Part shown: positions 1 through 64,000 of the stretch, one piece after another
How the letters are laid out: every line of letters starts with the position of its first letter
Position numbering within the stretch: position 1 is the stretch's first letter
NCBI GenBank assembly: GCA_019635285.1
Contig: JAHBZS010000007.1
Location: forward strand, 87,954 to 151,953
Reading direction: 5' to 3'
From: Rubrivivax sp.
Lineage (GTDB): Bacteria > Pseudomonadota > Gammaproteobacteria > Burkholderiales > Burkholderiaceae_C
DNA: 64,000 nucleotides
Made by a program: the position numbers and the translations under genes
Notes under the pieces: generated by a model
What the model was told of the DNA's origin: nothing
Databases searched by the model: none
Seen by the model: only the letters and a program-made list of their open reading frames with translations

Positions 1-15
1 CGATAATGCGCGCCC

Positions 16-3000
16 ATGTCCGAACCGGCTTCGATCTGGCACGACGCCCCGTGCGCGGCGCTGGCGTGGGAGCGCGACGGCGCGTGGACACGCTGGCGGC
101 TGAACCGTGCCGCCATCGATTGGTCGCTGGAACGGCAGCTGCAGGAAGCCGACTGGCAGGCGCTGGTCGATGCGGTGGCCGGCCAGGGCCCGCCACCCGA
201 CGAAGGCCGTGCGCAGGTCGGCGGCCTGGCGCTGGGCTATCGCAGCGTCGGTCTGGCCGGAGGCGGTCTGCTCTGGCTGGTGCCGGATGCGCCGGCGCCC
301 GACGTGCGCCAGGACGAAGAACGCACGGCGGTGGAGAAGCTGGCGCTGCTGCAGGGCTTCGATCGCATCGGATTTGTGGTGCGCGACGCGCGCACCGGGG
401 CCGGCTGGTGGGACCGGCCCATGTACCGCATCCTCGGCTTCGAGCCGGCGCTGCGGCCGCCGAGCTTCGAGCAGGCGCTGCAGCATGTGCATCCGGACGA
501 CCGCGAGGCGCTGCGGCGCTACCAGCGCGAGTCGATGCAGCAGGCGGGCCGCTACGAGACACGCTACCGGCTGCAGCTGCCCGACGGCCGGCAGCGCGAC
601 CTGCAGGCGCTGGCCGAGGTGCGCAACGGCGCCGATGGCCGGCCGGCGATGCTCTTCGGCGTGGTCATCGACGACACCGAGAGCGCCGGGCGCGTGCGCG
701 CGCAGCAGCAGGTCAATGCGCAGCTGATGCGGGCCCTCGATCTGGCCAAGGTGCTGGTGTGGCGCATCGACCTGCGACAGGGGCGCTTCCACTTCAACGA
801 CGTGGGCCGGGATTTCATCGGCACTGCCGCGGACAGCGTGCGGCTGGAAGACATGCGCGCGCGCGTCCATCCCGAGGACCTGCCGCTGGCGGAACACGCC
901 ATCGCGCAGGCCCTGTCCGGCACCGGCGTGGTCGATTCGGAAACGCGCGTGCGCAGCGACACCGGCGGCTACCGCCACCTGCTGACGCGCCGCGCTGCCG
1001 AGCGCGACGCGCAGGGCCGCGTCGTGGCCCTGACCGGCGTCTCCCTGGACCAGACCGACCGCATCGTCGAACGCGAGCGTGCGCAGACGCTGATGCGGCG
1101 CATCCACCTGATTGCCGATGCGGCCGGCGTCGGCATCTGGAGCATCGAGAACGTGGGCGGGGGCGACACCGAGCGCGTGGTGTGGAACGAGCAGATGTTC
1201 CGCATCTACGGCCTGCCCATGGGGCAACCGGCACCGCCGGTGCAGGAGTGGATGGGCGCGCGGGTGCACGCGGAGGACCGTGGCCGCGTGGCCGACGAGC
1301 GGCGCCGTGCCCGCGCCGGCGGCCACAGCAGCTTCGAGACCAGCTTCCGCGTCGTGCGGCCCGACGGCACGCTGCGCTGGGTGGTGTGCCGCAGCCACAG
1401 CGACGAGCACGAGGGCGGCGCGCTGCTGCACGGCATCCACCTCGACGTGACGCAGCAGCACACCCTGGGCCAGGCCCTGCAACTGCAGGAGCAGCGGCTG
1501 CGACTGGCCACGCAGGTGGCCGGACTCGGCATCTGGGAGCGCGACATCGCCACCGGCGCGGTGGCGTGGGAAGAGCAGATGTACCGGCTGCGCGGCCTGA
1601 CGCCGGACGACCCCCGCGCGGCGCACGAGATCGACGAGCACATCGTGCCGGCCGAGGCGCTGGCCGAGCGCGGCCGGCGCATCCAGCGCCACCTGGAGGA
1701 CCTCGAGCCGTATGCCTTCGAGTTCGAGGTGCGCTGGCCGGACGGCTCGGTGCGCTGGCTGGCCAGCACCGGCTGCGCGGTGCGCGACGAGCAGGGCCAG
1801 GCCTGCCGCATGATCGGGCTGAACTGGGACGTGACGCAGCGCCGCCTGGCCGAGGCGGCGCTGCGCGACGTGGAGGCGGCCGAGCGCGCCAGCCGGGCCA
1901 AGTCGGAATTCCTGGCGCGCATGAGCCACGAGCTGCGCACGCCGCTGAACGCCATGCTCGGCTTTGCGCAACTGCTGGAACACGACGTGGCGGACCGCCT
2001 GGAGGCGCCGCAGGTCGAGCGGCTGGCGCGCATCCGCTCGGCGGGCACGCACCTGCTGGCGCTGATCGACGAGGTGCTGGACCTGAGCGCGGTGGAGGCC
2101 GGCGCGCTGCCGGTGGCGCTGCAGCCGGTCGACCTGGACCGCGTGCTCGACGAGGTGCGCCAATGGGTGTTGCCGATGGCCGAGGAGTGCGGGGTGTCCC
2201 TGCGCGCCGCGGACGGCGACGCGCGCGTGCTGGCCGACGAACGCCGGCTGCGCCAGGTGCTGGCCAACCTGCTGACCAATGCCATCAAGTACAACCGCCG
2301 CGGCGGGCGCGTGACGACGGCGTCGCGGCGCCTGCTGCTCGACGGTGTGCCGGGCTGGGAGCTCAGCGTGCGCGATACCGGGCGCGGCCTCAGCGCCGAA
2401 CAGCAGGCGCACCTGTACGAACCCTTCAACCGGCTCGGCGCCGAGCGCGAGGGCATCGAAGGCCGCGGCATCGGGCTGATGACCGTGCACCACCTGGTGC
2501 GCCTGATGGGCGGGCGGTTGCAGGTCCGCAGCCGCAGCGGCGAAGGCAGCGACTTCCTGGTCTGGCTGCCGGCGGCGCCGCCGGCCGAGCCCGCCCCCGC
2601 GCCGTCCGCCGAGCCGGCGCCGCACGCCGCCGCGCAGGCGGCGCCGCTGTCGATGCTCTACATCGAGGACAACGCCGTCAACGTGATGCTGGTGCAGGAG
2701 ATGGTGCGGCTGCGCCCGAACGTCACGCTGCACATCGCCACCGACGGCCGCAGCGGCGTGGACGCGGTGCTGGCCCGCCGGCCGCGCCTGGTGCTGGTGG
2801 ACATGCAGCTGCCCGACATGGATGGCCACGAGGTCTTGCGCCGGCTGCGTGCGCAAGGCTGCGACTCGCGCCTGGTGGCGCTGTCGGCCAACGCCATGCC
2901 CGAAGCCGTGGCCCGTGCGCGGGCCTCGGGTTTCGACGACTACTGGACCAAGCCGATCGACATCGGCGGCTTTCTGGCGGGCCTGGACCGGATATCGGCC

Positions 3001-3054
3001 GAGGCCGTCCGGCCGAAGGCTCGCCCCCCTTCTTCACACTCCATAAAGGACTGA
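16..3054 (+). CDS. PAS-domain hybrid sensor histidine kinase with receiver domain
   Basis: Predicted soluble hybrid two-component kinase of 1012 residues. Four PAS-like segments lie at about residues 105-225, 235-350, 360-480 and 490-610; each ends in a PAC-type stretch (for example GLNWDVTQ). A HisKA domain follows with the phospho-accepting His638 in the H-box SHELRTP. The HATPase domain has an N-box (LLTNAIKYN) and G-boxes DTGRGL and GRGIGL. An Ala/Pro-rich linker leads to a C-terminal receiver with IEDN, phospho-acceptor Asp929 in LVDMQ and Lys979 in TKPI. I see no transmembrane segment, so sensing is probably cytoplasmic through the PAS domains. The ATG at 16 gives the PAS-bearing frame; another long frame across the same DNA is Arg/Ala-rich and is a shadow. 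No output regulator lies next to it, and only 15 bases precede it in the window. Confidence 0.93.
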   Translation: MSEPASIWHDAPCAALAWERDGAWTRWRLNRAAIDWSLERQLQEADWQALVDAVAGQGPPPDEGRAQVGGLALGYRSVGLAGGGLLWLVPDAPAPDVRQDEERTAVEKLALLQGFDRIGFVVRDARTGAGWWDRPMYRILGFEPALRPPSFEQALQHVHPDDREALRRYQRESMQQAGRYETRYRLQLPDGRQRDLQALAEVRNGADGRPAMLFGVVIDDTESAGRVRAQQQVNAQLMRALDLAKVLVWRIDLRQGRFHFNDVGRDFIGTAADSVRLEDMRARVHPEDLPLAEHAIAQALSGTGVVDSETRVRSDTGGYRHLLTRRAAERDAQGRVVALTGVSLDQTDRIVERERAQTLMRRIHLIADAAGVGIWSIENVGGGDTERVVWNEQMFRIYGLPMGQPAPPVQEWMGARVHAEDRGRVADERRRARAGGHSSFETSFRVVRPDGTLRWVVCRSHSDEHEGGALLHGIHLDVTQQHTLGQALQLQEQRLRLATQVAGLGIWERDIATGAVAWEEQMYRLRGLTPDDPRAAHEIDEHIVPAEALAERGRRIQRHLEDLEPYAFEFEVRWPDGSVRWLASTGCAVRDEQGQACRMIGLNWDVTQRRLAEAALRDVEAAERASRAKSEFLARMSHELRTPLNAMLGFAQLLEHDVADRLEAPQVERLARIRSAGTHLLALIDEVLDLSAVEAGALPVALQPVDLDRVLDEVRQWVLPMAEECGVSLRAADGDARVLADERRLRQVLANLLTNAIKYNRRGGRVTTASRRLLLDGVPGWELSVRDTGRGLSAEQQAHLYEPFNRLGAEREGIEGRGIGLMTVHHLVRLMGGRLQVRSRSGEGSDFLVWLPAAPPAEPAPAPSAEPAPHAAAQAAPLSMLYIEDNAVNVMLVQEMVRLRPNVTLHIATDGRSGVDAVLARRPRLVLVDMQLPDMDGHEVLRRLRAQGCDSRLVALSANAMPEAVARARASGFDDYWTKPIDIGGFLAGLDRISAEAVRPKARPPSSHSIKD

Positions 3055-3058
3055 TGTC

Positions 3059-3859
3059 ATGGACGACCGCATCCGCATAACCCTGGAACAAGGCGTGGCC
3101 GACGTGCGCCTGGTGCGCGCCGACAAGATGAACGCGCTCGACGACGAGATGTTCGAGGCGCTGCGCCAGGCCGGCGAGCGCCTGAAGCACACGCCCGGCG
3201 TGCGCGCCGTGCTGCTGTCGGGCGAAGGTCGTGCCTTCTGCGCCGGGCTGGACACCGCCAACTTCGGCCGCATGGCCTCGGGCCAGCGCGGCGGCGAGCG
3301 GCTGCTGCAGGGCGAGCGCACGGCGGGCGGGGCCAACCCGCCGCAGCACACGGTGATGGTCTGGCGCGAGCTGCCGGTGCCGGTGATCGCCGCGGTGCAC
3401 GGTGTGGCCTACGGCGGCGGCTTCCAGCTGATGCTGGCCGCGGACCTGCGCTTCGTCGCGCCGGACACGCGGCTGTCGATCATGGAGATCAACTGGGGGC
3501 TGGTGCCGGACATGGGCGGCATGGCGCTGCTGCGCGGCCTGGTGCGCGACGACATCGCCCGCGAGCTGACCTACACCGGGCGCGTCTTCGACGGCCGCGA
3601 GGCCGCCCAGCTGGGCCTGGCCACGCGCGTTAGCGCCGACCCGTATGCCGACGCGCTGGCGCTGGCGCGCGAGATCGCCGCGCGTCCGCCGAAGGCCATG
3701 CGCGCCGCCAAGCGCCTGCTCGAGCTGGTGCAGCATGCCGACACCCAGACCATCCTGCTCGCCGAAAGCCGCGAGCAGGCGGCATTGATCGGCGCGCCCG
3801 AACAGGTGGAAGCGGTGACCGCCCGCTTGCAGAAGCGGCCGGCGGTGTTCGTCGACTGA
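3059..3859 (+). CDS. Enoyl-CoA hydratase/isomerase family protein (crotonase)
   Basis: Crotonase-fold protein of 266 residues, normal family length. The oxyanion-hole segments are visible as FCAGLD and GVAYGGG. The family acts on acyl-CoA thioesters (hydration, isomerisation, hydrolysis). At the position of the first catalytic Glu of enoyl-CoA hydratase (GGGxE) this protein has Gln (GGGFQL), while the second acidic position is kept (IMEINWG). It may therefore be an isomerase-like or otherwise specialised crotonase rather than a classical hydratase; that is inference. It starts 4 bases after the histidine kinase stop and converges on a second crotonase gene on the other strand. Confidence 0.9.
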   Translation: MDDRIRITLEQGVADVRLVRADKMNALDDEMFEALRQAGERLKHTPGVRAVLLSGEGRAFCAGLDTANFGRMASGQRGGERLLQGERTAGGANPPQHTVMVWRELPVPVIAAVHGVAYGGGFQLMLAADLRFVAPDTRLSIMEINWGLVPDMGGMALLRGLVRDDIARELTYTGRVFDGREAAQLGLATRVSADPYADALALAREIAARPPKAMRAAKRLLELVQHADTQTILLAESREQAALIGAPEQVEAVTARLQKRPAVFVD

Positions 3860-3867
3860 GCCTTTCT

Positions 3868-4662
3868 TCAGGCCGCGTAGTTCGGCCGGCGTTTGTCCAG
3901 GAAGGCTTGCATGCCTTCGGCCAGGTCGCCGTTGGCCACGGTGAGCACCTGGTTGCGGTCTTCCATGGCCACCACGCTGGGCAGGTCGTTGCCGTCCACC
4001 GCGGCCCAGAAGCATTCCTTGGTCAGGCGCAGGCCCAGCGGCGCAGTGGCCAGCATGTCGTCGGCGAGCGCCTGGCCGGCGGCTTCCAGGCGCTCCAGCG
4101 GCACCACGTCGGAGACCAGCCCCACGCGCAGCGCGCGTTCGGCGTCGATGAAGCGCCCGGTGTAGAGCAGCTCGGCCGCGACCGAGGTGCCCACCAGCCG
4201 CGGCAGGTGGTAGCTGGCGCCCATCTCGCAGCCCGACAGGCCGATCTTGATGAAGGCGCAGTTCATCTTCGTGCCCTCGGCGGCGATGCGCACGTCGCAG
4301 CCCAGCGCGATGGAGAAGCCGCCGCCGGCGGCATGGCCGTGCAGCAGGCCGATGATCGGCTGCGGGCAGCGGCGCATGCGCATCACCAGGCCGCTGAACT
4401 CGCGCTGGTTGCGCAGCATCGCGTCGGCGTCGGTGCCGATGGTGGCGCCGCTGCTGGCCTTGATGTCCAGCCCGGCGCAGAACATGCGGCCCGCGCCGCG
4501 CAGCACCACCACGCGCACCGCGTAGTCGCGCTCCAGGCCGGCGAAGTAGTCGTTCAGTTCGCGCAGCAGCCGCGGGTTCAGGGTGTTCAGCTGCGCGGGC
4601 CGGTTCAGCGTGACCCAGTCCGCCGCACCGCGCTTGTCGATGATCAGATGTTCGTAGGGCAT
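3868..4662 (-). CDS. Enoyl-CoA hydratase/isomerase family protein (crotonase)
   Basis: Second crotonase, 264 residues, with oxyanion-hole motifs FCAGLDI and GHAAGGG. Both catalytic Glu positions of enoyl-CoA hydratase look substituted (GGGFSI instead of GGGxE; IKIGLSG where a Glu is usual). Hydratase activity is doubtful, and another CoA-ester reaction is more likely. It converges on the preceding crotonase gene with 8 bases between stop codons. The two share the fold but differ clearly in sequence, so they do not look like a recent duplication. The ATG at 4662 gives a normal-length N-terminus beginning MPYEHL. Specific substrate unknown. Confidence 0.9.
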   Translation of the reverse strand: MPYEHLIIDKRGAADWVTLNRPAQLNTLNPRLLRELNDYFAGLERDYAVRVVVLRGAGRMFCAGLDIKASSGATIGTDADAMLRNQREFSGLVMRMRRCPQPIIGLLHGHAAGGGFSIALGCDVRIAAEGTKMNCAFIKIGLSGCEMGASYHLPRLVGTSVAAELLYTGRFIDAERALRVGLVSDVVPLERLEAAGQALADDMLATAPLGLRLTKECFWAAVDGNDLPSVVAMEDRNQVLTVANGDLAEGMQAFLDKRRPNYAA

Positions 4663-4744
4663 GGCTTTGCTCGTCGTGGCCGAAGCCGCAAGTTAGCAGA
4701 ACGGGCCGGCGAGGCCGGGCCGCAGCGGGGCGGTAGCATGCGGC

Positions 4745-5998
4745 ATGCAATGGCCCTTCATGCGCTGGCTGCCCGAATGGCGCATGCCGGGCACCGTGCG
4801 TGCCGACCTGCTGGCCGGGCTGACTGGCGCGGTGGTCGTGCTGCCGCAGGGCGTGGCCTTCGCCACGCTGGCCGGCCTGCCGCCGCAGTACGGCCTGTAT
4901 GCGGCGATGGCACCGTGCATCGTGGCAGCGTTGTTCGGTTCGAGCCGGCTGATGGTCACCGGCCCGGCGAACGCCATCTCGCTGACGACGATGGCCGTGA
5001 TCGCGCCGCTGGCCGCCGCCGGGTCGCCACAGTACGTCGGTCTGGTGCTGACGCTGAGCTTTCTGGTCGGCCTGATGCAGGTGCTGCTGGGCCTGGCGCG
5101 CGTGGGCGACCTGGTGGAGCGCGTGCCGCACTCGGTGGTGGTGGGCTTCACCGGCGGGGCGGCGGTGCTGATCATCATCAACCAGCTGCCCGCGGCGCTG
5201 GGCATCGCGCTGCCGCGCGCGCCATCGGCCTGGCACCAGCTGCAGGCGCTGGCGCCGCACCTGGGGCAGCTGCAGCTGCCGGCGCTGCTGGCCTCGGCGC
5301 TGACGGTGGCCACGGCGCTGCTGGCGCGGCCGCTGAACCGCTGGGTGCCGGCGATGCTGGTGGCGCTGCTGGTGGGCGCGCTGAGCGCCAAGCTGGTGGC
5401 CTGGCTGGCGCCCGCGTGGCCGCGCTTGAGCACCGTGCAGGCGCTGCCCGGGCCGCTGCCGCCGCTTTCCTGGCCCGACCTGTCGGTGGACACGGTACGC
5501 AGCCTGTTCGGCGCGACGCTGGTGATGACGTTGCTGGCGCTGACCGAAGCCACGGCCATCGCCAAGGCGGTGGCGCGGCAGTACCACGACACGCTGGACG
5601 GCAACCGCGAGTTCATCGGGCAGGGGCTCGCCAACCTCGTCGGGTCGTTCCTGTCGTCGATGCCCGCCAGCGGCTCGTTCAACCGTTCGGCGGTGAATAC
5701 CGAGGCGGGCGCCCGCACGCCGCTGGCCGCCATCAGCGCCGCGCTGTTCCTGGTGATCATCCTGGGCGGCGTGTCGCCCCTGGCCACGCACCTGCCGCTG
5801 GCGGTGGTAGCCGGGCTGCTGTTCGTCGTCGCCCGCGGCCTGTTCGACCTGCCGGAGATGCGCCGGCTGTGGCGCGACGAGCCGCTGGAGCGCGTGCCGC
5901 TGCTCGTCACCCTGGCCGGCACGCTTGCGCTGTCGCTGGAGTGGGCGATCCTGCTGGGCATCACCAGCGCCTTGCTGGTCAGGCGGGCGGCGCGGTAG
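4745..5998 (+). CDS. SulP-family anion transporter lacking a STAS domain
   Basis: Integral membrane protein of 417 residues with many hydrophobic helices, matching the SulP (SLC26-like) anion transporter core: GLTGAVVVLPQGVAFATLAG near the N-terminus and LPPQYGLYAAM, with a conserved FSxxPASGSFNRSAVN-like segment near residue 310. Family members are usually 500-600 residues with a cytoplasmic C-terminal STAS domain. This protein stops soon after the last membrane helix, so the STAS domain is absent and no separate STAS gene is adjacent. Substrate could be sulfate, bicarbonate or another anion. A signalling gene starts 13 bases downstream on the same strand and may be co-transcribed. Confidence 0.9.
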   Translation: MQWPFMRWLPEWRMPGTVRADLLAGLTGAVVVLPQGVAFATLAGLPPQYGLYAAMAPCIVAALFGSSRLMVTGPANAISLTTMAVIAPLAAAGSPQYVGLVLTLSFLVGLMQVLLGLARVGDLVERVPHSVVVGFTGGAAVLIIINQLPAALGIALPRAPSAWHQLQALAPHLGQLQLPALLASALTVATALLARPLNRWVPAMLVALLVGALSAKLVAWLAPAWPRLSTVQALPGPLPPLSWPDLSVDTVRSLFGATLVMTLLALTEATAIAKAVARQYHDTLDGNREFIGQGLANLVGSFLSSMPASGSFNRSAVNTEAGARTPLAAISAALFLVIILGGVSPLATHLPLAVVAGLLFVVARGLFDLPEMRRLWRDEPLERVPLLVTLAGTLALSLEWAILLGITSALLVRRAAR

Positions 5999-6011
5999 AT
6001 TGCGCGGGCCG

Positions 6012-8921
6012 ATGAGCCAGCGCCTTGCCCTCCTGCTGACGGACGTCGTCGACAGCACCCAGCTCGCCGAGCGCCTGGGCGATGCCGCCGCGGCCGAGCT
6101 GAACGCTGCGCACGACCGCATGGCGCGCGACCTGCTGCGCAGCTGGCGCGGCCGCGAGATCGACAAGACCGACGGCATGCTGATGCTCTTCGACAGCGCC
6201 GCCGATGCGCTGGGCTATGCGGTGGCCTACCACGCGGCGCTGGCCGCGCTGCCGGTGCCGCTGCAGGCACGCGCCGGCTTGCATGTGGGCTCGGTGATGC
6301 TGCGCCACAACCCCCCGGAAGACGTGGCGCGCGGCGCCAAGCCGGTGGAAGTCGAAGGCATCGCCAAGCCCGTGGCGGCGCGGGTCATGTCGCTGGCGCT
6401 GGGTGGGCAGACGCTGCTCACCGCCGAGGCGCGGGATGCCCTGGGATCGACCGGGCTGCGTCTGCAGTCGCACGGCTTCTGGCGCATCAAGGGCGTGGCC
6501 GAGCCGCTGGAACTGTTCGAGGCCGGTGGGGCGCTGGCACCGTTCACGCCGCCGCCCGATTCGGCCAAGTCCTACCGTGTGGTTCGGCGCGAAGGCCTCT
6601 GGCTGCCGCTGCGCGAAGTGGCCAACAACCTGCCGGCGGAGCGTGACAGCTTCGTGGGCCGGCAGGACGTACTCGTCGACCTGGCTCGGCGCTTCGAAGC
6701 TGGGACGCGCCTGGTGTCGGTGCTGGGCATCGGCGGGACCGGAAAGACGCGCCTGGCGCTGCGCTTCGCACACACCTGGCTGGGTGATTTTCCTGGGGGT
6801 GCCTGGTTCTGTGATCTGTCGCATGCGCTGTCGCTGGATGGACTGCTGCATGCCGTCGCGCAGGGGCTCGACGTGCCGCTGGGCGAGGACGACCCGGTCG
6901 TGCAACTCGGGCGGGCGATCGCTGGCCGCGGGCGTTGCCTGGTCATTCTGGACAACTTCGAGCAGATCACGCGCTACGCCGCGTCGACGCTCGGGCGTTG
7001 GCTGGCTGGCAGCACCGACGCCAGTTTTCTGGCCACCACTCGCGAAGTGCTTGGCCTGCCCGGCGAGCAGGTGCTGGCGCTGCCGCCGCTGCAGATCGGC
7101 GATGCCGTCGACCTGTTCGTCAAGCGGGCGACTTCGGCGCACCTGAGCTTTGCAGCCGACGCGAACGAACGTCCCCTGATTGAGCAACTTGCCGGTCTGC
7201 TCGACGGCCTGCCGCTGGCCATCGAACTGGCGGCCGCGCGCACGCGCGTGCTTTCGGTGACTGCGCTGCTGGCACGCATGGATCAGCGCTTCAAGCTGTT
7301 GGCCGCTGCCGGTGGGCGGCAGGACCGCCAGGCCACCTTGCAGGCGACGTTCGACTGGTCGTGGGATCTGCTGGGCGACGTCGAGAAGTCCGCGCTGGCG
7401 CAGCTGTCGGTCTTCGAGGGTGGCTTCACGTTGCAATCGGCGGACGCCGTGCTCGACCTCTCGGCCTGCTCGAAGGTGCCGTGGCTCGTGGATGTGCTGC
7501 AGTCCTTGGTGGACAAGTCCTTCGTGCGCATCGTGGCCACGGACCGATTTGACCTGCTGGCCAGTGTGAAAGCCTACGCCGGGGCGCACTTGTCGACCGA
7601 GGGGCGCTTCCCTGGCAGCGGCCCTGTCGCACTGCGCCACGTGCAGGCCCGGCATGGCGCGTGGTTCGCCGCGCTGGGGCCACAGCGTGCGGTCGAGGCG
7701 GGCTGCGCCGATCTACCCAATGTCATTGCGGCCTGCCGCTGGGCCATCCGCGAGAAGCAGGGGCAGAGCGCGGTCGGCGCGCTGCAGGGCGCTTGGGCGG
7801 CGTTGAGTCGTCATGGCCCCTTCAGCAGCGGTGCGGAACTCGCGGCGGCCGTGTGCCAGCTGCCGGGTCTGGATGAGGTTGCCGCGGCGCGCGCGCACGC
7901 CGTCCGGGCCAGCGCGCTGGAGTTTCTGGGACACACCGCGCAGGCGCGTCGGCACTGCGAAACCGCGCTCATCAGCGCGCGGGCCGGGGGTGACCTGGCA
8001 TGCCAAGCCGATCTGCTGGTCCAACTGGCTGACCTGGATGGCAGCGACAGTCGCATGGCCCCCGCCCGAGACGGGCTGAGCAAGGCGCTGGATCTGGCGC
8101 GGCAAATCGGGCATGGGGCCACGGAGTGTGCAGCCCTGAACGGTCTGGCCAACGTCGCCATCGACCAGGGGCGCATCGACGAGGCGCGTGCGTCCTACGA
8201 AGCCGGGCTCGACAGAGCCCGCGAGATCGAGGATCGAGCCTGGCAATGTTCGTTGCTCGGCAATCTCGGCATGCTGCACGCCAACGTCGGACGCATGGAC
8301 GAGGCGCGCCGCTGTCTCGAACAAGCGCTCGAACTGGCGCGTGCGCTGGCCGACCGACGCCGTGAAGGCACGCTGCTGTGCAACCTGGGCATGCTCCATC
8401 TGGTGCAGCGTCACCTTGACGAGGCCATCGACGTGTCGGAGCAGGCTTTGCGTGTCGCGCGGGAACTCGGTCACCGCCGCGTGCTGGGCATCGTGTACTG
8501 CAACCTGGGCCTGGCCGAGGAAGAGCGCGGACGCGCGGCGGAGGCGCTGGCGTACTTCGATGCCGGCCTGAAGGTGATGCGCGAGTTGGGCGACCGTCGT
8601 CACGAAGGGCAGTTTCTCGGCTATATGGGCCGCACGCGGGCGCGCCAGCGAGACTATGTCCTGGCGCGCGAGTGTTTTGCCACCGCGCATGTGCTGCTCA
8701 GCGAAGTCTCCGATGCGCTGAGCCTGGGCATCCTGCTTTGCGACCTGGCGACCTGCGAGTGGCACGCGGGGGATCCGGCGGCCGCTCGCCAGGCACTGGA
8801 CAAGGCCCGTTCGATGGGCCTCTCTACCGGCGCGGGTCCCGGTTCCGAATTCGGTCAGGCTCTGGCCAGGGCGCAAGCGCTGCTCGGTCTGGCCCCGGCA
8901 GACGAGCGCCCGGCTACTTGA
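6012..8921 (+). CDS. Class III cyclase-like / NTPase / TPR signalling protein
   Basis: Protein of 969 residues. The N-terminus resembles a class III adenylate/guanylate cyclase domain (about 1-150): LLLTDVVDST with Asp11 and KTDG with Asp54 at the two metal positions. The transition-state Asn position is Pro120, although Arg124 remains, so catalysis is uncertain. A STAND/NB-ARC-type NTPase follows, with Walker A GIGGTGKT starting near residue 239, a VILDNFEQ Walker B and a GLPLAIELAAAR motif. The C-terminal part (about 600-960) is built of TPR-like repeats (LCNLGMLH, YCNLGLAEE). I chose the ATG at 6012 because the cyclase domain begins there; the frame is open further upstream inside the SulP gene. 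No DNA-binding domain is evident. The 3' end overlaps the convergent lipoprotein gene by 8 bases. Confidence 0.87.
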   Translation: MSQRLALLLTDVVDSTQLAERLGDAAAAELNAAHDRMARDLLRSWRGREIDKTDGMLMLFDSAADALGYAVAYHAALAALPVPLQARAGLHVGSVMLRHNPPEDVARGAKPVEVEGIAKPVAARVMSLALGGQTLLTAEARDALGSTGLRLQSHGFWRIKGVAEPLELFEAGGALAPFTPPPDSAKSYRVVRREGLWLPLREVANNLPAERDSFVGRQDVLVDLARRFEAGTRLVSVLGIGGTGKTRLALRFAHTWLGDFPGGAWFCDLSHALSLDGLLHAVAQGLDVPLGEDDPVVQLGRAIAGRGRCLVILDNFEQITRYAASTLGRWLAGSTDASFLATTREVLGLPGEQVLALPPLQIGDAVDLFVKRATSAHLSFAADANERPLIEQLAGLLDGLPLAIELAAARTRVLSVTALLARMDQRFKLLAAAGGRQDRQATLQATFDWSWDLLGDVEKSALAQLSVFEGGFTLQSADAVLDLSACSKVPWLVDVLQSLVDKSFVRIVATDRFDLLASVKAYAGAHLSTEGRFPGSGPVALRHVQARHGAWFAALGPQRAVEAGCADLPNVIAACRWAIREKQGQSAVGALQGAWAALSRHGPFSSGAELAAAVCQLPGLDEVAAARAHAVRASALEFLGHTAQARRHCETALISARAGGDLACQADLLVQLADLDGSDSRMAPARDGLSKALDLARQIGHGATECAALNGLANVAIDQGRIDEARASYEAGLDRAREIEDRAWQCSLLGNLGMLHANVGRMDEARRCLEQALELARALADRRREGTLLCNLGMLHLVQRHLDEAIDVSEQALRVARELGHRRVLGIVYCNLGLAEEERGRAAEALAYFDAGLKVMRELGDRRHEGQFLGYMGRTRARQRDYVLARECFATAHVLLSEVSDALSLGILLCDLATCEWHAGDPAAARQALDKARSMGLSTGAGPGSEFGQALARAQALLGLAPADERPAT

Positions 8922-9375
8922 GCTTGGCCCACGGGTCGAGCTTGATCGGCGCGCTGCCGTCCTTCGGAACCAGCTTGATGTCGTACTTGAAGCAGGCATC
9001 CGCGGTATGCGGGCCGGTCTTGTTGCACTGGAATCCCTGCCCGAAGTCACGGGAGCGGCAGTTCTTGAAGACCGCGTCCGGATCGGGCTGGCTGCGGCAG
9101 CCCATCTCGGGCGGCGGCGGCGGCGGATGGCGATCGAACTGGATGCCGTCCTCCGGGAACTCATACTCGTCCGGATTGCTGCCGAAGACCCACCGTATGG
9201 CGCCGTTCTTCTCGTAAAGCGTCGCGTAGCCTTCGGGTAGCGAGATGAGGCGATGCTCGACGTTGACGGTGACGTAACGCGGATCCCTCGCCTGCGCTCC
9301 AAAGTCGCGGTCGATGGGCGCGCATCCCGCCAGCATCAGCAGAACCAGGGACGTTGCCGAAGTTGCTCTGTTCAT
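8914..9375 (-). CDS. Hypothetical lipoprotein
   Basis: Predicted exported lipoprotein of 153 residues. The N-terminus has a short positively charged stretch, a hydrophobic core and a lipobox LAGC, giving a lipidated Cys near residue 18. The mature part has a PPPPPP run near the middle and several Cys residues (GCRSQP, KNCRSR, FQCNK, DACFKY) that could form disulfides in the periplasm. I chose the ATG at 9375 because a GAGGAG ribosome binding site precedes it and the signal peptide starts there; the frame stays open upstream without signal features. No family recognised. It overlaps the convergent cyclase-like gene by 8 bases. Confidence 0.75.
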   Translation of the reverse strand: MNRATSATSLVLLMLAGCAPIDRDFGAQARDPRYVTVNVEHRLISLPEGYATLYEKNGAIRWVFGSNPDEYEFPEDGIQFDRHPPPPPPEMGCRSQPDPDAVFKNCRSRDFGQGFQCNKTGPHTADACFKYDIKLVPKDGSAPIKLDPWAKLK

Positions 9376-9541
9376 CCGCTGCTCCTCGTTGGTGACGCCG
9401 TCATGCATGGCGGCGCGACATCTTGGGCCAAGAGGCTGAGCGTGAAAACCCCCTGCAGCAGCGGCTGAAATGCCGGATCCACAACGTAGGGGAGTCACGC
9501 GCACGCTGAGTGCCGCTGCAGATGCAGATAAAGTCTGCACC

Positions 9542-10144
9542 ATGACCCGCCCCATCCTCGCCCTCGACGCCGACGGCGTGCTCGTCGACCTGCATGCCGG
9601 CTACGCCCGCGCCTGGCAGCGGGCCTTCGGCGTCGTGCCGGCCGAGCGCGACCCGCTGGCCTACTGGCCGATGGACCGCTGGGATGTCGAACGCGTCGAC
9701 GCCGAGCAGCGCTTGCTGCTGCGCGAGCAGTTCCAGCGGCCCGAGCTCTGGGAAAGCCTGCCGGCGATGCCCGGCGCGGTCGAGGCCTGTCTGCGGCTCG
9801 ACGACGCCGGCTACGAACTGGTCTGCGTCACCGCGCTGGAGTCGCGCTTCCAGAAGGCGCGCCTGAACAACTTGAAGGCGCTGGGCTTTCCGATCCGCCG
9901 CGTCATCACCACCGGGCACCAGGAGGGCGATCGCAGCCCCAAGGCCGATGCCATCGAGAAGCTGCGCCCGGTGGCCTTCGTCGACGACTACGTCGCCTAC
10001 CTGCGCGGCATTCCCACCGAGGTGCACACGGCGCTGGTGCTGCGCGCGCCCAACGGCAGCCCGAACGTCGGCAATGAGCTGAAGCTGGCCCGCTCGGTGC
10101 ATCAGGACCTGGCCGCATTTGCCACCCACTGGCTGGGCAGCTGA
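9542..10144 (+). CDS. HAD-superfamily hydrolase
   Basis: HAD-like hydrolase of 200 residues. Motif I is LDADGVLVD, with the nucleophile Asp9 and acid/base Asp11 close to the N-terminus; motif IV is the acidic pair in FVDDY. A Thr/Ser motif II is plausible in VCVTALES. The family hydrolyses phosphate esters; substrate not predictable. I chose the ATG at 9542 because the HAD motif I normally lies within the first 15 residues; the open frame upstream has no family features. It stands alone on the plus strand between unrelated genes. Confidence 0.85.
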   Translation: MTRPILALDADGVLVDLHAGYARAWQRAFGVVPAERDPLAYWPMDRWDVERVDAEQRLLLREQFQRPELWESLPAMPGAVEACLRLDDAGYELVCVTALESRFQKARLNNLKALGFPIRRVITTGHQEGDRSPKADAIEKLRPVAFVDDYVAYLRGIPTEVHTALVLRAPNGSPNVGNELKLARSVHQDLAAFATHWLGS

Positions 10145-10238
10145 GCGACCCCTCCCTCCTTTGGTGGATTTTCTCTGCGCGCCCTTGCGGCCATCATGGC
10201 CGCGAGGGCCGCAGAACTGGCCATAGGGAGACCCTGCC

Positions 10239-10493
10239 ATGATCTTCGATGAACGCAACGAAGGCGACTACCGCATCTATGCCGGCGCGCTGGAGGCGCC
10301 GCACGGGCAGGGCTACATCGCGGCGGTGGTGGTCAGCCGCGTGCAGGGCGCCGGCAGCACGCCGCGCGAAGCCTATCGCGACGACAGCCTGGCCTGCGGC
10401 TACCGCTGGCTGTCGCAGGCCGACGCGTTGAACTACGCGCTGAGACGCGCACGCGACGTCATCCGCCGCGAGGCGCATCGGCTGCACTGCTGA
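10239..10493 (+). CDS. Hypothetical protein (84 aa)
   Basis: Small soluble protein of 84 residues that I do not assign to a family. A purine-rich GGGAG precedes the ATG by about 8 bases. The sequence is mixed alpha/beta in character (YIAAVVVSRVQGAG, then an Arg-rich helix RRARDVIRREAHRLHC). It has no signal peptide or membrane segment. Its last 35 bases overlap the 3' end of the convergent WYL regulator gene. Codon use matches its neighbours, so it is probably a real gene. Confidence 0.65.
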   Translation: MIFDERNEGDYRIYAGALEAPHGQGYIAAVVVSRVQGAGSTPREAYRDDSLACGYRWLSQADALNYALRRARDVIRREAHRLHC

Positions 10494-11478
10494 GCGGGCC
10501 TTCGCCCGCGGGGTAGCTCGCCGCCGCGCGACGCAGCCGTTCGGCCACCTGGCGCTGCAGCGACGCCGGCGCCAGCACGCGCACCTGGTCCCCGTGGCGC
10601 AGGATGTCCATGCTCAGCTCGGTGCTGTCGGCGTAGGGCAGGCGCAGCCGCAGGCTGCCATCGGCCAGGGTCTGCGCCTGCTGCCGCGGGTGCCATTGTT
10701 CGGTGGCGACCCATTGCGCCGCCTCGGCGCTGAATTGCAAGGTGGCCCACTTGAGGCGCCGTCCGGCAAACACGCCGTAGCCGCCGTCCAGCTCGGCCTT
10801 CACCGTGGCCAGCGGCACGTCCTTGGCGCGCTGCTCCAGCACCGAGGCCTCGCGCACCGCGTCCAGCGCGAAGCGGCGCAACCCGTCGCTGCGGTGGCAC
10901 CAGGCATCCAGGTACCAGGTGTTGCGGTAGTGGGTCAGCCGCTGCGGCGAGACCTCGCGCCGGCTTTCGCTGCCGCGGGCGCGCGTGTAGTACAGCAGCT
11001 CGACGCGGCGGCGCTCCAGCAGCGCGCTGCCGATGCGTTCGAAGAAGCGGGCGTCCACCGGCCGGCGCGCGGCGGCGACGATGTTCACGCGCCGCATCAG
11101 CTCGCACGCCGCCGTGTCGTCGGCGCCCAGCATGCCGTGCAGCTTGTCCAGCAGCGGCTGCAGGTGGCGGCCGAGCACGCCTTCGGCCTCCAGGCCCTGG
11201 ATCAGCTGGTGCATCGTCAGCAGGGCGTGGATCTCCCGGTCGCTGAACCACAGGCCGGGCAGCTCGTGGGCGCGTGCCCGGCTGTCGCCGCCGAAGCGGT
11301 AGGCGTTGTCCAGCCGGTCGTAGACGATCGGTGCGTCCAGCCGCTCGCGCAGGTACTGCAGGTCGCGCTTCAGCGTCGCGCGCGACACCTCCAGCTCGGC
11401 ACGCAGGGTCTCGAAGTCGATGCGGCCGCGGTTGCGGATCAGCAGTTCGATCTTGTAGAAGCGTTCGGTGCGGTCCAT
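10459..11478 (-). CDS. WYL-domain transcriptional regulator (HTH + WYL)
   Basis: Transcriptional regulator of 339 residues. The N-terminus is a DeoR/HTH_11-like winged helix (ELEVSRATLKRDLQYLRE), followed by a WYL domain in the middle (about 150-230, with RNTWYLDAWCHRSDGLRRF). WYL domains bind ligands, often nucleic acid or nucleotides, and the family often controls DNA-repair, defence or metabolic genes. I chose the ATG at 11478 because the helix-turn-helix begins there; an ATG four codons earlier is possible. It is divergently arranged with the HNH-like gene downstream and may control it; that is inference from position only. Confidence 0.88.
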   Translation of the reverse strand: MDRTERFYKIELLIRNRGRIDFETLRAELEVSRATLKRDLQYLRERLDAPIVYDRLDNAYRFGGDSRARAHELPGLWFSDREIHALLTMHQLIQGLEAEGVLGRHLQPLLDKLHGMLGADDTAACELMRRVNIVAAARRPVDARFFERIGSALLERRRVELLYYTRARGSESRREVSPQRLTHYRNTWYLDAWCHRSDGLRRFALDAVREASVLEQRAKDVPLATVKAELDGGYGVFAGRRLKWATLQFSAEAAQWVATEQWHPRQQAQTLADGSLRLRLPYADSTELSMDILRHGDQVRVLAPASLQRQVAERLRRAAASYPAGEGPLSSAADAPRGG

Positions 11479-11581
11479 CGCCGGGATCATAGCTTTGGCA
11501 GGCTCACGCCATGAGCCTGTGGCCCCGGACACTGCCGTCATGCGCCGGGCAAGGGGCCTGGCGCGTCGACCGGAGCAAACC

Positions 11582-12694
11582 ATGGCCCAGACCTTCCTTG
11601 CCTTCGATTCCCCGCCCGCCGATCTGCAGACCGGCTTCGACATCGGCTGGGACCACGCCCGCCACGGGCTGCAGGCGCCGCACTCCGGGCGGGACAGCGA
11701 CGCGGTGCACCAGGGCTGGTGCGCGGGCAGGGCCTGCTTCGGCCAGCGCACGCTGACCGCATCGCGCCGCGCGCGGCTGTGGCTGGCGCTGCGCCTGCAC
11801 GCCTGGCAGCACGGCCGCGTGTTCGAGCTGGCGCAGGTGACGCCGCACTACCTGGGGCAGCTCGAGGTGCTGCGCTGCCCGGTCACGCGCCGGCCGCTCG
11901 GCGCCGCCGAGGCCTCGGTGGACCGCGTGTGCGACGCCGCCGGCTATGCCGCCGGCAACTTGGCGATGCTCAGTGCGCAGGCCAATCGCGCCAAGGCGGA
12001 CCTGGGCTGGGAAGACGCGCTGCGGCGCGCCCACCAGGCCGCGTCGCAGGCCGACGGCTGCGTGCACGGGCTCGACGCCGCGGCCTGGATGCGCGTGGCG
12101 GTGCTGATCTCCTTCGTCACGCCGCTGACGCACGAGCAGGCGGCTCGCCTGCCGCTGCGCGTGCTGCCGCCGAACCGGCTGCGGCTGCTGAATCCGGTGC
12201 AGGGGTTGCAGGCGCTGGTGACGCGCGAACTGGCACGCCCCGACGGCCCGCGGCGCCTGCGCGCACTGTCCGACCTGCTGCCCGGCGAAGCGCTGCGCGC
12301 CGACTTCGGCCGTTTTGTCAGCGCGCTGCTGCCGCGCTGCCTGGAAGCGGGCCGCGACGTGGACATGGACGCGCTGCGGCAGGCGCTGGAAGATGCCTGG
12401 GCCGACGCCCGCGTCAACCGTTGCTGGCAGCGCTTCGCGTTGCAGCTGGACGAGCCGCTGGTCGAGCAGCTGCTGGAGCGCTGCGCCGCCGCTGGGCTGG
12501 CGGGCATGCAGATGCTGCTGCACGAACGCGACACCGCCACCGAAGGCTGGGGGCTGGACACGCGGGGCCGGGTCGTCCCGCCGACGGCGCTGCGGCGCAG
12601 GGTCTTGCCAGGGACTTGCGCCGGCGCCTGGTCCGAAGGAGCGAAAATCAGCGCTTCGCGTTCGAGGATTGCCGATGGCCGTTTACCAGCTTGA
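11582..12694 (+). CDS. Uncharacterised protein with degenerate HNH/treble-clef-like segment
   Basis: Protein of 370 residues without a family I can name. Residues about 98-138 read [18 protein letters not shown], then LSAQANRAK, the order seen in HNH nucleases of the type CPxTGxPL...SxDRxxxxxGYxxxNv...N..K. The canonical catalytic His is not obvious (Arg115 lies in SVDR), so nuclease activity is uncertain. The remaining two thirds is Leu/Ala/Arg-rich and helical. I chose the ATG at 11582; the frame is open from 11468, overlapping the divergent WYL regulator start. The last 20 bases overlap the carbonic anhydrase start, implying translational coupling. Confidence 0.7.
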
Positions 12695-13199
12695 CGATTG
12701 GGTACCGGAGATCGCCGCCAGCGCCTGGGTGGCCGACAGCGCCAGCGTCATCGGGCGCGTGCGCATGGACGAAGGCGCCAGCGTCTGGTACGGCGCCGTG
12801 CTGCGCGGCGACAACGACCAGATCACCCTGGGCCGCAACTGCAACGTGCAGGACGGCAGCGTGCTGCACACCGACCCCGGCCTGCCGTTGACGCTGGGCG
12901 AGAACGTCACCGTGGGCCACCAGGTCATGCTGCACGGCTGCCACATCGGCGACGGCACGCTCGTCGGCATCCAGGCGGTGGTGCTGAACGGCGCCAAGAT
13001 CGGCCGGCGCTGCATCGTCGGCGCCGGCGCCGTGGTCACCGAAGGCAAGGAGTTCCCCGACGGGTCGCTGATCGTTGGCGCGCCGGCCAAGGTGGTACGG
13101 CCGCTGTCGGCGGCGCAAATCGACCTGTTGCAGCATATCGCCGAGGCCTACCTGGTGCAGACGCAGCGCCATCGCCGCGGCCTCAAGCGCATCGCCTAG
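12675..13199 (+). CDS. Gamma-carbonic anhydrase family protein
   Basis: Left-handed beta-helix protein of 174 residues with hexapeptide repeats ([38 protein letters not shown]). The three metal-ligand His candidates of gamma-carbonic anhydrases are present, in VLHTD and in [13 protein letters not shown]. The family binds Zn or Fe as a trimer; many bacterial members (YrdA/PaaY type) have unknown or CO2-hydration activity. The ATG at 12675 gives the usual start MAVYQLDDW and overlaps the preceding gene by 20 bases. The hslO start follows 4 bases after its stop, so these genes probably form one transcript. Confidence 0.93.
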
Positions 13200-13203
13200 C
13201 GCG

Positions 13204-14157
13204 GTGGACGAGCTGCATCGTTTCATGTTCGAGGGCCTGCCGGTGCGCGGGCAACTCGTGCGCCTGGGCGCCGGCTGGCGCGAGATGCTGGCGCGGCGCG
13301 CGTCGAACCCCTATCCGGCGCCGGTGCGTGCGCTTTTGGGCGAGATGGCCGCGGCGGGCGTGCTGATGCAGTCGAGCATCGAGTTCGACGGCACCCTGCT
13401 GCTGCAGGTGTATGGCGATGGCCCGGTGAAGCTGGCCGTGGCGGAGGTGCGCAGCGACCTGAGCTTCCGCGCCACGGCCACGGTGGTCGGCGCGGTGGCG
13501 CCCGACGCGCGGCTCGAAGCGCTGCTCAACGTGCACGGCCAGGGCCGCTGCTCGATCACGCTCGATCCGAGCGGGCGCCTGCCCGGCCGCCAGCCATACC
13601 AGGGCGTGGTGCCGCTGCACGGCGACCGGCGCGAGCCGCTGCAGCAGCTGTCGCAGGTGCTGGAGCACTACATGCTGCAGTCCGAACAGCTGGACACCCG
13701 GCTGGTGCTGGCGGCGGACGACCACAGTGCCGCCGGCCTGATGATCCAGCGCATGCCGGGCGACGGGCCCGGCCGCGTCTCGGGCGAGCGGCGCGAGGAC
13801 CAGATCGGCCTCAACGAGGACTTCAACCGCATCGCCCACCTGGCCGCCACGCTGACGCGCGACGAGCTGCTGACCTTGGACGCGGACACGCTGCTGCGCC
13901 GGCTGTTCTGGGAGGAGCGTGTGCAGCGCCACGAGCCGCGCCGGCCGCGCTTCGCCTGCAGCTGCGCGCGCGAGCGCGTGGCCGGCATGCTGCGGGGCCT
14001 GGGCCGCGAGGAAGTGGATTCGATCGTGCGTGAGCGCGGCGAGGTCGAGGTCGGCTGCGAATTCTGCGGGCGGCAGTACCGCTTCGACGCCGTCGATGCG
14101 GCGGCGCTGTTCGTGCCGCAGGTCGACCAGCCACCGGGGCAGGGCGCGCTGAACTAG
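13204..14157 (+). CDS. hslO: Redox-regulated chaperone Hsp33
   Basis: Hsp33 holdase of 317 residues, activated by oxidative unfolding in the cytoplasm. The C-terminal zinc centre is intact: CxC at Cys252/Cys254 and CxxC at Cys285/Cys288. The middle region has the family segment YMLQSEQLDTRLVLAA. I chose a GTG start at 13204 because it gives the standard N-terminus (xDELHRFMFE) and lies 4 bases after the carbonic anhydrase stop; longer in-frame starts would run deep into that gene. Oxidised Hsp33 binds unfolding proteins. Confidence 0.95.
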   Translation: MDELHRFMFEGLPVRGQLVRLGAGWREMLARRASNPYPAPVRALLGEMAAAGVLMQSSIEFDGTLLLQVYGDGPVKLAVAEVRSDLSFRATATVVGAVAPDARLEALLNVHGQGRCSITLDPSGRLPGRQPYQGVVPLHGDRREPLQQLSQVLEHYMLQSEQLDTRLVLAADDHSAAGLMIQRMPGDGPGRVSGERREDQIGLNEDFNRIAHLAATLTRDELLTLDADTLLRRLFWEERVQRHEPRRPRFACSCARERVAGMLRGLGREEVDSIVRERGEVEVGCEFCGRQYRFDAVDAAALFVPQVDQPPGQGALN

Positions 14158-14183
14158 CCTCGGCGCATCGGCGCATCGGCGCA

Positions 14184-14696
14184 TCAGCGCAGCTGGGCGT
14201 GCTCGCACTCGGGCACGTCGCATTTCTCGCATACCCAGGTCCAGCGCGGCATGGCGGCGTCGCGCCGGGCCAGGCGCGTCAGCAGCCCGGCGCGCGGCAG
14301 CGCGCGCTGGCGCAGCAGCGGCGTCACCGCGTCGAGCGCGGCCTCCAGCAAGGCCGGGCCGCGGCCGCGCACCGGCACCCAGGCGGCGCGCGCGGCCTGC
14401 AGTTGCAGGCGCAGGGCCGTGTCGCGGGCTTCGGCGGCGGGGTCGTGATGCGGAGAGTCGAGCGCCAACAGCAAGGTCAGTGCAACGGGGCCGGGCGGCC
14501 CTGCGGCGGCCGGCGCCGGCGCGTCGGTGCGGCACGTCACCAGCGCCTGGGCCGGCAGGGCACTGTCCGCAGGTGCCTGAAGCCAGTCGCAGTGCAGTCC
14601 GGTTTCGAAGGCCAGGCGCGATGCCAGGGCCGCGGCGAGGGCCGTGCTGTCGGCGGGCCGTGCGCCGAGCACGGCGATCACGGTGGCCTCGGCCAT
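14184..14696 (-). CDS. Hypothetical protein with C-terminal Cys/His cluster
   Basis: Protein of 170 residues at the 3' end of the pyrG-eno-ftsB run. The N-terminus (VIAVLGARPADSTALAAALA) recalls a nucleotide-binding loop but lacks a proper Walker A Lys. The C-terminus holds CxxC-x4-CxH (Cys156, Cys159, Cys164, His166) in WVCEKCDVPECEH, a plausible zinc site. It is Ala/Leu/Pro-rich between these parts. I do not recognise a family. It begins 31 bases downstream of ftsB on the same strand and is probably co-transcribed. Confidence 0.72.
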   Translation of the reverse strand: MAEATVIAVLGARPADSTALAAALASRLAFETGLHCDWLQAPADSALPAQALVTCRTDAPAPAAAGPPGPVALTLLLALDSPHHDPAAEARDTALRLQLQAARAAWVPVRGRGPALLEAALDAVTPLLRQRALPRAGLLTRLARRDAAMPRWTWVCEKCDVPECEHAQLR

Positions 14697-14727
14697 GGCG
14701 CAGGCGGTGGCCGGCCAGCCCCGCGCG

Positions 14728-15006
14728 TCAGGGACGGCGCGCGCCCAGCTGCACCAGGATCTCGTCGGGCTTGACCATGCCGAGCTCGCTGCGCGCCTTT
14801 TCCTCGACCATCTCCAGGCCTTCCTTCAGGTCGCTGACTTCGGCGCTGAGCCGCTGGTTGCGCAGCCGCGCGGCGTCGTTGGCCTGCTGCTGAGCCTGCA
14901 GCTGCATCTGCAGCTGCACCACGTAGCTGCGTCCGCCCTTGCCGGCCCACAGCTCCGCCTGCACCAGCGCCAGCAGCAAAAGCAGCCCCGCGGGAATGAG
15001 CTTCAT
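14728..15006 (-). CDS. ftsB: Cell division protein FtsB
   Basis: Small bitopic divisome protein of 92 residues. An N-terminal membrane helix (about residues 3-20, LIPAGLLLLLALVQ) is followed by a Gln/Leu-rich coiled coil (about 28-75) and a DUF/DivIC-type end (KARSELGMVKPDEILVQL). FtsB binds FtsL and FtsQ in the periplasm and links them to septal wall synthesis. The ATG at 15006 begins directly before the membrane helix; the frame is open upstream without features. Location just downstream of eno (here with two lipoprotein genes inserted) is the usual proteobacterial order. Confidence 0.92.
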   Translation of the reverse strand: MKLIPAGLLLLLALVQAELWAGKGGRSYVVQLQMQLQAQQQANDAARLRNQRLSAEVSDLKEGLEMVEEKARSELGMVKPDEILVQLGARRP

Positions 15007-15013
15007 GACGAGG

Positions 15014-15436
15014 TCATTTGCAGAAGGCCGGGCCGGACTGACAAGGGACCGGCCCCGTGTCGTTGCCGGAGTCCCTGAAGCCGCCCAGAATGCTCCGGTT
15101 GGCCACACGCGCGTTGTAGGCGTCGACCACGCGCTTCAGCAGTTCCGGATTGTTCTCGCCCTGCTGCGTGAAGCGCACGCGGATGGCGCCATCGTGCTGC
15201 GGCGCCAGCGTCGCCGTGATGCTGTCGCCGTCGAGCGTGCCGACGATCAGGCCGTTGCGCCGGTCCTGCACGCCGACGACCATCTTCTGGTCGGACATGG
15301 CGCCGAACGCGGCATTGAAGGTGCGGTCGAAGCTCAGCTGGCTGTCGTCCACGGCGCCCAGCGGCTGCGTGCTGCAGCCGGGCAGCGCGCCCAGCGTGGC
15401 GATCAAGCTCAGCCCGAGCAGGTGGCGCCTGTGCAT
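15014..15436 (-). CDS. Hypothetical lipoprotein (tandem paralogue 1)
   Basis: Predicted lipoprotein of 140 residues with a signal peptide and lipobox LPGC (Cys21). The mature domain has the pattern FDRTFNAAFGAMSDQ...QDRRNGLIVGTLDG...VRF, shared with the gene immediately upstream (FDRAYDAALGALSDQ...QDRAGGSVVGTRG...VEF). The two are therefore tandem paralogues. The conserved beta-rich core, possibly of a small outer-membrane or periplasmic domain, is not something I can assign a function. It ends with CQSGPAFCK, a possible disulfide tail absent from its partner. It lies 7 bases before ftsB. Confidence 0.82.
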   Translation of the reverse strand: MHRRHLLGLSLIATLGALPGCSTQPLGAVDDSQLSFDRTFNAAFGAMSDQKMVVGVQDRRNGLIVGTLDGDSITATLAPQHDGAIRVRFTQQGENNPELLKRVVDAYNARVANRSILGGFRDSGNDTGPVPCQSGPAFCK

Positions 15437-15441
15437 CGCGG

Positions 15442-15786
15442 TCAGCGGCCCATGCGCGCGTGGTAGGACGCGAGCACGCGCTGCGAGATGTCGGCGTCCT
15501 GCGGCTGTTCGCCGCTGGTCTTGAACTCCACGCGCGTCGTGCCGTCGGCCTGCGGACGCACCGTGGCGGTGACGGTCAGCGGCCCGCGCGTGCCGACCAC
15601 GCTGCCGCCGGCACGGTCCTGCGCGGCGATGCGCAGGCCCTGGTCGGACAACGCCCCCAGCGCGGCATCGTAGGCGCGGTCGAAGGTGCTGGGCCCGTAG
15701 CTCACCGGCGCGGGGTAGGGCGCGGCCGGGTAGTAGGCGCAGCCGCCCAGCAGGGCCAGCGCCAGCAGCACGGACAGGCGACGCAT
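15442..15786 (-). CDS. Hypothetical lipoprotein (tandem paralogue 2)
   Basis: Lipoprotein of 114 residues with signal peptide and lipobox LGGC (Cys16), followed by a Pro/Tyr/Ala linker (YYPAAPYPAPVSYG). The folded part resembles the next gene downstream (15014-15436), including SDQGLRIAAQDRAGG versus SDQKMVVGVQDRRNG. The ATG at 15786 is the first Met before the hydrophobic core. It sits 14 bases downstream of eno and 5 bases upstream of its paralogue, so all are likely in one operon. Function unknown. Confidence 0.82.
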   Translation of the reverse strand: MRRLSVLLALALLGGCAYYPAAPYPAPVSYGPSTFDRAYDAALGALSDQGLRIAAQDRAGGSVVGTRGPLTVTATVRPQADGTTRVEFKTSGEQPQDADISQRVLASYHARMGR

Positions 15787-15800
15787 CGGCAGCCTTGGGG

Positions 15801-17426
<1,626 letters not shown>

Positions 17427-18284
17427 TCAGCAGCTGAAGTCATTCTCAAGCAGCGGCTGGGCCTTGACGACGCGGTCCAGCGCCAGCAGCTGCTCGAGCA
17501 GTGCGTGCATGTGCTTCAGCGGCACCGCATTCGGCCCGTCGCTCAGCGCCTTGGCCGGGTCGGGATGCGTCTCCATGAACAGGCCCGCGACGCCCACCGC
17601 CACCGCGGCGCGCGCCAGCACCGGCACGAACTCGCGCTGGCCGCCCGACGTGGTGCCCTGGCCGCCGGGCAGCTGCACGCTGTGCGTGGCGTCGAAGACC
17701 ACCGGCGTGCCGGTCTCACGCATGATCGCCAGGCTGCGCATGTCGGAGACGAGGTTGTTGTAGCCGAAGCTGGCGCCGCGCTCGCAGGCCATGAAACTGT
17801 CCTCGGGCAGGCCCTTTTCGCGGGCCGCGTCGCGCGCCTTGGCGATGACATGCTTCATGTCGTGCGGCGCCAGGAACTGGCCCTTCTTGATGTTCACCGG
17901 CTTGCCCGACTGCGCCACCGCGCGGATGAAGTCGGTCTGCCGGCACAGGAAGGCCGGCGTCTGCAGCACGTCGACGACCTGCGCCACGGCGGGGATCTCG
18001 GCTTCGCTGTGCACGTCGGTCAGCACCGGCACGCCGAGCTCGCGCTTCACCTTGGCCAGGATCTGCAGGCCGCGCTCCATGCCCGGGCCGCGGAAGCTGC
18101 TGCCGCTGGAGCGGTTGGCCTTGTCGTAGCTGCTCTTGAAGATGAAGGGGATGCCGAGCGCCGCGGTCATTTCCTTCAGCCGGCCGGCCACGTCGATCTG
18201 CAGCGTCTCGCTCTCGACCACGCAAGGCCCGGCGATCAGGAACAAAGGCTGGCGCAGGCCGACCTCGAAGCCGCACAGTTTCAC
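17427..18284 (-). CDS. kdsA: 3-deoxy-8-phosphooctulonate synthase (KDO-8-phosphate synthase)
   Basis: KdsA, 285 residues. It condenses phosphoenolpyruvate and arabinose-5-phosphate to KDO-8-phosphate for the lipopolysaccharide core, confirming a Gram-negative host. Motifs include IAGPCVVES near residue 18, [22 protein letters not shown] and a [13 protein letters not shown] stretch. The Asn in SYDKANR points to the metal-independent type. It lies 28 bases downstream of pyrG and just upstream of DUF1330 and eno. Confidence 0.97.
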
Positions 18285-18312
18285 TGCATCTCCTTGGCCT
18301 TGCGGGCGGCGC

Positions 18313-20408
<2,096 letters not shown>

Positions 20409-22289
20409 GTGTCCCCTCATTCAACACTGCGTCCCGCGCGGCTGCTGCTGGCCTGCGCGTCCCTGACTTCTTCATTGCCCGTCTGGGCCCAGGCCCAGGC
20501 CACGCCGGGCTCGGCCGTGCAGGTCATCGGCACGCGCGCGCCGACGGCGCTGAACCGCATGGTCGCCGACGTCGTGGTCATCGACCGTGACCGCATCCGC
20601 GCCACCAGCGCCGATTCGCTGGAAGACCTGCTGCGCCGCGAGGGGGGCATGCAGCTGTCGCGCAACGGCGGGCCGGGCCAGAGCGCCAGCGTGATGATCC
20701 GCGGCAGCGCCGCCAGCAACACGCTGGTGCTCATCGACGGCGTGCGCATCGGCTCGGCCACGCTGGGCCAGACCGACCTGGCGGCCATCAGCCTGGCGCA
20801 GGTGGAGCGCATCGAGATCATGCGCGGCCCCGGCTCCAGCCTGTACGGCGCCGATGCCATCGGCGGCGTGGTCAACATCGTCACGCGGCGCGGTGACGGC
20901 GCGGCCTATGTCAGCGGCAACCTCGCCGGCGGCAACCACCGCTCGGGTGAAGCGTCGGTGGCCGTCAGCGGCTCCACCGAGGCCTTCGACTACGCGCTCG
21001 GCCTCAGCGGCGAGACCAGCGATGGCGTCTCCGCCGTGTTGCCTGGTGACCTGTTCGGCGTCTACAACCGCGACGACGACGGCTTCTCGCGCTATGGCCT
21101 GTCGCTGGCCGGCGGCTACAGCTGGCAGAAAGGGCAGCGCATCGGCCTGAGCTACAGCGCCAGCCGGCTGCGTTCGCAGTTCGACAGCGCCGAATACCCG
21201 CCGCCGAACTTCGCGCCCGATGCGTCGCCGGACTTCCGCAACCGGCTGACGACGCAGCTGACGACCCTGCAATACCAGGGCACGCTGTCCAGCGAATGGG
21301 CGAACCTGCTGCGCGCGTCGTACCAGACCGACCAACTGCAGTCCGGCGCCAACGTCGTCAGCCGCTACGACACCACGCGCCGGCAGCTCACCGCGCAGAC
21401 CACCTGGACGCCGAGCGCGCAGCACCAGTGGGTGGCGGCGGTGGACCTGCTGACCGAGTCGATCCACAGCAGCGACTACCAGGCGCCCGAGCGCGACAAC
21501 ACCGGCCTGATCGTCGGCTACACCGGCCGCTTCGGCGCGCAGAAGCTGCAGGCCGACCTGCGCTGGGACCACAACTCGGTCTACCAGAACCAGACCACCG
21601 GCAAGCTCGGCTGGGGCATGGACCTGTCCGAGAGCTGGTCGGTGCGCGCGGTGGCCGGCACGGCGTTCCGCGCGCCGACCTTCAACGACCTGTACTTCCC
21701 CAACTTCGGCGTCACGACGCTGCAGCCCGAGCGCTCGCGCAGCGTCGAGGCCGGCCTGAACTACCAGGCCGCGCAGAGCTCGGTGGCGGCCACCGCCTAC
21801 TACAACAAGGTCTCCGACCTGATCGGCTACCAGCCCGACCCGAACCAGTGCCCGCCGGGCCTGAACTTCGGCTGCGCCGCCAACACCAGCCGCGCGCTGC
21901 TGCAGGGCCTGACCCTGCAGGGGCTGCAGCAATGGGGCCAATTCCAGTTCACGCTGGCGCTGGACTGGCTGAATGCCAAGGACACCGATACCGACCAGAC
22001 CCTGCCGCGCCGCGCGGCCAACCAGCAGACGCTGGCGGTGGACTGGAACGAAGGCCCGTGGCAACTGGGCGCCACGGCACTGCGCGTCAGCCAGCGGCCG
22101 GACGCCGGCGTGATGCTGCCGGCCTATGCGCTGCTCAACCTGAACGCGCGCTGGCGCTTCGAGCGCTTCTGGCAGATCGAGGCGCGGCTGCAGAACGCCT
22201 TCGACAAGGACTACCAGCCGGCGCGCGACTATCAGGACGTGGGCCGGCAGTTCTGGCTGGGCTTGCGCTACGACGGCAAGGGGCTCTGA
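20409..22289 (+). CDS. btuB: TonB-dependent vitamin B12 receptor
   Basis: Outer-membrane TonB-dependent receptor of 626 residues. A signal peptide (RLLLACASLTSSLPVWAQ) precedes a TonB-box-like VQVIGTRA, a plug domain with SLEDLLRREGG, RGSAASNTLVLIDG and EIMRGPGSSLYGADAIGGVVNI, and a 22-strand-type barrel. Plug sequence, size and the upstream cobalamin riboswitch all support BtuB. I chose the GTG at 20409 because GAAAGG lies 9 bases upstream and the signal peptide follows; a GTG at 20382 in the same frame is the alternative. It converges on mobA. Confidence 0.92.
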   Translation: MSPHSTLRPARLLLACASLTSSLPVWAQAQATPGSAVQVIGTRAPTALNRMVADVVVIDRDRIRATSADSLEDLLRREGGMQLSRNGGPGQSASVMIRGSAASNTLVLIDGVRIGSATLGQTDLAAISLAQVERIEIMRGPGSSLYGADAIGGVVNIVTRRGDGAAYVSGNLAGGNHRSGEASVAVSGSTEAFDYALGLSGETSDGVSAVLPGDLFGVYNRDDDGFSRYGLSLAGGYSWQKGQRIGLSYSASRLRSQFDSAEYPPPNFAPDASPDFRNRLTTQLTTLQYQGTLSSEWANLLRASYQTDQLQSGANVVSRYDTTRRQLTAQTTWTPSAQHQWVAAVDLLTESIHSSDYQAPERDNTGLIVGYTGRFGAQKLQADLRWDHNSVYQNQTTGKLGWGMDLSESWSVRAVAGTAFRAPTFNDLYFPNFGVTTLQPERSRSVEAGLNYQAAQSSVAATAYYNKVSDLIGYQPDPNQCPPGLNFGCAANTSRALLQGLTLQGLQQWGQFQFTLALDWLNAKDTDTDQTLPRRAANQQTLAVDWNEGPWQLGATALRVSQRPDAGVMLPAYALLNLNARWRFERFWQIEARLQNAFDKDYQPARDYQDVGRQFWLGLRYDGKGL

Positions 22290-22321
22290 ACGGGTCGAGT
22301 GCAAACGACAAGAAATCCGCC

Positions 22322-22338
22322 GCCGGTCTGAGGCCGGC
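22322..22338 (+). terminator. Hairpin between btuB and mobA (possible terminator)
   Basis: GCCGG and CCGGC form a 5-bp stem with a 7-base loop in the gap between the convergent btuB and mobA genes. A TTTT lies 13 bases after it. It is weak as an intrinsic terminator, but the position fits. Confidence 0.35.
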
Positions 22339-22353
22339 AAGCGGCACGCCTTT

Positions 22354-22974
22354 TCAGCGTCGCGCGGCGGGCGGTGCAGCTTGCTGAAGCTGCTGCAGTT
22401 CAGCCGGCGTGTTGGCGTTGAAGAATGCCGCCGCCTCATCGAAGCGCACCGGCACGCATCGATGCTGCGCCGTCCAACGGTCGATCTTGCGCTCGCCTGA
22501 ATGAAGATAGGCGACCAGGCTTTCCACCAGCCCGCTCTTCAACAGGCAGAACACGGGCTGGGTGCGCAACCGGCCGTCTTCGAGGATGGCGGCCATGGCG
22601 ATGTCGGCATCGTGCGCCACCAGGGCCTGCGCCAGCTTGGCCACCAGGTCCTCGGGAAAGTCCGGCGTGTCGCAGGGCACGCTCACCAGGTAGGGGGTTT
22701 GGCAGCGCTCCAACCCGGCCAGCAGGCCCGCCAGCGGGCCGGGATAGTCGGCGCTGGCATCGGGCCACACCGGCACGCCCATCGATTCGTAGGCGCCGAG
22801 ATTGCGGTTGGCGTTGATCATCAGCTCACCCACCTGCGCGCCCAGCCGCAGCAGCGCGTGCTGCGCCAGCGGCATGCCGCGGTGGGGTTGCAGCCCCTTG
22901 TCGACGCCGCCCATGCGGCTGCCGCGGCCGCCGGCCAGGACCAGGCCGGTGATGTCGTGCTTGTCGATGCCCAT
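22354..22974 (-). CDS. mobA: Molybdenum cofactor guanylyltransferase
   Basis: MobA, 206 residues. It transfers GMP from GTP to molybdopterin, forming the bis-guanine dinucleotide cofactor that formate dehydrogenase needs. The nucleotidyltransferase signature [16 protein letters not shown] is near the N-terminus, with [10 protein letters not shown] and a PCDTP metal motif. It is the last gene of the minus-strand formate dehydrogenase accessory arm, 19 bases after the TorD-like gene. The context explains its role: cofactor maturation for the divergent FdhA. Confidence 0.95.
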
Positions 22975-22993
22975 GACGCTTCAGCTCGGTTTC

Positions 22994-23629
22994 TCAGCTC
23001 TCGATCAGGTCGAAGGCCTGGGCCTCCACGCGCACGAACTGGCTCGTCAGCTCCGCCACGGCCGACCAGACGGCGGCGCGCGGGTGCGCCTTCACGGCAT
23101 CGCACAGCGCTTCGACCCAGGTCTGCACTTGGGCGCGAAAGAACAGGCGTTGCTGCTCCAGGTTGCACACCGCGGCGTCGTCACCGGCGATGAGGTAGCG
23201 CATGACCTCGAACACGTACGACACGTGGTCTTCGGTTTCGCCGCGCGCCGCGTCGCGCGTCAGGCCCAACCGATCCAGGTGGTCGCGCAGCCGGGCCAGT
23301 GGCAGTTCGTTCAGAAAGCCGCTGAGGTAGTACGAGCCGTAGAGAAGGATCTCGGGCTTGCCGACGCCCAGGAACAAGGCGTCGTATTCGTCGGCTGCCG
23401 CCTGCACGCTGCTGCCGCGCACGACGTCCACCAAGCCCTGCCAGGCGATCTCCAGCGCGCCACCGCGTTGCGGCGCTTCGGTCACTGCGACGCGAAACTG
23501 CTCGAACAGCGCCGGGTTGGGCGGCGCCAGCCACAGGCTGGCGAGCAGCCCATAGAGTTCGGCGCGCTGCAGTTCTTCGCCGGCATCGGCGCTGGCGAAG
23601 ACCAAGGGGGCATCGGCTGCGGCGGTCAT
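22994..23629 (-). CDS. TorD/DmsD-like molybdoenzyme chaperone
   Basis: Predicted cytoplasmic chaperone of 211 residues, all-helical, of the TorD/NarJ family. Supporting segments are RAELYGLLASLWLAPPNP at the N-terminus, YDALFLGVGKPEILLYGSYYLSGFLNE (a family-type loop, shown here in part) and the C-terminal DHVSYVFEVMRYLI. Such proteins hold molybdoenzyme precursors and their Tat leader during cofactor insertion. The start overlaps the upstream ferredoxin gene stop in an ATGA (23626-23629), so the two are translationally coupled. Confidence 0.88.
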   Translation of the reverse strand: MTAAADAPLVFASADAGEELQRAELYGLLASLWLAPPNPALFEQFRVAVTEAPQRGGALEIAWQGLVDVVRGSSVQAAADEYDALFLGVGKPEILLYGSYYLSGFLNELPLARLRDHLDRLGLTRDAARGETEDHVSYVFEVMRYLIAGDDAAVCNLEQQRLFFRAQVQTWVEALCDAVKAHPRAAVWSAVAELTSQFVRVEAQAFDLIES

Positions 23630-25839
23630 CGCGGAATGTCGGTGATGCGCACTTCGTCGGGGTTGCGGTGCATGTCGATGACGCGGCAGTCGCTGCACAT
23701 CTTCAGCCGCTCGGCCGCCTTGCCCTGGAAGGCCGCATGGCTTGCCAGCTTGCCGATCATGTGCTCGACCGCACGCAGCGTGCCGAAGGGTTTGGCGCAA
23801 CGCACGCAGCAGTAAGGCTCCATGCGGTGGATGACGCGCGGCGCCTTGCGCGCCTTGCCAGCGTCGGCCAGCCACAGGCGTGGCTGCAGGGTGATGGCGT
23901 CTTCGGGACAGGTGGTGGCGCACAAGCCGCACTGCACGCAGTTGGCTTCGATGAAGCGCAATTCCGGTCGCTCCGGGTTGTCGGCCAGCGCCGCTCGCGG
24001 GCAGGCGCCGACGCAGCTCAGGCACATCGTGCAGCGCTCGGTGTCGACCAGCAGGCTGCCGAAGGGCGAGCCGGTGGCCGGCAGGGCGATGTCGTCGTGG
24101 GGCTGCGGCGCCTGGGCGAGCAGATGCTCGATGGCCATCTCGAGCGTGGGGCGCTTGTCGGCCTGCACGGCAAAGCGGGCGGCGCGCGCCACCGTCTGTG
24201 CCGGTGCGGCGGCCAGCAGCGTGTCGAGCGTGCGGGCATCGCCCGCCGCCGCCGAGTCGATCAGCCGGAAGTGTTCGCCGCGGTAGCCCAGGCCGCTGAC
24301 GATGGCCTGGGCCACGGCCATCTGGGCGGCCAGGGCCTGGCGATACTCGGGCGCTTCTTCGTCGCTCAGCAGCACCCAGACCTGCGATGCGCCCTGTGCC
24401 AGCGCCGCCAGCCAAAGGTCGATGCCCACGCTGGCGGTGTGCCAGAGCGCCAGCGGCAGCACGCGGGCCGGCACGCCGCGAACGGCCTTGTCGGTGCGCG
24501 CGGCGCGGCCCAGCGCGGCGACGGCGCGGGCGCCGGCGCCTTCGCTGTGCAGCAGCAGGGCCGCATCGCGGCCACCCGCCGCCGCATAGGCGCTGAGCAT
24601 GCCGCGCATGCGCAGCCCCAGGTCGGCCGGGCCCGGATAGGCAAAGCTCAGCGCGCCGCTCGGACACACGGTGCTGCAGGCGCCGCAGCCCACGCACAGG
24701 TGCGGCTCGACGACGATGCCGCCGCCGGACGACGTGGGCGCCTCGGGCGTGGCCGGACGGCGCAGGCCCTTGGCCGGGGCCTTGCCCTTCATCGACGCGT
24801 CGCTGCGGATGGCCTGGGCCGAACACACGTCGATGCAGGCGCGGCAGCCGATCTGCTCGTTGCGGCTGTGCGCGCACAGTGCGGGTTGGTAGTGGAAGAA
24901 CTTCGGCTTCTCGAACTCGCCGACCGCCTCGCGCAGTTCGAGCACGGCCTTGATCAGCGCCCGCGGATCCTGGGCGACGTGGAAATAGCCCTGCGGCTTC
25001 TGGTGCATCGCAAACGCCGCCTGCGCCCGCAGGTCGAGCACCAGGTCGAAGCGGGCGCCGTCCCGGCGCGGCGCGCGTGTGAAGTCGATGGCTCCGGGCG
25101 CCTCGCACACCCGCACGCATGCGCGGTGGCCCTGGCATGCGTCGAGTTGCACCTGGTAGGAAAAGTCGATCGCGCTCTCGGGGCAGGCGTCGATGCAGGC
25201 GTTGCAGCGCGTGCACAGATCCAGGTCGATCGGGTTGCCGCTTTCCCATTCGGCGTCGAAGGCGCCAAGCCAGCCGCGCAGCGACGTCAATCGCCCGGCC
25301 TGCACCGGCAGCTCGTGCGCCTGCGGCAGTGGGCCGCCTTCGACGAGCAAGGTGGCGTCGAGCTTGTCGGACAGCATCGCGGCAGCGGCTGCGGCGGCGG
25401 CCGCGTCGCCGATCACCAGACAACGCCCGGCCGAGCGATAGCCGACGGTGGTCACCGGCTGCGCCGCCGGCGCCTGCGCCGCGGCAAGCAACGCGGCGAT
25501 CTTCGGCATGGCCTCGCGCGCGTCGCGCGACCAGCCGCCGGTCTCGCGGATATTGACGAAGCGGATCGGCCTTTCTGCGACGCCGGCCGCGCCCTCGGTC
25601 TGCTCGTTCAGTTCCAGGAACAGCCGCTGCTCCTGTGTGCAGGCCACCAGCAGCGTGTCGCCGCTGGCCGTGCTGGCCTGGGCGGCACGCTGGAACGCCG
25701 GCGCCTCGCGCCGGCACAGCGCGCTGTGCAGCGTCTCCAGGCCCTCAGGGCTGGCCTGGGGGGTCTGCGCCAGCGCCAGGCTCAGCGCCTTCGGGTCCAG
25801 CGGCATCGTGCGATTGCAGTCGCAGATCAGGGTCTTCAT
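23626..25839 (-). CDS. Multi-cluster 4Fe-4S ferredoxin-type protein of the formate dehydrogenase locus
   Basis: Protein of 737 residues with several ferredoxin motifs. CTRCNACIDACP (Cys209-Cys219) and CQGHRACVRVCE (Cys235-Cys245) come first, CRACIDVC is near 335, CVGCGACSTVCP near 380, CTMCLSCVGACP near 600 and CVQCGLCATTCP near 635. Further Cys pairs (CVRCAKP and CSDCRV) lie in the C-terminal 100 residues. It is probably a cytoplasmic electron carrier or sulfur/cofactor-handling partner, since it has no signal peptide. The ATG at 25839 begins MKTLICDCNR and lies inside the DUF3306 gene (95-base overlap). Proteins like this recur beside formate dehydrogenases with DUF3305/3306, but their role is unproven. 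Confidence 0.85.
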   Translation of the reverse strand: MKTLICDCNRTMPLDPKALSLALAQTPQASPEGLETLHSALCRREAPAFQRAAQASTASGDTLLVACTQEQRLFLELNEQTEGAAGVAERPIRFVNIRETGGWSRDAREAMPKIAALLAAAQAPAAQPVTTVGYRSAGRCLVIGDAAAAAAAAAMLSDKLDATLLVEGGPLPQAHELPVQAGRLTSLRGWLGAFDAEWESGNPIDLDLCTRCNACIDACPESAIDFSYQVQLDACQGHRACVRVCEAPGAIDFTRAPRRDGARFDLVLDLRAQAAFAMHQKPQGYFHVAQDPRALIKAVLELREAVGEFEKPKFFHYQPALCAHSRNEQIGCRACIDVCSAQAIRSDASMKGKAPAKGLRRPATPEAPTSSGGGIVVEPHLCVGCGACSTVCPSGALSFAYPGPADLGLRMRGMLSAYAAAGGRDAALLLHSEGAGARAVAALGRAARTDKAVRGVPARVLPLALWHTASVGIDLWLAALAQGASQVWVLLSDEEAPEYRQALAAQMAVAQAIVSGLGYRGEHFRLIDSAAAGDARTLDTLLAAAPAQTVARAARFAVQADKRPTLEMAIEHLLAQAPQPHDDIALPATGSPFGSLLVDTERCTMCLSCVGACPRAALADNPERPELRFIEANCVQCGLCATTCPEDAITLQPRLWLADAGKARKAPRVIHRMEPYCCVRCAKPFGTLRAVEHMIGKLASHAAFQGKAAERLKMCSDCRVIDMHRNPDEVRITDIPR

Positions 25840-26326
25840 CGGGGACCTGGCTCTCGGTGGTGGCCGGCGCGGGTCCGGCTTCGGTCTTGAACAACCCCAA
25901 CGCTTCGGATTGAAGCATGCGGCGCAGCATGGCCGGCGGCAGGGGGTCCGGCGCGTGGTAGTCGTCGATGTAGGTGTCCAGCCCGTCCATGATGTTGAAG
26001 CGCGGGTCGCTGAAGAGCTTGCGCAGCGCCGCGTTGCGCACGCCGCCATCGACGTTCGGCGCGACGAAGCGGGCGAAGTCGGAGTCGCGCGACAGCAGCG
26101 CGACGTCCTCCAGCGTCGGCGGCGCGGCGGCGGGCAACGGCTTGTCGTCGTGCGGCGAGACCGGCGAGATCGGCGAGATCGGCGTGGGCGTGGGGGCATG
26201 CGCCGGTGGCGGCGCCGGGCGGTCTTCGGGCGCGGCCAGCGGCGCTTCAGGCACGGGGCGACCTTCGCGGGCGCGTGCCTTGCGCTGCGACCAGCGCGAC
26301 AGGAAACCGCCGTCATGCTGCTCCAT
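25745..26326 (-). CDS. DUF3306 domain-containing protein
   Basis: Protein of 193 residues. It begins with a charged stretch (FLSRWSQRKARAREG), followed by a Pro/Ala-rich linker and the DUF3306 core: DVALLSRDSDFARFVAPNVD, ALRKLFSDPRFNIMDGLDTY and DYHAPDPLPP. DUF3306 genes are usually found next to DUF3305 and formate dehydrogenase genes, as here. The start at 26326 lies 8 bases after the DUF3305 stop. The 3' end runs 95 bases into the ferredoxin gene in another frame, an unusually long overlap. Function unknown, presumably FDH assembly. Confidence 0.87.
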   Translation of the reverse strand: MEQHDGGFLSRWSQRKARAREGRPVPEAPLAAPEDRPAPPPAHAPTPTPISPISPVSPHDDKPLPAAAPPTLEDVALLSRDSDFARFVAPNVDGGVRNAALRKLFSDPRFNIMDGLDTYIDDYHAPDPLPPAMLRRMLQSEALGLFKTEAGPAPATTESQVPDEDPDLRLQSHDAAGPEGAEPGAGADPPGQP

Positions 26327-26334
26327 GGTCGATG

Positions 26335-26814
26335 TCAACGATGCTCTGGCGCGATAAAAGATGCCGGCCGCTGGCGCCGTTTCGGCGCGGGCGTGTAGTG
26401 CGCATCGACAAAGGCCTGCAGCCAGTCGCGCACCTCGGCGGGCATGGGCAGGTTGTCCACGCGCTCTTGCGCATCGAGCAGGCGCGCGGCTTCGTGGTAC
26501 GACGCGGTCACCAGTTCGGGCCAGGCGCGCGACGCGTCTTCGGCGTCGATGCGCCACATCACGAACCACACCGGCTGCCCGGTGCGCAGGTTCAGGTGGT
26601 AGCCCTCGGCCTCGTCGCGGTACAGCGTCACCGGCAGGCCGGGGAACAGCCACTGCGTGAAGCCACCGTCGTCACGCAGCGTGCGCGCTTCGGCGCCGAA
26701 GCCGCCGTCGTCGAGGCACACCTCGGCAATGCGAAAACCCCAATCCTCCCAGGGACTGGGCTGCGCGCGGCGCTCGATGAGCACGGCGACATGCAGGGTG
26801 GGGCGTTCAGCCAT
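26335..26814 (-). CDS. DUF3305 domain-containing protein
   Basis: Protein of 159 residues with the DUF3305 layout: an N-terminal VAVLIERRAQPSPWEDWGF segment, then LYRDEAEGYHLNL and PVWFVMWRID. It is the first gene of the minus-strand accessory arm and is divergent from the formate dehydrogenase structural operon. The family is known only by its co-occurrence with molybdenum formate dehydrogenases, and an assembly or regulatory role is inferred. I see no signal peptide or membrane helix. Confidence 0.88.
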   Translation of the reverse strand: MAERPTLHVAVLIERRAQPSPWEDWGFRIAEVCLDDGGFGAEARTLRDDGGFTQWLFPGLPVTLYRDEAEGYHLNLRTGQPVWFVMWRIDAEDASRAWPELVTASYHEAARLLDAQERVDNLPMPAEVRDWLQAFVDAHYTPAPKRRQRPASFIAPEHR

Positions 26815-27017
26815 GCGGCTTCGTCGTCGAAGGGAGCACGATTCTAGGCAGGCGGCTGCAGCGGCGGCTCATTGAATGGACCGAGGGCAGGGTCATGCTG
26901 CAACGCCACATGCGACGCCCCAAGTCGGGGCAGACCTTATTGCAATGCCGGGCGTCGCGTCCGCTAATGCGTCATGCGCCCGCGGTCGGACGTGCGGGTG
27001 CGTTCAGGGAGAAGCGC
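26815..27017. promoter_or_regulatory. Divergent promoter region of the formate dehydrogenase locus
   Basis: This 203-base gap separates the divergent accessory and structural arms and should hold both promoters. It contains the perfect inverted repeat GCCCC-AAGTC-GGGGC (26917-26931), a candidate operator or hairpin. No consensus -35/-10 pair stands out. A longer open frame from 26895 is in frame with the Tat protein but lacks its features. Confidence 0.45.
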
Positions 27018-27239
27018 ATGCACAAGTCCCCGCCTTCGTCGCCGCTGCTGTCGCGCCGCCGTGTTTTCGCGGGCGCCGGAACCGCGGGTGCACTGGCCGC
27101 TGCCGCCGTGGCGCTGCCACTGGGGCAGCGCGAACCCGAGGACGCTGTGGCCGCCGATGCGGCGCCGGCCGATCAAGCCGATGGGCGCTACCAGTTGACG
27201 GCGCACGTGCAGCGCTACTACCAGACCGCCAAGGTCTGA
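27018..27239 (+). CDS. Formate dehydrogenase-associated Tat-signal small protein
   Basis: Protein of 73 residues with a twin-arginine leader (LLSRRRVFAGAGTAGALAAAAVALPLG) followed by a short mature part ending YQLTAHVQRYYQTAKV. It matches the small Tat-bearing proteins routinely found just upstream of formate dehydrogenase alpha genes. A strong AGGGAG ribosome binding site precedes the ATG at 27018, which places the RRR motif about 14 residues from the start. Its role is unknown; targeting or assembly of the periplasmic enzyme is a reasonable guess. Confidence 0.85.
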   Translation: MHKSPPSSPLLSRRRVFAGAGTAGALAAAAVALPLGQREPEDAVAADAAPADQADGRYQLTAHVQRYYQTAKV

Positions 27240-27276
27240 CCGCGCCCGCTGCCGCTCCACACCTTCAGGAGACACC

Positions 27277-30263
27277 ATGCTGCTGACTCGCAAGCCCGGC
27301 CCGGCGGGCCACACCGCTGCCCACGGCGGCGCCATGGTGTCTAGCCTGGCGCGCGGCCTGGCGCGTTCGGTGCCGACGATGGACCGCCGTGCGTTCCTGC
27401 GCCGTTCCGGCTTGGGGGTCGGTGCCGGCATGGCGGCATCGCAGTTGACGCTGGTGAGGAAGGCCCACACGGCCGACCCGGCGGCCGCAGCGGGCGGCGC
27501 CAACAAGGTCGAGGTCAAGCGCACCGTGTGCGGCCACTGCTCGGTGGGCTGCGCGGTCGACGCGGTGGTCGAGAACGGCGTCTGGGTGCGCCAGGAACCG
27601 GTCTTCGACTCGCCGATCAACCTGGGCGCGCACTGCGCCAAGGGCGCGGCACTGCGCGAGAACGGCCACGGCGAATATCGGCTGAAGTACCCGATGAAGC
27701 TGGTCGACGGCAAGTACCAGCGCATCAGCTGGGACCAGGCGCTGAGCGAGATCAGCGCCAAGATGCTCGAACTGCGCAAGGCCAGCGGCCCCGATTCGAT
27801 CTTCTTCATCGGTTCGTCCAAGCACAACAACGAGCAGTCCTACCTGATGCGCAAGTGGGTCTCGCTGTGGGGCACCAACAATACCGACCACCAGGCGCGC
27901 ATCTGCCATTCGACCACCGTAGCCGGCGTGGCCAACACGTGGGGCTACGGTGCGATGACGAATTCGTACAACGACATGCAGAACAGCAAGGCGGCGCTGT
28001 ACATCGGCAGCAATGCCGCCGAGGCGCACCCGGTGTCGATGCTGCACATGCTGCATGCCAAGGAGGCCGGCACCAAGCTGATCGTCGTCGACCCGCGCTT
28101 CACGCGCACGGCCGCCAAGGCCGACCAGTACATCCGCATCCGCTCCGGCTCGGACATTCCGTTCCTGTTTGGCATGCTGTACCACATCTTCAACAACGGC
28201 TGGGAGGACAAGCAGTTCATCGATGACCGCGTCTACGGCATGGACAAGGTGCGTGCTGACGTGATGGCCAAGTGGACGCCGGACAAGGTGCTGGAAGCCT
28301 GTGGCGTCGATGAAGCCACCTGCCTGCAGGCGGCGCGCACGATGGCCGAGAACCGGCCCAGCACCATCGTCTGGTGCATGGGGCAGACGCAGCACAGCAT
28401 CGGCAATGCGATGGTCCGCGCCTCGTGCATCGTGCAGCTGGCGCTGGGCAACATCGGCAAGAGCGGTGGCGGGGCCAACATCTTCCGCGGCCACGACAAC
28501 GTGCAGGGGGCCACCGACGTGGGTCCCAACCCGGATTCGCTGCCCGGCTACTGCGGTCTGGCCGAGGGTTCGTGGAAGCATTTCGCCAAGGCCTGGGGCG
28601 TCGATTTCGAGTGGATCAAGAAGCAGTACGCGCCGGGCATGATGAGCAAGCCCGGCATGACCGTGTCGCGCTGGATCGACGGGGTGCTCGAGAAGAACGA
28701 TCTGATCGACCAGGACAACAACCTGCGTGGCCTGTTCTTCTGGGGCCACGCGCCGAACTCGCAGACGCGCGGCCTGGAAATGAAGACGGCGATGGACAAG
28801 CTCGACCTGCTGGTCGTCGTCGACCCCTTCCCCAGTGCCACGGCCGCGATGGCAGCGATGCCGGGCAAGCCCGACGAGCTGAATGCCAACCGCGCGGTGT
28901 ACCTGCTGCCGGCAACCACGCAGTTCGAGACCAGCGGTTCGGTGACCGCGTCGAACCGCTCGATCCAATGGCGCGAACGGGTGATGGAGCCGCTCTGGGA
29001 AAGCCGCACCGACCACATGATCATGTACCAGCTGGCCGACAAGCTGGGCTTCGGCAAGGAGCTGGCGGGCAACTACAAGATGGTGCCGGGCAAGGGCGGC
29101 ATGATGGAGCCCGAGACCGAGTCGATCCTGAAGGAGATCAACAGCTGCGTCTGGACCATCGGCTACACCGGCCAGAGCCCGGAACGGCTGAAGGCGCACA
29201 TGCGCAACATGCACGTCTTCGACGTCAAGTCGCTGCGCGCCAAGGGCGGCATCGACAAGGAGACCGGCTACTCGCTCGACGGCGACTACTTCGGCCTGCC
29301 CTGGCCGTGCTTCGGCACACCGTCGCTGAAGCACCCGGGCACGCCGAACCTCTACGACACCAGCAAACACGTGATGCATGGCGGCGGCAACTTCCGCGCC
29401 AACTTCGGCGTTGAGCGCGACGGCGTCAGCCTGCTGGCCGCCGACGGCTCGTACTCGAAGGGGTCCGACCTGACCACCGGCTACCCCGAGTTCGACCACC
29501 TGCTGCTGAAGAAGCTGGGCTGGTGGACAGACCTGACGCCTGAAGAACAACAGGCGGCCGAAGGCAAGAACTGGAAGACCGACCCCTCGGGCGGCATCAT
29601 CCGCGTGACCATGCAGGTGCACGGCGCTATCCCTTCGGCAACGCGCGGGCGCGCGCCGTGGTCTGGAACTTCCCCGACCCGATCCCGCAGCATCGCGAAG
29701 CGCTGTACAGCACCCGCCCCGACCTGATAGCCAAGTACCCGACGCACGACGACCGCAAGACCTTCTGGCGCCTGCCGACGCTGTTCAAGACGGTGCAGGA
29801 GCGCAATGTGGACATCGTCAAGAGCTTCCCGCTGATCATGACCAGTGGGCGGCTGGTCGAGTACGAGGGCGGCGGCGACGAGACGCGCTCGAACCCGTGG
29901 CTGGCCGAGCTGCAGCAGCACATGTTCGTCGAGATCAACCCGAGGGCGGCCAACGACCGCGGCATCCGCAATGGCGACGACGTCTGGGTGAAGACGCCGA
30001 CCATGGCCGCGCGGCCCGACTTCAAAGGCCTGCGCGTCAAGGCACTGGTGACCGAGCGGGTCGGCCACGACACCGTCTTCCTGCCCTTCCACTTTGCCGG
30101 CCGCTGGGGCGGTGCGGACCTGGCGTCGTACTACCCGCAGGGCGCCATGCCGGTGGTGCGCGGCGAGGCGGTGAACACCGGCACGACCTACGGCTACGAC
30201 GCGGTGACGATGATGCAAGAGACGAAGACGACGGTGTGCCAGATCGAGAAGGCCACGGCCTGA
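27277..30263 (+). pseudogene. fdhA: Formate dehydrogenase catalytic (alpha) subunit, interrupted by a one-base frameshift
   Basis: Molybdopterin formate dehydrogenase alpha subunit, about 995 residues if one missing base near 29626-29630 is restored. As given, frame 1 ends at 29727 and the C-terminal part continues in another frame to 30263. The leader has a Tat motif (DRRAFLRRSG, residues 36-45), so the enzyme acts in the periplasm. One 4Fe-4S site is formed by Cys85, Cys88, Cys92 and Cys120. The catalytic position is Cys210 followed by His211 (ARICHST), so this is the Cys, not selenocysteine, type. The C-terminal part has the cofactor-binding MTSGRLVEYEGGG and GAMPVVRGEAVNTGTTYG segments. 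AGGAG precedes the ATG. It may be a real lesion or a sequencing error. Confidence 0.9.
29626..29630 (+). other. Probable single-base deletion in fdhA
   Basis: Before this point the family sequence reads in frame 1 (IIRVTMQVHG). After it the expected YPFGNARARAVVWNFPDP appears only in the frame one base earlier. Adding one base in GGCGCTATCCC restores a continuous protein with no residues lost. The downstream frame keeps full family conservation to its stop, which argues for a recent event or a read error. Confidence 0.85.
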
Positions 30264-30285
30264 CGACCCCGGAAGGAGACGACCG

Positions 30286-30921
30286 ATGGCCCGAATGAAG
30301 TTCATCTGCGACGCCGAGCGCTGCATCGAATGCAACGGCTGCGTCACCGCCTGCAAAGCCGAGAACGACGTGCCCTGGGGCATCACCCGGCGCCGCGTGG
30401 TCACGCTCGACGACGGTGTGCCGGGCGAGCGCAGCATCTCGGTGGCCTGCATGCACTGCTCCGACGCGCCGTGCATGGCGGTGTGCCCGGTGGACTGCTT
30501 CTACCGCACCGACGACGGCGTGGTGCTGCACGACAAGGACGTGTGCATCGGCTGCGGCTACTGTTCCTACGCCTGCCCCTTCGGCGCGCCGCAGTTTCCG
30601 AGCAATGGCGCCTTCGGCCTGCGCGGCAAGATGGACAAGTGCACCTTCTGCGCCGGCGGCCCCGAAGTCAACGGCAGCCAGGCCGAGTTCGAAAAGTACG
30701 GCCGCAACCGCCTGTCCGAAGGCAAGCTGCCGATCTGCGCCGAAATGTGCTCGACCAAGGCACTGCTCGGCGGTGACGGCGATGTCGTCGCCGACATCTT
30801 CCGCATGCGCGTGGTGGCGCGCAATAGCGGCAGCGAGGTCTGGGGCTGGGGCACCGCCTACGGCAAGCCGGCGCCGGCCACGAACGGCAAGCCGACCAAG
30901 CCGAACGGAGGCAAGTCATGA
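30286..30921 (+). CDS. fdhB: Formate dehydrogenase iron-sulfur (beta) subunit
   Basis: Ferredoxin-type electron-transfer subunit of 211 residues with four 4Fe-4S motifs: CIECNGCVTACK near the N-terminus, CMHCSDAPCMAVCP, CIGCGYCSYACP, and CTFC paired with the later CAEMCSTKAL. It passes electrons from the molybdenum subunit to the membrane cytochrome b. It has no leader of its own and would be exported with the Tat-bearing alpha subunit. The gene lies 22 bases after fdhA with GGAG upstream, and its stop overlaps the next start. Confidence 0.95.
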   Translation: MARMKFICDAERCIECNGCVTACKAENDVPWGITRRRVVTLDDGVPGERSISVACMHCSDAPCMAVCPVDCFYRTDDGVVLHDKDVCIGCGYCSYACPFGAPQFPSNGAFGLRGKMDKCTFCAGGPEVNGSQAEFEKYGRNRLSEGKLPICAEMCSTKALLGGDGDVVADIFRMRVVARNSGSEVWGWGTAYGKPAPATNGKPTKPNGGKS

Positions 30922-31151
30922 AGACGCTCGTCGCAGGGATGCTGTTGGCGCTGGCGCTCGTCGGCTGCAGCGAGAGGCCGCAGAGCCTGGCCGGCCAGCA
31001 GGTCCGCGGCAGCGCGCCGGCCTGGGAGGGCCCGACCACCGCATTCACGGCCCCGGGCTGGAAGGTCGGCGATCAGGAAAGCTGGAAGCAGCAGTTGCAG
31101 ACGCGGGCCCAGGGGCAGAACGAGTTCGTGCGCATGGCCCCCGGCCGCTGA
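30918..31151 (+). CDS. Small lipoprotein of the formate dehydrogenase operon
   Basis: Protein of 77 residues with signal peptide MLLALALVGC and lipobox LVGC (Cys17). The short mature domain contains SAPAWEGPTTAF and GWKVGDQESWKQQLQ. The ATG overlaps the beta-subunit stop (ATGA at 30918-30921), indicating coupled translation. It is probably anchored in a membrane facing the periplasm beside the formate dehydrogenase complex. No biochemical role is known. Confidence 0.82.
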   Translation: MKTLVAGMLLALALVGCSERPQSLAGQQVRGSAPAWEGPTTAFTAPGWKVGDQESWKQQLQTRAQGQNEFVRMAPGR

Positions 31152-31174
31152 GCACTGCGCCCAAGGAGCCCACC

Positions 31175-32290
31175 ATGCGAAGTCCCCTGCGCCGCCTGTT
31201 GCAGAGTTCGGCGCTCGCGCTGTCGATGCTCGTGCTGCCCTCTGCCGTGCTGGCCCAGGCTCCGGCGGCGACGCCCGCGGCGGCGCCCGAGGCGAAGGCC
31301 GATGACAGCAACGCCGCGCGCGCCAAGAGCCAGCCCGGCAACAACGCGCCGTTCTGGCGCGGCGTGCGCAATTCGGGCGAGCAGCAGGGCACGACCAGCC
31401 TGCCCGGTGCCGAGAGGGGCACGCTGATCCAGTCCTTCGTGCAGTACCCGGGGTCGCGCTACACCACCGCGGGCGAAGCCTGGCGCCAGGTACGCAACCA
31501 GTGGCTGCTGCCCTATGGCGGCGCGCTGCTGCTGATCGTGGCGGTGGCGATCGCGCTGTTCTATTTCGGCAAGGGCCCGCTCGGCGGGCACGTGGCCGAC
31601 ACCGGCCGCAAGATCGAGCGCTTCACCCCCTTCGAACGTGCGGCCCACTGGGCGAATGCGATCGCTTTTGTGGTGCTGGCGGTCTCGGGCATCGTCATGG
31701 CCTGGGGCAAGTTCTTCCTGCTGCCCATCCTGGGTTCCACGTTGTTCGGCTGGCTGGCCTATGCGCTGAAGACGGCGCACAACTTTGCCGGCCCGCTGTT
31801 TGCGGTGTCGCTGGTCATCGTCTTCTTCACCTTCGTGCGCGACAACCTCTGGCGTCGCGAGGACACGCAATGGGTGGCCAAAGGCGGCGGCCTGTTGAGC
31901 GGCCACGAGCCGGCCTCGCACCGCTTCAACGGCGGAGAAAAGCTGCTGTTCTGGCTGGGCGTGTGCCTGCTGGGCACGGTGATCGTCGTCTCGGGGCTGG
32001 TGCTCGACGGGCTGGTGCCGGCATGGGGCGAAACGCGGGCGCAGATGCAGCTGGCGCACATGGTGCACGCCGCCGCCGCCGTGGGCATGATGGCGATGTT
32101 CATGGGCCACATCTACATCGGCACCGTGGGCATGAAGGGCGCCTACGGCGCCATGCGCACCGGTTATGTCGATGAAGGATGGGCGCACGAACACCATGCG
32201 CTGTGGGCCGAGGAGGTGCGCACGGGCAAGATTGCGGCGCAGCGCTCGAATGCACGGCCCCCACTGCGGCCCGCCAAGGAGAGCCCATGA
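31175..32290 (+). CDS. fdhC: Formate dehydrogenase cytochrome b (gamma) subunit
   Basis: Membrane diheme cytochrome b subunit of 371 residues. It starts with a cleavable-looking signal (ALSMLVLPSAVLAQA), has a soluble N-terminal segment to about residue 108, and then membrane helices at about 113-131, 157-178, 185-220 and two near the C-terminus. Candidate heme His residues are His158 (RAAHWAN), His202 (TAHNFAG) and the His in MVHAAAA and MGHIYIG. It anchors the enzyme and reduces quinone. The ATG at 31175 has AAGGAG about 7 bases upstream. Its stop overlaps the next start (ATGA). Confidence 0.93.
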   Translation: MRSPLRRLLQSSALALSMLVLPSAVLAQAPAATPAAAPEAKADDSNAARAKSQPGNNAPFWRGVRNSGEQQGTTSLPGAERGTLIQSFVQYPGSRYTTAGEAWRQVRNQWLLPYGGALLLIVAVAIALFYFGKGPLGGHVADTGRKIERFTPFERAAHWANAIAFVVLAVSGIVMAWGKFFLLPILGSTLFGWLAYALKTAHNFAGPLFAVSLVIVFFTFVRDNLWRREDTQWVAKGGGLLSGHEPASHRFNGGEKLLFWLGVCLLGTVIVVSGLVLDGLVPAWGETRAQMQLAHMVHAAAAVGMMAMFMGHIYIGTVGMKGAYGAMRTGYVDEGWAHEHHALWAEEVRTGKIAAQRSNARPPLRPAKESP

Positions 32291-32673
32291 ACAAGCTGAT
32301 GACCCTGCTCGTGCTGGCCAGCGCCAGCAGCCTGGCCGCTGCCAAGCTGCCGCCGCTGTCGGACGAAGCCAAGGCCAAGGCGGCGGAAACGGCGGCCAAG
32401 GCGGCATGGAACGACAAGGTGGGCGCCTACCAGTTGTGCTTGGCCATGGACCGGGTGGCGGCGCGCTACTTGGCGGACGCCGCCAAGGCGGGCAAGACGC
32501 TGCATCCGACCGCCACACCGCCCTGCGTCGACCCTGGCCCGTTTGCCTATGCGCCGCCCGCGCCCGCCAAGCCGCTGGAAGCGGCCGGGGCGCATTCGCC
32601 GGCAGCCACCGCCGTCGCGCCGCCGAGCACCAAGGCCGCGGCAGCCGAATCGCCGCCCGCGAAGAAGCCCTGA
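32287..32673 (+). CDS. Small Ala-rich secreted protein at the end of the formate dehydrogenase operon
   Basis: Protein of 128 residues with a Sec-type signal (LMTLLVLASASSLAAA). The mature part is Ala/Lys-rich with two Cys (YQLCLAMD and TPPCVDPG) that may form a disulfide, and a Pro/Ala tail ending ESPPAKKP. The ATG overlaps the fdhC stop by four bases, so it belongs to the operon. I do not recognise a family. Periplasmic location is inferred. Confidence 0.75.
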   Translation: MNKLMTLLVLASASSLAAAKLPPLSDEAKAKAAETAAKAAWNDKVGAYQLCLAMDRVAARYLADAAKAGKTLHPTATPPCVDPGPFAYAPPAPAKPLEAAGAHSPAATAVAPPSTKAAAAESPPAKKP

Positions 32674-32701
32674 CCCGCGCCGCCGGCGCGCGCCAGCATC
32701 C

Positions 32702-33487
32702 TCAGTCGGCGTCCAGCGCCAGCGCGACGCGAGGCCGGCCGCTGGCATCGGCCTCGATGCGGATCGCGCCGCCGAACACGCGCACGAGCGTGGCCTGTAG
32801 CGCGGCATCGGTGGGCGCGCCGTCGGCGCACAGCCGGCCGTCGGCGAGCACCAGCAGCCGGTCGGCCTGCAGCGCGACGGCCAAGTCGTGCAGCACGCTC
32901 AGCACCGCGCGCGGCCGCGCCGGGTCGCGGACTAGACGGCGGAACAGCCGGGCCAGCGCCACCTGGTGCGGCGCGTCCAGGTGCGTGGTCGGCTCGTCCA
33001 GCAGCAGCAGCGGCGCCTCGGTGGCCAGCACGCGTGCCAGCAGCACGCGCTGGCGTTCGCCGCCCGACAGCTGGTACAGCCGCCGCTCCTGCCAGGGCGT
33101 GCATTCGGTCATCGCCATCGCGCGCGCCACCGCCGCATGGTCCTCGGGCCCCGGCGTGCCCAGCAGTCCCAGGTGGGCGATGCGCCCCAGCGCCACCGTC
33201 TCGCGCACCGTCAACTCGCCGCTGACTTCGCCCTGCTGCGCCAGCCAGGCGAGGCGGCGCGCGCGCGCGGCCGGCGGCAGCGTGCGCAGATCCTGCGTTT
33301 GCAGCCGCACGCGGCCGTCGTCCGCCGGCAGCAGCCCGGCCAGCGCGCGCAGCAGCGTGGACTTGCCCGCGCCATTGGGGCCGACCAGCGCGGTCCAGCC
33401 CGGGCCGACCTGCAGGTTCAGGCCGTGCAGCACGTCGCGCGAGCCGAGGCGCACGTGCAAGTCCTCGGCCTGCAGCCAGGCCGTCAT
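32702..33487 (-). CDS. btuD: ABC transporter ATP-binding protein (BtuD/FecE-like)
   Basis: ATPase of 261 residues. Walker A is GPNGAGKST, the signature is LSGGERQR, Walker B is LLLLDEPTTHLD and the switch is SVLHD. The sequence belongs to the iron-siderophore/cobalamin importer group. Its start overlaps the permease stop in an ATGA (33484-33487), completing a tightly coupled binding protein-permease-ATPase operon on the minus strand. The cobalamin assignment rests on the binding protein's similarity to BtuF and on btuB nearby; heme or siderophore uptake is the alternative. Confidence 0.85.
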   Translation of the reverse strand: MTAWLQAEDLHVRLGSRDVLHGLNLQVGPGWTALVGPNGAGKSTLLRALAGLLPADDGRVRLQTQDLRTLPPAARARRLAWLAQQGEVSGELTVRETVALGRIAHLGLLGTPGPEDHAAVARAMAMTECTPWQERRLYQLSGGERQRVLLARVLATEAPLLLLDEPTTHLDAPHQVALARLFRRLVRDPARPRAVLSVLHDLAVALQADRLLVLADGRLCADGAPTDAALQATLVRVFGGAIRIEADASGRPRVALALDAD

Positions 33488-34500
33488 GGCGCCGTGCGCT
33501 GCCGCAGCAGCCGGAACAGATAGACGCCGCCGAGCACCGCGGTGACCACGCCCACCGGCAGCTCTTCGGGGGCGATCAGGGCACGCGAGATCACGTCCGC
33601 CACGAGCAACAGCGCCGCACCCATGGCGGCGCTGCCGAGCAGCAGCCAGCCGTGCGCGCCGGGCGCGTTGCGCCGCACCAGATGCGGCGCGACCAGCCCG
33701 ACGAAGGCCACCAGTCCGGCCTGGGACACGGCCAGCGCAGTGCCCAGGCTGAGCATCAGCACCAACCGCAGGCGCACTGCGCCCAAGTCCAGTCCCAGGC
33801 TGGCGGCGCTGTCCTCGCCCAGCGTCAGCGCGTCCAGCGCGCGCGCGTGGCGCCACGCCAGCCAGAGCAGCGGCGCCAGCCCGGCGGCGAGCAGCGCCAG
33901 CGCATCCCAGCCCAGGAAGCTGGTGCTGCCGAGCATGAAGACCTGCTTGCCGCGCAGCGCGTCGGGCGAGGCGACGGTGATCAGGTCGCTGACCGCGCCC
34001 AGCACCACGCCCACCACCACGCCGGCGAGCAGCAGGCGCAGCGTCTGCACCGCACCGCGCGCCAGCATCAGCGTCAACAGAACGCCGGCCAGCGCGCCGG
34101 CGAAGGCCGCCGACACCAGGCCGACACGTTCGATCCACATCGCAGTGGCCAGGCCGAGGCTGTGCCCGCCCAGCGAGGCGGCGGCGAGCACCAGCACCAC
34201 GCCCAGCGCGGCGCCGGAGGCGCTGCCCAGCAGATAGGGGTCGGCCAGCGGATTTCGGAACAGCCCCTGCGAGATGGCCCCCGCCAGGCCCAGCAGCGCG
34301 CCCACCAGCGCGGCGCCCAGCGTGCGCGGCGCGCGGATCTGGCCCAGCAGCAGCGCCGCGTCGCCCCCCTGCAGGTCGGCCCAGAAGGCGCCGGGCGAGA
34401 AGCCGGCCGATCCGGTGGCCAGCCCCGCAGCGAGGCCCAGACCGATGACCAGCGCCATCCAGGCGGCGAGCCGGCGGCGGCGTGCCGCATCGGCTTTCAT
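33484..34500 (-). CDS. btuC: FecCD/BtuC-type ABC transporter permease
   Basis: Polytopic permease of 338 residues with about ten membrane helices. FecCD-family landmarks are RAPRTLGAALVGALLGLAGA, QGLFRNPLADPYLLGSASGA and GLVAPHLVR. The family imports cobalamin, heme or ferric siderophores. The start at 34500 overlaps the stop of the binding-protein gene (ATGA at 34497-34500), and the stop overlaps the ATPase start. The gene symbol is tentative and depends on the substrate. Confidence 0.85.
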   Translation of the reverse strand: MKADAARRRRLAAWMALVIGLGLAAGLATGSAGFSPGAFWADLQGGDAALLLGQIRAPRTLGAALVGALLGLAGAISQGLFRNPLADPYLLGSASGAALGVVLVLAAASLGGHSLGLATAMWIERVGLVSAAFAGALAGVLLTLMLARGAVQTLRLLLAGVVVGVVLGAVSDLITVASPDALRGKQVFMLGSTSFLGWDALALLAAGLAPLLWLAWRHARALDALTLGEDSAASLGLDLGAVRLRLVLMLSLGTALAVSQAGLVAFVGLVAPHLVRRNAPGAHGWLLLGSAAMGAALLLVADVISRALIAPEELPVGVVTAVLGGVYLFRLLRQRTAP

Positions 34501-35414
34501 CGTGCCGTTGCCTTGCCCAGACCGGCCAGGCAGTCCGCGAGCTGCGCCGCGCCTTCGCCCAGGCGCGGGCCGGGGCGCACCAGCACGTCGAACTGCGCGG
34601 CGTCGAAACCGCACAGGCGCTGCTCGCGCACGGCTGCCAGGCCGCCCCAGCCGGGCCGCCGGGCCAGCGCCGCCTGTTCGCTGCGCAGGCCCATGACGAT
34701 GTCCGGCCGCGCGCGCACCACGAACTCGGGGTTCAGCTTGGGGAACGCGCCCAGAGACGCGGGCACGATGTTGCCCATGTGCAGCTGCGTCAGCGTCTCG
34801 CCGATGAACGAGGCCGGTCCCGCGGCATAGGGGCCGCCGTCGATCTCGAAGTAGACGCGCTGGCCGCGCAGCGCCGGCGGTACGCGTGCCGCTGCAGCAT
34901 CGACGTCGCGCCGGATACGGTCCCAGACGCGTGCGCCGGCGTCGGGCGTACCCAGCAGCTGCGCGATCAGCTGCAACGCGCGTCGCAGGTCGTCGTGGCT
35001 GTCCGACTTCAGGCGCACGACGCGCAGGCCCAGCGCCTGCAGCCGGTCCATCGCGCGCGACGAGGTCGAGGCCAGCACCACGTCGGGCTTGAGCGCGGCG
35101 ATGGCTTCGATCTGCGCGTCCTCCATGCCGCCCAGGTGCGGCAGCTCGGCGACCGGCTCCGGCCAGTTGGAATAGCGGTCCACGCCGACCAGCCGCGGCC
35201 CGGCGCCCAGCACCCAGACGATTTCGGTGAGCGAGGGCAGCATGGTGACGATGCGCCGCGGCGGCGCGGCGAAGCGATGCTCGATGCCGCGGTCGTCGCG
35301 CACGACGATGGGCTGCGCCAGTGCGGCCGTCGCCAGCAGCAGGGCGCACAGCGCCGACAGCCGCCGGAGCACTGGCGCAGCGCAGAGAATCGACGTGGGA
35401 GCAGATCGGCTCAT
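34497..35414 (-). CDS. btuF: Periplasmic substrate-binding protein, BtuF-like
   Basis: Helical-backbone binding protein of 305 residues with signal peptide LSALCALLLATAALAQP. BtuF-type segments are PSLTEIVWVLGAG, RYSNWPEP, LGGMEDAQIEAIAALKPDVV and a C-terminal ARPDIVMG. It should deliver cobalamin or a related corrinoid to the permease. I chose the ATG at 35414 because it places the signal peptide correctly; the open frame upstream is Arg-rich and lacks family similarity. I found no recognisable cobalamin riboswitch in the 220 bases upstream. Confidence 0.82.
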   Translation of the reverse strand: MSRSAPTSILCAAPVLRRLSALCALLLATAALAQPIVVRDDRGIEHRFAAPPRRIVTMLPSLTEIVWVLGAGPRLVGVDRYSNWPEPVAELPHLGGMEDAQIEAIAALKPDVVLASTSSRAMDRLQALGLRVVRLKSDSHDDLRRALQLIAQLLGTPDAGARVWDRIRRDVDAAAARVPPALRGQRVYFEIDGGPYAAGPASFIGETLTQLHMGNIVPASLGAFPKLNPEFVVRARPDIVMGLRSEQAALARRPGWGGLAAVREQRLCGFDAAQFDVLVRPGPRLGEGAAQLADCLAGLGKATAR

Positions 35415-35641
35415 GACAAGGACGCAGCGAACGCGCACCGCCGCCTGCTCCGCGGCCGCGCGCCGTAGGGCGAGCGCCTGCGCGGCTCGCCACCTCGTTG
35501 GCCGGGTTCCGGGATGACGCGACGCGCACCAACGCCGGGCATGATATCGACTGCGCGGCGTACAGCCGACCGGGGTGTCCGCAAGCACCGGTCACCCGGC
35601 TCTGGTACCTTCGCGGCTGACACAAGTTCAGGAATGCCCTC

Positions 35642-37159
35642 ATGACACGTTTGAAGGATCGCTTGCAGGCCCTGCCGGCTGCGGCGCTGAAGGGCATGCG
35701 CCGCGGCATCGAGAGGGAGAGCCTGCGCTCGCGCTCCGACGGCGCGCTGGCGGCGACGCCGCATCCGCAGGCGCTGGGCTCGGCGCTGACGCATCCGCAC
35801 ATCACCACCGACTACAGCGAATCGCAGCTGGAGCTGATCACCGGCGCGCATGCCGACATCGACACCTGCCTGGACGAGCTGACGCAGATCCACCAGTTCG
35901 TCTACCGCCACATCGGCGACGAGATGCTGTGGGTGGGCAGCATGCCCTGCGGGCTGCCGGCCGACGAGAACATCCCCATCGGCGTGTACGGCACCAGCAA
36001 CGTGGCACGCGCCAAGAGTGTCTACCGCATGGGCCTGGGGCATCGCTACGGGCGGCGCATGCAGACCATCTCGGGTATCCACTACAACTGGTCGCTGCCG
36101 GGGCTGAGCAACGAGGACTACTTCGGTCTGATCCGCAACTTCCGTCGCCACAGCTTCCTGCTGCTGTACCTGTTCGGCGCGTCGCCGGCGGTGTGTTCGA
36201 GTTTCGTCGCCGGGCGCGAGCACGGCCTGCAGTCGCTGAAGGGCGGCACCTTGTACCTGCCGCATGCCACCAGCCTGCGCATGGGGCGGCTGGGCTACCA
36301 GAGCGACGCGCAGGCGTCGCTGGCCGTGTCGTACAACAGCCTGCAGAGCTACGGCGCGTCGCTGCAGCAGGCGCTGACCGTGCCGTACCCAGCCTACGAG
36401 GCGATCGGCATCCGCAACCCGGGCGGCGAATACAACCAGCTGGCCACCACGCTGCTGCAGATCGAGAACGAGTTCTACGGCACCATCCGCCCCAAGCGCG
36501 TGATCTTCCCCGGCGAGCGGCCGCTGCACGCGCTGCGCGAACGCGGCGTCGAATACGTCGAAGTGCGCTGCATGGACTTGGACCCGTTCGTGCCCGTCGG
36601 CATCGAAGCGCCCACCATGCGCTTCATCGACCTGTTCCTGCTGCACTGCCTGCTCAGCGACAGCCCGCCGGACACGCCCCAGGAAATCGCCGCGCTGGGC
36701 CGCAACCAGCAGCGCGTGGCCGCGCGCGGGCGCGAGCCGGGGCTCAAGCTGGAGCGCGGCGACGCCGAACTGCCGCTGGTGGAGTGGGGCGCGCAGATCG
36801 TCGACGAGATGGAACTGCTGGCCAACGCCATGGACGTCGCCCTGGGCGGGCGGCGCTACCGCGATGCCTGGCAGGCGGCGTCGCGACTGCTGAACGCGCC
36901 TGAGCAATTGCCGTCGGCACGCGTGCTGGCGACCATGGGCACGGACTTCGACGGCTCCTACCTGCGCTTTACGCGCGCGCAGTCGGTGCAGACGCGCAAC
37001 CTTCTGCTCGGCCTGCCTTGGAGCGAGGCGCAGCAGCGCAGCTTCGAGGCCATGGCGCGAGACTCGGTGCTGGAGCAAAAGCGCATCGAAGCCTCCGACA
37101 CCATGCCCTTCGAGATCTACAGGCAAGAGTACCTGGCGCCGCAGCGACTGGGGATCTGA
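35642..37159 (+). CDS. gshA: Glutamate-cysteine ligase
   Basis: Gamma-proteobacterial-type GshA, 505 residues, the first enzyme of glutathione synthesis (ATP-dependent joining of glutamate and cysteine). Motifs are RRGIERESLR near residue 22, TTDYSESQLELIT, GVYGTSNVARAKSVYRMGL, ISGIHYNWSL and EVRCMDLDPF. The ATG at 35642 gives the standard short N-terminus. It is divergent from btuF and appears monocistronic. A possible hairpin and a repeat-rich gap follow it. Confidence 0.96.
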   Translation: MTRLKDRLQALPAAALKGMRRGIERESLRSRSDGALAATPHPQALGSALTHPHITTDYSESQLELITGAHADIDTCLDELTQIHQFVYRHIGDEMLWVGSMPCGLPADENIPIGVYGTSNVARAKSVYRMGLGHRYGRRMQTISGIHYNWSLPGLSNEDYFGLIRNFRRHSFLLLYLFGASPAVCSSFVAGREHGLQSLKGGTLYLPHATSLRMGRLGYQSDAQASLAVSYNSLQSYGASLQQALTVPYPAYEAIGIRNPGGEYNQLATTLLQIENEFYGTIRPKRVIFPGERPLHALRERGVEYVEVRCMDLDPFVPVGIEAPTMRFIDLFLLHCLLSDSPPDTPQEIAALGRNQQRVAARGREPGLKLERGDAELPLVEWGAQIVDEMELLANAMDVALGGRRYRDAWQAASRLLNAPEQLPSARVLATMGTDFDGSYLRFTRAQSVQTRNLLLGLPWSEAQQRSFEAMARDSVLEQKRIEASDTMPFEIYRQEYLAPQRLGI

Positions 37160-37172
37160 GTTCGGGTCGTTT

Positions 37173-37187
37173 GCGGCGCTTTGCCGC
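37173..37187 (+). terminator. Possible gshA terminator hairpin
   Basis: GCGGC and GCCGC form a 5-bp stem with a 5-base loop 14 bases after the gshA stop, followed by CTTT. The same block is part of the flank shared with the far end of the repeat pair, so it may instead belong to that element. Confidence 0.3.
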
Positions 37188-37220
37188 CTTTGGTGAGTCG
37201 CCTTTCAAGGCCCGCGCGAG

Positions 37221-37323
37221 CCGAGGCTGACGGGCAAGCGCATCCGCTCATGTCCCCCGATCGCGCCGTGCACGGCGCGCTCTCCTCCTTTACTTCCCGG
37301 ATGCGCTTGCCCGTCATCCTCGG
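37221..37323 (+). repeat. 103-base palindromic repeat, copy A
   Basis: Element with terminal inverted arms: left CCGAGGCTGACGGGCAAGCG, right CGCTTGCCCGTCATCCTCGG, each continuing inward with CATCCG/CGGATG. The inner part carries CTCATGTCCCCCGATCGCGC, GTGCAC at the centre of GCGCCGTGCACGGCGC, and CTCTCCTCCTTTACTTCC. Its inner 68 bases are nearly the reverse complement of copy B. It can fold as one long hairpin. No protein is encoded. Confidence 0.85.
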
Positions 37324-37440
37324 CAGGCACCTGCCGGGTCTTCGCAGCGCCCAGAAACAGCACGCGCTGCGCCTCGCGGCAGTGCTCTCAGGAAGGGGTT
37401 GTTGTCTTTGCGGCCTCGGCAGTGAGCTGGCGGTGCCAAG

Positions 37441-37543
37441 CCGAGGCTGGTGGGTGAGCGCATCCGGGAAGTAAAGGAGGAGAGCGCGCCATTCATGGCG
37501 CGATCGGGGGACATGAGCGGATGCGTTCGCCCACCAGCCTCGG
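37441..37543 (-). repeat. 103-base palindromic repeat, copy B (inverted)
   Basis: Same length as copy A and inverted relative to it. Its arms differ in sequence from copy A (GGCTGGTGGGTGAGCG with CGTTCGCCCACCAGCC) yet still pair, using two G-U-type positions. The inner block reads GGGAAGTAAAGGAGGAGAGC then ATTCATGGCGCGATCGGGGG. Pairing kept despite sequence change suggests selection on the hairpin. Confidence 0.85.
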
Positions 37544-37597
37544 CCCGCGCAGACCTCAAAGAAACACAGCGGCCCGACGAGAGACTGCAAAGCGCCG

Positions 37598-38653
37598 CTA
37601 CCTGCCGCTCGTCACCTGGAGTTGAGGAGACGACGAGGCGCCCAAAACACGCCCGACGACGGCCGCGTCGCCGAAGCCGTGCCGGCGGAACGTTGCCAGC
37701 ACCGCCTCCAGCGCCGCCGGCTCGCAGGCCACCAGCAGGCCGCCGCTGGTCTGCGGGTCGGTGAGCAAGGCGCGGTCCTCGGCGGCAAAGCCGTTGGGCA
37801 GCACCGCCTGCGCGCCGTAGCCTGCCCAGTTGCGGCCCGACGCGCCGGTGACCATGCCCTGCGCCGCCAGCGCGCGCACTCCGGGCAGCAGCGGCACCGC
37901 GCTCCAGTCGATCTGCACATCGCAGCTTGCGCCGCGCGCCATCTCCAGCGCATGGCCGGCCAGGCCGAAGCCGGTGACATCGGTCATCGCGTGCACGCCC
38001 GGCAACTCGGCCAGGTCCGGGCCGGGTGTGTTGAGCCGCGTCGTCGTGGCCAGCATTTGCGCGTAACCCGCGTCGCCGAGTTGGCCCTTCTTCAGTGCCG
38101 CGCTCATGATGCCCACGCCCAGCGGCTTGCCCAGCACCAGCACGTCGCCGGGCTTCGCGTCGGCATTGCGCTTGACGCGCTGCGGATGCACCAGCCCCAG
38201 CGCCACCAGGCCGTAGATGGCCTCCACCGAATCGATGCTGTGGCCGCCGGCCACCGGAATGCCCGCGGCACGGCACACCGACGCGCCGCCGTCCAGGATG
38301 CGGCCGATGGTCTGCGTGGACAGCACGTTGATCGGCATGCCGACCAACGCCAGCGCCAGGATCGGCCTGCCGCCCATCGCATAGACATCGCTCAGTGCGT
38401 TGGTCGCGGCGATGCGGCCGAAGTCGGCCGGGTCGTCGACGATGGGCATGAAGAAATCGGTGGTGGCGACCAGCGCCTGCTCGTCGTTGAGCTTGTAGAC
38501 GGCGGCGTCGTCCGAAGTCTCGATGCCCACCAGCAGCTCGGGCGGCAGCGGCAGCTGGCTGCTGCCCTTGAGGATCTCCGACAGCACGCCTGGCGCGATC
38601 TTGCAGCCACAGCCGCCGCCGTGCGACAGAGAGGTCAGGCGCGGCTCGTCCAT
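37598..38653 (-). CDS. selD: Selenide, water dikinase (selenophosphate synthase)
   Basis: SelD, 351 residues. It makes selenophosphate from selenide and ATP for selenocysteine or selenouridine synthesis. The catalytic loop HGGGCGCK is present with Cys15 and Lys18, equivalent to E. coli Cys17 and Lys20; no selenocysteine codon is needed. Other landmarks are ATTDFFMPIVDDP, VAGGHSID and TDVTGFGLAGHALEMA. The start codon overlaps the stop of the upstream protease gene by one base (TGATG), so it is the last gene of the mutS-protease-selD operon. Confidence 0.95.
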   Translation of the reverse strand: MDEPRLTSLSHGGGCGCKIAPGVLSEILKGSSQLPLPPELLVGIETSDDAAVYKLNDEQALVATTDFFMPIVDDPADFGRIAATNALSDVYAMGGRPILALALVGMPINVLSTQTIGRILDGGASVCRAAGIPVAGGHSIDSVEAIYGLVALGLVHPQRVKRNADAKPGDVLVLGKPLGVGIMSAALKKGQLGDAGYAQMLATTTRLNTPGPDLAELPGVHAMTDVTGFGLAGHALEMARGASCDVQIDWSAVPLLPGVRALAAQGMVTGASGRNWAGYGAQAVLPNGFAAEDRALLTDPQTSGGLLVACEPAALEAVLATFRRHGFGDAAVVGRVLGASSSPQLQVTSGR

Positions 38654-39480
38654 CAGACGATGCGCTCGCCGGGCTGGGTGATCTTGCGCATCGGCTCGAA
38701 GCGTTCGCTCTTCACCATCAGCGGATGCGCCGCGTCGCCGCCGTCCCAGCGCGGGTCGTCGATGCCTTCGAACACCTCGTGCAAGCGCTGGCCCCAGGTG
38801 CTGCGGATCATGCGGAAGTACGGGTTGTTGTCGTCGATGCACACCACATGGTCGCTGCGGAACTCGCCTTCGCGGTAGACCAGCAGGTCCAGCGGCAGGC
38901 CCACCGACAGGTTGGATTTCAGCGTCGAGTCCATCGACACCAGCGCGCACTTGGCGGCTTCGTCCAGCGGGGTGGACGGCGTCAGCACGCGGTCGAGGAT
39001 GGGCTTGCCGTACTTGCTTTCGCCCACCTGGTAGAAGCAGGTCTCGCGCGTGGCTTCGATGAAGTTGCCGGCCGAATAGACCATGAACAGGCGCATCGCC
39101 TCGCCCTTGATCTGGCCGCCGAAGATCATGCTGGCGTTGAAGTCGATGCCCGCCGCCTTCAGCGACGGGCCGTCCTGGTCGTAGACGCGGCGCACCGCGG
39201 CGCCGAGCACGCGCGTCGCGTCGAACATGCTGCGCGCGTTCCAGATCGTCAGCGGCTCCTCGTCGGTGCCGCGGTCCAGCTTTTCCACCTGCAGGATCTC
39301 GCGCACCGACTGCGACACGCTCAGGTTGCCGGCCGACAGCATGACCATGAAGCGGTCGTCGGGCCGCTCGTAGATGATCATCTTGCGGTAGGTGCTGATC
39401 TGGTCCAGGCCCGCGTTGGTGCGCGAATCGGACATGAACACCAGCCCGGCGTCCAGCCGGATGCCGACACAGTAGGTCAT
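38653..39480 (-). CDS. Anbu-type proteasome-like protease
   Basis: Proteasome-family (Ntn-hydrolase) protein of 275 residues, Anbu type. The likely nucleophile is Thr2, exposed by Met removal ([20 protein letters not shown]). The segment [17 protein letters not shown] and the family-type central strands support the fold. Anbu assembles into helical or ring-like particles; its substrates are unknown. It usually sits with transglutaminase-like, alpha-E and ATP-grasp genes, which are absent here. Instead it overlaps mutS upstream (ATGA) and selD downstream (TGATG). Confidence 0.9.
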
Positions 39481-42053
39481 GAACTCGTCTCTTGCTGCAG
39501 TTTTTTCAGGCGGTACAGCGCGTCCAGCGCGTCCCGGGGCGTGAGGCTATCAGGGTCGATGGCGGCCAGCGCCGTGTCCACCGCCGGGGCCGACGGCGCG
39601 GCCACCGTCGGCGCGGCGGCAAACAGGTCCACCTGCGCGTGGCCGGCCTGCTGCATCGCCTCCAGCGATTCCAGCGTGTGCCGCGCCTGACGCACCAGCG
39701 AGCCCGGCATGCCCGCCAGCCGGGCCACCTGGACGCCGTAGCTGCGGCTGGCCGGGCCGGCCTCGATCTGGTGCAGGAAGACGATCTGCTCGCCGCTTTC
39801 CACCGCCGACACGTGCATGTTCAGCGCGCGCGCGTGCTTGGCGGGGAACTCGGTCAGCTCGAAGTAGTGCGTGGCGAAGAGCGTGAAGCTCTTGTTGCGG
39901 TCGTGCAGGTGGCTGGCGATGGCGCCGGCCAGCGCCAGCCCGTCGAAGGTGCTGGTGCCGCGGCCGATCTCGTCCATCAGCACCAGGCTGCAGTCGGTGG
40001 CGCCGTGCACGATGGCGGCGGCCTCGGTCATCTCCAGCATGAAGGTGGACTGCGCGTTGGCCAGGTCGTCGGCCGCGCCGATGCGCGTGTGGATGGCATC
40101 GATCGGCCCCAGGCGGCAGCGGGCGGCGGGTACGAAGGAGCCCATTGCCGCCAGCAGCACGATCAGCGCCACCTGGCGCATGAAGGTGCTCTTGCCGCCC
40201 ATGTTGGGGCCGGTGATGATCAGCAGCCGGGTCTTGGCGTCCAGCCGGCAATGGTTGGCGATGAAGTTGCCGCTGCCGCTTTCGTTCAGGCGCATCTCCA
40301 CCACCGGGTGGCGGCCGGCTTCGATGTCGATGCAGGGGTGCGAGACGAAGCTCGGGCGGCACCAGTCCAGCGTGGCGGCGCGCTCGGCCAACGCGGCCAG
40401 CGCGTCCAGCGTGGCCAGTGCGTCGGCCAGCGCGGACAGCGCCGCCAGATGCGGCTGCAGCGCGTCCAGCAACTGCTCGTACAGCCACTTCTCGCGCGCC
40501 AGCGCACGCTCGGCGGCCGACAGCGCCTTGTCCTCGAAGGCCTTCAGCTCCGGCGTGATGTAGCGCTCGGCGTTCTTCAGCGTCTGCCGGCGCTGGTAGT
40601 CGGCGGGCACGCGGCCCAGGTTGGAGGCCGTGACCTCGATGTAGAAGCCGTGCACCTTGTTGTACTGCACGCGCAGATTGGCAATGCCGCTGCGCGTGCG
40701 CTCGCGCTGCTCCAACTCCAGCAGGAAGGCGTCGCAGTTCTGGCTGATGCCGCGCAGCTCGTCCAGCTCGGCGTCCACGCCGGTGGCGATGACACCGCCA
40801 TCGCGCAGCAGCACGGCCGGCTCGTCGGCGACGGCCTGCAGCGCCTCGGCGATGTCCGGCGAAGGGGCCAGCCCCTGCCGCAGCGCGTCGAGCAGGGCCG
40901 TACCGCCGGGCGCCGCGGCGGCCAGCGCCGGCAGCCCCTGCAAGGTGAAGCGCAGGCCGGCCAACTCGCGCGGCCGCACCTGGCGCAGCGCGATGCGCGC
41001 GGTGATGCGCTGCACGTCGCTGACGGCGCGCAGCGCCTTGCGCAGCGGCTCGAAGCCCGCGTCCAGCAACTGCGCGATGGCGTCGTGGCGCTGCGTGGCC
41101 TGCGTGCGGTCACGCTGCGGATGCGTCAGCCAGTGGCGCAGGCTGCGGCTGCCCATGCCGGTGCAGCAGCTGTCCAGCAGCGACAGCAGCGTCGGCGCGT
41201 CGTCGCCGCGCAGCGTCTGCGTCAGCTCCAGGTTGCGGTGCGTGGCCGGCGGCAGCTCCAGCAGCGTGCCGCTGCGCTCCACCTCCAGCCGCTGCACGTG
41301 GCGCAGCGCCTGGCCCTGCGTGTGTTCGGCAAAGGCCAGCAGCGCGGCCGCGGCGGCGTGCGCGGTGGCCAGGTCCTGCGCGCCGAAGCCCGCCAGCGAC
41401 GCCACCTTCAGCTGCTCGCACAGCTTGCGCTGCCCGAGCACCGCGTCGAACTGCCAGGGCGGCCGCGCGGTGCGCGCCGCGCGGTGCTGCTGCACGGCCG
41501 GCGGCAGCGCGTCGCCGTCGAAGAGGATTTCCGCCGGGTCCAGCCGTGCCAGCCAGGCGGCCAGTTCGCGCTCGCTGCACTCGCCCACGCCCAGCCGGCC
41601 GCTGGACAGCCCCAGCCAGGCCAGCCCCCAGGTCTGGCGCTGGCGCTGCAGCGCCAGCAGCAGCGTGTCGGCGCGTTCGGCCATCAGTGCGCTGTCGGTC
41701 ACCGTGCCGGGCGTGACCACGCGCGTCACCTTGCGCTCCACCGGCCCCTTGGCGGTGGCCACGTCGCCCACCTGTTCGGCCACGGCCACGGCCTCGCCCA
41801 GCTTGATCAGCCGCGCCAGGTAGCCTTCGACCGAATGCACCGGCACGCCGGCCATGACCACCGGCTCGCCGGCCGACTGGCCGCGCGTGGTCAGCGTGAT
41901 GTCCAGCAGCCGGTGGGCCTTGCGCGCATCGTCGTAGAACAGCTCGTAGAAGTCGCCCATCCGGTAGAAGACGAGCGTGTCCGGGAAGTCGGCCTTGATG
42001 CGCAGGTACTGCTGCATCATCGGCGTGTGGTCCGGGAGAGGCGGCTCCGTCAC
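39477..42053 (-). CDS. mutS: DNA mismatch repair protein MutS
   Basis: MutS, 858 residues. It recognises mismatches and starts repair with MutL. The mismatch-binding domain has the Phe-x-Glu motif in [11 protein letters not shown] near residue 38. The C-terminal ATPase has Walker [10 protein letters not shown] and [15 protein letters not shown] chose a GTG start at 42053 because GGAGG (42063-42067) lies 9 bases upstream and the usual [15 protein letters not shown] follows; a longer open frame exists. The stop overlaps the protease gene start (ATGA at 39477-39480). Confidence 0.97.
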
Positions 42054-42062
42054 GAGAACAAA

Positions 42063-42067
42063 CCTCC
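42063..42067 (-). promoter_or_regulatory. Ribosome binding site fixing the mutS GTG start
   Basis: GGAGG on the minus strand, 9 bases before GTG 42053. No comparable site precedes the upstream in-frame start. Confidence 0.75.
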
Positions 42068-42284
42068 GCAGGACTTGCGCCGGCCGGCGCGACCTGGCGC
42101 CAGCCAACGCAGCTGTCTGGTGTGGGTTCGGGTGCCGGTTTTCACTGTGTGTGGGATGTCTGCAGACGTTCGACGCTCGTGCCGCTTTGGGCTGGGCCGC
42201 CCATTGTCTTCGACGCCGCGCCTGCGGCTCGAGGCGACGCAGAAGGGGTGCACCTGGGCGCCCCAGCGCCTGCTCATCCGGGGT

Positions 42285-42830
42285 TCAGTCTGCCGCCCCC
42301 GGTGCGAGCCGCTCCAGCGTCTGCGTCGACAGCCGACACAGCGTCGACAACGCGGCCTGCAGCGCGGCGTCGGGCTGGCGCTCCAAGGTGTCCACATAGT
42401 GGGCCAGGTTGGCCGCGGCCAGCTTCTGGTCCCTGGGCCCGGGCGCGATGGGCAGGGCGTGCTCCATCCAACGCTGTTGGTGATGCTCCGCGGCGAGTTC
42501 CGTCTGCAGCACCTGTCGGCGAAGGGCTTCTGCAGCGGCGTCCGTCGCCGTCGACTTGAGCCAGCTGCGGACCCTGCGCAGCGGCTGGACGACCTGCGCG
42601 CGCCAGGCATGGACCTGTTGATCGAGCCGCCGCAGATCGTCGGTCGACAGCGCGTGGCCGTGGTGGCCTGCATACAGGCAGAACAGCAGCAGGTTCACGT
42701 CGAGGCCGAACTGGTTTTGCAGTTCCAGGCAGGTGCGTGCCGTCGCCGGATCGGCATAGACCTTGAGCGAATAGTCCCAGAAGCCCGAGCCGCCGTCCTC
42801 CGGCCCGCGGGCAGGCAGCGCGTCGGTCAT
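42285..42830 (-). CDS. TIGR02444 family protein
   Basis: Protein of 181 residues, all-helical. It fits the TIGR02444/DUF2390 family: the N-terminal FWDYSLKVYADPATARTCLE, then LQNQFGLDVNLLLFCLYAG and QVHAWRAQVVQPLRRVR. No biochemical function is established for the family. I chose the ATG at 42830; the open frame extends back into the neighbouring aldolase gene without family similarity. It lies 22 bases downstream of the class II aldolase gene stop and upstream of mutS. The 231-base gap to mutS presumably holds the mutS promoter. Confidence 0.85.
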   Translation of the reverse strand: MTDALPARGPEDGGSGFWDYSLKVYADPATARTCLELQNQFGLDVNLLLFCLYAGHHGHALSTDDLRRLDQQVHAWRAQVVQPLRRVRSWLKSTATDAAAEALRRQVLQTELAAEHHQQRWMEHALPIAPGPRDQKLAAANLAHYVDTLERQPDAALQAALSTLCRLSTQTLERLAPGAAD

Positions 42831-42852
42831 GCGGCCCGACCTGGCCTGCGGC

Positions 42853-43623
42853 TCACGCCAGGTCCTCGTAGCGGATGCCGGCGCGCCGCAGGCTGGCATG
42901 GAACACCAGGCGGCCCGGCAGGCTGCCGGCTTTTTCCATCGCCGCGTTCTGCGCCGGGACGGCCGCGAGCACGTCGGCACCGATGGGGATGTTGGGCCCG
43001 GCCATGGCGTCGCTCGCCACCTGCACCTCGCAGGCCTTTTCCAGCGTGGCCATCAGTGCAAAGGTCTCCGCCACGCTGCCCGCCGTCACCAGCAGGCCGT
43101 GGTTGCGCAGGATCAGGATCGGCTTCTGCCCCATGCTGGCCAGCAGCCGCGGCTTCTCGGCGGCGTCGGTCGTCACGCCTTCGAAGTCGTGATAGGCCAC
43201 GCGCCCGTGCAACAGCGCCGAGTTGAAGTTGTCGTGGCGCAGGCCCGAGGCCTTGCACGCCACCGCCATGCCGGCCGTGGTGTGGGTGTGCGCGATGCAG
43301 TGGGCGTCGGCCCGGGCCGCATGGATGGCGCTGTGGATCACGAAGCCGGCCACGTTCACCGGGTGCGGCGAGGCATCCAGCTTGCGGCCTTCGACGTCGA
43401 TCTTGACGAGGTTGCGCGCCGTGACTTCGTTGTAGTTCAGGCCGAAGGGGTTGATCAGGAACTGCGGCGCGCTGCCCGGCACGCGCAGCGAGATGTGGTT
43501 GTAGATCAGCGTCGTCCAGCCCATCCAGTCGAAGAGCCGGTAGCAGGCTGCGAGCTCCAGCCGCAGTCGCCATTCGACCGGGTCGATGTCCGCCGGGCAG
43601 GGCGGCAGCGCGGTGGGTTCCAT
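42853..43623 (-). CDS. Class II aldolase/adducin family protein
   Basis: Metal-dependent class II aldolase-fold protein of 256 residues. The zinc-ligand pattern is visible as AHTHTTAG and later ILRNHGLLVTAG; the phosphate/oxyanion segment is YNHISLRVPG. Family members cleave sugar phosphates or act as decarboxylases/hydratases on aromatic or hydroxy-acid intermediates. It is the last gene of the arm containing UbiD, UbiX and the flavin monooxygenase (12 bases after UbiD), so a role late in that pathway is likely. Substrate unknown. Confidence 0.9.
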   Translation of the reverse strand: MEPTALPPCPADIDPVEWRLRLELAACYRLFDWMGWTTLIYNHISLRVPGSAPQFLINPFGLNYNEVTARNLVKIDVEGRKLDASPHPVNVAGFVIHSAIHAARADAHCIAHTHTTAGMAVACKASGLRHDNFNSALLHGRVAYHDFEGVTTDAAEKPRLLASMGQKPILILRNHGLLVTAGSVAETFALMATLEKACEVQVASDAMAGPNIPIGADVLAAVPAQNAAMEKAGSLPGRLVFHASLRRAGIRYEDLA

Positions 43624-43635
43624 CGGCTCAGCAGC

Positions 43636-45231
43636 TCAGCGTTTGCCGGGCGGCTTGGCATCGAACTTGGAACCGCGCATGCACAGCCGGCCTTCGTCGG
43701 TCTGCCACAGCTGCTGCGTCTCGTGCAGACGCCCCAGCGCACGCGCGATGACGTTGAAGCCGAAGCGGCCAAGCGTCTCGGCCAGCTTCTGGTAGTACAT
43801 CGGCGCTTGCGTCAGTTGCTGCACGATGGCCGCTTCGGCCTCGGCCACCTGCGCGTCGCCCGCCAGGCCGGCGGCATCGCTCTTGCCCTGCAGATAGTCG
43901 GCGATCTTGGCGCGGTCGGCGTAGGCGTAAGAGATGCGCTCGTAGCGCTCGTGCGGGATGCCTTCGGAGATGGTCGCATCGATGCCGACCTTCGCGCCGG
44001 TGGGCACCACGCCGGGCGGCATCACCGGCAGGCTGGGATCCAGCGGCTTGGCGCGCGCGCCGGGGATGATCATCACGTCGCGGTCGCCCTGCACGCGCGT
44101 GGCGATGGCCCATTCAACCTGCTCGCCGTTGAACACGTCGATGTCGTCGTCGACCACGACGACGTGCTTCAGGTCCATCACCGACAGTGCGGCCAGCAGC
44201 GCGTTCTTGCCTTCGCCGGCCTGCTTCTTGATGGAGATGACGGCGTGCCAGAACGCGCGCCCACCCAGCGTGACGTTGATGTCCTTGACCTGCACGCCAG
44301 CCGTGCGCAGCGCGCGGCGGATCGCCTGGTAGCGCGTCGGCGCGGCGAGCCAGGTGTTCTCCCACGGCATGTGCAAGGCGTAGTACTGCGCGTCGCGGCG
44401 CTGCAGGATGGCCTTGATGCGCACGTTGGGGTTCCAGTGCAGGCCGCCCATCAGCGCCGTGAATTCGCCGAAGCGGCCCTCCGGCTGCGTCCATCCGGTG
44501 GGCAGGATCTCGGCCTCGAGCACGATCTCCGAATCGGCCAGGAAGGGCAGGTCGATGGTCTCGCAGTGCCCCAGCTCCACCGGCATGCCGCGCATGCCGC
44601 CCGCAATGCCCATCTCGTCGACGCCGATCGGCGCACGGTAGCCGGCGCCCATGATCTCCATCGGATGGTTGCCGATGGAGATCGAGATTTCGCACGGCCG
44701 CCCCTGCTCGTAGGCCCGCTGCGCGAAGAGGCGCATGTTGTTCGGCGTGACGATGTCGATGCCGGTGAGCGCCTTCTCCTTGACCATGAAGCGGTAGATG
44801 CCGGTGTTGATGCCGTACTCCGGATCGCGGGCCATCACGATGCCGGCGGTGATCATCGGCCCGCCGTCGTAGATCGAGGACATGGGGATCGGCAGGCGGA
44901 ACAGGTCGACCTCGCTGCCGGTGGTGATGACCTCCTTGACCGGAGGACGCTCGACGTAGCGCGGCGGGATGGGCTGGTCGATGCCGCGCTGCAGCTTCTG
45001 CTCGATCTCGGCATAGGTGCTGGCGCCCATCGACTTCATCGCGCGCTGCTGCGTGCGGATGATCCCCGAGACGATGGGCATGTCGTAGCCGATCGGCTGG
45101 TTGAAGCGCAGCGCCTTGTCGCTCTGGTCGACCAGCGTGGCGACGTGGCGGATGTCGACGGGCTGGTCGATGTTGACCAGGTCGCCCTCGCGCTCGAGGC
45201 GGTCCAGAAAGGCGCGGAAGTTCTCGTCCAT
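43636..45231 (-). CDS. UbiD-family prenylated-FMN decarboxylase
   Basis: UbiD-type (de)carboxylase of 531 residues. The catalytic triad of the family is intact: Arg147 in GIYRFMVK, Glu251 and Glu256 in PEGRFGEF, with the spacing of the two Glu seen in Fdc1. The enzyme needs prenylated FMN, supplied by the UbiX gene 6 bases upstream. The context (flavin hydroxylase, ring-cleavage-like dioxygenase, acyl-CoA enzymes) argues for catabolic decarboxylation of an aromatic acid rather than ubiquinone synthesis; that is inference. Confidence 0.94.
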   Translation of the reverse strand: MDENFRAFLDRLEREGDLVNIDQPVDIRHVATLVDQSDKALRFNQPIGYDMPIVSGIIRTQQRAMKSMGASTYAEIEQKLQRGIDQPIPPRYVERPPVKEVITTGSEVDLFRLPIPMSSIYDGGPMITAGIVMARDPEYGINTGIYRFMVKEKALTGIDIVTPNNMRLFAQRAYEQGRPCEISISIGNHPMEIMGAGYRAPIGVDEMGIAGGMRGMPVELGHCETIDLPFLADSEIVLEAEILPTGWTQPEGRFGEFTALMGGLHWNPNVRIKAILQRRDAQYYALHMPWENTWLAAPTRYQAIRRALRTAGVQVKDINVTLGGRAFWHAVISIKKQAGEGKNALLAALSVMDLKHVVVVDDDIDVFNGEQVEWAIATRVQGDRDVMIIPGARAKPLDPSLPVMPPGVVPTGAKVGIDATISEGIPHERYERISYAYADRAKIADYLQGKSDAAGLAGDAQVAEAEAAIVQQLTQAPMYYQKLAETLGRFGFNVIARALGRLHETQQLWQTDEGRLCMRGSKFDAKPPGKR

Positions 45232-45237
45232 GTGGCG

Positions 45238-45876
45238 TCAGTCCTTGGAAGGGGAGTCGGATGCGGCGGGTTCGGTGCCGGCGGCAGGCCGCGCCGCCTT
45301 CATGCCTTCCCAGCGCGCCAGGCGGGGGGAGTGCAGGTCGAACAGGTCGAGCACGCGGTGCACCGTGTGCTCCACCAGCGCGTCGATCGAGCTGGCGCGC
45401 GAATAGAAGGCCGGCACCGGCGGAAAGATGATGCCGCCCATCTCGGTCACGGCCGTCATGTTGCGCAGGTGGGCCAGGTTCAGCGGCGTCTCGCGGGTGA
45501 GCAGCACCAGGCGGCGGCGTTCCTTGAGCATCACGTCGGCGGCGCGGCTGACCAAGTTGTCGGAATAGGCGTTGGCCACGGCCGACAGCGTCTTCATCGA
45601 GCATGGCGCGATGACCATGCCGCGCGTCAGGAACGAGCCGCTGGCGATGGTCGCGCCGATGTCACGCGGCTTGTGCACCACGCTGGCCAGCGCCTCCAGC
45701 TCGCCGCGCGACAGGCCGAGCTCCTGCCAGGCGTTGAGCACGGCCGCATCGGAGACCACCAGGTGGCTTTCCCAGCCCGGCAGGCGGGCGATCTCCTGCA
45801 GCAGCTTGACGCCGTAGATCGCACCGGTCGCCCCGGTGATGGCGACGACCAGCCGCTGCGGGGCGTCGCTGCTCAC
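45238..45876 (-). CDS. UbiX-family flavin prenyltransferase
   Basis: Flavin prenyltransferase of 212 residues that makes prenylated FMN for UbiD enzymes. The N-terminus VVAITGATGAIYGVKLLQ, the SGSFLTRGMVIAPCSMKTLS segment and LVLLTRETPLNLAHLRNM are family hallmarks. It has a Pro/Ala-rich C-terminal tail beyond the usual end. I chose the GTG at 45876 because it forms a GTGA overlap with the DUF2783 gene stop (45873-45876), and GGAG precedes it. It is directly upstream of its likely partner UbiD. Confidence 0.92.
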   Translation of the reverse strand: MSSDAPQRLVVAITGATGAIYGVKLLQEIARLPGWESHLVVSDAAVLNAWQELGLSRGELEALASVVHKPRDIGATIASGSFLTRGMVIAPCSMKTLSAVANAYSDNLVSRAADVMLKERRRLVLLTRETPLNLAHLRNMTAVTEMGGIIFPPVPAFYSRASSIDALVEHTVHRVLDLFDLHSPRLARWEGMKAARPAAGTEPAASDSPSKD

Positions 45877-46058
45877 GTCGTGCGCTCCGTGCCTTGCAGC
45901 GCGTCGGCCACGGCTTGCGACGCCGCCGCGGCCGAGGGCACCTGCAGCAACAGCAGCAGCACCAGCCGCGCCAGCACGTTCGGCGTCTCGGCCTCGCCGG
46001 CGGCGGTCAGCCCATGGCAGAGCTGGGTGTAGACATCGTCGAGTTCCTGGGCATTCAT
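45873..46058 (-). CDS. DUF2783 domain-containing small protein
   Basis: Helical protein of 61 residues: MNAQELDDVYTQLCHGLT, then LARLVLLLLLQV. It fits DUF2783, a family generally encoded next to FAD-dependent aromatic hydroxylases. The gene lies 20 bases after the monooxygenase stop, and its own stop overlaps the UbiX start (GTGA). It may be a small partner or chaperone of the hydroxylase; no function has been shown. Confidence 0.82.
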   Translation of the reverse strand: MNAQELDDVYTQLCHGLTAAGEAETPNVLARLVLLLLLQVPSAAAASQAVADALQGTERTT

Positions 46059-46078
46059 GGTCTGGCTCTGCAGGGTGA

Positions 46079-47872
46079 TCAGGCCGCGCCGGCCGGGCGC
46101 CCGAGCGCCTGCGCCAGCGCGGAACGCAGTTCGGTCTGCGACGGTACCCGCCCCCACCGGGCGAGCAGGTGGCCGTCGGGGCGCACGAGGTAGCAGGCGC
46201 CCGCGCCGGCGCCATACAGGGCATGCAGGTGGCCGGTCGAATCGATGGCGTCGATGCCGTCCGCGGCGGGCGTGCCTGCGGCCGCCACGGTGCGCAGCCG
46301 GATCGGCACGTCGGCGCCCAGCGCCTGGATGCTGGCGGCGAGCGCCGCGCTGGGCCCGTGGTCGGCGGCGAAGTGCAGCAGGTTGAACCAGGGTCCCAAC
46401 AGCTGCGTCAGATGGCCGGCGACCGCTTCGCCGCCGGCCAGCCGCTGCAGCGGGCCGTCGGGCAGCGCCATGCCGGGCTTCGGGCCGCTGGCGAAGCCGG
46501 CTTCGTCGGCCGTGGCCTGGTTCAGCGGCGAACCCGCGTAGTCGTTGGCCGAATGCTGGCGCGGGCTCATCAGCGAGGTCAGCGCCGGATGCTGCGCGCT
46601 GAGCGACAGCACGGCATCGCGCATCAGCCGGTGCGGCGCCGAGGGCGGCGACATGAACTCGGCCCCTTTGGACGCATAGCGCAGGTTCTCGCGCGCGGCG
46701 GCGACGCGCTCCACCGAGTAGCTGTCCAGCAGCGCGTCGCCGGCCAGCCCGCGGATGCGCCAGGCCAGCTTCCAGGCCAGGTTGTGCGCATCCTCGACGG
46801 CGGAGTTCATGCCGCGCACGCCGAAGATCGGCACCAGATGCGCCGCGTCGCCCGCAAACAGCACGCGGCCGTGGCGGTACGACGGCAGCGTCAGCGCGCT
46901 GGCCCGGTACAGGCTCAGCCAGACCGGCTCCCAGGGCTTGTCGACCCCCAGCATCGCCAGGTGGGCCTGCACCTTGGCGAGCACGCGCTCGGGCTGCATG
47001 GCTTCCTCGGTGGGCTCGTCGTCGCGCAACTGGTAGTCGAAGCGCAGCATGCCGCCCGGCTTCTTGAACATGATCAGCGTGCCGCCGGGGTTGGACGGCG
47101 GGTCGAACCACCAGCGCCGGCCGACCGGGAAATCGCTGGTATCGATGCGCACGTCGATGATCGCGTAGCGCCCCGCGTGGCGCTGGCCCTCCATCGTCAG
47201 GTCCATCGACTGGCGGATCGTGCTGCGCCCGCCGTCGCAGGCGACGACCCAGTCGGCTTGCATGTCGTAGCTGCCGTGCGGATGCTCGATGCGCAGCCGT
47301 GCCCCGTCGGGGCCGGCCTCGAAGCCCACGACCTTGGAGTGCCACCGGATGTCGATGAGCGGCGCAAAGGCCGCCGAGCGCGTGACCAGGTGCTCCTCGA
47401 TCAGGTTCTGCAGCTGGCTGAGCGTGGCCGGGAAGCGTGGGTCCGGGCTGTCGGGGATGCGCGATTCGGCCACCAGCGCATCGCGGAAATAGGTCCAGCC
47501 GCGGTTCCAGCCCAGGCCCGAGGCGACAATCTGATCGGCGACGCCGAGCTGGTCCATGATCTCCAGCGTGCGCCGGGTGAACGCGCCCGCGCGGCTGCCG
47601 GAGCAGACGGTGGCGTCGGCTTCGATGACGACGGACGCGATGCCGTGGTTGGCGAGGTCCAGCGCCAGCGTCAGGCCCGTCGGGCCGCCGCCGACGATGG
47701 CCACCGTGGCGCGGCGCCCGTCCACCCCGTCGCGCACCGTGGCCGGCAGTTCCGGCGGGTGCTGCGAGTAGGGAAAGTACTCGCCGAACACCACCTCGTA
47801 GCTCGGCTGCGGGGCGATGCTCTCCGGCGGACGGTTGTGGTTGACGACGGCGGGCGTGGCGTTGGAAGGCAT
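46079..47872 (-). CDS. FAD-dependent aromatic monooxygenase (MhpA/PHBH class)
   Basis: Class A flavin hydroxylase of 597 residues. FAD is bound by GGGPTGLTLALDLANHG near residue 60; the DG motif is VVACDGGRSTIRQ and the GD motif LFAGDAAHLVPIFGVRGMNS. A C-terminal thioredoxin-like domain typical of MhpA/PheA relatives follows. The enzyme should hydroxylate a phenolic ring using NAD(P)H and O2. Before the FAD fold there is an unusual ~55-residue extension (HNRPPESIAPQPSYEVVFGE). It is the first gene of the minus arm, divergent from the dioxygenase-like gene. Confidence 0.92.
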   Translation of the reverse strand: MPSNATPAVVNHNRPPESIAPQPSYEVVFGEYFPYSQHPPELPATVRDGVDGRRATVAIVGGGPTGLTLALDLANHGIASVVIEADATVCSGSRAGAFTRRTLEIMDQLGVADQIVASGLGWNRGWTYFRDALVAESRIPDSPDPRFPATLSQLQNLIEEHLVTRSAAFAPLIDIRWHSKVVGFEAGPDGARLRIEHPHGSYDMQADWVVACDGGRSTIRQSMDLTMEGQRHAGRYAIIDVRIDTSDFPVGRRWWFDPPSNPGGTLIMFKKPGGMLRFDYQLRDDEPTEEAMQPERVLAKVQAHLAMLGVDKPWEPVWLSLYRASALTLPSYRHGRVLFAGDAAHLVPIFGVRGMNSAVEDAHNLAWKLAWRIRGLAGDALLDSYSVERVAAARENLRYASKGAEFMSPPSAPHRLMRDAVLSLSAQHPALTSLMSPRQHSANDYAGSPLNQATADEAGFASGPKPGMALPDGPLQRLAGGEAVAGHLTQLLGPWFNLLHFAADHGPSAALAASIQALGADVPIRLRTVAAAGTPAADGIDAIDSTGHLHALYGAGAGACYLVRPDGHLLARWGRVPSQTELRSALAQALGRPAGAA

Positions 47873-48031
47873 GGCGTCGAAGGGGCGAGGGCTGTGAACG
47901 AAATTTACCTCAAGATGCTATGCAAGCATAAGATAAATCTTCGATGAGCCGGTTTGCGTCTTATTGATTGCTGTAGTAGATTACATTTGTAGTAATTGAT
48001 CCTTCGTCCTTGCTGTTGCGGGAGTCGTTCG
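47873..48031. promoter_or_regulatory. Divergent promoter/operator region of the catabolic island
   Basis: This 159-base gap is much more A+T-rich than its surroundings and separates the monooxygenase (minus) and dioxygenase (plus) arms. It holds two inverted repeats: ATGCT-ATGCA-AGCAT at 47915-47929 and ATTAC-N7-GTAAT at 47980-47996, the latter containing TACATTTGTA. They are candidate binding sites for the pathway regulator and overlap the likely promoters. Confidence 0.6.
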
Positions 48032-49198
48032 ATGCCAAGCTTCATGAAGGTGGGCGATGTCCCGCGCAAGCGCTTCTCGCAGTTCCGCCGGGAAGACGGG
48101 TCCTTGTACAGCACCGAGGTGATGGGGCTCGAGGGCTTCAGCTCGGACTTCTCGCTGCTGCACCATCGCCATGCACCCTCGTCGATCGTCGCCTGCGAAA
48201 GCGTGGGCAGCGCGCAGGCAGAGCTGATCGACAACCATCCGCTGCTGCCCCGCCTGTGGCACACGGGGCGCATCGAGACGGCGGGCGATACGGTGTCGGG
48301 CCGCTTCATGCTGTGCGCCAACGCCGACGTGGTGGCCAGCTTCGTGACGGCCAGCGCGCCGTCGCCCCTGTACCGCAATGCGGCCGCCGATGAGCTGTTC
48401 TTCGTGCACGAGGGCCAGGCGCGGCTGGAGACGATCTTCGGCACGCTGCAAGCCGGCCCCGGCGACTACGTGCTGCTGCCCAAGGGCGTGACGCACCGCT
48501 GGCTGCCGGCGCCGAGCCTGCGCGCGCTGGTCTTCGAGACCTCCGGCCATGTCAAGGTGCCGTCGCGCTACCTGTCCGCCCATGGGCAGTTCCTGCAGAC
48601 CGCGCCCTTCAGCGAACTGGATCTGCGCGTGCCTTCCGGGCCGCTGCTGATGGACGGCGAGGGCGTGGACGTGCTGGTGCGCACGGCCGCCGGCCTGACG
48701 CGCTATACCTTCGAGCGCCATCCCTTCGACGTGGTCGGCTGGTTCGGCTGCAACTATCCCTTCGCCTTCAACATCGCCGACTTCTCGCCGATCACCGGCA
48801 GCTTCCACCGGCCGCCGCCGGTGCACCAGGTGTTCGAGGCGCCGAACATGGTGTTCTGCAACTTCGTGCCGCGCATGCTCGACTACGACAGCCGGGCCAT
48901 GCCGATTCCGTCGTTCCACTCGAACGTCGACTCCGACGAGTTCATCTTCTACGCCGAGGGCAACTTTTTCTCGCGGCGCGGCTCGGGCATCGAGCGCGGC
49001 TCGGTCAGCTTGCATCCGGCGGGCCACGTGCACGGGCCGCACCCCGGCAGCACCGACAAGGCTGCCGAGCGCGTGGGCCAGCGCACCGAAGAAGTGGCCA
49101 TCATGCTCGACACCTTCAGGCCGCTGCGCCTGGCCTCGCGCGCGGCCAGCGTCGAGCAGGCCGGCTACCTGCATTCGTGGACGGCCCGCGCCGTCTGA
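48032..49198 (+). CDS. Homogentisate 1,2-dioxygenase-like ring-cleavage enzyme
   Basis: Double-cupin protein of 388 residues, shorter than classical HmgA (about 430-440). The C-terminal cupin carries likely Fe(II) ligands His296, Glu303 and His334 in FHSNVDSDE and GHVHGPHPG, as in homogentisate dioxygenases. It should open a hydroquinone-type ring with O2. I chose the ATG at 48032, preceded by GGGAG. No maleylacetoacetate isomerase or fumarylacetoacetase gene is nearby, so the substrate may not be homogentisate. Confidence 0.85.
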   Translation: MPSFMKVGDVPRKRFSQFRREDGSLYSTEVMGLEGFSSDFSLLHHRHAPSSIVACESVGSAQAELIDNHPLLPRLWHTGRIETAGDTVSGRFMLCANADVVASFVTASAPSPLYRNAAADELFFVHEGQARLETIFGTLQAGPGDYVLLPKGVTHRWLPAPSLRALVFETSGHVKVPSRYLSAHGQFLQTAPFSELDLRVPSGPLLMDGEGVDVLVRTAAGLTRYTFERHPFDVVGWFGCNYPFAFNIADFSPITGSFHRPPPVHQVFEAPNMVFCNFVPRMLDYDSRAMPIPSFHSNVDSDEFIFYAEGNFFSRRGSGIERGSVSLHPAGHVHGPHPGSTDKAAERVGQRTEEVAIMLDTFRPLRLASRAASVEQAGYLHSWTARAV

Positions 49199-49232
49199 AC
49201 CCGTTGCCCCGTCTACCTGCAATTCCGATCTC

Positions 49233-50414
49233 ATGAGCACTGCCTCCCCGATGCTCACCGCCCCAGCCGGCGAACGCGAACTTCTGGCGGTGCGCATGCA
49301 GCCGCTGGCCGCCGGCGACGCAGCTCGCCTGAACCAGCAGTCGGGTGTCGCCCGGCGGGCCGGCCTGCTGTGGTGCACCCGGCATCGCGCCGCCGAAAAA
49401 TCCGATACGGTGTTCGTGTTCGTGCACCCTTCGTCGAACTTCATGGCGCACTATGCGCTGGCAACGATGTCGCAGCTGGGGGTCGACGCCGTGGGCATGT
49501 CCACACGGTACATCAACAACGAGTCGACGCTGCTGCTCGAGGACTGCGTGGTCGACATCGGCTCGGTGCTGCTGACTCTGCGCGAGGAGGGCTACCGGCG
49601 CATCGTGCTCGTCGGCAACTCCGGCGGCGGCGGGCTGGTGGCGCTGTACCAGAACCAGGCCGAGCATCCTTCGATCCGGTCCGCGCCCTGCGGCGCCGGC
49701 CCTGATCTCACCCAGGCGCGCCTGCCGGCCGCCGATGCGCTGGTCATGCTGATGGCGCATCCCGGCCGCAACACGGTGCTGACCGAGAAGCTCGACCCCT
49801 CGCTGCTGGACGAGTTCGACCCGTTCCGGCGCGATGCGTCGCTGGACATGTTCGACCCGCGCAACGGGCCGCCCTACACGCCGGAGTTTTTGCAGCGCTA
49901 CCGCGCCGCGCAGATCGCGCGCAACGAACGCATCACCGACTGGGCCCTGGAGCGGCTGGCGTTTCTGCGCCAGCACACCGGCGAGCGCGTGCATGACCTG
50001 CCGTTCGTGGTGCACGGCACGATGGCCGACCCGCGCAACCTGGACCTGAGCCTGGAGCCTTCGGATCGCAAGGCATCCACGCAATGGGGCGAGCCCTATG
50101 TGGCCAACCTGATCCCGGCGTCGATCGGCCACTACACCAGCCTGCGCTCCTGGCTGTCGCAGTGGAGCATGCGCTGCTCCCACGGCAACGGGCCGAAGCG
50201 GCTGGAGTCCGTCTCGGTGCCGGTGCACGTCATCTACGGCACGGCCGACCCGGGCTGCTACCCCAGCTATGCGCAGTCGCTGTACGACGGCGTCAGGCAC
50301 GATCGCCGCCGCATCACCGGCATTGCGCGCGCCGGCCACTACCTCGATGGCCAGCCGGAGGAGAAGCTGATCGCCTGCCGCACGATGGTGGACTGGGCCC
50401 GCTCCTTGCCTTGA
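49233..50414 (+). CDS. Alpha/beta hydrolase
   Basis: Hydrolase of 393 residues with a nucleophile elbow GNSGGGG near residue 130, an early FVHPSSNF oxyanion segment and a late VIYGTADPGCY acidic loop with GHYLDG for the catalytic His. It begins 34 bases after the dioxygenase-like gene. In that position it could hydrolyse a ring-cleavage product or an ester or CoA intermediate. Substrate unknown. Confidence 0.85.
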   Translation: MSTASPMLTAPAGERELLAVRMQPLAAGDAARLNQQSGVARRAGLLWCTRHRAAEKSDTVFVFVHPSSNFMAHYALATMSQLGVDAVGMSTRYINNESTLLLEDCVVDIGSVLLTLREEGYRRIVLVGNSGGGGLVALYQNQAEHPSIRSAPCGAGPDLTQARLPAADALVMLMAHPGRNTVLTEKLDPSLLDEFDPFRRDASLDMFDPRNGPPYTPEFLQRYRAAQIARNERITDWALERLAFLRQHTGERVHDLPFVVHGTMADPRNLDLSLEPSDRKASTQWGEPYVANLIPASIGHYTSLRSWLSQWSMRCSHGNGPKRLESVSVPVHVIYGTADPGCYPSYAQSLYDGVRHDRRRITGIARAGHYLDGQPEEKLIACRTMVDWARSLP

Positions 50415-50496
50415 ACGCATCGCGGCGCCGCAGCCTTCGGCCGGCGCCATCGTCAACCCTCATTCGCCTCTCTCACCTCAACCCGGAGACTTGACC

Positions 50497-51501
50497 GTGA
50501 AAGCCCTCGTACTCAGACAACATGGTGGCCTCGAGCAACTCGAGGTCGTCGCCGACCATCCGCGCCCCGCGGTGACCGAAGGGCACGTCGTGATCCGGGT
50601 CCGCGCCTCGTCCTTCAACTACCACGACGTGTTCACCGTGCGTGGCATGCCGGGCATCAAGGTGCCGCTGCCGGTGGTCATCGGCCTGGACATGGCCGGC
50701 GAGATCGTCGAGGTCGGCGCGAATGTCACCGGCTGGCAGGCCGGCGACCGCGTGTTGGTGAATCCGCTGAACAAGAAGAAGGGCCTGATGGGCGAGATGA
50801 TGGACGGCGGCATGGCGGAGTACTGCCTGGTCTCGGCCGAACAGCTGATCCGCATGCCCGACGGCGTGAGCTTCGAGGAGGCGGCTGCGCTGCCGGTGGC
50901 CTACGGCACCGCGCACCGCATGCTCATCACCCACAACACCATCAAGAAGGGCGACCGCGTGCTGGTGCTGGGCGCCAGCGGCGGCGTGGGCACCGGCTGC
51001 GTGATCCTGGCCAAGATGCTCGGTGCCGAGGTGATCGCCTGCGCCGGCAGCGCGGAGAAGCTCGAGCGCCTGAAGGCGCTGGGCGCCGACCACGTGCTGG
51101 ACTACAAGACGACGGACTTCTCCAAGTGGGCCGTCGAAAAATACGGCAAGCCGCAGCGCCGCACCTACGAAGGGGGCGTCGACGTGGTCATCAACTTCAC
51201 CGGCGGCGACACCTGGGTGCCTTCGCTGCGCTGTCTGAAGCGCGGCGGCTCGCTGCTGGTGTGCGGCGCGACCGCCGGCCACGATCCGAAGGAAGATCTG
51301 CGCTACATCTGGAGCTTCGAGCTGAAGGTCATCGGCTCGAACAGCTTCTACGACGACGACCTGGCCGCGTTGATGGGCATGATCGCGAACGGCCGCATCA
51401 AGCCGGTCATCGACAAGGTGCTGCCGCTGGAGCAGGCGGCCGAAGGGCTGCGCCTGATCCAGGACCGCGAGGTCATGGGCAAGGTCATCGTCACGCCCTG
51501 A
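50497..51501 (+). CDS. Zinc-type/quinone oxidoreductase family (MDR) dehydrogenase
   Basis: Medium-chain dehydrogenase/reductase of 334 residues. The N-terminus MKALVLRQHGG, the domain segment GLDMAGEIVEVG and a Rossmann motif VLGASGGVGTGC are typical. NAD(P)H-dependent oxidation or reduction of a carbonyl or enoyl group is expected. I chose the GTG at 50497 because GGAG ends 9 bases before it (50484-50487); a TTG two codons earlier would be only 3 bases from that site. It is part of the plus arm of the catabolic island. Confidence 0.88.
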   Translation: MKALVLRQHGGLEQLEVVADHPRPAVTEGHVVIRVRASSFNYHDVFTVRGMPGIKVPLPVVIGLDMAGEIVEVGANVTGWQAGDRVLVNPLNKKKGLMGEMMDGGMAEYCLVSAEQLIRMPDGVSFEEAAALPVAYGTAHRMLITHNTIKKGDRVLVLGASGGVGTGCVILAKMLGAEVIACAGSAEKLERLKALGADHVLDYKTTDFSKWAVEKYGKPQRRTYEGGVDVVINFTGGDTWVPSLRCLKRGGSLLVCGATAGHDPKEDLRYIWSFELKVIGSNSFYDDDLAALMGMIANGRIKPVIDKVLPLEQAAEGLRLIQDREVMGKVIVTP

Positions 51502-51534
51502 GCCAGCCTCTGCAACAAGACACACGGAGCATCC

Positions 51535-51957
51535 ATGGAAAGCCTACCTTCCGTCGACAGCGTTCAAGCCCTGCTGACGCGCGGCCCGTTTCACCAATGG
51601 CTCGGGCTGCAGGTGCTGCGCGTCGGCGACGGCGAGATCGACATCAAGGCCACGTGGCGGCCGGAATGGGTGGTCAACCCGGACGCCGGCTACACGCACG
51701 GCGGCATCCTCGCGGCCTTGATCGACCTGTGTGCGGACTGGGCCCTGGTGTCCACCACCGGACGCGGCGTGCCGACCATCGACATGCGCGTGGACTACCA
51801 CCGCGCGGCGATGAAGGGCGACATCGTCTGCAAGGGCAAGGTGGTCAAGGGCGGCAAGCAGTTCTCGGTCTGCGAGGCGTCGCTGTTCAACGAGCAGGGC
51901 CAGCTGCTGGCCAGCGGCCGGGGCGTCTACGCCATGCCCGCGCCGAAGAGCGCCTGA
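51535..51957 (+). CDS. PaaI-type hotdog thioesterase
   Basis: Hotdog-fold acyl-CoA thioesterase of 140 residues. The PaaI signature GYTHGGILAALIDLCADWAL is present, with the helix carrying the family's acidic residue, followed by DMRVDYHRAA and CEASLFNEQGQLLASGRG. It should hydrolyse an aryl- or acyl-CoA, releasing CoA from dead-end or product thioesters. It lies 33 bases after the MDR gene with CGGAG upstream, and the VOC gene follows by 6 bases. Confidence 0.9.
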   Translation: MESLPSVDSVQALLTRGPFHQWLGLQVLRVGDGEIDIKATWRPEWVVNPDAGYTHGGILAALIDLCADWALVSTTGRGVPTIDMRVDYHRAAMKGDIVCKGKVVKGGKQFSVCEASLFNEQGQLLASGRGVYAMPAPKSA

Positions 51958-51963
51958 GCGGCC

Positions 51964-52836
51964 ATGGCGGTGCGCGTCGACCATGCGGTGATCAACGTCC
52001 TGACCGGGATGGATGCCGCGGTCGAGCGCTTCCGCGCGCTGGGCTTCGCGCCGACGCCGCGCGGCTACCACTCGCTGGGTTCGATCAATCACCTGATGAT
52101 GTTCGAGCGCGACTACCTTGAACTCGTCGGCATCGAGCCGGGTGCGACGAAGGTCCGCGAGGAGGTGGCATCCGCGCCGATCGGCCTCAACGGCCTGGTC
52201 TTTGCAACCGACGACGCGCGGGCGCTGCATCGCCGACTGCGCGCGCAGGGCGTGCCGGTGCTCGACCCGGTGGACTTCTCGCGACCGGTCATGGTCGACG
52301 GCGTCGAGCGTGAGGCCGCGTTCACCACGGTGCGCGTGCACCCCGACTACGTGCCCGGCGGCCGCGTGTACTACTGCGAGCACAAGACGCCCGAGCTGGT
52401 GTGGCGCCCCGAATGGCTGGCGCAGCGCAACGGCAGCGACGGGCTCGCCGAGTTCGTCGTCGTGGCGCAGGATCTGCCCACGCAGGCCGAGCGCTACGCC
52501 CGCTTGCTCGACGGCGCCGTCTTCGTGCCGGCGGCCGGGGAGGGCGAGGTGTTCGCGGCGTGGGACGGCTTCCGCCTCAGCCTGATGAGCCGCGAGCGGT
52601 ATGACGCGCGCTACGGGACAGCCGGCTGCGCGCGTGCCGCGCGCGACGGGGACTGCATGGGCGCGCTGGCGCTGCGCACGCACTCCCTGGCGGCGGCCCG
52701 TGCGTGCCTGGCCGACGATCTTCGCGCCGGCCGCGCCGTCGATCACGGCGATCGCCTCACCGTCGCGGCCGCCGGACTGTGGGACTGCGTCCTGGAGTTC
52801 GTCGGCCCCCGCCCGGGCGCCAGCGACCGCGCCTGA
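51964..52836 (+). CDS. VOC-family (glyoxalase-like) protein
   Basis: Vicinal-oxygen-chelate protein of 290 residues with a clear N-terminal Glyoxalase_3-like half: VDHAVINVLTGMDAAVERF, SINHLMMFERDYLELVGIEPG and VYYCEHKTPELVW. The second half (FVVVAQDLPTQAERYARLLDG) is a diverged repeat. The family covers metal-dependent dioxygenases, isomerases and lyases. Its place between the thioesterase and acyl-CoA synthetase points to a catabolic step; the reaction is unknown. Confidence 0.85.
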   Translation: MAVRVDHAVINVLTGMDAAVERFRALGFAPTPRGYHSLGSINHLMMFERDYLELVGIEPGATKVREEVASAPIGLNGLVFATDDARALHRRLRAQGVPVLDPVDFSRPVMVDGVEREAAFTTVRVHPDYVPGGRVYYCEHKTPELVWRPEWLAQRNGSDGLAEFVVVAQDLPTQAERYARLLDGAVFVPAAGEGEVFAAWDGFRLSLMSRERYDARYGTAGCARAARDGDCMGALALRTHSLAAARACLADDLRAGRAVDHGDRLTVAAAGLWDCVLEFVGPRPGASDRA

Positions 52837-52857
52837 TCCTTGCCGTCAAAGCACGCG

Positions 52858-54381
52858 ATGAAGACCCTGAGCAATCTCGGCGACCTGATCGACCCGGCCG
52901 CGACGGCAGACCGGCTGGCCTTGATCGACCTGGGCGGCGAAAGCGGTCCGCGGCAGCTGAGCTACGCCGAGTTTGCCGCGTCCATCCGCGCGGCGGCGCG
53001 GGCCCTGAGCCGCCAAGGGCTGCAGCGCGGCGAGCGCATTGCCATCCTGTCGGCCAACCGCAGCGAATACCTGGTGGCCTACCTGGGCGCGATGCAGGCG
53101 GGCTTCGTGCCGGTGCCGGTGAACCATCGTTTCCCGCGCGAACTCAGCGACTTCGTGATCCACGACGCAGGCGCGCGCTTGCTCTTCTGCGACGCCGAAC
53201 GCCTGGCGGCCCGCCCGCCCGGGATGCCGACGGTGGTCTTCGGCACGGCGCCGCAGGAGTTGCCGGCGGGCGCCACGCCCTTTGCCGACTTTCTCGACCC
53301 CGGGCCCTTCGAGCCGGTGCTGCCGGCGCCCGACGAGCCGGCGATGTTCCTCTATACCTCGGGTTCGACCGGGCGACCCAAGGGCGTGGTGCTGTCGCAC
53401 CAGAGCCACCTGTGGGTCGTCGAGGCGCGGCGCCGCGCGCAGGACGTGTCCGGCCACCGCTTCCTGATCGCGGCCCCGCTGTATCACATGAACGCGCTCG
53501 GCCTGAGCAAGCTGGCCATCGCCTCGGGCGCCACCATCGTGCTGATGCCGCAGTTCAGCAGCCTGGGCTACATCGACGCGATCGCGCGCTACCGCTGCAC
53601 CTCGCTGACGGCCGTGCCGCCGATGGTGGCGATGATGCTGCGCGAGCGCGAGGCGCTGGCCCGCACCGACCTGTCCTCGGTGGCGTTTCTGCGCATGGGC
53701 TCGGCGCCGGTCAGCCCGAGCCTGCTCGAGGAGATTCACAAGGCGCTGCCGCAGGCGGTGGTGCTCAACGCCTACGGCTCCACCGAGGCCGGCCCGGTGA
53801 TCTTCGGCCGCCATCCGCAGGGGCTGCCGCAGCCGCCGCTGTCGGTCGGCTACCCCCATCCCGAGGTGCGCCTGCGGCTGGTGGACGGCGACGACCTGGA
53901 CGCCCGGCAGGGCGTGCTGCAGTTGCGCTCGCCCGGGGTGATGCTGGGCTACCACAACCGGCCGGAGATCCGCATGCCCTTCACCGACGACGGCTACTTC
54001 GTCAGCGGCGACGTGTTCCGGCGCGACGACGACGGCTTCCACTACTTCGTCGGCCGCACCGACGACATGTTCGTCTGCGGCGGCGAGAACATCTACCCCG
54101 GCGAAGTCGAGAAGCTGCTGGAAAGCCATCCCGACATCGCGCAGGCCTGCGTGGTGCCGATCGAGGACGACATCAAGGGCGCCAAGCCGGTGGCCTTCTG
54201 CGTGCTGCGCGAAGGGCGTGCGTCGAGCGCCGAGGACATCAAGCGCTACACGCTGGCGCACGCGCCGGCCTACCGCCATCCGCGCTTCGTCTGGTTCGAG
54301 GAGCGGCTGCCGCTGGCCGCCACCAACAAGATCGACCGCAAGCTGTTGCAGGACATGGCACGGCAGCGCACGCAGCTATGA
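52858..54381 (+). CDS. Acyl-CoA synthetase (AMP-forming, ANL family)
   Basis: ANL adenylating enzyme of 507 residues. The phosphate loop is LYTSGSTGRPKG, the A5 motif NAYGSTEAGP, the hinge region FVGRTDDMFVCGGENIYPGE, and the C-terminal catalytic Lys lies in NKIDRKLL. It activates a carboxylic acid, probably the aromatic substrate or a cleavage product, to its CoA ester. I chose the ATG at 52858; a TTG six codons earlier is possible. The stop overlaps the regulator start (ATGA). Confidence 0.9.
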   Translation: MKTLSNLGDLIDPAATADRLALIDLGGESGPRQLSYAEFAASIRAAARALSRQGLQRGERIAILSANRSEYLVAYLGAMQAGFVPVPVNHRFPRELSDFVIHDAGARLLFCDAERLAARPPGMPTVVFGTAPQELPAGATPFADFLDPGPFEPVLPAPDEPAMFLYTSGSTGRPKGVVLSHQSHLWVVEARRRAQDVSGHRFLIAAPLYHMNALGLSKLAIASGATIVLMPQFSSLGYIDAIARYRCTSLTAVPPMVAMMLREREALARTDLSSVAFLRMGSAPVSPSLLEEIHKALPQAVVLNAYGSTEAGPVIFGRHPQGLPQPPLSVGYPHPEVRLRLVDGDDLDARQGVLQLRSPGVMLGYHNRPEIRMPFTDDGYFVSGDVFRRDDDGFHYFVGRTDDMFVCGGENIYPGEVEKLLESHPDIAQACVVPIEDDIKGAKPVAFCVLREGRASSAEDIKRYTLAHAPAYRHPRFVWFEERLPLAATNKIDRKLLQDMARQRTQL

Positions 54382-54932
54382 TCGCGCCGCCGTTCGGCAG
54401 CGACAGGATCGCCACCTTGGATGACATCGATCGCCGGATTCTCGAACTGCTCCAGCAGGACGCCAGCCTGCCGGTGAGCGAGATCGCCGCGCGGGTGGGG
54501 CTGTCGACCACGCCGTGCTGGAAGCGCATCCACAAGCTCAAGGAAGACGGCGTCATCGCCGGGCAGGTCGTGCTCTGCGACCCGGACAAGCTCGAACTGG
54601 GCACGACGGTCTTCGTCGAGGTCTCGACCAACCAGCACAACGAAACCTGGCTGGCCAGCTTCGCCAAGGCCGTGCAGTCCATTCCGGAGATCGTCGAGGT
54701 CTATCGCATGAGCGGTGACGTCGACTACCTGCTGCGCGTCGTCGTCAGGGACATCAAGGGCTACGACGCGGTCTACAAGCGTCTGATCAAGGCCTGCGAG
54801 CTCCATGACGTGAGTTCCAGCTTCGCGATGGAGCGCATCAAGTACTCCACGGCGCTGCCCATGCGCCTGTCGCCGGCCGAGCCCGAAGCTGCGCCTGCGC
54901 CGGCACGCCGGCGCACCGGCGCCGCGCGCTGA
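54378..54932 (+). CDS. Lrp/AsnC-family transcriptional regulator
   Basis: Regulator of 184 residues. The N-terminal helix-turn-helix is DDIDRRILELLQQDASLPVS followed by RVGLSTTPCWKRIHKL; the C-terminal RAM ligand domain has VEVYRMSGDVDYLLRVV. A basic/Pro-Ala tail extends the protein beyond the usual length (about 150-165). The start overlaps the acyl-CoA synthetase stop (54378-54381), so it is the last gene of the plus arm and the obvious local candidate to control the island. Its inducer is unknown. Confidence 0.93.
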   Translation: MIAPPFGSDRIATLDDIDRRILELLQQDASLPVSEIAARVGLSTTPCWKRIHKLKEDGVIAGQVVLCDPDKLELGTTVFVEVSTNQHNETWLASFAKAVQSIPEIVEVYRMSGDVDYLLRVVVRDIKGYDAVYKRLIKACELHDVSSSFAMERIKYSTALPMRLSPAEPEAAPAPARRRTGAAR

Positions 54933-55016
54933 TTTCCCGATCCACTTTTTCAGCGGTTGCACAACGGCCCCAGGCCCGGTGCCTGGAGCTGCTGCATTCC
55001 AATGACTGACGAAGGA

Positions 55017-55050
55017 TTGCAACATTTTTTCTTTGAATCTGTACAATGTA
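55017..55050 (+). promoter_or_regulatory. Candidate promoter and palindrome upstream of the desulfurase fusion
   Basis: TTGCAA (55017-55022) and TACAAT (55042-55047), 19 bases apart, form a plausible sigma-70 promoter in an A+T-rich gap. The -10 overlaps the palindrome TACA-A-TGTA (55042-55050), which resembles TACATTTGTA in the divergent 47.9-kb region. A TTGAATCTG direct repeat lies at 55033-55041 and 55071-55079. Confidence 0.45.
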
Positions 55051-55107
55051 GATCAAGGTACTATCTTTTGTTGAATCTGAGGTACGCAAAACCTGCTTGA
55101 CGCGGCC

Positions 55108-57273
55108 ATGGAAATCTATCTCGACGCCAACGCCACCACGCCCGTGCTCGCCGAGGCGCGCACGGCCGCGCTGGCGGCGATGGCCGAGGACTACGGCAAC
55201 CCCAGCAGCGTGCACGGCACCGGCCTGAAGGCGCGCGCGCTGATGGACGCGGTCCGCGCGCAGGCCCGGCGTGCGATCGGCGCGGCCGACGGCCAGGTGC
55301 TCTTCGTCAGCGGCGCCACCGAAGGCATCCAGACGGCGGTGCTGTCGGCGATGACGGCGCTGCGCGAGCGCAGCGCAAGTGGCGCCGGCGCGGCGGCCAC
55401 CGTGCTCTACGGCGCCACCGAACACAAAGCCGTGCCCGAGGCGATCCGGCACTGGAACCACCTGCTGCGCCTGGGCCAGCAGGTCCTGGAGATTCCGGTG
55501 GACCACCGTGGCCGGCACGACCTGGACTGGCTGCGCGCCCATGCGCCCGGCGCAGGGCTGGTGTGCACGATGGCCGTCAACAACGAGACCGGGGTCATCA
55601 GCGACCTGCCAGGCATCGCGCAGGCGCTGCGCGGCAGCCGGGCCTTCTGGATGGTCGATGGCGTGCAGGCGCTGGGCAAGCTCGACCTGCGGCTGCACGA
55701 ACTGGCCGTCGACTATGCGACCTTCTCGGGCCACAAGCTCTATGCCCCCAAGGGCATCGGCCTGCTCTATGTCCGGCAGGGCGCGCCGGTCACGCCCCTG
55801 CTGGCGGGCGGCGGCCAGGAGGATGCGTTGCGTTCCGGCACCGAGAACATGCCCGGCATCGCCGCATTGGGCGCGGTGCTGTCGGCATTGGCCTCGGGGC
55901 AGGTGTTCCAGCCCGCGCACACCCTGGTGCACTACCGCGAACGCTTGGCGCAGGCGCTGCGTGATGCCTTCCCGGACATCGTCTTCAATGCGCCGACCGA
56001 CGTGAGCGTGCCGACGACGCTGAACTTCTCGGTGCCGGGGCTGAGTTCCCGGCTCCTGCTCGATCTGTTCGACGCCGCCGAGATCCGCGTGAGCGGCGGC
56101 TCGGCCTGCAGCGCCGCCAAGGCGCAGCCCAGCCACGTGCTCGAGGCGATGGGTCTGCCGGCATGGCAGGCCGCTGCCGCGGTGCGGCTGTCCTTCGGGC
56201 CGGCCACGCCGGCCGAAGTGATCGAAGCCGCCTGCGAGCGCATCCGGGCTTGCGGCGAATCGGTCCGCGCCAACTGCCTGGGCGCGTCGCCGGCGGGTGA
56301 TGGACCCGTGCCGCGCCTGACGCGCTTCGTTGCCGACGCGGCCTGCAGCTACGTCGTCGCCGACCCGGCAGGGGGCCGCTGCGTCGTGGTCGACCCGCGG
56401 CCGGAGTTGAACGAGTCGCTGATGCAGTGGATCCGCTGTCGCGGGCTCGAACTGGCCGCCGTGCTGGCCACGCACGCCCGCAGCGAGGTCGCTTCCGCCG
56501 CGGCGGCGCTGCGCGCGGCGCTGGCGCCGGCGTGGTCGGCGACCGAAGCCCTTGGCTGGCCAGTGGGCGTCGAAAGCATCGCTCTGGGAGACCAGTGCCT
56601 GACCCGGCTGCCCGGCCTGCCGCGCGATGCCGCGGCCTATGTGCTGCGCGACGAGCGGCAGCGCTGCTGGGCATTCGTCGGTGACATGGCGCCCGCGGCG
56701 ACGTCGGACCGAGGCGCGCGGGCAGAGCGCGACGCGGCAGCCGCAGCGCTGCAAGCGCTGCACGCGTCCGTCGGTGGCGGCGGCGCGTTGCTGCTGCCGG
56801 CCGATGACCCGGACGAGCGATTCGCCAGCACGCTCGCCGACGGGTTCGGCCCTGCGCTTGCGCAGCCGCCGGCTGCGGCCGATGCGGGCGAGGCCGTCGA
56901 TCCGGTGGCACTGTCGCCGTCCGCCGTGGCGGCCCTGCTCGAGACGCGCTCCGACCTGGTGCTCGTCGACGTGCGGGAGCCCTACGAACAGCGCCTGGGG
57001 CAGACCCTGGAGATCGGTGGCGGCGCCCGGCGCTGGGCCATTCCGTTGTCCGGCCTCGTCGAAGCGCTGCCCGATCTGCTGGCCTTGCCGGCACAGACCC
57101 CGGTGCTCGTCTTCTGCCGCAGCGGCAATCGCAGCGCCCGCGCCGCGGCGGCGTTGCGGCGCCTGGGCCGCCTGCGGGCCTACAGCGTGAGCGGTGGCTT
57201 GGCGCTGTGGCCCGCCGCTGCCTCTGCAGTGCAGCGCCCCTCACAGGCGGCGCTGCCCACCCCGGCGGCATGA
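55108..57273 (+). CDS. Cysteine desulfurase / degenerate MBL-fold / rhodanese fusion protein
   Basis: Protein of 721 residues with three parts. Residues 1-385 are an NifS/IscS-like cysteine desulfurase: His106, Asp184 and Gln187 around PLP, Lys210 (FSGHK) as the Schiff-base Lys, and Cys334 in GSACSA as the persulfide Cys. Residues about 400-590 resemble the persulfide-dioxygenase metallo-beta-lactamase fold (CSYVVADPAGGRCVVVDPRP), but HxHxDH is replaced by HARSEV (456-461), so metal binding is probably lost. Residues about 600-705 are a rhodanese domain with DVREPYE and Cys670 in CRSGNRS. It probably passes sulfane sulfur from cysteine to an acceptor. It stands between the catabolic regulator and a transporter protein. 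Confidence 0.9.
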   Translation: MEIYLDANATTPVLAEARTAALAAMAEDYGNPSSVHGTGLKARALMDAVRAQARRAIGAADGQVLFVSGATEGIQTAVLSAMTALRERSASGAGAAATVLYGATEHKAVPEAIRHWNHLLRLGQQVLEIPVDHRGRHDLDWLRAHAPGAGLVCTMAVNNETGVISDLPGIAQALRGSRAFWMVDGVQALGKLDLRLHELAVDYATFSGHKLYAPKGIGLLYVRQGAPVTPLLAGGGQEDALRSGTENMPGIAALGAVLSALASGQVFQPAHTLVHYRERLAQALRDAFPDIVFNAPTDVSVPTTLNFSVPGLSSRLLLDLFDAAEIRVSGGSACSAAKAQPSHVLEAMGLPAWQAAAAVRLSFGPATPAEVIEAACERIRACGESVRANCLGASPAGDGPVPRLTRFVADAACSYVVADPAGGRCVVVDPRPELNESLMQWIRCRGLELAAVLATHARSEVASAAAALRAALAPAWSATEALGWPVGVESIALGDQCLTRLPGLPRDAAAYVLRDERQRCWAFVGDMAPAATSDRGARAERDAAAAALQALHASVGGGGALLLPADDPDERFASTLADGFGPALAQPPAAADAGEAVDPVALSPSAVAALLETRSDLVLVDVREPYEQRLGQTLEIGGGARRWAIPLSGLVEALPDLLALPAQTPVLVFCRSGNRSARAAAALRRLGRLRAYSVSGGLALWPAAASAVQRPSQAALPTPAA

Positions 57274-57337
57274 ACGCACGCGCTTCGGGTGAATGCCTTG
57301 CCGCGATCCATCGGTATCGGGGTATGGGGTACTACTG

Positions 57338-57367
57338 TTGAACGCACTCCGTGGTTGAGCATACTAT
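57338..57367 (+). promoter_or_regulatory. Candidate promoter of the solute-binding-protein operon
   Basis: TTGAAC (57338-57343) and TACTAT (57362-57367) with an 18-base spacer lie about 140 bases upstream of the Bug-type protein start, in the 232-base gap after the desulfurase fusion. Confidence 0.45.
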
Positions 57368-57505
57368 TTGCTAGCCGATCATGAGGAAGAATCCTTCTTC
57401 TGGCATGGCGCGGCTGCTGCCGCACGAAGCAGCTTCCCCGCGATGCCCGTGTTGTCTACCGACCCGATAGGCCGACCCTGCCTTCCGACTCACCCTGGAG
57501 CGACC

Positions 57506-58483
57506 ATGCGACGATTTGCCCCTCTTCTTTGCGCCTCCCTGGCCCTGCTGTGCGCGTCTGCGTCGATGGCGGCGGAGCCGTCCTGGGCCCCCGGCAAGGT
57601 CATTCGCATCATCAGTCCGTTCCCGCCCGGCGGAACCTCCGACACCATCGCCCGCGCGATGGCCAACTACCTGTCCGGCGCGCTGGGCCAGTCCGTGGTC
57701 GTCGAGAACAAGCCGGGCGGCTCGACGGTGATCGCCGTCAATGAACTGCGCCGCTCGCCGCCCGATGGCACGACGCTGATGTACACGACCACCGGCACGA
57801 CCAGCCAGCTGCCGCACCTTTATGCCAAGCCGCCCTTCGATCCGTTCAAGGACTTCACGCCGCTCGGTCTGGTGGCGTACAACAAGGTGGTGCTGCTGGC
57901 CAACGCCAACGCACCGTACGACAGCGTGGCCGGTCTGGTGGAGTACGCCAAGAAGAACCCCGGCAAGGTGAACTACGCAAGCTTCGGTGCCGGCTCGCTC
58001 CCGCACATCGTCAGCGAGGCGCTGAGCAAGCAGGCGGGCATCAGCATGACGCACATTCCGTACAAGGGTGGTGCGGACGCGGCCCGCGCCGTCATGGCGG
58101 GTGAAGCCGACATCCTGTTCGACGCCTCGGTGTCCGCCATCGCCAACGCGGCCGGCGGCCGGGTCAAGCTGCTCGCGGTGGTCGGCCCGAGCCGCATCGC
58201 GTCGGTGCCGAACCTGCCGACCATGGCCGAAGCCGGGTTCCCGGGCTTTTCCGAGCCCGGGCTGGAGCAGTTGCTGGCACCGGCCGGGCTGCCGCCGGAG
58301 CTCGCCGACAAGATGAACGCGGCGCTGATGCAGGCGGCCAAGGCGCCCGAGGTGCGCAGCATCCTCGACCGCGGCGGCTTCGACCCCGTCTACAGCAGCC
58401 CGCAGGAGCATCAGCGCATCATGAAGAAGAGCTACGACTACTGGGGCGGGGTCATCGCCCGTAGCGGCGTTCGGCTCGAGTAG
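57506..58483 (+). CDS. Tripartite tricarboxylate transporter (Bug-type) substrate-binding protein
   Basis: Periplasmic solute-binding protein of 325 residues with a signal peptide (LLCASLALLCASASMAAEP). TctC/Bug-family landmarks are IRIISPFPPGGTSDTIARAM, VVENKPGGST, VNYASFGAGSLPHI and HIPYKGGADAARAVMAGE. Such proteins bind carboxylates, often aromatic acids, and are strongly expanded in Burkholderiales. No TctA/TctB membrane genes are adjacent, as is common for orphan Bug proteins. I chose the ATG at 57506, preceded by TGGAG. Confidence 0.93.
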   Translation: MRRFAPLLCASLALLCASASMAAEPSWAPGKVIRIISPFPPGGTSDTIARAMANYLSGALGQSVVVENKPGGSTVIAVNELRRSPPDGTTLMYTTTGTTSQLPHLYAKPPFDPFKDFTPLGLVAYNKVVLLANANAPYDSVAGLVEYAKKNPGKVNYASFGAGSLPHIVSEALSKQAGISMTHIPYKGGADAARAVMAGEADILFDASVSAIANAAGGRVKLLAVVGPSRIASVPNLPTMAEAGFPGFSEPGLEQLLAPAGLPPELADKMNAALMQAAKAPEVRSILDRGGFDPVYSSPQEHQRIMKKSYDYWGGVIARSGVRLE

Positions 58484-58492
58484 GGTCCGCCA

Positions 58493-60169
58493 GTGGCCAC
58501 GCTGACCGGCGGCCAGGCGCTGGCCCGGCAACTGGCGCTCGAAGGGCTGACGGACCTGTTCGTCGTGCCCGGCGTGCAGCTTGACTGGGCCGTCGACGGC
58601 ATCCGCCAGATGGGCGATGCCTTCCGTCTGCGCATCCCCCGGCACGAACAGTCCACCAGCTACATGGCCGACGGCTATGCGCGCGCGGGCGGCCGCATCG
58701 GCGTGTGCATGACGGTGCCCGGCCCCGGCTTCACCAACGCGATGGCCGGCCTGGCGACGGCCTATGCCTGCTCGTCGCCGCTGCTGTCGATCACCGGCCA
58801 GATCCACTCGACGACCATCGGCGCCGGCTACGGCATGCTGCACGAGATCAAGGACCAGTCCTCGCTGGTCGGCAGCGTCACCAAATGGCAGGGCATCGCG
58901 GCCCGCCCCGAGCAGGTGCCGGCGCTGGTGCGGCAGGCCGTGCAGCAGCTGCGCAGCGGCCGCCCGCAGCCGGTGGGCATCGAGATTGCGCACGACGTGC
59001 TCAGCGGCAGCGCCGACATCCAACTGATCGAGCCGCCGGCCGCCTTCGACGGCCGCCTGCCCGCGGACCCGGCGCAGGTCGAGGCGGCCGCGGCGCTGTT
59101 GTCGTCGGCGCGTTTCCCGGTCATCCACGCTGGCGGCGGCGTGCTGGCTGCCGGCGCCAGCGAGGCGCTGGCGCGGCTGGCCGAGCGGCTGCAGGCGCCG
59201 GTCATCATGACCGAGACCAGCCGCGGCGCCATCTCCGACCATCATGCGCTGGCGCTGGATGCGGTGGCCGGCCGGGCCGTCATCCGCCGGGCCGACGTGC
59301 TGCTGGTGGTCGGCAGCCGCTTCATGAGCCGCATGGCGCCGCTGCCGCAGTGGACGTCGCCGTCGACGCAGTTCATCTACCTGAACGTCGAGGCCGAGGC
59401 CGCTGCGCCACCGCGCAAGCCGGGCCTGCTGGTGCAGGCCGATGCGGTACTGGGTTTGAAGGCGCTGGAAGCAGCCGTCGCCGCACGCCACGCATCGCGC
59501 GCCCCGCTGGTGCAGGCGGCGCGGCAGTGGGCGCTGCAGCAGTTCGCCGAGGTGCAGCCGCAGCTGGCCTACGTGCAGGCGCTGCGCGGCGCCATCCCCG
59601 AGGATGGCGTGCTGGTCAACGAGCTGACGCAGGTGGGCTATCTGGCGACGCTCGCCTACCCGGTGTACCGGCCGCAGACGCTGATCACGCCGGGCTACCA
59701 GGGCACGCTCGGTTTCGGCTTCCCCACGGCGCTGGGCGTGGCCACGGCCTTGCCGGACCGGGCGGTGGTGTGCATCACCGGTGACGGCGGCTTCGGCTGG
59801 GGGCTGGCGGAGCTGGCCACGGCCCGCCGCTACGCGCTGAACCTGGTGGTCGTGGTCTTCAACGACGGCCACTTCGGCAACGTGCGGCTGCTGCAGCAGC
59901 AGACCTTCGGCCACACCCTCGGCGTCGAGCTGTGCAACCCGGATTTCGTCAAGCTGGCCGATGCCTTCGGCGTGCCGTCGGAGCGCGTCGATTCGCCGGC
60001 CGGGCTGCAGGCTGCGCTGCGCGGCGCGCTGGCACGGCGCGGGCCGGCGCTGATCGAAGTCACGGTCGGCCCGATGCCCAGCGCGTGGCACCTGATCGGC
60101 TACCACAGCGCGTTCAAGCGGCCTTCGCCCGAGCCGGCCGATCCGATCGGCGGCATGCTCCCCGCCTGA
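58493..60169 (+). CDS. Thiamine-diphosphate-dependent enzyme (acetolactate synthase/benzoylformate decarboxylase-like)
   Basis: ThDP enzyme of 558 residues. The cofactor-activating Glu is Glu52 (RHEQSTSYMADGYAR). The ThDP/metal motif starts at Gly430-Asp431-Gly432 and ends at NDGHFGN. The family decarboxylates 2-oxo acids, oxalyl-CoA and similar compounds. The start is a GTG 9 bases after the binding-protein stop, implying one transcript. With a carboxylate-binding protein as partner it could act on the imported acid or a 2-oxo product; true acetolactate synthase is less likely because no small subunit is nearby. Confidence 0.9.
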   Translation: MATLTGGQALARQLALEGLTDLFVVPGVQLDWAVDGIRQMGDAFRLRIPRHEQSTSYMADGYARAGGRIGVCMTVPGPGFTNAMAGLATAYACSSPLLSITGQIHSTTIGAGYGMLHEIKDQSSLVGSVTKWQGIAARPEQVPALVRQAVQQLRSGRPQPVGIEIAHDVLSGSADIQLIEPPAAFDGRLPADPAQVEAAAALLSSARFPVIHAGGGVLAAGASEALARLAERLQAPVIMTETSRGAISDHHALALDAVAGRAVIRRADVLLVVGSRFMSRMAPLPQWTSPSTQFIYLNVEAEAAAPPRKPGLLVQADAVLGLKALEAAVAARHASRAPLVQAARQWALQQFAEVQPQLAYVQALRGAIPEDGVLVNELTQVGYLATLAYPVYRPQTLITPGYQGTLGFGFPTALGVATALPDRAVVCITGDGGFGWGLAELATARRYALNLVVVVFNDGHFGNVRLLQQQTFGHTLGVELCNPDFVKLADAFGVPSERVDSPAGLQAALRGALARRGPALIEVTVGPMPSAWHLIGYHSAFKRPSPEPADPIGGMLPA

Positions 60170-60269
60170 GCGTTGGCCTGAGCCGGCGGAAGGCTGCGGC
60201 GCCGGCCGGCGAGCACTTGCAAGCCGGCGCGCTGGGCCCCGCGCCGAAGCACGGCAGAATGCGCCCACC

Positions 60270-60521
60270 ATGAGCGACACCCCGTCCGACCGCCCGCCGC
60301 TGCCCGACCGCCTGAGCGTCGACCCGCGCAGCCCGCACCATGCCGCCGCCGTGTGCGAGCACGACATCGGCGTGCGCCTCAACGGCCGCGAGCGCCACGA
60401 CGTCGAGGAATACTGCCTCAGCGAAGGCTGGGTGCGCGTGCCCGCGGGCAAGACCGTCGACCGCCGCGGCCGGCCCCTGCTGATCAAGCTGAAGGGGCAG
60501 GTCGAGGTCTTCTACCGTTGA
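60270..60521 (+). CDS. DUF3297 family protein
   Basis: Small soluble protein of 83 residues matching DUF3297: LPDRLSVDPRSPHH, DIGVRLNGRERHDVEEYC and a C-terminal GKTVDRRGRPLLIKLKGQVE. The family is widespread in proteobacteria with no known function. It lies alone on the plus strand and converges on the DUF6351 gene, separated by a hairpin. Confidence 0.9.
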   Translation: MSDTPSDRPPLPDRLSVDPRSPHHAAAVCEHDIGVRLNGRERHDVEEYCLSEGWVRVPAGKTVDRRGRPLLIKLKGQVEVFYR

Positions 60522-60522
60522 A

Positions 60523-60542
60523 GGCCCCGCGGCGGCGGGGCC
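60523..60542. terminator. Symmetric hairpin between convergent genes
   Basis: GGCCCCGC and GCGGGGCC form a perfect 8-bp stem with a 4-base loop, right between the DUF3297 stop and the convergent DUF6351 stop. It has no T-run on either side but could end transcription from both directions. Confidence 0.5.
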
Positions 60543-60546
60543 CCGG

Positions 60547-62973
60547 TCAGTGGCGCGGCCGCGCCTGGTCCGGCCGGCTGTAGTCGCAGACGCCCTCGGG
60601 GAAGATGGCCTTCAGCTGCGTGATCTCCGCCGCATTGGGCACCCAGGGCGCGTAGGTGCCGTCGGATAGCGCGGTGTCCACCGACTTGCGCGCGCAGTTA
60701 TAGATGCCACCTTGGATGGGTGCCCCGGCGACGGTGCGTGAGGTGCCGTACAGCGCGAACTTCTGCGTGCAGGCGCCCGCCGCGTTGCCGTCGAGGATGC
60801 CGTTCCACGCGTCGCTGCCGCGGTACATCAGCTTGCCCTGCAGGTCGTAGCAGGCGTCGGTGGCCTCGGCCGGCTTGTTGCCGGTGATGCCGCCGCCCGG
60901 GTTGAGCCGCATCGCGGTCAACCAGCGGTCCATCACCGCCAGCGCCTCCAGCGACTGGCTGGCCTTGGCCACGCCCGGCGTGGTGTCGGTGAACCACACC
61001 ACCATGTTGTCGCTGTTGCCCATCTTGTTCAGCACCCGCTGGCGCGACGCGAAGCTCTGGTGCGCGTTGTGCATGTCCAGCTCCCGCTCCATGTATTGGC
61101 GATGGTCGATGGCCGGCACGTCGAGCTTGCCGCTGAAGACGTGGCCGCTGCTGTAGGCCGCGCGCATGGCGATCGGGTCGCCGTGGCTGCGCGGCATCGG
61201 CTGCCCCGCGCCCACGCTGGCGAGCATGTTCTTGCTGCTCCACGGGTCGAAGTAGCCGGGAATGGTCAGCGCCTTGTTGATCTCGGCCTGCCCGGTGCCG
61301 AAGAACGGGAAGGTTTCCTGCACCATCTGGCTGGGGTGCTTCCAGCCGCCGATGTTCCAGTTGAGATGCAGGAACTCGGCCGGCGTGATCTTGCCGTCCT
61401 TCAGCGAGCGCAGGCCGTACTGCACGCCGACGTTGTCCCAGGTAACGCGGGCCGCGCCGGTGGCGTCGACGCCATAGACGTTGCGCAGGTCGTCGTAGTG
61501 CGTCCAGCGGATGGCCGCGATGTCGCTCTGCGGCAGCCAGTTCTGCTGGTTCGGCGCCTGGCCGTACCAGGGGTTCATGGCCAGCGGCGTCAGCCCGCGC
61601 CACGCCGGCACGCACTCGGTCGAACCCTTGGCGGTGCTGTAGCCCAGCGCCAGCTTCAGCGGCGCCAGCGCATCGTTGACCTTGGGGTTGTTGCCCACGT
61701 CGTCCTGCTCGGCATTCATGCCCACCAGCCAGCTGCGGTTCTTGGTGGTGCGCCACTTCGCGTTGCCGCGGTCGGTGGCGTCCATGTAGTACTCGAGCAG
61801 TTCGCAGTCGCCGACATGAATGGTCTGCGTGACCATGTCCGGATAGCTCTGCACCGGCAGCAGGCCATCGAGCACACCGGGGTTGTTCTGCGCGATCAGG
61901 TACTGCTGGATCGCGCCGCCCGAGCCGCCCAGGCCCACCGTGTACAGCGGCACGCCGTAGCGTTCAATGAAGCGCTCCTTGGTCATCATCGCCGTCTCGC
62001 CGGCGAGGTTCATGTTGTAGTGCGTGCCGGTGTTGTTGCCGCTGCTGTGCACGATGGCCCAGCCCTGGCCCAGGATGTCGGGGTTCAGCGAGCCGCCGTG
62101 CACCGTGCCCTGGCTGTGCCCCACCGCCACGCCGCCTTGGAACCAGTACAGCAGCTTGCGGTTCCACAGGCGCGTGTCGTCCTGCGCCGCGGTGTCGGCG
62201 GCCGGGCCGGCCGACAGCATGGCGATGCTGTACAGGAAGCGGTTGATCGAACCCACCTCGCGGCGCACGATGAAGTCCACGGTGCGGCCGTCGGCCAGCG
62301 TGGTGGTCGTCATGTCCGCCGGCCGGGGGCCGGCGGGCAGCGTCTTCCACGCGTTGTTGCTGGCGCGGTAGAGGTAGGTGACGAAGGTGTCGATCGAGCA
62401 GTCGCGGCTGTAGCCGATGGTGGCGCCGCCGCTGTCGCTGACCTTGTAGCCGGGCGCCACCGCGCTGTCGACCTTGGGCTGCAGTCCGAACTGGGCGGTC
62501 GTGCAGACGAAGGGCGTCTGCTGCGGCCCGGTGAACATCGGCCCGGTGATCGGCCAGTTGACGAGCTTGAGACTGTCGCGGGTGTTGCCCTTGCGGTGCC
62601 TCACCTCGAGCAGGTTGCTGCCGTTCACCAAGCCGGTGATCACGCCCTCGAGGCCATCGCTCACCTCCTGCAGTGCCACCTCCTTGGGCTGGCCGTTGAG
62701 CAGGAAGACGAGCTTGTCGCGCTGCCCCGGTGCGGCACGCACGTGGATGCGCGCATCGCCGCCGGACACGTACTCCGGCGCGCTGGACAGCACGCTCAGC
62801 CTGACCCTGGCCGACGAGCCGCGCGCGTCGTCGTCGCCGCCGCGGGATGCCGAAAGCGCGGTGGCGCGCTCGTTCGATGCCGTGCCTTGCGTGGCAGCGC
62901 CGTCGCCGCCGCCACAGCCGCTCAGCCACAGGCCACAGGCGGCAAGAGCTGCCGCCGTCATGGTGATTCGCAT
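60547..62973 (-). CDS. DUF6351-family secreted lipoprotein, esterase-like
   Basis: Large exported protein of 808 residues. The signal peptide ends in lipobox LSGC (Cys20), followed by a Gly/Ala/Asp-rich linker. The body matches the DUF6351 type: an N-terminal Ig-like segment (ARVRLSVLSSAPEYVSGGDA) and then an alpha/beta-hydrolase-like core with nucleophile elbow VGLGGSGGA near residue 350 and HSSGNNTGTHYN nearby. Many Cys could form disulfides. Ester or polymer hydrolysis outside the inner membrane is plausible but unproven. GGGAG precedes the ATG. Confidence 0.82.
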   Translation of the reverse strand: MRITMTAAALAACGLWLSGCGGGDGAATQGTASNERATALSASRGGDDDARGSSARVRLSVLSSAPEYVSGGDARIHVRAAPGQRDKLVFLLNGQPKEVALQEVSDGLEGVITGLVNGSNLLEVRHRKGNTRDSLKLVNWPITGPMFTGPQQTPFVCTTAQFGLQPKVDSAVAPGYKVSDSGGATIGYSRDCSIDTFVTYLYRASNNAWKTLPAGPRPADMTTTTLADGRTVDFIVRREVGSINRFLYSIAMLSAGPAADTAAQDDTRLWNRKLLYWFQGGVAVGHSQGTVHGGSLNPDILGQGWAIVHSSGNNTGTHYNMNLAGETAMMTKERFIERYGVPLYTVGLGGSGGAIQQYLIAQNNPGVLDGLLPVQSYPDMVTQTIHVGDCELLEYYMDATDRGNAKWRTTKNRSWLVGMNAEQDDVGNNPKVNDALAPLKLALGYSTAKGSTECVPAWRGLTPLAMNPWYGQAPNQQNWLPQSDIAAIRWTHYDDLRNVYGVDATGAARVTWDNVGVQYGLRSLKDGKITPAEFLHLNWNIGGWKHPSQMVQETFPFFGTGQAEINKALTIPGYFDPWSSKNMLASVGAGQPMPRSHGDPIAMRAAYSSGHVFSGKLDVPAIDHRQYMERELDMHNAHQSFASRQRVLNKMGNSDNMVVWFTDTTPGVAKASQSLEALAVMDRWLTAMRLNPGGGITGNKPAEATDACYDLQGKLMYRGSDAWNGILDGNAAGACTQKFALYGTSRTVAGAPIQGGIYNCARKSVDTALSDGTYAPWVPNAAEITQLKAIFPEGVCDYSRPDQARPRH

Positions 62974-63133
62974 GTCGTCTCCCTGTTATGGGCGCAGCGC
63001 CCGTTTCTCGTTTCTCTTGTGCGTGCTCGAGGCCGCGGTGCCTGCCGCCGGCCGAATACAGCCTAGGGCGCTTCGACCTTGCGGGCCAGTCGGGACGAAC
63101 CCGATGCCCGGGGGCGGCGGCAGTTCTTGCCGG

Positions 63134-63991
63134 TCAGGCCGCGTGCGACGCGGGTCGGCTCAGCGCCCGGGCCAGCGCGGCATTGAAGGCCTCGGCCGCT
63201 TCGAACTGCACCCAGTGCCCGGCCTGCGGTAGCAGCTCCAGCGAGACGAAGCCCGGCGCGCGCGACAGCGCCTGTTCGACGAGCGGCAGGCGGTGCGCAT
63301 AGAGCACGTCCTGCGCGCCCCACAGGCCGTGCAGTGGACAGCGCAGCCCGTCCAGCACCGGCCGCAGCGCGTCGGTGAGCATCAGGCGGCGACGGCGCAG
63401 CCGGTCGCGCTCGACGTTCCCGGCATGCAGGGCCACGGCCAGCGGCGTGGCCGAAGCCGGCTGCGCCAGCATCAGCGTCAGCAGGTTGTGGCGGTGCACC
63501 GCGTCGCGGGCCTCGCCCGCGGGCAGTGCGTCCCAGCGCCGCAGGTCCAGCGGCGGCAGCAGTTCCGCGCTCAGGCCCGGGCTGCCCACCAGCACCAGCC
63601 GCGCCATGCGTGCCGGTACGTCCTTCGCCCACAGGCCGGCCACCAGCCCGCCCAAGGAAAAGCCCACCAACGGCAGCGGCGCGTCGCCGACCAGCGTCTG
63701 CAGGCCGCGCTCCAGCCAGGCCGGCAGCACGTCGGCATCGTGCCCGTCGGGCGGCGCGGCCGACTCGCCGAAGCCCGGCAGGTCGGGCACCAGCACCTGC
63801 CATCCGGCGCGCGCCAGTGGCTCGATGTTGCGCACCCAGTGGGTCCAGCTGCCCGAGCCGCCGTGCAGCAGCAGCACTGGCGGCGCGTCCTGCGGTCCCC
63901 AGCGATGCCACACCAGCGTGCCCGCACCGCAGGGCGTCTCGATGCGTCGGGCGGTGCGCTGCAGCGCCACCACCTCGTCCCAGGTGTGCAT
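63134..63991 (-). CDS. Alpha/beta hydrolase
   Basis: Hydrolase of 285 residues of the MhpC/haloperoxidase-like group. The oxyanion segment is LLLHGGSGSWTHWVRN, the nucleophile elbow GFSLGG near residue 111, the acidic loop WGAQDVLY and the catalytic His lies in AGHWVQFE. It would act on a small ester or a C-C bond. The start ATG at 63991 is 9 bases from the window edge and its ribosome binding site cannot be seen, so an earlier start is possible. Confidence 0.87.
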   Translation of the reverse strand: MHTWDEVVALQRTARRIETPCGAGTLVWHRWGPQDAPPVLLLHGGSGSWTHWVRNIEPLARAGWQVLVPDLPGFGESAAPPDGHDADVLPAWLERGLQTLVGDAPLPLVGFSLGGLVAGLWAKDVPARMARLVLVGSPGLSAELLPPLDLRRWDALPAGEARDAVHRHNLLTLMLAQPASATPLAVALHAGNVERDRLRRRRLMLTDALRPVLDGLRCPLHGLWGAQDVLYAHRLPLVEQALSRAPGFVSLELLPQAGHWVQFEAAEAFNAALARALSRPASHAA

Positions 63992-64000
63992 GCGGCGAGT

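Follow-up and report, generated by a model that had tools for sequence, protein, structure and literature searches.

Cysteine desulfurases are usually regarded as enzymes that supply sulfur to biosynthetic pathways. Two kinds of described fusion come closest to the gene considered here. In the CD-Rhd protein of Pseudorhodoferax sp. Leaf274 (WP_056898193.1; 54 kDa), a cysteine desulfurase (CD) with Cys334 is followed by a rhodanese (Rhd), and, according to the excerpted text of PMC8931425, assays support an internal persulfide relay from cysteine to Cys334, to the rhodanese cysteine and on to an acceptor; upon the Cys->Ser replacement in the rhodanese, the desulfurase becomes approximately tenfold less efficient with GSH, and oxidation of the roGFP2 acceptor is slower. 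The CyReB sensor was built from this protein (excerpt of PMC12319549). In the excerpts on CD-Rhd, neither a dioxygenase domain nor the surrounding genes are mentioned. In the second kind, BpPRF of Burkholderia/Paraburkholderia phytofirmans (5ve3), a persulfide dioxygenase (PDO) precedes the rhodanese, and there is no desulfurase domain. The ETHE1-type PDOs (4chl, 4ysb, 8zbd) are stand-alone; two histidines and one aspartate are described as ligands, and replacement of the putative iron ligands of the A. caldus enzyme with alanine inactivates it, H57A retaining 6% (excerpt of PMC6060420). On the regulatory side, the enterobacterial cyuPA system pairs a DecR-family regulator with a cysteine-degrading enzyme: in E. 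coli, DecR/CyuR responds to cysteine by activating cyuPA and cysteine breakdown, and CyuA is an oxygen-sensitive desulfidase, unlike the PLP-dependent desulfurase fusion described below (excerpts of PMC9040844 and PMC11408624; for CyuA, PMC9040844). Literature searches, covering open-licence papers, found no description of a CD-PDO-Rhd triple fusion. Both halves, CD-Rhd and PDO-Rhd, are thus already known, and the protein encoded in the window (the whole stretch of 64,000 nucleotides that was analysed) is a degenerate member of a CD-PDO-Rhd family.

The gene is an intact plus-strand ORF encoding 721 amino acids (Table 1). Long minus-strand ORFs overlap it; since the homologues and the Pfam domains belong to the plus frame, we read these as shadow ORFs of G+C-rich DNA. 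The N-terminal domain is a class-I (NifS/IscS-type) cysteine desulfurase with the Aminotran_5 fold, the PLP lysine and the catalytic cysteine in an SSGSAC-type loop; in the PDB, its sequence is best matched by 1ecx (E 1.4e-58), with numerous entries named as cysteine desulfurases among the other matches. The last domain has the fold and the active-site cysteine loop of a single-domain rhodanese (sulfurtransferase), and Lys210, Cys334 and Cys670 are conserved in all aligned rows (81/81, the window and 80 relatives). With a desulfurase followed by a rhodanese and both cysteines present, the protein belongs to the CD-Rhd fusion family, but the Pseudorhodoferax protein, likened here by its description and not by its own sequence, has no middle domain. 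With BpPRF the window protein shares the order of PDO and rhodanese, its own copy having lost PDO ligands. Thus, the single chain of three domains proposed in an earlier note is borne out, with the named residues where that note had placed them.

Table 1. Features of the fusion gene and its upstream region (positions are those of the window; CD, cysteine desulfurase; PDO, persulfide dioxygenase; Rhd, rhodanese).
Feature	Positions	Strand	Basis
AsnC/Lrp-family regulator, DecR/CyuR-like, 184 aa, directly upstream of the fusion	54378..54932	+	comparison with E. coli DecR
Intergenic region, possible promoter/operator; includes a short A+T-rich block that L001 shares in part	54933..55107	+	window/L001 comparison
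CD-(decayed PDO)-Rhd fusion, entire gene	55108..57273	+	intact ORF; homologues with identical domain order
Cysteine desulfurase domain, residues 3-373, with Lys210 and Cys334	55114..56226	+	Aminotran_5, E 1.1e-55
Decayed PDO-type MBL domain, residues ~404-594	56317..56889	+	AF2, Foldseek/VIA, intact-homologue profile
HARSEV (residues 456-461), remnant of HxHxDH, first His alone kept	56473..56490	+	motif alignment
Leu504, replaces the PGH histidine	56617..56619	+	motif alignment, intact-homologue profile
Asp526, retained aspartate ligand position	56683..56685	+	motif alignment
Asp566, replaces the PGHD histidine	56803..56805	+	motif alignment
Rhodanese domain, residues 604-702, Cys670 within CRSGNR	56917..57213	+	PF00581, E 4.3e-8

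In the Pfam search of the window protein, no family claimed the residues between Aminotran_5 and Rhodanese. The earlier note had taken this region for a metallo-beta-lactamase (MBL) fold, and the structure prediction agrees: the AF2 model is confident (pLDDT 85.5), and its top Foldseek/VIA matches are PDOs, including ETHE1. A profile built from 22 intact homologues matches 4ysb (7e-33), 8zbd (2e-29), human ETHE1 4chl (1e-24) and BpPRF 5ve3 (3e-24). Among NCBIfam models, glyoxalase II (GloB) ranks first for the intact middle domains, above the Blh sulfur dioxygenase model, with 57-70 bits against a cut-off of 201; hence it is the profile matches in the PDB and the structure matches that support the assignment to PDOs. 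We take the iron ligands of ETHE1 to be the first histidine, the PGH histidine and the GD aspartate. Intact members of the family carry these motifs (e.g. DTHSHGDH, PGHT, GDT and PGHDY in L003) and, with the profile match, are assigned to the ETHE1-type PDOs in this part. At the same sites the window protein has ATHARSEV, PGLP, GDM and PADDP. It thus retains the fold, nearest to PDOs, but not the full set of 2-His-1-Asp iron ligands, since the PGH histidine is replaced and little of HxHxDH is left, and because of HARSEV, Leu504 and Asp566 we do not class it as a PDO. Only two of the seven ligand positions, His456 and Asp526, are kept, in agreement with the loss of metal ligands that had been claimed. 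Its nearest relative, L001 (81%), has ATHPHADL, PGLA, GDA and PAHD: both proteins lack the histidine of PGH as well as the one that ends HxHxDH, and the window protein has lost more.

To place this copy within the family, we considered the best 80 of 357 relatives from a scan of genome contigs, together with the window (81 rows). The dioxygenase motifs are intact in 46, partly kept in six and degenerate in 18, and the domain is missing in the remaining 11. The intact state was assigned by a regular-expression rule, which counts as intact two HxHxDR rows (L060, L062) and one weakened copy (L014); strict HxHxDH is present in 44/46 intact rows and the later HD motif in all 46. In the partly kept rows, five from Alishewanella and one from Rheinheimera (L067), HxH, PGH and GD are present and DH is lost. 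These rows (L066-L070, L079) also keep the later histidine, and here the iron site may outlast the loss of second-shell residues. The expectation that ligands are always lost in the three-domain architecture is therefore not supported, as 46/81 members retain the ligand motifs. The opposite expectation, that homologues keep the ligands and only this copy is damaged, holds in its first part and fails in its second, since other copies are damaged as well.

A wider search recovered the same range of forms. Among 399 genomes of the family to which the L003 genome belongs, a set that overlaps the 80 loci and so is not an independent survey, the fusion family occurs in 61 (E <= 1e-100); of the rows from these genomes, 26 have alignments that extend at least to query position 735, whereas 11 end at 468-583 and 25 at 382-399. 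All but two of the latter lie in frames of 492-589 codons, the size expected for CD-Rhd. The full fusion is found in 2/37 genomes of the window's own genus, and in an order-level sample (n = 200) the A2 profile (E <= 1e-25) falls in a frame of more than 600 codons solely in the window's genome. We also observed an 851-codon frame (G520:C3:20399-22861), where the desulfurase and the remainder match as two separate pieces.

The history of the losses was followed on a tree of the desulfurase part, which comprised 67 of the 81 rows (after removal of 13 near-duplicates and of the apparently frameshifted L053) and was rooted at the midpoint, without an outgroup. The window and L001 lie within a clade that has support of 98/91 and holds 36 rows, of which 32 are intact, and the two-domain members nest inside the same tree as the three-domain ones. 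The degenerate state requires four changes on this tree. In topology tests on the tree rows, with groups picked after the tree had been seen, a single origin was rejected both for all degenerate rows (p 8e-8) and for all rows without the domain (p 1e-5); a joint loss of the ligands in the window lineage and the Paucibacter-type lineage has p 0.038, giving modest support for separate origins. Thus, ligands or the whole domain have been lost more than once. Since the ligand motifs persist in 46/81 members, an active dioxygenase was most likely present in the ancestral protein; the polarity rests on the match between the ligands of intact members and those of free PDOs, which makes losses the economical reading. 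For the two-domain Rhodoferax-type clade (L071-L074 and kin), situated outside the main intact clade, it is less certain whether the domain was lost or originally absent.

For each of the three domains we estimated dN/dS by the Nei-Gojobori method, with 95% intervals from a codon bootstrap. Between the window and L001, it is 0.13 (0.08-0.19) for the desulfurase, 0.44 (0.30-0.62) for the middle domain and 0.12 (0.05-0.24) for the rhodanese, the middle value being approximately 3.4-3.7 times that of the neighbouring domains. Among the 15 pairs compared, the middle domain has 0.08-0.21 in seven intact pairs and 0.15-0.37 in five pairs of Paucibacter-type degenerate members (L035, L040, L042-L045, L047, L048, L052; L044/L045 is a very close pair). 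In the pair L011/L014, which includes the weakened copy, it is 0.38, with the rhodanese raised too (0.32), and the L066/L070 pair is saturated. Hence, selection on the middle domain of the window lineage is relaxed, not neutral, and some constraint remains. Decay inside one genome was also seen: the genome with the intact fused copy L039 has a second copy (L113:202-2553, minus strand) from which the HxHxDH region is deleted.

These data bear on two readings in which the domain still does something. It could be a metal enzyme with altered ligands, as His456 and Asp526 are kept, Glu460 or Asp566 could coordinate, and solved MBLs with a HARLDQ motif exist, to judge by their entry titles; but with two of seven ligand positions left, a leucine at the PGH histidine, the relaxed selection and the inactivity of the A. 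caldus alanine mutants, H57A at 6% included (excerpt of PMC6060420), we consider this the least probable of the readings discussed. It is also unlikely, if somewhat more probable, that the domain has kept a function other than catalysis after losing its ligands, binding glutathione persulfide or docking the rhodanese and so gating the transfer, as the earlier note proposed with its scaffold or gate. The confidently predicted fold and a dN/dS clearly below 1 would fit such a scaffold or gate, as would the shortened domain retained by the Paucibacter-type degenerate members at dN/dS 0.15-0.37; constraint against misfolding alone would yield the same signal, however, the domain evolves several times faster in dN/dS than its neighbours in the window pair, and it is wholly missing in 11/81 members, while the two-domain CD-Rhd is highly active (excerpt of PMC8931425).

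The genome of the window contains a second gene relevant to persulfide oxidation. On another contig, an intact PDO-rhodanese (PRF-type) fusion is encoded (L109:3081-4154, minus strand, 357 aa) with the motifs ETHVHADH, TPGHT, SGD and YPGHDY and the Pfam domains Lactamase_B and Rhodanese. As a query (residues ~15 to 350), this protein spans the PDO and rhodanese parts of the fused proteins in one alignment at 29-36% identity, which suggests that the fusion arose by the joining of a desulfurase to a PRF-type gene. We searched the 79 genomes behind the loci with the same protein, free type-I PDOs having E <= 1e-57 and all other listed matches E >= 1e-34. A free type-I PDO was found in 15/18 genomes with degenerate copies (the exceptions are G283, G291 and G295), 6/11 genomes without the domain, 0/6 with partly kept copies and 2/44 with intact ones; the raw counts for degenerate vs intact genomes differ at p 1e-9. 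One genome counted as degenerate, G262, has one intact and one degenerate fused copy. G274, one of the two intact genomes with a free PDO, carries a further fused copy in which a deletion runs through HxHxDH. However, 18 intact genomes contain a type II PDO-like gene, and if PDOs of either type are counted, the contrast narrows to 15/18 degenerate vs 20/44 intact (p 0.01). Of the type II assignments, made in 20 genomes, one (L110, G236) was verified by matches to PaPDO 9g8t and P. putida 4ysk, L111 was called from ORF reading, and the remainder from the hit pattern. Tree-independent pairs numbered three only and gave no significance. Compensation of a degenerate fused copy by a separate PDO is thus a lead.

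The regulator directly upstream of the fusion is 50% identical to E. coli DecR vs 38% to Lrp (in some of the regulator comparisons its start was taken as 54387, so that the first three residues were missing). Five genes of the window's genome exceed the Pfam cut-off for the AsnC family, and the fusion-adjacent one alone clearly prefers DecR, with 168 bits vs 100 for Lrp; among the remaining four, Lrp is preferred in two cases and DecR, by no more than 5 bits, in two. DecR likeness in this analysis was judged against just three paralogues from E. coli, and by this measure 50/50 regulator rows (including the duplicate loci L081 and L082) match DecR above Lrp or AsnC. A DecR-like gene is present in 48/81 loci, and in 46 of them, the window included, it lies upstream within 300 bp: divergently and directly upstream in 42, and in tandem in four (the window, L001, L028 and L051). 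In the other two, L004 and L034, it is located at another place in the locus. By state of the dioxygenase, it accompanies 34/46 intact, 4/18 degenerate and 0/6 partly kept members and 10/11 of those without the domain. In the DNA of the other 33 loci no DecR-like regulator was found; a few of these (e.g. L037, L046) are cut close to the gene, and they include all Rheinheimera/Alishewanella and all Paucibacter-type degenerate members. As the two-domain members have the same regulator neighbour, cysteine is suggested as the cue for both forms.

In the window, the ATG of the regulator overlaps the stop codon of the preceding AMP-binding ligase gene (ATGA, 54378-54381), which hints at translational coupling in this lineage. 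The regulator may then be a part of the ligase operon instead of serving the fusion; because of this overlap, its link to the fusion looks looser than in the divergent pairs, and our confidence is slightly lowered. A scan of the intergenic region with the sigma-70 consensus found no promoter, and in 22 aligned of the 42 divergent intergenic regions, no 5-base dyad was common to more than two.

The neighbours within 49233-60169 encode an alpha/beta hydrolase-like protein (weak match), a zinc-type dehydrogenase, a glyoxalase-like protein, an AMP-binding ligase, a TctC receptor and a TPP enzyme, and five neighbour gene clusters are in the same order at L001. No isc or suf genes occur among the neighbours checked, in line with the location outside an isc/suf locus noted before. 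In 15 loci we observed a cluster of FAD-dependent oxidoreductases (DAO family), convergent with the fusion gene in L003 (L003:8280-9359, minus strand); the enzyme could act on the alanine product, or this could be chance synteny of close species. A TrhO-like gene (UPF0176_N and rhodanese) is present in 11 loci, e.g. L035:8086-8925 (plus strand); in L050 and in the Paucibacter-type L040 and L047, it closely follows the fusion gene in the same orientation.

Given the NifS/IscS-like desulfurase domain, the fusion might supply sulfur to Fe-S clusters, Moco or tRNA thiolation and simply be encoded away from the isc/suf loci, and the TrhO-like gene adjoining the Paucibacter-type L035, L040 and L047 would suit this. 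However, the domain falls well short of the equivalog cut-offs for NifS (281 vs 531 bits) and IscS (204 vs 643 bits), another NifS/IscS-like desulfurase is encoded in the genome (at C25), the commonest neighbour found is the DecR-like regulator, and the oxidising domain of intact members would not suit sulfur delivery; we therefore find a donor role very unlikely.

We rather favour the reading of the window gene as a decayed CD-PDO-Rhd member with a desulfurase-rhodanese relay, a dead dioxygenase, a role in cysteine breakdown and a separate PDO, which we hold to be reasonably probable as a whole. By homology with CD-Rhd, for which the relay has been measured (excerpt of PMC8931425), the internal sulfur relay proposed earlier is plausible: the desulfurase would take sulfur from L-cysteine onto Cys334 with release of alanine, the persulfide would move to Cys670, which would hand it on to glutathione or another small thiol, or else to a protein. 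The middle domain would formerly have oxidised glutathione persulfide to sulfite; having lost one of its iron ligands and nearly all second-shell residues, it may now be a folded spacer at most. The persulfide may instead be oxidised by the separate PDO-rhodanese fusion of the same genome. The adjacent DecR/CyuR-like regulator probably controls the fusion gene, and because of this probable control, breakdown or detoxification of excess cysteine is the likely role, not Fe-S assembly.

In the intact members, the fused PDO would itself oxidise the persulfide of GSH to sulfite, and the rhodanese may be able to form thiosulfate. It is possible, and we propose it tentatively, that the intact family is a cysteine-induced pathway in a single polypeptide, turning L-cysteine and O2 into alanine and sulfite or thiosulfate without release of H2S, that the two-domain CD-Rhd proteins are its repeatedly stripped descendants, and that the window protein stands in between, its dead dioxygenase being kept as a pseudoenzyme. 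The recurrence of the desulfurase-PDO fusion beside a regulator of the cysteine-sensor type suggests a catabolic branch of the desulfurases, in which cysteine sulfur is oxidised within one protein. It also offers a possible path by which CD-Rhd, the highly active enzyme on which a cysteine biosensor is now based, could have evolved. The natural series of intact, partly decayed, dead and missing domains allows the contribution of the fused dioxygenase to be tested.
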